Below are positions 1-20,179 of a stretch of DNA of 20,179 bases, piece after piece (position 1 is the stretch's first letter; each line of letters starts with the position of its first letter). The position numbers and the translations under genes are program-made. The notes below the pieces were generated by a model, which saw only the letters and a list, made by a program, of their open reading frames with translations, had not been told where the DNA came from and made no database searches. Source of the stretch: a virus; IMG/VR virus record IMGVR_UViG_3300035698_000783, positions 1 to 20,179 of that record; one strand, 5' to 3'.

Positions 1-351
1 AGAGGATGCGGCTGTGCTGGAGTCGCCAGAGCATGCGGCTGTGCTGGAGGCGCCAGGGGATGCGGCTTTGCTGTAGTAGCCAGAGGATGCTGCTTTGCTG
101 GAGTAGCCAGAGGATGCGGCTTTGCTGGAGTTGCCAGAGGATGCGGCTTTGCTGGAGTCGCCAGAGGATGCGGCTTTGCTGGCGTTGCCAGAGGATGCGG
201 CCGTGCTGGAGTAGCCAGAGGATGCGGCTTTGCTGTAGTCGCCAGAGGATGCGGCTGTGCTGGAGACGCCAGAGGATGCGGCTGTGCTGGAGTCGCCAGA
301 GGATGCGGCTGTGCTGGAGACGCCAGAGGATGCGGCTGTGCTGTAGTCGCC
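1..351 (-). repeat. 27-bp tandem repeat, 13 in-frame copies
   Basis: Thirteen back-to-back 27-bp units fill 1-351 exactly (13 x 27) and continue to the edge of the window. Units differ mainly at the two codons after the Gly codon and at the Thr/Lys codon (ACA or AAA), and are otherwise nearly identical. Each unit encodes one 9-residue repeat, so gain or loss of units keeps the frame. There are no spacers, so this is a coding minisatellite. Confidence 0.95.
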
Positions 352-468
352 AGTTGCACTATCTTTTGACTCCTTTTTAAAAGCCTCAAAACCTGTAGTT
401 GCTATGCTAAAAACATCCGCTAATGCTTCAATTGCTGATTCTGCTTGATTTTTTGTTTCATTTGACAT
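1..468 (-). CDS. Nine-residue-repeat protein, C-terminus outside window
   Basis: Open from the ATG at 468 to the window edge (156 residues visible, no stop reached). The first 39 or so residues are non-repetitive and predicted helical, beginning MSNETKNQAESAIEAL. From there on the protein is 13 consecutive copies of a 9-residue unit with consensus G-x-S-S-[T/K]-A-A-S-S. The second position varies (D, V, Y, N, A), and some copies have Tyr or Ala at the third. The composition (Gly, Ala, Ser, Thr, Tyr, no hydrophobic core) resembles the SATGDYS-type repeat proteins common in phage genomes, which are usually unannotated. A fibrous or solenoid fold is possible but is inference. The start sits 2 nt after the stop of the small remnant at 471-556, with a weak GGGT ribosome site. 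Function unknown. The opposite strand is also open here only because the repeat lacks stops. Confidence 0.7.
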   Translation of the reverse strand, partial: MSNETKNQAESAIEALADVFSIATTGFEAFKKESKDSATGDYSTAASSGVSSTAASSGDSSTAASSGVSSTAASSGDYSKAASSGYSSTAASSGNASKAASSGDSSKAASSGNSSKAASSGYSSKAASSGYYSKAASPGASSTAACSGDSSTAASS

Positions 469-470
469 GA

Positions 471-556
471 TTATTTACCCACTTTTTCAAAAAACTTTTT
501 ATCTTCCACGTATTTTATGACACCGTGCTTTTTAGTGCTTCATTTTCAGTTATCAT
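471..556 (-). pseudogene. Frameshifted remnant related to the 227-aa gene
   Basis: An ATG at 556, preceded by an AAGGGAA-like ribosome site, opens a frame that stops after 13 residues. A -1 shift in the run of five A (529-533 on the + strand is TTTTT) joins it to a frame ending at the TAA at 471-473. The joined product would be 28 residues. It contains HGVIKYV followed by two residues and KK, the same string found at residues 113-119 of the 227-aa protein encoded at 594-1277. The DNA also resembles that gene here. I read it as a decayed fragment of a paralogue. An alternative is a tiny gene that uses ribosomal slippage on the A-run, for which there is no other support. Confidence 0.55.
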
Positions 557-592
557 TTCATTTCCCTTTTTACTTGGCATTCTATTTCTCTT

Positions 593-614
593 TTCATCTC
601 GCTTGGGTTAATAA
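593..614 (-). repeat. 22-bp direct repeat, copy at the 3' end of the 227-aa gene
   Basis: The last codons and stop of the 594-1277 gene (encoding LLTQAR and TGA) are identical over 22 nt to 1289-1310, which lies just upstream of the same gene. Confidence 0.9.
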
Positions 615-1277
615 CTCAATTAATTCATCAGCTTGTGTACTTCGTGCCGTGGCACGTGCAGTATCAGCAGCACCATCGGCATAAGCAGCAGCAGCAGCAG
701 CGGCAGAAGAAGCAGCATAAGCAGCATAAGCATCAGCAGCAGTATAAGCAGCAGCATAAGCAGCAGAAGCAGAAGCAGAAGCATCAGCAGAAGTAGCAGT
801 ATAAGCAGCAGCATAAGAAGAAGCCCTCGCGGCAGAACGCCATTCTTGGCGGCTAACAGCGGCACTTGTTATTTTGCGTTGATATAAATCAGCGATATCT
901 CGCATAATCTTTTTATTTTTTACATATTTTATAACTCCATGCTCATCATCGACTAAAAGCCAGTGTAAAAATTTATCAGTAACTAGCGATAAATCAGCAC
1001 CAACGTTAATTGCGTTTAAAAAACGTAATGGAAATTCTTTTGCTTCAGTATTCGGCAGTCCTTCAAAAATACTATCTTCCAGCCGAGCTAAAGACTCTGG
1101 TATCCCTAACTCCAGCTCGTAATCTTTATGACGTGAGCTATGAATAGTGCAACCAACCGCGCAGCCCTTGCCTTTTTCCCAATAATGGCCCTTAACTATT
1201 TCATCGGCATCATAATGAGCCTTTAATCTAGTTATATATTTGGCCTTAATCTTTTCGTCGTTATGAAATGCTTTCAT
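594..1277 (-). CDS. Phage hypothetical protein with Ala/Ser/Tyr-rich tail
   Basis: A 227-residue protein of no known function. I recognise the general family from phage and bacterial genomes: a conserved N-terminal domain starting MKAFHNDEKIKAKYI, with motifs HYWEKGKGCAVGCTIH (residues 31-46) and HGVIKYV (113-119), followed by a low-complexity region and a short charged end (QADELIELL). Residues about 148-206 are almost only Ala, Ser, Tyr, Thr and Asp, and give long stop-free shadow frames on both strands. The start at 1277 has a good ribosome site (AGGAG, 8-9 nt upstream). C40 and C43 with H46 could bind metal, but that is conjecture. It lies downstream of a long hairpin, and the final 22 nt of the gene recur just upstream at 1289-1310, so it was probably once part of a tandem gene family. 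Confidence 0.8.
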   Translation of the reverse strand: MKAFHNDEKIKAKYITRLKAHYDADEIVKGHYWEKGKGCAVGCTIHSSRHKDYELELGIPESLARLEDSIFEGLPNTEAKEFPLRFLNAINVGADLSLVTDKFLHWLLVDDEHGVIKYVKNKKIMRDIADLYQRKITSAAVSRQEWRSAARASSYAAAYTATSADASASASAAYAAAYTAADAYAAYAASSAAAAAAAYADGAADTARATARSTQADELIELLTQAR

Positions 1278-1288
1278 TTTTATTCTCC

Positions 1289-1310
1289 TTCATCTCGCTT
1301 GGGTTAATAA
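1289..1310 (-). pseudogene. 3' tail of a lost paralogue upstream of the 227-aa gene
   Basis: These 22 nt match the 3' end of the downstream gene, including the LLTQAR codons and the TGA stop. Similarity extends a few bases further (GAATTA) and ends where the inverted repeat at 1309-1385 begins. The simplest reading is that a second copy of the gene stood here and all but its last codons was lost, with the hairpin now in its place. The tail also brings the ribosome site region of the surviving gene. Confidence 0.65.
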
Positions 1311-1385
1311 TTCCTACACTTCCTTTTTACTTAAAGCCACCAAACTGCGGCAGGAGGCTTTAAGTAAAAAGGAAGTGTAGGAATT
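1309..1385. repeat. Perfect 30-bp inverted repeat with 17-nt loop
   Basis: Arms at 1309-1338 and 1356-1385 are exact reverse complements over 30 nt, with the 17-nt loop at 1339-1355. Neither strand has a T-run directly after the stem, so a simple intrinsic terminator is not supported. An 11-mer of the arm (CCTTTTTACTT) also occurs at 565-575. It could be a recombination scar, a small non-autonomous element, a regulatory hairpin, or a fold-back artefact of amplification or assembly. Confidence 0.95.
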
Positions 1386-1582
1386 CGTTTACTCTTGGTA
1401 TATCATTCTGTTCCACCCTAAGGCCCTTCAGAGTTGGATATTAAGATTATACGCGTCTTGTACACCTCACAAAGAATAAGTAACAGGATACTATTTGTGA
1501 CATTACCGGCAAAGAACTCGTATGCTGATAGGCTTATGATAATGATTATGTACAACATACATCATACCTTTTCATAGATAAT
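1386..1582. other. Non-coding stretch with inverted repeats
   Basis: About 200 nt between the long hairpin and the HTH gene, with no convincing reading frame. It holds an imperfect dyad at 1542-1565 (arms ATGATTATGT and ACATAcATCAT) and a second dyad at 1467-1500, described separately. No transposase or resolvase coding sequence follows the HTH gene here. Confidence 0.6.
1446..1500 (-). promoter_or_regulatory. Possible leftward promoter with flanking dyad
   Basis: A perfect TATAAT on the minus strand (1451-1446) lies 15-16 nt downstream of a poor -35 region (TTGTGA or TTTGTG). That region is one arm of a 7-bp dyad, TCACAAA at 1467-1473 and TTTGTGA at 1494-1500. If real, it would drive the 227-aa gene and the repeat gene to the left, with the dyad acting as an operator. 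The -35 match is weak, so confidence is low. Confidence 0.3.
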
Positions 1583-1765
1583 TTATATCAGGTCTTCGTT
1601 TTCAGGGGGCGAAATAAGCGCATCAATCTGTTTTCGTGAATATCTACTGTGACCACCTATTGTCTTGAACTCAGGCACGAATTTACCAATGAGTCGCCAC
1701 CTGGTAAGCGTGGATACTGAAACACCTAATGCTTCTACAGTCTCTTCTGTTGTGTAATACTTCAC
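1583..1765 (-). CDS. Small MerR/excisionase-type HTH DNA-binding protein
   Basis: A 60-residue protein matching the N-terminal winged helix-turn-helix shared by MerR regulators, AlpA/Xis-like excisionases and IS607-type resolvases. The helix-turn-helix covers residues about 4-25 (TTEETVEALGVSVSTLTRWR) and the wing is IGGHSRYSR at about 37-45. Nothing follows the DNA-binding domain, so the product is a stand-alone regulator or accessory recombination factor. The start is a GTG at 1765, chosen because AGGAG lies 8 nt upstream and no better ATG is in frame. It has its own promoter overlapped by an inverted repeat, which suggests autoregulation. Which promoter or att site it acts on cannot be told. 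A truncated IS607-like gene is less likely because the ORF is compact and well equipped for expression. Confidence 0.85.
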   Translation of the reverse strand: MKYYTTEETVEALGVSVSTLTRWRLIGKFVPEFKTIGGHSRYSRKQIDALISPPENEDLI

Positions 1766-1777
1766 TATGAATACTCC

Positions 1778-1828
1778 TAAACCGTGTTATAATGACTCAT
1801 TGTATAGCACGGTTTAAAGTAGTGTCAA
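1778..1828 (-). promoter_or_regulatory. Promoter and operator of the HTH gene
   Basis: Minus-strand TTGACA (1828-1823) and TATACA (1806-1801) are 16 nt apart; TACAAT two bases further on gives an 18-nt alternative. An inverted repeat with 14-nt arms and one mismatch (1778-1791 and 1803-1816, core AAACCGTG/CACGGTTT) overlaps the -10 and the expected transcription start. A second small dyad, AATGGT/ACCATT (1827-1842), abuts the -35. A regulator bound at the large repeat would block RNA polymerase, consistent with autorepression by the adjacent HTH protein. Confidence 0.7.
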
Positions 1829-1853
1829 TGGTTATTACCATTAGATTGTAATT

Positions 1854-2756
1854 TTAATTTTCATCATCATACGAATCAGACGCGGCTTTACCTGTCTGTG
1901 AACCAATCAGTGCGTCGGCAAATCCTCTGTTATTAGACAACCATTTCTTCAGTCGACTGTCTAACAATTTACTGTTACCTTTACTCGAACCGTCCATCAG
2001 TATGATCTTCATTAATTCCTCATCAAGGGTTGCCTTCATTATAAGGGCCTCTGATTTATCAACAGTCATATTCTTTAGTATATCACCAAGTAATTTACTA
2101 CCGGCAGAGGCGGTTTTAAGTGATGCTCCACCTGGTGCCATGGCGGCACCTCCTCTAGCACCCACCGTAGTGGTAATCATGTGTAATACCCTATTAGGCA
2201 GGTCATCAACAATCCTCTTTGTACTCATTGTTGTAGCTTCTACTAATTTTAATTCAGCTACTATCTGGCTTAACCTTCCTCTTTCTTCAGTGGTGAATAT
2301 CTCCGCAAGTACAGGTTTAATCTTCTTACTGTCAATGAGATCGGCCAACTTACTACCAGATAAACCAGAAGTCTCAGTGAGATAATCCGTTGCTGACGTC
2401 TTGAGTCCCTTAAGTGCGTTACCTGACTTATCCTTGGCAACCTGCCTACGTAACTGCGCGGCTAACCCACCTGGGCTTTGACTCTTAGAATTAATTATTC
2501 TTTTAAACTCATCACCAACCGGAGCATCTAAATACTCTCCTGCAGCAGAATACTCTTTGCTGAACAATCTCTTCCTCAATCCCTCTGACCTAGCAGCTTT
2601 ACTCGTTGCTGTGGAACTTGATGCTATTGCTGACTCAATGTTCGCCCGTAAGTCGGGCATGCCTTCGAGTATATCAACGTTATCATCGATAAACTTCTGT
2701 GCAGATTTAGGGTTAATTACACCGTCTTTAACTGCCCTCCGTTTGAAGTTGTTCAT
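1854..2756 (-). CDS. Probable internal virion protein, C-terminal part of a split ejection protein
   Basis: A 300-residue, charged, mostly helical protein. The start is the ATG at 2756, which overlaps the stop of the preceding 609-aa gene as TGATG. There is no convincing ribosome site of its own, so translation probably depends on coupling. The N-terminal segment (KDGVINPKSAQKFIDDNVDILEGMPDLR) resembles a region found inside, rather than at the start of, large phage internal virion proteins. I therefore infer that it and the 609-aa protein correspond to one protein in relatives. Residues about 200-220 are Gly/Ala/Met-rich and could contact membrane or pack in a core. Last virion gene before the moron-like HTH gene; no clear terminator follows it. 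Confidence 0.6.
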   Translation of the reverse strand: MNNFKRRAVKDGVINPKSAQKFIDDNVDILEGMPDLRANIESAIASSSTATSKAARSEGLRKRLFSKEYSAAGEYLDAPVGDEFKRIINSKSQSPGGLAAQLRRQVAKDKSGNALKGLKTSATDYLTETSGLSGSKLADLIDSKKIKPVLAEIFTTEERGRLSQIVAELKLVEATTMSTKRIVDDLPNRVLHMITTTVGARGGAAMAPGGASLKTASAGSKLLGDILKNMTVDKSEALIMKATLDEELMKIILMDGSSKGNSKLLDSRLKKWLSNNRGFADALIGSQTGKAASDSYDDEN

Positions 2757-4585
2757 CACATATTCTGATAAACCAGATTTAGATCATCTGTTGGTGCGGC
2801 GTTCTCTAATTCTTTTATGGCAACACCACCTTTGTTACCACCTGACCCCACAACCCTGTCTAGCGCTAGTTCTGGTGCAATCTTATCACCACCTAACCTA
2901 TCTGTGCGTAGCACTTTACCTACACTACCTTTTTTATACTTGTTACTCAACTCACGCGTGAAGTCGAGTGCTGCCCTTAATGCTTGACCAGCATCACCCT
3001 TTATATTATTTGCCTGTGCCCCCATGTCCTCTAATAAAACGTCTGATAACTCATTACTAATACGTGCTTTATTAAATTTACCTGCTGCGGCAGCAATACG
3101 TGCATCTTCGAGTAATTTACTACGTAAATCTTGAATTTCAAATATAGACCGGTGAGTGTTTGATGGAGCACTGGGCTTACCTCCACCAAGGTTAATCCGA
3201 CCTACTGTGTCCTTACCTATCACACTATCCACTAATTCATCCGGTAAATCACCTTTACGCGCAACAGATGTGTTCCTGATTAATTCAGCCATCTTACTAC
3301 GAGTTAATTTAATATCAACTTTGACATCATCAGGTACTTGTCCCCACAGATTACTCTCCCTGCCCTTCATTTTTCTGAGACCACTCTTTAGTTCATCTGT
3401 CACCTGCACGGATGCCTCAGACGACCCTTTACTTGGTAGAACTTTACCTGCATCATCAGCCGCGGACTTACTTGCGTTAGATACAAGCTCATCTGCTTTA
3501 TCTAATACTGATGACCGTCTACCTTCAATGAATGATCTGGTGGCTTGAGGATCACCTCCGCCCAATTCACCCATTGCTGTGCGTAACTGGTCTTTTGCTA
3601 CACCGGACTGTTCTTCGAATTTGATTCTATGAGCAGGAGACTCAATACCTACTTTGTTCTGTAATGCTACCAAATCCTCACTTCCGCTCTTCTGGGCAGG
3701 AGTTAAGTCAGATATAGTTTCTCGTTCGATACCTGCGACAGCAGATGGTCTATCGGGTACCATCTTAGCAATGGAGCTTCGTGCTCTAGGCATAGATGAA
3801 CCGTCCCTGAAAGGAGCAGTGGCTGTTGACGCCACCCATTTAGTAGCACCACCAGTCGCTTTCGTAGCTAATTTAACCACAGGCGCAATAGTCTTCTCTA
3901 ATATTGGCCCAGCTATAGCACCTGCTGTACCAGCTATTCCTGTGTCAATGGATTTCTTACCAAGGTTAAAATCACCTTTTTGTGGCGTACCGATCTCTAA
4001 ACCTGCACCACCACTAAGTCCTTTTACTACGGCACCTCCTGGTACGAGAGAGGATAACCATGTTGACGGATTACCAGCAGCTATTGCGAAATCTGCACCT
4101 ATTCCAGGTTGACCCTTCTTTATACTGTTGATGCCAATCGCGTCTTGTAGTACATCCTGCTGTTTAATAAGTTCTTCTGGTGATACATATTCAAAACCAT
4201 CACTACCGAGTTGCACATCACCAAGGCCTGTCTTCCTGCCCATGTAATTAGCCATCTGAGAAAGTGACTGGTCAAAATCTACAGCACCTTGTTTTATACG
4301 GTTAACGAAACCTGTTTCTTCACCTGATAGGTTAGTCACAATATCATCTATAGAGTAACCTTGACTCCTGGCAGTCTCTATTTGTGGACCATGTCCCTGG
4401 TCGGATAAATATTGTATTATCTCGTCATCAGAGTAACCACTCTGTCGCGCGGCATACACTTTAGCATTATCTACCTGTGGAGCTCCACTTACCTGTCCCT
4501 TATGTCCCTGATTGGATAGATATTGTTCTATCTCATCATCAGAGTAACCATTTTGGTATGCCTCTTGCATCTTCTCATTCATCAT
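2756..4585 (-). CDS. Large internal virion/DNA-ejection protein with GYSDDEI repeats
   Basis: A 609-residue protein in the ejection-protein position after the gp14-like gene. The N-terminus has three repeats, GYSDDEI at residues 13-19 and 50-56 and GYSIDDI at 76-82, the first two followed by a YLSxQGH motif. Such GYSDxEI repeats occur at the N-termini of phage virion proteins. Residues about 180-240 are Gly/Ala/hydrophobic and could insert in membrane; the rest is charged and helical. I see no lytic transglycosylase catalytic motif. The start overlaps the preceding stop as ATGA, with GAGG just upstream; ATG 4585 or 4582 are both possible. The C-terminal end abuts the 300-aa protein in a -1 frame. 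Confidence 0.65.
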   Translation of the reverse strand: MMNEKMQEAYQNGYSDDEIEQYLSNQGHKGQVSGAPQVDNAKVYAARQSGYSDDEIIQYLSDQGHGPQIETARSQGYSIDDIVTNLSGEETGFVNRIKQGAVDFDQSLSQMANYMGRKTGLGDVQLGSDGFEYVSPEELIKQQDVLQDAIGINSIKKGQPGIGADFAIAAGNPSTWLSSLVPGGAVVKGLSGGAGLEIGTPQKGDFNLGKKSIDTGIAGTAGAIAGPILEKTIAPVVKLATKATGGATKWVASTATAPFRDGSSMPRARSSIAKMVPDRPSAVAGIERETISDLTPAQKSGSEDLVALQNKVGIESPAHRIKFEEQSGVAKDQLRTAMGELGGGDPQATRSFIEGRRSSVLDKADELVSNASKSAADDAGKVLPSKGSSEASVQVTDELKSGLRKMKGRESNLWGQVPDDVKVDIKLTRSKMAELIRNTSVARKGDLPDELVDSVIGKDTVGRINLGGGKPSAPSNTHRSIFEIQDLRSKLLEDARIAAAAGKFNKARISNELSDVLLEDMGAQANNIKGDAGQALRAALDFTRELSNKYKKGSVGKVLRTDRLGGDKIAPELALDRVVGSGGNKGGVAIKELENAAPTDDLNLVYQNM

Positions 4586-5553
4586 AGTCCTCTGAATATA
4601 TCATCAAGTGATTTTCTCTTACCGCCACCTGTTGTCTGCGCTGGTACATTGAGGTCTCTTAAGAAACGTTGTATATGTGTAGCACTAATATACTGCTCTC
4701 TCCTTGTCTTATCATCTAATGACCTATCATTTGCATCGGACATTGCATCATTGGCCATCACATTAAGACTAGATGCTAGTGACTCGATTTTAACTTGAGA
4801 CGACTCACCACCTCTCCATATGGATGTGTCTACAGGGTTTTCTTCTAGTAAACGTTTTATTTCAGCGACAGGCATCCTCGGATTAACCGATAATGACATA
4901 ACGAGTTGATTCTGAGACGTGGTGAGTGATTGTCTATCCTTCACTGTTTTCTTAACACTCTCTGGTATGGGTAGTGCCTGACCGAATGTATTAGCATATA
5001 GTTCACTAATGCCACCTTTAAAACCACCAACTTCACCTGCCTTGTCGTAAAGGTTAGCAGAAGGTTCTTGGGCAGGTAAACCTTGTTGTGGTGTACTACT
5101 AAACGCGCCTTGTTGTGGTGTAGCATTATTCCCACCAGGGTTGAATCTGTCTAACCCCATAATCTCATTCTGTAACTTATCAGATTGTAAGTTGTTTCTC
5201 CTTATACCAGAATTAGTCGATTGAATATCGGCAAGTCTACCTTGTCTATAAATATCAACATCATCGATCTCATTCTGTAACTTATCAGATTGTAAGTTGT
5301 TTCTCCTTATGCCAGAATTAGTCGATTGGATATCGGCAAGTCTACCTTGTCTATAAATATCAACATCATCGATCTCATTCTGCATCTTATCAGATTGTAA
5401 GTTGTTCTTTCTGATACTAGCTAGTGTACCTTGCCTGGCCAACTCATCATCTCTAAGCTTACCCTGGTTGGGACGACTAGTAAGGTATTTAAATAAGGAA
5501 TCATTGAATGATTTCCCGACTTTTGCCCAAGGGTCATAATATTCTCTACTCAT
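4582..5553 (-). CDS. Virion-associated hypothetical protein with tandem 35-aa repeats
   Basis: A 323-residue protein, overlapping its neighbours by 4 nt at each end, which suggests coupled translation within the ejection-protein group. Residues about 48-130 contain two complete 35-residue repeats (core NNLQSDKLQNEIDDVDIYRQ and RLADIQSTNSGIR) and part of a third. They are polar and predicted to form a coiled coil. The middle is Gln/Pro/Gly-rich (PQQG twice), and the C-terminal third is charged and helical. I recognise no enzymatic domain. By position it is a candidate internal virion or tail protein; the function is inferred only from context. Confidence 0.6.
   Translation of the reverse strand: MSREYYDPWAKVGKSFNDSLFKYLTSRPNQGKLRDDELARQGTLASIRKNNLQSDKMQNEIDDVDIYRQGRLADIQSTNSGIRRNNLQSDKLQNEIDDVDIYRQGRLADIQSTNSGIRRNNLQSDKLQNEIMGLDRFNPGGNNATPQQGAFSSTPQQGLPAQEPSANLYDKAGEVGGFKGGISELYANTFGQALPIPESVKKTVKDRQSLTTSQNQLVMSLSVNPRMPVAEIKRLLEENPVDTSIWRGGESSQVKIESLASSLNVMANDAMSDANDRSLDDKTRREQYISATHIQRFLRDLNVPAQTTGGGKRKSLDDIFRGL
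5166..5411 (-). repeat. 105-bp tandem repeat within the 323-aa gene
   Basis: Two full copies (5166-5270 and 5271-5375) differ at 2 of 105 positions by direct comparison, and both differences are synonymous. A diverged third copy covers about 5376-5411. The unit is 35 codons, so copy number can change without loss of frame. Confidence 0.95.
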
Positions 5554-6311
5554 GTGTAAAATCCCCCGAATGCTTGTGGATTAGTTGATCTATTAGCAGT
5601 TGCCGTGGTAGATGAGGAAGGTGTAGACGCTGCAGCGGCACCTGCTCCTGCCGCACCTGCTCCTGCCGCACCTGCGAATGTACCACCTGCTGTTGCCGAA
5701 CCAATTAATGCTCCTGCCCTACCTGCTTGATTCACAATACTGAGCGAACTGTTTGGTGCCTTAAATGCCTTATTGGCAGCAAAATCTAGCTCCAATGGTA
5801 ATAGGCCCATTTGACCTCTGGCCCTGTTACTTAACCCTCCGAATCTCCTCGCAAAGGCATTATTACCTAGCCCCATACCTAGCTGTGTATCACCGTACCC
5901 GCCTAGTGTTGCCAGACCTTTATTATCACGGTTAGCCCTATCGTCAGCTTTACCGAAAGCAAGTTCTCTTGATGCTGCGACATTACCTGGTGTGGAATTA
6001 AGTGCCACGTAATCTTCTGGTATTTCGGCCTTCGATGCTGTGAGTGCGCCCAACCTGTCATTAGCATTACCTGTTAATGATTCATTGAATCCCTCAACAC
6101 CTTGTGATTCAGTGAGTCGTCTCACATCTTGACCAGCCTCATCTGCAAAAACAGCCTGATCGTCCATGCTCCTTTTAAACGCCTTCTCTCTGGCTGTCTG
6201 CTGGGCCTGTATGTTACGATTATATGATTTGGTCTGGTTATTGGTTGACCATGCAGATGCACCCGCTCCTACCGCTGCTATACCTACGCCTATTGATACT
6301 GGGTCACACAT
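5550..6311 (-). CDS. Internal virion protein, T7 gp14-like
   Basis: A 253-residue protein starting MCDPVSIGVGIAAVGAGAS, the typical opening of T7 gp14-like internal virion proteins (internal virion protein B), which form part of the periplasm-spanning channel through which DNA enters the cell. A hydrophobic Gly/Ala stretch (residues about 5-20) is followed by a long Gln/Ala/Lys helical part. A second Gly/Ala-rich stretch lies at about 200-232 and includes a GAAGA repeat made by 15-bp duplications. The start at 6311 has GAGGTGA just upstream, inside the end of the gp13-like gene, which it overlaps by 8 nt. Position directly after the gp13-like gene matches the order in T7-type genomes. Confidence 0.8.
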   Translation of the reverse strand: MCDPVSIGVGIAAVGAGASAWSTNNQTKSYNRNIQAQQTAREKAFKRSMDDQAVFADEAGQDVRRLTESQGVEGFNESLTGNANDRLGALTASKAEIPEDYVALNSTPGNVAASRELAFGKADDRANRDNKGLATLGGYGDTQLGMGLGNNAFARRFGGLSNRARGQMGLLPLELDFAANKAFKAPNSSLSIVNQAGRAGALIGSATAGGTFAGAAGAGAAGAGAAAASTPSSSTTATANRSTNPQAFGGFYT

Positions 6312-6762
6312 TTATCACCTCAAATTTACAAAACATTTCACCCCTAAACCCTACAGGTTCAGGCTCGTGTACCTTGCAACCTAACCATTTTATCCACCTC
6401 AGAGCAGCTTCATGCTTGGCGTGAACATAATTGAATAGGTACTTCTTATCCTTGATTAGATCAGCAAACACTTTCTTAGAGTGTTGCCTCACTAAATCCT
6501 TATGGTCTTCAAATTCATCTGTAGCCAGCATCCACACAATATGACCAGTTCCACTGACCACGGTTGCACCGTACATACATACTAATTTTCCGTCCATTTC
6601 CCATACATTAGAATTATCGAATATTCCTGGGGTGTTGTTTAATACCTCACATATCGTCCTTTGGGCAAATAAGAAGACCTCTAATTTATCAGCCTCTCTA
6701 GCATTTTCAGCAAGGTACTCAATGTCAAATATGTTTGGTCTTCTTATTATGCCTGTGTTCAT
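6304..6762 (-). CDS. Internal virion protein A-like (T7 gp13 family, GNAT-like)
   Basis: A 152-residue protein matching the T7 gp13/internal virion protein A type by its opening (IIRRPNIFDIEYLAENAREAD), the central strand-rich part (GKLVCMYGATVV, GHIVWMLATDEF) and the C-terminal AALRWIKWLGCKVHEPEPVG. These follow an acetyltransferase (GNAT) layout, though phage members are thought to act in virion assembly. The start is placed at the ATG at 6762; the slightly longer frame begins at TTG. The ribosome site is weak. It sits between two other ejection-group genes. Confidence 0.75.
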   Translation of the reverse strand: MNTGIIRRPNIFDIEYLAENAREADKLEVFLFAQRTICEVLNNTPGIFDNSNVWEMDGKLVCMYGATVVSGTGHIVWMLATDEFEDHKDLVRQHSKKVFADLIKDKKYLFNYVHAKHEAALRWIKWLGCKVHEPEPVGFRGEMFCKFEVINV

Positions 6763-6775
6763 AACCAATTACTTG

Positions 6776-7405
6776 TTAATTACTATTATAAACTTTTCCT
6801 TGGGTTGATGAATTACCGAAACTCTTTACACCACCACCTTGTCCACCACTATAACCTTGTCCGCTATTGTATATGGCCGTTGAATTACCCAGATTACTGA
6901 AGAAGTCACTGAATGTATTAGCCAACGGATTACTTGGCAGAGTAGGTGTTAACGCAGAAGCAGCAGATGCTGATGCGGCTGCTGCAGCACCAGGGTCTGC
7001 TGCTGCACTATTGTTTGCATACAATTGTGATTTACGCTCATCAACGTTGCCCCTGAGACCATTAACTGCACCAAGTGCCTCATTAGTGATACTACCACGT
7101 TGTGTGTTGTAATACTCCTGCAGGTCACCCATTTGTGTAGCACCTGTGCTACTAGTAAGGTTACCTGTCTTTGCGAGCTGTAAAGTTAACCTCTTCCTAG
7201 CGTCATCATATTGGTCATCTAATTGTGGGTTATAGTAACCAGTGTAATCGTTCTGATATTGGTTATAAAAATCATCATCGTACCCTGCAAAATTATTATT
7301 AATCTCTCTTGTACCGTTAGTGATGCGATCTTGTTTTGCGTTCTCGGCATTCCTGGCGATTGTTGCAGAGTGGTCTATTGGTTGGTCTGGGTTTGAAGTG
7401 CACAT
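6776..7405 (-). CDS. Internal virion-associated protein, Ala/Gly-rich C-terminus
   Basis: A 209-residue protein. The frame is open further upstream, but the ATG at 7405 is chosen because it follows the nozzle gene's stop by one base and has GAGG 9 nt upstream; the longer version would overlap the nozzle gene by about 60 nt. The N-terminus (MCTSNPDQ) is followed by a Tyr/Asp/Gln-rich segment (YDDDFYNQYQNDYTGYYNPQLDDQYDDA). This is similar to a protein I know from podovirus genomes just upstream of gp13/gp14-like genes. Then comes a helical part, an Ala/Ser run (about residues 139-153) and a Gly/Ser/Asn-rich tail. Probable ejection or tail-associated protein; role unproven. Confidence 0.6.
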   Translation of the reverse strand: MCTSNPDQPIDHSATIARNAENAKQDRITNGTREINNNFAGYDDDFYNQYQNDYTGYYNPQLDDQYDDARKRLTLQLAKTGNLTSSTGATQMGDLQEYYNTQRGSITNEALGAVNGLRGNVDERKSQLYANNSAAADPGAAAAASASAASALTPTLPSNPLANTFSDFFSNLGNSTAIYNSGQGYSGGQGGGVKSFGNSSTQGKVYNSN

Positions 7406-7406
7406 G

Positions 7407-9503
7407 TTATCCGTCCTCATATTTATTAGCGTAATGCATGGCGAGTGCAGAGAGCGTTGCCGCACCTGCTGTGGAGCAGGTCAATGTGATTCCGAATAAT
7501 GAGCCTAAACCCACTATTGCGTGTCTTGGTTTACCGTAGGTAGTACCCACAGCAACACCTTGTGATACACTCACTGTATCGTCAGCAGGGTTAGGTAGTA
7601 CAGACACCTGCCAATTATTAGTAGCAATTATATCAATACCGTTCAACTCCTTAAATGCTGCTGGAGCATTTGCTGAGATGTAAGGTAATTCTACCACAAC
7701 TGGTAGCACGTTGTCATCAGGATATTCGTCATTATCAGTTCCGCCGTATAAATACAACGCCTCATCACCATCATCATCTGTGGCACGTGCATATACTCTG
7801 TCACCAATACTAGCAAAATGCGTGATTGTTATGTCTAAATCGTAATATGACCATGCTGAAATCTTTTTAGAGGGGAAGAACGAAAATACATATATTCTTG
7901 TACCAACGGCAAGCCAATATCTACCGTCTATTGGTTCAATTATAGCAGTAGCTGCTGCTATCTGGGATTCCGTCAAAGTATTTAAATATTCCCTTACGTG
8001 GGCATCAATTGATGTACCAACATCTGATACATACGCCGAGTTGGATGAGTCTCTTGCTTTTACTGATCTTATGCCAGAAGAGGCAAGGTAGAATACATCA
8101 TTATTACCGTATGATATAACCGACCTTGGGGCAACTGTACCTGTGTTCTCTAGTGTCTGGAGGAAAACGTTGGCGGCAGAGTCTTCAGCTATTGACCATA
8201 TACGTATCTGTGAGGCGGAGAAGATTGCCATCAACCCTTGATACTCCGCTGCGGCTGTTAGTACTTCCTGACCAGCTGTCTGAGACGCCATATTGATAAA
8301 ACCATAGTCTATACCAGATACCCATTGTGTAGGTGCGTTAAGAGCACAGAAATATAAATTAGATGCTGCTGTAGAGTACATCTTAGACTTGAATGTTAAC
8401 GCCGTGGTACCTGTACCAGATGATCTACCTGTGACAATATATTCTTCAGTAGTATTGATTGTAACTTTGAATTGGTCAGCAGTCTCAAAAGTGCCACCCA
8501 CTGTTACCTGGAATACCTGGGCTACAGCAGAGACTGCTGTAACACCACCTGACATTGGTGAACCTGCTGTAGTTGTAACATCACCTGAGACGTTCACCAC
8601 TACAATAAATGCGTTCGGTGATGCGCCTGTACCGGCTAATGCTGTTATAGTAATTACAGGCCCATCAACTGAAACATCATACTCAGGTGTGGACGTGAAA
8701 GCGTCTAACTGTGTTTCTATTGCACTTGCGGTTACAGAGTTCGATGTAATCCAATCAACCGCAGCGTTCAATATATTGACACCATTTACTGTAATAGAAT
8801 CTACCTTGTTTACACCGGGGTTGGCTGTGCCCCCGGTTACGGTGATATCAGCAGTCGCTAATACCTCTGTAACGGCCTCTACATTAGCGACAGTCTCCAC
8901 AGCAACTAGTGTTTGATCATTTACTGAACCATTGTTTACCGCGCTTGTGCCGACGGTAAAAGATGTTCCTGCTGTAGCAGAAGTAATGGTCACAATATTA
9001 GTTGCTACAGATGTATCCACTGCTGCCGATTGTGTTATTGCCGATGATAACGCTGTAGCAATGGCATTATTACTACCTATCGTAGTTGATAATGTATCCC
9101 AGTCAGTGACTCTATCCGTATCATAGAAATGATACACTTCACCGTCACTATATTGTATCGCTGAATATAATAACCCGTCAAAAGGCTCACCGTCTAATAT
9201 GTCAGTTATTGCTGTGGCAGGGGTAGGGTGCTGTGTTAATAAATGAGTCACACCAGATGGTACGTTACCAGCCTCGCTAGCATCATAACCTACTGTATAC
9301 AGAGCATCGTTTATTGAGAACAATCCCCTGGTAGTAGAAGGGAAAGCGTCTACTAGTACAAAACTCTTACTTCGTTCAATGTCACCACCGCGTGTTAAAT
9401 GTGCATTCTTGAGCGTCCAGGCAGAACCTAGTTCCGCTACCACCCTGGAAGCCCGTGACCTGTCCATGCCTAACCTGAAATCCTGAATTTGGACATATGG
9501 CAT
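7407..9503 (-). CDS. Tail nozzle/hub protein with inserted beta domains
   Basis: A 698-residue protein placed after the neck adaptor, where podoviruses encode the tail tube nozzle or hub (P22 gp10- or T7 gp12-like). The N-terminus (MPYVQIQDFRLGMDRSRA) and the C-terminal half fit a propeller-like nozzle: short strands such as GRYWLAVGTRIYVFSFF and ISAWSYYDL around residues 520-560, then ALYLYGG and HAIVGLGSLFG. Residues about 137-325 are a Thr/Val/Ala/Ser-rich block of two similar modules with repeated VTITxxAGT strands, like insertions in other phage tail proteins. These may sit on the outside and bind receptor or neighbouring subunits. The start at 9503 overlaps the adaptor's stop by one base. 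Confidence 0.7.
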   Translation of the reverse strand: MPYVQIQDFRLGMDRSRASRVVAELGSAWTLKNAHLTRGGDIERSKSFVLVDAFPSTTRGLFSINDALYTVGYDASEAGNVPSGVTHLLTQHPTPATAITDILDGEPFDGLLYSAIQYSDGEVYHFYDTDRVTDWDTLSTTIGSNNAIATALSSAITQSAAVDTSVATNIVTITSATAGTSFTVGTSAVNNGSVNDQTLVAVETVANVEAVTEVLATADITVTGGTANPGVNKVDSITVNGVNILNAAVDWITSNSVTASAIETQLDAFTSTPEYDVSVDGPVITITALAGTGASPNAFIVVVNVSGDVTTTAGSPMSGGVTAVSAVAQVFQVTVGGTFETADQFKVTINTTEEYIVTGRSSGTGTTALTFKSKMYSTAASNLYFCALNAPTQWVSGIDYGFINMASQTAGQEVLTAAAEYQGLMAIFSASQIRIWSIAEDSAANVFLQTLENTGTVAPRSVISYGNNDVFYLASSGIRSVKARDSSNSAYVSDVGTSIDAHVREYLNTLTESQIAAATAIIEPIDGRYWLAVGTRIYVFSFFPSKKISAWSYYDLDITITHFASIGDRVYARATDDDGDEALYLYGGTDNDEYPDDNVLPVVVELPYISANAPAAFKELNGIDIIATNNWQVSVLPNPADDTVSVSQGVAVGTTYGKPRHAIVGLGSLFGITLTCSTAGAATLSALAMHYANKYEDG

Positions 9504-10210
9504 TAGCTACTCACCGTGATTGTTGTTCTGTAACCACTAGGGTATCTCAGTCTATTACCAATACCCATCTGTATTATGGGTGAACCTTTAGCCTCATTAC
9601 GTTTTAATGTAACTAATCTATTGTTTGCTTGTTCTAGCTTCGCTTGAGCGTCCTTTGCTCCCTGACGGGCTAGAATTTCCGCCGATGCATAAAGTATAAT
9701 CAAGCGATCATCAATATCAGCAGTGTCAGATTCCTGCACCAATGATGATAATGTCTTGGTTCCGATGAAGTACATGGATTGTGTTTCAGAAGCAGGTATC
9801 GGCCATACTTCGAGTTGTTCGACTGAGCCTGTATCACGTATATCCCATTTCTGTGTAGGGTCAGCTTGCGCAGGGGAGGTAGCATTACTATCGTAAGCAG
9901 AGTAATCACTCAGTTCTATACCACGTCTCATATCCTGGTATACACCATTTCTATACAGCTTCACCGTCTCAATACGATCAAAGTTTAACCCTGAAGGCAT
10001 TGTATAATACCTCTGACTAGCGGCTAGAGCAAGGGTCCTCTGTACCCTCATGTGCTGCCAGTCATTGTCGTCATACAGTTGTTCTTGGACACGTCTCAGT
10101 ATTTCTTTGAGGTTATCTAACTCATCAACACCTACCGCAACATTCTGGCTACGGCCAGTTTCAGCACGTAATTGCGCCACTAGTGCTAAAAGTTGTGTTC
10201 TTCGTGCCAT
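9503..10210 (-). CDS. Head-tail adaptor (neck) protein
   Basis: A 235-residue protein similar to the podovirus head-to-tail adaptor type (P22 gp4 / T7 gp11 role), which attaches below the portal ring. Seen: an N-terminal helical part (RTQLLALVAQLRAET, LDNLKEILRRVQEQLYDDNDW), a strand region (RYYTMPSGLNFDRIETVKLY, VEQLEVWPIPA), and a C-terminal helix with LIILYASAEILARQG. The order short helical protein, adaptor, nozzle fits. GGGGT lies upstream of the ATG at 10210. Confidence 0.75.
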   Translation of the reverse strand: MARRTQLLALVAQLRAETGRSQNVAVGVDELDNLKEILRRVQEQLYDDNDWQHMRVQRTLALAASQRYYTMPSGLNFDRIETVKLYRNGVYQDMRRGIELSDYSAYDSNATSPAQADPTQKWDIRDTGSVEQLEVWPIPASETQSMYFIGTKTLSSLVQESDTADIDDRLIILYASAEILARQGAKDAQAKLEQANNRLVTLKRNEAKGSPIIQMGIGNRLRYPSGYRTTITVSS

Positions 10211-10213
10211 CAG

Positions 10214-10618
10214 TTACCCCAATAAATCAGCTAGCCTCACCTCATCAGGAGACTTAATCGTCTCCATTCTTTGTAATTCAGCCTCTGTTCTAGCCTCGTA
10301 ACGGTTGTGTTTATTACCATCACCTTCGTCAATTCTGGTTATGTTCTCTATTTCTATCTCACCGTCAATGTTGAATCTCTCTAATGACTCTTCAGGTAAA
10401 CGGGAAGGTAGTGAACCAAGTGGCCCGAAAATAGCATCTACGTTCTGTTTCTTCCTCTTAAGGGCCTTGTCATAAATAGTTTTCAATCTACGTCTTTCTT
10501 GTGCGGCATTAACGTGATCATTCTTGATTTCTGCGACATTATGTATCGCGTCTTTACCGTGTATATACTGTAAAAGTAAGAACTCAGGTGCAGTAACAGT
10601 TTTTCGCACTTCGTTCAT
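10214..10618 (-). CDS. Hypothetical helical protein before the neck adaptor
   Basis: A 134-residue, strongly charged, helical protein with a basic central coiled coil (ERRRLKTIYDKALKRKKQN) and an acidic C-terminus. No family recognised. The frame is open to 10666, but I place the start at the ATG at 10618 (MNEVRKTVTAPEF) because the promoter proposed at 10641-10649 would start transcription near 10634, inside the longer version. If transcription instead reads through from upstream, ATG 10660 with AAGGG 8 nt before it would give 148 residues. It opens the neck/tail group and may be a small assembly or neck factor. Confidence 0.55.
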   Translation of the reverse strand: MNEVRKTVTAPEFLLLQYIHGKDAIHNVAEIKNDHVNAAQERRRLKTIYDKALKRKKQNVDAIFGPLGSLPSRLPEESLERFNIDGEIEIENITRIDEGDGNKHNRYEARTEAELQRMETIKSPDEVRLADLLG

Positions 10619-10624
10619 CGCAAA

Positions 10625-10649
10625 TCCGTTTAAACGGAGGATTATATCA
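10625..10649 (-). promoter_or_regulatory. Extended -10 promoter with 14-bp palindrome
   Basis: The minus strand reads TG-A-TATAAT (10649-10641), a perfect extended -10 element; the -35 region is poor, which an extended -10 can tolerate. The predicted start point (about 10634) lies in a perfect 14-bp palindrome TCCGTTTAAACGGA (10625-10638), a plausible operator. It follows the terminator at 10686-10722 and precedes the ATG at 10618. Confidence 0.55.
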
Positions 10650-10685
10650 TAAGAGTACATATACATTGCCCTTGTACTAAATTGT

Positions 10686-10722
10686 TAAAAATATACAGGC
10701 GGTGTGGCGAACACCACCTGTA
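10686..10722 (-). terminator. Intrinsic terminator after the head genes
   Basis: Reading leftward, a 12-bp GC-containing stem (10722-10711 with 10705-10694, one G-U pair) and a 5-nt loop are followed by TATATTTTT. This is a canonical rho-independent terminator for the leftward transcript, placed 12 nt after the stop of the 423-aa gene. No T-run follows on the other strand. Confidence 0.85.
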
Positions 10723-10734
10723 CGTATAATAATA

Positions 10735-12006
10735 TTAACCTGCGTACTGGTCAATACCTTTGTAAGTAGGATCAGTGGTCAATAATACCAATGACTCAGC
10801 AGTTGCACCGTCAGGTGTTGTTACCGGGGAATAAGTACCACGGACATCACCAGTTGTGGCAGTTGCTACAGCTGTTACACCTGCCACGAACGTACCAGCT
10901 AATGCGTTGGTAGGTTCAATCTCGACGTAACCACTAAGTGCTCCGGCAGTAGCGAACTCTGACGCTGGAATTATTTCCAACTCATCACCAACTACTACAG
11001 CAATTGACGCATGACCGGCAGTAGGTGTATCTGAATCAAGATCACCTGCTCCGCCACCGTCTGCGACAGTTACACTAAGCCCATCAACAGAAGTGTTATT
11101 AACCTTCATGGTAACAGCACCACCTGTTGTTACGGCTTTCCAAGCAATTGTTACTAGCTTACTTATACTACCAGCAACAGGGCAAGGCAGGCTGATTGGT
11201 GTACCGGCCAATAGATCAGTCTGGTCTATCTGGAAGGGTACACGTACCTTTCCACCTTGTGCAGTAGGGGCAGTGATTCTAACACCAGCCTCATACTCCG
11301 CAATGATCTGACCTGCGTCACCTACAAATATAGGTAGACCAAACACATCACCTGTACCAACAGTTAGGCTAGTTATATTAGTACTAACTGTAATATCAGT
11401 AACGGTCTTAAATGCCTTAGCCCCAGTGAATGATGTACCAGAAGCAGATGACTCAACAACCACGTTACCGTAATCGTCAGTACCTGTTAACGTAAGTACA
11501 GCAGTGGTGGTCCAAGCAGCAACAATGTTCCGTGGAACATCAGCAGTACCTGCTAACGCACCAGCAGCTATTGCAGCAGCTGCAGTAGCGCTCACTGAGA
11601 ACACACCAGCGGATGTCAAATCTTGAGATGCGCAGTAACCGTCAGCGTCTGCAGTATCACCTGAACCTATATCCATACGAATAACTTCACCGATAGATGA
11701 GTTGTTCACATCTTCAGATATACTGGTAACAGCGTCACCATCATCTGAACCCGCGATATTCGCCTGGATAGAAACTTCAGATCCAGAAGGTATTGCTGTA
11801 GAACCATTGTATGTAACAACAATGGACGCACCGAATGCTACAGTGAAGTTTGCAGGTTGTAGGTATAATTTCTGGTGTTTATCAACCCATAATTTATGCC
11901 CATAATCCGCGAAGTTACCTGCACTAGTGTTGTCAGGGTATGAGAAGGTAACAGTTGCGCCTGACGCGACTGCTGAACCTAGAGTAGTTGTAGAAATTTT
12001 AAACAT
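10735..12006 (-). CDS. Head decoration/structural protein
   Basis: A 423-residue, Gly/Ala/Thr/Val-rich beta protein immediately after the major capsid gene. I recognise parts shared with abundant phage structural proteins. The N-terminal part has strands around TTLGSAVASGATVTFSYPD. The centre has TGTDDYGN and GAKAFKTVTDITV. A module from FQIDQTDLLAG to ALSGYVEIEP follows, and near the C-terminus is TTGDVRGTYSPVTTPDGA. Position and composition suggest a capsid-surface or head-completion protein, possibly an assembly of stacked modules. The start has AAGGAGA 7 nt upstream, a strong ribosome site consistent with high expression. A good terminator follows. Enzymatic function not expected. Confidence 0.65.
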   Translation of the reverse strand: MFKISTTTLGSAVASGATVTFSYPDNTSAGNFADYGHKLWVDKHQKLYLQPANFTVAFGASIVVTYNGSTAIPSGSEVSIQANIAGSDDGDAVTSISEDVNNSSIGEVIRMDIGSGDTADADGYCASQDLTSAGVFSVSATAAAAIAAGALAGTADVPRNIVAAWTTTAVLTLTGTDDYGNVVVESSASGTSFTGAKAFKTVTDITVSTNITSLTVGTGDVFGLPIFVGDAGQIIAEYEAGVRITAPTAQGGKVRVPFQIDQTDLLAGTPISLPCPVAGSISKLVTIAWKAVTTGGAVTMKVNNTSVDGLSVTVADGGGAGDLDSDTPTAGHASIAVVVGDELEIIPASEFATAGALSGYVEIEPTNALAGTFVAGVTAVATATTGDVRGTYSPVTTPDGATAESLVLLTTDPTYKGIDQYAG

Positions 12007-12050
12007 TCCATAGTCTCCTTAAATAATTATCTAATCCAAATTAACGAACA

Positions 12051-13094
12051 TTAAGCGATAGTGAATACACCACTTGTGTTACGTTGTCTGCAAACCAAAC
12101 CAAGTACATCAGTTACCGCACGGTAAAGAACATATTTAGAAGCTGGTCTTGCTGGTGAATGTTTCTTAGACTTCTCACCTTCCATATACATAGGGTAGAT
12201 ACAGTTGGTGTCGATGGCGTAGAAATATTTAGCCTCACCTTCATCATCCAGTGTTGGGTCATAAGTGATCGTCAACCCTTTGAATGATGCATCAGCCATA
12301 CTGAAGTCGATACTACCTTTACCTGCCCATCCGTTTTGAGTATAAGTACCATTAATGCGCATTTCCTTCTCTATTGCGTCCAGGAAGTCTGAACCAGCAA
12401 AGAATTTATGTTTAGGGTTACCGTATCTCATCAACTGACGCATGCCTGTTTGAACAGCTGTAGCAATCGTCGAGCTAGCAGGGGAAGCGGTTGATATAGC
12501 CAATGATGCGTAATTTCTCCACCATGTGTTAGAGGACTGATCAATACCGCCTATAGTTAATGCAGATGTAGGGTCAGGTAGAATGAAAGACTTAACACCA
12601 GAGATCAGAGACGAATCAGCAGAACCGTCACGCCAGAACATATTATTGAATCCGCGTGAACGACCTTCCATCATACTCTCAAGTTTATCATCAAGCAGGT
12701 TAGCAAGCTGGATTTCTTCAGAGGCGCTATGGTTAGACTCACCACTACCTGTAACAGTCTCATTAATAGATATACCGTTACGTTGTAGCTCATCATAGGT
12801 AACTTTAATACCCTTATGTACACGTTTGTACTGGTATGTAGCCATTTTAATGTCGGCAGGGTTGCTGTAATCAACCTCATCATCACCTTCCCATCCTTCT
12901 ATCTCGTCATCATATTCACCTTTCACGCGAACTGTAAGGTAATCCTTACCGCCTGGGAAAGTCTTATTGATGCCACTGAAGGCTTGCAAAAGTGGTTTGT
13001 TTTGAATGGTCTGGGAGAATATTTTCCCCTTGTCCATATGGAAATCTATAGTAGCATTAGCAATATTCTCTAATTCTTGTAGTGTGAAACTCAT
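12051..13094 (-). CDS. Major capsid protein
   Basis: A 347-residue protein directly after the scaffold gene, the standard position for the coat protein. The N-terminus is helical (LQELENIANATIDFHMDKGKIF), followed by DYLTVRVKGEYDDEIEGWEGD with alternating acidic and aromatic residues, as in an HK97-type E-loop region. Later come a long helical part (ASEEIQLANLLDDKLESMMEGR) and C-terminal strands (YVLYRAVTDVLGLVCRQRN). Length is typical for short podovirus coat proteins. The ribosome site GGAGA lies 8 nt before the ATG at 13094. The HK97 fold is inferred from context rather than from a diagnostic motif. Confidence 0.85.
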   Translation of the reverse strand: MSFTLQELENIANATIDFHMDKGKIFSQTIQNKPLLQAFSGINKTFPGGKDYLTVRVKGEYDDEIEGWEGDDEVDYSNPADIKMATYQYKRVHKGIKVTYDELQRNGISINETVTGSGESNHSASEEIQLANLLDDKLESMMEGRSRGFNNMFWRDGSADSSLISGVKSFILPDPTSALTIGGIDQSSNTWWRNYASLAISTASPASSTIATAVQTGMRQLMRYGNPKHKFFAGSDFLDAIEKEMRINGTYTQNGWAGKGSIDFSMADASFKGLTITYDPTLDDEGEAKYFYAIDTNCIYPMYMEGEKSKKHSPARPASKYVLYRAVTDVLGLVCRQRNTSGVFTIA

Positions 13095-13125
13095 ATCCGT
13101 TTCTCCATTGTTTGAGTGTTAAAAG

Positions 13126-14208
13126 TTAACTCCCACGACTATGACGAATTATATCTAACGTAGATTGCGGCTCAAGTTTAGAATTAGGTGAATTACCGCC
13201 ACTGTTAATGGTGACAACAGGCTTCTTCTGGATAAACTGACGCATTTCTCTTTCGACGTCACGTTTAACCCTTTCAGCAATTTGTGTTGCTTCCCCAACA
13301 GACCTTGGCATCCGATTATTCTGACTCATCTCTAACCATGTTAGTTTCATTCTATCACGTACACGTGAAGTCTTTAATTTATAATCAATGTCAGATTTTC
13401 CCCACTGATTTTCAAGGTCACCTAATGCGACCTGAATATCTGTAGTTAATTTCAAATGATTGTCCTGAAGGGCCTGTTGTTGACGCTGCTGTTGGGTCTG
13501 TTGTCTCACATCATTTTGCTTGATAACAGCCCTCTGACGGGATAACTCGAACGCATGATCGTCCTTAATATACCCATCTTTCACCTGAGCTTCGAGGTCA
13601 GGTGGTAATACTTCACCAGTACTCTTTAATAAGTTATTATAATAAGGGGTTAACATCGCCAGTGCTTTAACTGGGTCATTCTTCATTAACGCACCAATAT
13701 CAAATAATGTATTGGCCTCATCAGTACTAATACTATTAGTACTACAGAAGTCATCGTACTGACGCTTAAAACCAGCATCGGCTTCAAACTCTTCTACTTT
13801 GGTTTTCAGTGTAACAATTTCTTGTTTCTTCTGAAAATCACGTTTTTGGAGTTTTTCAAACCTATCACGAGTTTCGGCTTTCACTTGTTTCTTCCAAGCA
13901 GCAAGCTCCTCCTCAGTCTCTTCAGTGTCATCATCCTCAATGTCAGATTTACCTTCCGGTTCATCCTCAACTACGGCTGAATCTTCCCCCTGATTAGTAT
14001 CAGGTTCACCTTTATCTACACTCTCAGACTTAATCGCCTCTCTTACAAGGTCAAGCGTCGTGCGAGTATCGACTTCCGGTTGCTCTGAAACGGACGAATC
14101 TCCAGAAGTGGTTTCACTGTCCTGATCTATTGAAGCGGACGAATCCTCAGTGTTCTGGTCCAAGTGGTCAGCATCGTTGGATGGCGAATCCAACTTGTCT
14201 TTCGACAT
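13126..14208 (-). CDS. Capsid scaffolding protein
   Basis: A 360-residue, highly charged protein between portal and capsid genes, the usual place for the scaffold that templates procapsid assembly. The N-terminal third is very acidic (Asp/Glu/Ser runs such as EDDDTEETEEEL). The middle is basic and helical, with a Gln-rich segment (QQTQQQRQQQ). The C-terminal third is helical and basic (RVKRDVEREMRQFIQKK), as expected of a coat-binding end. The start is set at the ATG at 14208 because GGAGG lies 5 nt upstream; the ATG at 14220 has no ribosome site and lies upstream of that GGAGG. A promoter-like sequence precedes the gene. Confidence 0.85.
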   Translation of the reverse strand: MSKDKLDSPSNDADHLDQNTEDSSASIDQDSETTSGDSSVSEQPEVDTRTTLDLVREAIKSESVDKGEPDTNQGEDSAVVEDEPEGKSDIEDDDTEETEEELAAWKKQVKAETRDRFEKLQKRDFQKKQEIVTLKTKVEEFEADAGFKRQYDDFCSTNSISTDEANTLFDIGALMKNDPVKALAMLTPYYNNLLKSTGEVLPPDLEAQVKDGYIKDDHAFELSRQRAVIKQNDVRQQTQQQRQQQALQDNHLKLTTDIQVALGDLENQWGKSDIDYKLKTSRVRDRMKLTWLEMSQNNRMPRSVGEATQIAERVKRDVEREMRQFIQKKPVVTINSGGNSPNSKLEPQSTLDIIRHSRGS

Positions 14209-14302
14209 AACGGCCTCCATCTAAGGGTTTGCACGTTTCACAACGTTCAATTTGCACTATATTCTATTAGTATCGTTCACTTATATAAATAGTACAACTA
14301 AA

Positions 14303-14331
14303 ACTATGACAAAATGTGGTGTACAAGTCAA
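14303..14331 (-). promoter_or_regulatory. Possible promoter for scaffold and capsid
   Basis: In the 150-nt gap between portal and scaffold, the minus strand reads TTGACT, 17 nt, CATAGT. The match is fair (5/6 and 4/6). It would add transcription for scaffold and capsid, which are needed in larger amounts than portal. The leader also has TTTGCAC (+ strand) twice, at 14226-14232 and 14251-14257. Confidence 0.4.
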
Positions 14332-14338
14332 CAATAAA

Positions 14339-14354
14339 AACAATATATATTGTT
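14339..14354. promoter_or_regulatory. 16-bp AT-rich perfect palindrome after the portal gene
   Basis: AACAATATATATTGTT is perfectly self-complementary, 2 nt past the portal stop. On the minus strand the stem is followed by TTTATT, so a weak terminator is possible, as is an operator for the promoter just downstream. It contains no G-C pairs apart from one near each end, so terminator strength would be low. Confidence 0.4.
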
Positions 14355-14356
14355 AT

Positions 14357-16528
14357 TTATATTAGCCCAGTACCAGGTGTCTCATAACTAGGTTGTCCAC
14401 CTGCCTCATTCGCAACAGGGTTTGGTGCATTATTAGAACCCTCATCACCCTGAGAATTAGGGTCATCTTGAGTACCTTCACCACCTTTCCCTGGCGGGCC
14501 TGCGTTCCTTCCTGCTTGAGCATTTACTGCTGTGATAGACGGCATACCTTCTATGATAACATCATCTATGTCTATTTCGAGAAGGTCCGCATACCTTTTA
14601 GCAAGAGGGTACGGGTTAACACCAGGTAATTGTAGAAGGTAAGGCATACCACGTTCCATATTAGCAAGTTCTGCTGCCTTATTGGGCCTACCCGATGAAC
14701 CTGCCTTAACCTTAAGGTAAACCTGTTTGGCAACCTGTTCACGGTCAAGTTCAGGCCACATCGCACCTTCCCCTGCTATACTTTTCACTGTTTCGGCAGA
14801 CAGTTCCATTAACATTAATTGTCCTGCTGCAGAAACGAAGTCCGATAAGAACTCATCTAAGTCATCAACATTAGATGCTAGTGTGGTCATACGACTGTTC
14901 TCACCAATAGATGCTTCAGTAGCAGTACTACCTGAATTACCACCAAGATTAGCCTCCTGTGCCCCTACAGTACGTAATATGTCTTCCATTTCCGAGTTGG
15001 TCTCATATAATGCAGGGTCAATTGGTACCGCCTGAAAACGTTGTATCAGATTAGTGATAGGCTCATTAGTCCCCATACCATCAAGTTCAATTAATCCATG
15101 AGCAGGTGAGTTGGCTAGGATGTCCTTATCAGCCTGTGACAACCTGCCTTTAATCGCCATATACTTAGGTTTATTAGCTTCACGATGCATCCTTCTGTAC
15201 TCCCTCGAACGGTTGTACTCAGCCTGTACATGTTTGAGTTGATGAACATCTGACAGAGGGAACAGTTTATCTTCTGATTCTGATTCATTGAACGTGATTG
15301 AGAATATGGGCCAGAAACCTTCCATCCAATATTCAGGAGCAGATGGTTCTCTCAGAAACCCACCATACCCGTCACATAATGTGAATGTCTCATTGAGGTC
15401 CTTGTTATACACTTCCCATACGAGCACGAGTCCTGTTTTCTTGTCAACAGCCACAGTGGTATCTGACTCAACATCTGCCAGATAAACGGCCTGTTGGTCA
15501 AGGTCATCATTCGTGTAAGTGTAATGATTCTGACGTATGTCCTTCTGGTATAGCTTCTGTATATCATCAGGTGATTTATAGAACTCACGCGCGACCCACC
15601 CTGCGCCAATGAACCCTGCTAACTGCTTACATGCAGTATCAGGGATTATTTCCGTAGAGCGAGGAAACATGAATAATGGTCCTTCACGTAGTATCGTACT
15701 TGTTTGATCTTCTAACTGCTTAATCAATTGTTCCAATTCGAATAACTCATTCTCGTTACCTGAATCGATTTTATCGTCCTGGAAGTCCTGTAACCTGCGT
15801 TGCATCTCGGCAAGCGTATTACGTGAGTCTTCAAGTTTCGCCGTATCATCTGGTGAAACTTCTGCATACTGGCGCTGGAAACCAAGCATCATGTAACCCA
15901 CACCACATGTCTTGGCCCTCCTAACCATACCTTTCATACTGGGCTTGAGTCTAGGCTTCTGCTCATTAGCGAAATAATCGAAACATATCTCCATTGTCTT
16001 ACCGACCCTGTCAATCATGTCTTTCTTCTGCCTACCTTGTTCAATATCTTGTAATATTCCCATAGCGTTAGGGTCAGGTATCCCCGTCATCTGTACAGAT
16101 TCCTGAAAGGTCTGCATTGCTGACATCGCCGTATCAGGTTTACCGTCCCATACTACGAAATCAAGTGTCTTCCTCTTCTCTGCTATTGCAACAGGGTTCT
16201 TGGCGTATAATGACGCCACGGACTGATTTATATAACGATTAACAACAGGTACTGTATAATTCTTATTACCTATCCATTCATCTGACGCACCTTGTCTGGC
16301 GATCTTCATATCATCACGCATACGTGAGAAGTCCTTCTCCCAGTACTTCTTTGCTGCCTTGATCCTATCTTGCCACTTACTAATAGATAACCTAACCGCT
16401 GTTTCCGGGCTAGGTGTATCACGATCAACACCTGATGATTCATCACCCATCTCATTGATGCACTTATCGCACATTGTATCAACGGTACATTCGGGGCATT
16501 GTCCCCCCATTAATTCAAATCCTTCCAT
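14357..16528 (-). CDS. Portal protein with N-terminal Cys motif
   Basis: A 723-residue portal, the dodecameric ring at the capsid vertex through which terminase packages DNA. Support: position directly after large terminase and before scaffold, the size, and the P22-like portal features (NRYINQSVASLYAKNPVAIAEKR, a long central stem region, and a C-terminal part rich in helices then Gly/Pro/Asn). The ATG at 16528 is chosen: it lies 2 nt after the terminase stop, and GGGTGG precedes it; the frame is open to a GTG at 16537. Residues 11-23 contain CPEC-x5-CDKC, a zinc-ribbon-like arrangement that is unusual for a portal. The last ~50 residues are low complexity (Gly, Asn, Pro, Gln). Confidence 0.85.
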   Translation of the reverse strand: MEGFELMGGQCPECTVDTMCDKCINEMGDESSGVDRDTPSPETAVRLSISKWQDRIKAAKKYWEKDFSRMRDDMKIARQGASDEWIGNKNYTVPVVNRYINQSVASLYAKNPVAIAEKRKTLDFVVWDGKPDTAMSAMQTFQESVQMTGIPDPNAMGILQDIEQGRQKKDMIDRVGKTMEICFDYFANEQKPRLKPSMKGMVRRAKTCGVGYMMLGFQRQYAEVSPDDTAKLEDSRNTLAEMQRRLQDFQDDKIDSGNENELFELEQLIKQLEDQTSTILREGPLFMFPRSTEIIPDTACKQLAGFIGAGWVAREFYKSPDDIQKLYQKDIRQNHYTYTNDDLDQQAVYLADVESDTTVAVDKKTGLVLVWEVYNKDLNETFTLCDGYGGFLREPSAPEYWMEGFWPIFSITFNESESEDKLFPLSDVHQLKHVQAEYNRSREYRRMHREANKPKYMAIKGRLSQADKDILANSPAHGLIELDGMGTNEPITNLIQRFQAVPIDPALYETNSEMEDILRTVGAQEANLGGNSGSTATEASIGENSRMTTLASNVDDLDEFLSDFVSAAGQLMLMELSAETVKSIAGEGAMWPELDREQVAKQVYLKVKAGSSGRPNKAAELANMERGMPYLLQLPGVNPYPLAKRYADLLEIDIDDVIIEGMPSITAVNAQAGRNAGPPGKGGEGTQDDPNSQGDEGSNNAPNPVANEAGGQPSYETPGTGLI

Positions 16529-16530
16529 AA

Positions 16531-18192
16531 TCACCACCCTTTACTATTATTTGATAAATTGTTTAATCTACTCTCAGCAGCAGCCGCCTGGATTAACCAT
16601 GCACCAGAGCCTACTCTTGGTGCATTACTTACCGTAGGCCTAGGTACATCAGCAGATAGTTCCTTGTTCAACCCTAAACCAATATGTGCCAACCAGTCAG
16701 CAAAGTCATCATGTGCACCATGAGGGAATTTCAGTAATTGGTTCTTAGCATCAGCCCACCAAGGGGCAAATCTTGGAAATCTAACCTTACCCATCGACAT
16801 TCTACCCTGGATTGAACGTGCCCTAGCCGCCTTATCCTTGGTAGGTACTACAGGGTCAATCATTGTGTACGTACGTGTTTCGACCATCCTCTTTCTTAGG
16901 AAAGGCCCGAATGACTTCGATATCAGCTCAGATTCCATCCACCAGATTGAAGGTTTATGGTCCGTCATCTGATTAAGCATCTCCTCAACAGTTCTATCAG
17001 TCTGCATCCTGTCCATAACAAGAGTAGGTAGAACCCAAATATCATCATGTTCGTCAATACCGACACACCCAATAACAGTAAAATCACGGTCTGAGTTAAG
17101 TGAAACAGCATGGTCCGATGCACCATAAATTTTGAGGTTAGCAGGTAATTCATTTGGCCCATATTCAACCATCATAGAGTCAGTAAAGTATATACCATCA
17201 TCAGGGGACGGGCTACCCATCACAAGCGCAGAGAATGAGCGAGGGTCACCCCTCTTCCATTGGGCAAAGAATTGCAGATTCTTCTCTTTCTCCCAGAGTG
17301 CCACCATCGGCTTATTACCAAACTGTGATAAAACCTTGGGGTCGGTCTGCACTTTCAATTTCAGACCGAGTGCGGTTGCCAATTTCTGCTCAGTTATTAT
17401 CCCTGGTATGTTCATGTAAGTCCAGTCTTCTGATATACCAGCAAACCTTTTATTCCTATCAGGATGAGAAGGGTCGCACAACCGTCCTATTAAATCATCT
17501 TCTGCCCAACGTGTTTGTATCACACATATTCTGGTCTTATTTGAACCGCGTGAGTATGCTACCTTAAAGAACCAGCTCCATATCCTCTCAAGATGAGAAG
17601 GTGTGAAGTCATCATCATCGCCTTTATAAGGGTCATCAATGATGAAATAGTCACCGGAACGACCTGTTATTGTACCACCAACACCAATGAAGAATATCTT
17701 ACCACCTGCTTCATTCTGCATGAATGATTTACTTTTGGCACTTTTCATGAAATCAACGTCAGGGAATACTTGGGAATAAACAGGCCTATCCTTAATCATC
17801 TGCCTGAACTCATGACCCAGCTCATCAGCACGAGTCTGGTTATATGTTGCGACAATGATTTTTGCTCTTGGGTTCTGCCCCCATATCCAAGCTAAACCTA
17901 GTTGTGTTAAATGGGCAGTCTTACCGTGCTGAGGGGCAATAGACACAGCAACCCTCTTCATTTTACCTGAATATAAACCCTCAACTATTTCACATAACAT
18001 CTTAGCGTGACCCACCGCTTGATATTCACTCTTGATTACATCATCAGGGTCTTCGGGGTCAGGCATCATTATCTTACAGAATGCTGACATACTTGTCTTG
18101 GCGTCCTCAATCAATGCTTGACGTTGCATGAGAACAGTAGTCTCTTTTAACTGGGCGTCCGTTAAACCGGAATAATCAATCTTCTTTGCCAT
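16531..18192 (-). CDS. terL: Terminase large subunit
   Basis: A 553-residue packaging motor with ATPase and nuclease domains. Seen: Walker A IAPQHGKT at residues 85-92, Walker B YFIIDDP at 182-188, a coupling-motif-like VIQTRW at 224-229, and RNase H-like nuclease residues in YGASDHA (356-362), WWMESE (417-422) and HGAHDDFADW (491-500). It docks on the portal and cleaves concatemeric DNA. The start at 18192 overlaps the o-spanin stop as TAATG. No small terminase subunit is recognisable next to it; in this layout the lysis genes come directly before it. Confidence 0.95.
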   Translation of the reverse strand: MAKKIDYSGLTDAQLKETTVLMQRQALIEDAKTSMSAFCKIMMPDPEDPDDVIKSEYQAVGHAKMLCEIVEGLYSGKMKRVAVSIAPQHGKTAHLTQLGLAWIWGQNPRAKIIVATYNQTRADELGHEFRQMIKDRPVYSQVFPDVDFMKSAKSKSFMQNEAGGKIFFIGVGGTITGRSGDYFIIDDPYKGDDDDFTPSHLERIWSWFFKVAYSRGSNKTRICVIQTRWAEDDLIGRLCDPSHPDRNKRFAGISEDWTYMNIPGIITEQKLATALGLKLKVQTDPKVLSQFGNKPMVALWEKEKNLQFFAQWKRGDPRSFSALVMGSPSPDDGIYFTDSMMVEYGPNELPANLKIYGASDHAVSLNSDRDFTVIGCVGIDEHDDIWVLPTLVMDRMQTDRTVEEMLNQMTDHKPSIWWMESELISKSFGPFLRKRMVETRTYTMIDPVVPTKDKAARARSIQGRMSMGKVRFPRFAPWWADAKNQLLKFPHGAHDDFADWLAHIGLGLNKELSADVPRPTVSNAPRVGSGAWLIQAAAAESRLNNLSNNSKGW

Positions 18193-18401
18193 TATACCTT
18201 ACTTAAAGCCTGTTGTTTAGAATAGCACAATTTGTATAACCTGGTAAGACGTACAGTATATCGTACAAGTCCGCCCATATCATTACCTCTAAATTCTTGC
18301 AGTCTCTCACAAGGATGAGACAAATTAGCCGGGGCTACTGGTGGCTCTACGTAAGAGCTGCAACCCATCAGCAGGAATAATGCAATTATAATCATCTTCA
18401 T
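18192..18401 (-). CDS. o-spanin lipoprotein (Rz1-like)
   Basis: A 69-residue protein with a short hydrophobic signal and lipobox LMGC (cysteine 14), then SSYVEPPVAPANL, a short Pro-containing linker typical of Rz1-like outer-membrane lipoproteins. GAGG lies 8 nt before the ATG. The first 77 nt overlap the end of the i-spanin gene in another frame, the partly embedded arrangement known for Rz/Rz1. With the i-spanin it would fuse inner and outer membranes at lysis. Confidence 0.85.
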   Translation of the reverse strand: MKMIIIALFLLMGCSSYVEPPVAPANLSHPCERLQEFRGNDMGGLVRYTVRLTRLYKLCYSKQQALSKV

Positions 18402-18630
18402 AAGTCATCCTCATATTGATCTTATTATAAATTTCATCAATGTTAGCACGAGCCGCCTCAAAATCATCAGATGCCTTATTCTGTTTCGACACCTGCCTAT
18501 TAATAGACCTGACCTGTTTACCCTGTTCAACAACTCCTCTTAATTGCCATCCACAAGAGAATATGATTAATGTTGCGCCTATCACTAACGAGACCTTCCA
18601 GTTACCCCTAAACAATAGTAATAAAGGCAT
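18325..18630 (-). CDS. i-spanin (Rz-like)
   Basis: A 101-residue type II membrane protein: a short N-terminus, one membrane segment (about residues 13-30, SLVIGATLIIFSCGWQL), then a periplasmic helix (VRSINRQVSKQNKASDDFEAARANIDEIYNKI) suitable for a coiled coil. Its 3' end overlaps the o-spanin gene, which supports the assignment more than the sequence alone. The ATG follows the holin stop closely, with a weak ribosome site, suggesting coupling. Confidence 0.8.
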   Translation of the reverse strand: MPLLLLFRGNWKVSLVIGATLIIFSCGWQLRGVVEQGKQVRSINRQVSKQNKASDDFEAARANIDEIYNKINMRMTYEDDYNCIIPADGLQLLRRATSSPG

Positions 18631-18631
18631 A

Positions 18632-18841
18632 TCAATTATCCTGTTTGATCAATCTGCCTACTACACCCAAAGCTAGTAATGATATAGTAGATATTGTCAC
18701 GAAACTATCAGGTAGAGAAGTACGCATATCAACTGGCACATAACCCCAAGCACCATGTAACGCTGTTGCCAGCACCATGCAGTGTACAGAGAACCACTTC
18801 CAGCAATCTTTCCATTCATATATCAACTTTAATTTTAACAT
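18632..18841 (-). CDS. Holin-like membrane protein
   Basis: A 69-residue protein with two hydrophobic segments (about residues 15-33, ending GAWGYV, and 46-63, FVTISTISLLALGVVGRLI), an amphipathic N-terminus (LIYEWKDCWKWF) and a C-terminal charged tail (GRLIKQDN). This matches a small phage holin-type family often found beside endolysin genes, in which the order is EW-x-x-CWKWFS, hairpin, GRLIKQ. It would let the lysozyme, which lacks a signal peptide, reach the cell wall. GGAGG lies 8 nt before the start, inside the end of the lysozyme gene. Confidence 0.75.
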   Translation of the reverse strand: MLKLKLIYEWKDCWKWFSVHCMVLATALHGAWGYVPVDMRTSLPDSFVTISTISLLALGVVGRLIKQDN

Positions 18842-18844
18842 AGT

Positions 18845-19267
18845 CTAACCCTCCAAGATTATACGTGCAACACGCGCTGCACGATTAGGTGTATCAGTTT
18901 TAGCCCATTTAGAGTCAAGTGCCTGACGTGCAGCTTCCTGAAACTGTCTGTTCTTCAAGGCAGAGATCATTTTTTTGAAACCAAATAAACCTCTTACCCC
19001 TAACTGATACGCCATGTTTATCAACGCCCTCTGCCTACGCTCCGTCAGATCGATCCACCAAGGAATACCTGTATCGAATTCCTTGACTATGATATTTACT
19101 CTATTCAGGCACAACTGTTCCGCCTCTTCTTTGCTTATGCCACCACCTTTACGTACGTCTATGAGCGTACCTATACCTATCGTGCTATAACCTAAATGGT
19201 CCTTGTACTCATGCAGCACACAACCCTCATCTGATGTGAGTTCAGCTAATAATTGATTCATATTCAT
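18845..19267 (-). CDS. Endolysin, GH24 T4-type lysozyme
   Basis: A 140-residue muramidase that hydrolyses peptidoglycan. The catalytic triad has the spacing of T4 lysozyme: Glu14, Asp23 and Thr29 (in SDEGCVLHEYKDHLGYSTIGIG), with gaps of 9 and 6. Further family features are the central LTERRQRALINMAYQLG and the C-terminal SKWAKTDTPNRAARVARIILEG. There is no signal peptide or membrane anchor, so release depends on the holin. AGGAGG lies 8 nt before the ATG at 19267, inside the end of the preceding gene. Confidence 0.95.
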   Translation of the reverse strand: MNMNQLLAELTSDEGCVLHEYKDHLGYSTIGIGTLIDVRKGGGISKEEAEQLCLNRVNIIVKEFDTGIPWWIDLTERRQRALINMAYQLGVRGLFGFKKMISALKNRQFQEAARQALDSKWAKTDTPNRAARVARIILEG

Positions 19268-19268
19268 A

Positions 19269-19649
19269 TCATTGTCCTCCTGGTGTCATTTTAACAGCGG
19301 TCTTTATGAATGATTTAACCCAATCCAGTGTCATGATGCCGACACCAACTATCATCATCCATATTAGAGCACCTATTGTCTTTTCGAGTATCGCCTGACG
19401 TAAACGTCTCTTCTCAGCAATAGATTCAATCATATACTCATGGAAACGCCTATGTCCATCATATTCACCTTCAGGGATCGCTGTCTTCAACATCTCACTA
19501 TCACTCTCAGCAGAGAAACACCTTCTCTCCATGGCAGCAAGTTGCTGGTTCACCTCACTGGTTACAGTCTTATTCTCCATTAATAACTCAAGTATCCTAT
19601 CATACTGAGGGTCTGAGTTATCATGATGGATGTAAGGTAACTGTTCCAT
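19269..19649 (-). CDS. Small membrane protein next to lysis genes
   Basis: A 126-residue protein with a charged, helical N-terminal part and one membrane segment at residues about 91-109 (TIGALIWMMIVGVGIMTLD) after a basic stretch (EKRRLRQAILEK). I recognise the layout, a cytoplasmic helix plus a C-terminal anchor, from phage proteins encoded just before endolysins. It may modulate lysis or be a second holin-like protein. The ATG at 19649 overlaps the previous stop as TGATG; a TTG three bases earlier is also in frame but less likely. Confidence 0.65.
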   Translation of the reverse strand: MEQLPYIHHDNSDPQYDRILELLMENKTVTSEVNQQLAAMERRCFSAESDSEMLKTAIPEGEYDGHRRFHEYMIESIAEKRRLRQAILEKTIGALIWMMIVGVGIMTLDWVKSFIKTAVKMTPGGQ

Positions 19650-19864
19650 CAAACATACCCCGTAAATTCTTCCATACTGTTGATAATAATGTCCTTTACT
19701 GCCAGATCATCAACAACATCAGTAAAATTTATATATGTATACAAATTAGGTAAACCCGTAGATATTACCTGGCCTACCCCCAGCACACCGTAATTGACAA
19801 TTGTATCATCGTTATTACATGTAATGTAGTATACTTCTTGGCCTGGGTTAATGAACTCTGGCAT
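19649..19864 (-). CDS. Hypothetical protein after the tail-fibre-like gene
   Basis: A 71-residue acidic protein with alternating hydrophobic residues (EVYYITCNNDDTIVNYGVLGVGQ, LYTYINFTDVVDDL) suggesting a small beta domain. No family recognised. The start overlaps the preceding stop as TAATG and its end overlaps the next gene as TGATG, so it is translated with its neighbours. It could be a small accessory of the tail protein. Confidence 0.6.
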   Translation of the reverse strand: MPEFINPGQEVYYITCNNDDTIVNYGVLGVGQVISTGLPNLYTYINFTDVVDDLAVKDIIINSMEEFTGYV

Positions 19865-20179
19865 TATACTTGCCCTCCATCAGTGATTGTGAGGCCATAT
19901 TTTGTTATAAGTGACGCCCGTGCTGTAGCCGCCGCACCTGCACTATATTTCGTGAGGCCAACGCCTAAGCTCCAACCGCTTTGCAAGCTAGGAAGCGAAT
20001 CTAGATAAATAAGTAATGCGTCATAGTTAGCAGTACTATACACTGCACCGGCGGTATTCAGTATGTTAGCCGCATTACTAATATTAGCCCAAGGCCAGCC
20101 CCTGAAATCTTGATTAAACTTAGTTGTATTGCCTAAGTTTTGATATGATGTTGAGCCGGCAGATGGTACAACGCTACTA
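19864..20179 (-). CDS. BspA-like tail/surface protein, C-terminal fragment
   Basis: The visible 104 residues are the end of a larger protein whose start lies beyond the window. The sequence TKFNQDFRGWPWANISNAAN matches the FNQDI-x-W-D-x-S-x-x-T-x-M type of BspA-like repeat. The ending STANYDALLIYLDSLPSLQS, LTKYSAGAAATARASLITKYG, LTITDGGQ is the characteristic C-terminus of such surface proteins. In phages these domains occur in tail fibres and other receptor-facing proteins, so a host-recognition role is plausible, but the N-terminal attachment part is not visible. Stop overlaps the next start by one base. Confidence 0.75.
   Translation of the reverse strand, partial: SSVVPSAGSTSYQNLGNTTKFNQDFRGWPWANISNAANILNTAGAVYSTANYDALLIYLDSLPSLQSGWSLGVGLTKYSAGAAATARASLITKYGLTITDGGQV

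Follow-up and report, generated by a model that had tools for sequence, protein, structure and literature searches.

A phage virion is built from hundreds of capsid copies and about a dozen or fewer copies of each tail part, and one gene cluster serves both. The locus studied here lies between the head and the tail genes of such a cluster. The window, that is, the whole stretch of DNA analysed, is a 20,179-base fragment of a short-tailed phage (IMG/VR virus record IMGVR_UViG_3300035698_000783). A first-pass annotation had proposed that a strong terminator after the head genes is followed by an extended -10 promoter with a perfect palindrome over its expected start, which would separate head from tail transcription and might control stoichiometry. 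These proposals were examined in the window and in its relatives.

Results

The substantial genes of the window all have the same orientation, on the minus strand. They comprise a lysozyme gene, overlapping frames of spanin type, the genes for large terminase, portal, scaffold, coat and Ig-like protein, a gene for a 148-aa protein, a tail adaptor gene of the SU10 type, and genes for a large tail protein and for internal virion proteins (Table 1). No family match was found for the Ig-like protein. Residue 3 of the long open reading frame is where every homologue of the 148-aa gene starts, which places the start of the gene at the ATG listed in Table 1, with AAGGG eight bases upstream. Searched alone against viral contigs, the 150-aa frame gave no match. 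An alignment of the coat protein did find relatives, and the annotated phages RHph_N65 and Mae-Yong1326-1 together with about 50 virus contigs were used; no coat relatives were found in bacterial genomes.

Table 1. Features of the window around the head/tail boundary and the head genes
Feature	Position	Strand	Remarks
Tail adaptor, SU10 adaptor family	9503-10210	-	PF24175, E 1.6e-10; first recognisable tail gene
148-aa gene, first gene 3' of the boundary hairpin	10214-10660	-	start ATG 10660; AAGGG at 10669-10673
14-bp palindrome TCCGTTTAAACGGA	10625-10638		coding, Leu-Arg-Leu-Asn-Gly; chance
Extended -10 TGATATAAT of the first-pass annotation	10641-10649	-	coding, Asp-Ile-Ile; probably not a promoter
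U-tract TTTTT (ATTTTTAACA)	10687-10691	-	3' of the boundary hairpin
Boundary hairpin	10693-10723	-	13-bp stem, pentaloop TCGCC (10706-10710); conserved and covarying in relatives
Last head gene, 423-aa Ig-like/decoration-type protein	10735-12006	-	putative, from position and composition
Major coat protein	12051-13094	-	PHROG 9953 major head protein, E 1.5e-48
Scaffold protein	13126-14220	-	assigned by position between portal and coat
Leader hairpin ACGTT-GTGA-AACGT	14233-14246	-	upstream of scaffold
Sigma70-like promoter TTGACT-N17-CATAGT	14303-14331	-	promoter of the head cassette; conserved

Several other features were observed elsewhere in the window. A 105-bp tandem repeat (5162-5406; 2.3 copies, 97%) lies in frame within a structural gene and corresponds to 35 aa. 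Tandem repeats of 27 bp (1-468 and 658-824), coding for AASSG-type repeats, were located within an open frame at the window edge. A low-complexity frame rich in Ser, Ala and Tyr occupies 594-1277. The gap at 1278-1582 holds a perfect inverted repeat, AATTCCTACACTTCCTTTTTACTTAAAGCC (about 1309-1385), with arms of about 30 bp forming a large hairpin. A predicted 60-aa DNA-binding protein of MerR/HTH_17 type, with a relative in contig L009, is encoded at 1583-1765. Ahead of this gene stands TTGACA-18-TACAAT (1828-1799), which matches a promoter better than any other site of the window.

The hairpin at the end of the head genes is real. Its sequence is GTACAGGTGGTGT-TCGCC-ACACCGCCTGTAT, then ATTTTTAACA, and it starts 11 nt past the stop codon of the Ig-like gene. 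With a loop of 5 and an energy of -20.0 kcal/mol, it exceeds every other hairpin on the minus strand of the window in stability. Terminator-like matches in the window numbered 15, a total at chance level (12.6 +/- 4.1 in shuffles); the boundary hairpin has 13 pairs and the other 14 have at most 7. It shows the composition of an intrinsic terminator, a G+C-rich hairpin of at least 5 bp with a short loop and a U-rich tract (ATTTTT) directly 3' of the stem, and it is placed like Tphi of phage T7, with the last head gene on one side and the first tail-side gene on the other. The window did not reach the gathering score of any family in Rfam 15. The terminator placed after the head genes by the first-pass annotation was borne out as a predicted one.

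The hairpin is conserved together with its position. In every relative with a readable junction, 56-117 nt separate the last head gene from the gene that follows. With one or two exceptions among 47 relatives (the distant L005 being left out of the count), the hairpin was found in this gap, and RHph_N65 and Mae-Yong1326-1 have it as well. It was interrupted in L037. In most relatives the hairpin starts 7-16 nt past the last head gene's stop codon. In those without the Ig-like gene (e.g. L032, L034, L039-L049, L051 and L052), it follows the coat gene. The 40 distinct hairpins have 9-16 pairs each and rank first in stability within their own locus in nearly all loci. The median folding z-score of the gap was -3.15 compared with -0.27 in control windows of the same loci, and 53% of the gaps reached -3 compared with 3% of the control windows; the folding energy was not significant in L028 (z = -0.35) and L038 (z = -1.07). 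In RHph_N65, the gap between coat and the next gene holds a second hairpin besides the boundary hairpin (L057:1106-1171).

Nearly every letter of the stem has changed among the relatives and the hairpin was kept. Among the 17 distinct members with a pentaloop, all 170 cells were paired and double changes occurred in 9 of 10 pairs, a pairing that is partly built in since each row was the best hairpin of its gap. Double-changed cells amounted to 52 compared with 11.5 in shuffles; the covariation score was reached by none of 500 shuffles and was lost when the partners were slid. The tests of position, rank and z-score are free of the bias from row choice and thus give the hairpin independent support.

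Upstream, the sigma70-like promoter sits in the gap between portal and scaffold. L002 and L006 show the same arrangement, and a set of near relatives shares a strongly conserved form, TTGACTTNNATGTCGGGGTTTGAGATA. In L014 and L016, the promoter stays beside scaffold although other sequence precedes it. The leader hairpin between promoter and scaffold gave 10 double-changed cells compared with 3.0 in shuffles, on only three of its five pairs. A conserved promoter thus precedes scaffold, whereas none is conserved after the boundary hairpin. The promoter upstream and the hairpin downstream together delimit a cassette of promoter, scaffold, coat, Ig-like gene and hairpin. In distant relatives, portal and scaffold are only 4-18 nt apart, which indicates that these relatives lack such a promoter; they still keep the boundary hairpin, which is therefore independent of a dedicated promoter.

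The spacer of the scaffold promoter showed a further pattern in some genomes. The 11-mer TGTCGGGGTTT occurs in 8, 5 and 4 copies in the genomes of L020, L022 and L024 (G001, G002 and G003; e.g. L070:13387, minus strand), with 0.02 expected per 45 kb. One copy per genome lies between the -35 and -10 of the scaffold promoter, and an inverted pair appears once, in the L022 genome. The set may represent dispersed operator or stoperator-like sites. The spacer in the window differs from those bearing TGTCGGGGTTT, and no repeat of it was found within the window that would make it a repeated operator.

The restart of transcription behind the terminator did not hold up. The 148-aa gene begins with the codons ATG TAC TCT TAT GAT ATA ATC CTC CGT TTA AAC GGA; both sites, placed upstream of the gene by the first-pass annotation, lie inside codons because the homologues put the start at this ATG, and TATAAT falls within the Asp-Ile-Ile codons. 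The extended -10 is present, but TGNTATAAT is found at a chance frequency (4 in the window compared with 1.48 per shuffled window), and the hexamers found at the distance of a -35 share only about one of six positions with TTGACA. At the 47 junctions, TGNTATAAT was found in the window only and in no relative, and only 8 of the 47 contained any promoter site of at least 9/12; the extended -10 was rejected as a probable promoter. Another promoter-like site (TTGACC-17-TATTAT, 10754-10726) was discarded likewise, no comparable site being found there in relatives. The palindrome was rejected as an operator: 14-bp palindromes occur in a chance number (two in the window compared with 1.48 per shuffled window, the second one unrelated), it is coding, and it was found at no junction of the relatives. 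L002 encodes the same LRLNG by TTA AGA TTA AAC GGT, with no palindrome. The second palindrome of the window, ACAATATATATTGT (14340-14353, within the region 14221-14356), is likewise at chance level.

Discussion

Our analysis indicates that the hairpin probably forms the 3' boundary of a head-gene mRNA, acting as a leaky terminator, as a barrier to 3' exonucleases or as both, by which capsid protein would be made in excess over tail protein. From the hairpin, its position, its covariation and its optional U-tract we infer partial termination, protection from exonucleases and an effect on the protein ratio. The polymerase would start at the conserved promoter ahead of scaffold, or read in from further upstream, and the genes for scaffold, coat and Ig-like protein would be transcribed as a head-gene message inside the late cluster. 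A fraction of the transcripts may stop at the hairpin, which in the window has the layout of an intrinsic terminator, and read-through transcripts would supply the tail and ejection genes. Either way, the hairpin would block 3'-to-5' exonucleases, and the head part of the message would outlive the tail part. The outcome would be hundreds of coat copies against few tail copies from a single cluster. Of the head/tail separation and stoichiometric control suggested by the first-pass annotation, a boundary element stands, with a probable role in stoichiometry, and a restart by a palindrome-controlled promoter does not.

Terminators at the capsid/tail boundary are already known from T7, phiKMV, LUZ24, LUZ100 and phage L, and the putative one of the window joins them; in the literature, no direct description of a conserved hairpin at this boundary was found. 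In T7, expression of genes 11 and 12 depends entirely on read-through of Tphi (PMC5592923). Like the hairpin in the window, Tphi (between genes 10 and 11) lies between the capsid gene and the first tail gene, with the tail genes behind. However, Tphi works on the RNA polymerase that T7 itself encodes, and the two sequences are unrelated. The T7-type RNA polymerase (PF00940), which was found in the positive controls T7, SP6 and phiKMV, was absent from the records of 11 relatives, the genome of the window itself being represented by a fragment only. A terminator for a phage-encoded single-subunit RNA polymerase, as Tphi itself is, was therefore set aside, and transcription by the host polymerase is likely.

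The long-read RNA sequencing map of LUZ100 showed an apparent strong terminator right behind the capsid gene (PMC10134795). The post-capsid terminators of LUZ24, LUZ100 and phiKMV (annotated in LUZ24 and phiKMV) agree with the hairpin of the window in place and layout but are unrelated in sequence. UUCG loops are found in the LUZ24 hairpin and in the first one of phiKMV, in place of the TCGCC of the window. Clear hairpins were also seen at this boundary in SP6, P-SSP7 and ST64T. No hairpin was found there in HTVC010P, indicating that it is not obligatory for podophages. In phage L, an intra-operon terminator stands where the procapsid module ends, and the authors of that work described the roles of such terminators as not known (PMC8022706). 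The terminator of the P22-like phages L and ST64T stands, like that of the window, after the coat gene within one late operon. However, the ST64T hairpin is short, has a UUCG loop and lies directly behind coat, and the P22-like late operon has a single promoter whereas the window has a conserved promoter ahead of scaffold.

The hairpin could possibly be a classical leaky intrinsic terminator that lowers downstream transcription and has no role in RNA stability. T7 and LUZ100 provide precedents, and a stem plus a U-run of 4-8 was found in the window, L002, L006, L015, L019, L021 and others. However, a U-run of at least 4 follows the stem in only 12 of the 40 distinct hairpins (window included) and is absent from 28, so that termination cannot be the sole shared function. 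Furthermore, in L020, L024, L028 and L029, hairpins elsewhere in the same genome are followed by five to eight T and thus have better U-tracts. The converse, a protector of the mRNA 3' end that acts as a decay barrier with no real termination, is conceivable though rather doubtful. At the level of the family, the hairpin is stable and conserved with a dispensable U-tract, as expected of a protective hairpin; distant relatives keep it without the U-tract, and a leader hairpin marks the cassette's other end. Stable hairpins that lie inside E. coli operons and have no U-tract stabilise the upstream message segment (PMC5927463). Protective hairpins of the malE-malF/puf type are, like that of the window, stable, situated between genes of unequal need and independent of a U-tract, though they belong to bacterial operons (PMC5927463). 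The U-tract in the window itself is terminator-like, which speaks against protection alone. Given the optional U-tract and the E. coli precedent, we propose a message boundary in which leaky termination and protection are combined in the window.

The loop raises another, unlikely explanation, in which a phage or host protein recognises TCGYC in the RNA and modulates termination, decay or the translation of the gene that follows. Among near-clade members, the pentaloop columns are 95.6% identical compared with 48.8% in the stem columns, the long G+C-rich pentaloop hairpin occurs once per locus, at the head/tail junction, and the core TCGCC is retained even in enlarged loops (L017 and L022). However, the hairpins of distant relatives have UUCG-type and other loops, which suggests that folding stability is enough. 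It is similarly improbable that the head genes form an RNA cassette with both ends marked, by a GNGA-loop leader hairpin after the dedicated promoter and by the TCGYC hairpin at the end, whose loop would be recognised by a dedicated protein of phage or host origin that adjusts the message flow into the tail genes during infection. That a terminator precedes a palindrome-controlled promoter from which tail transcription starts is very hard to credit: the extended -10 and the perfect 14-bp palindrome do exist, but at chance frequency, within conserved codons, with no -35 and not in relatives.

With a message boundary as the preferred reading, the value of this phage family lies in its diversity: the hairpin is kept, the stem is rewritten and the U-tract varies, so that its natural variants offer a way to separate termination from message protection.
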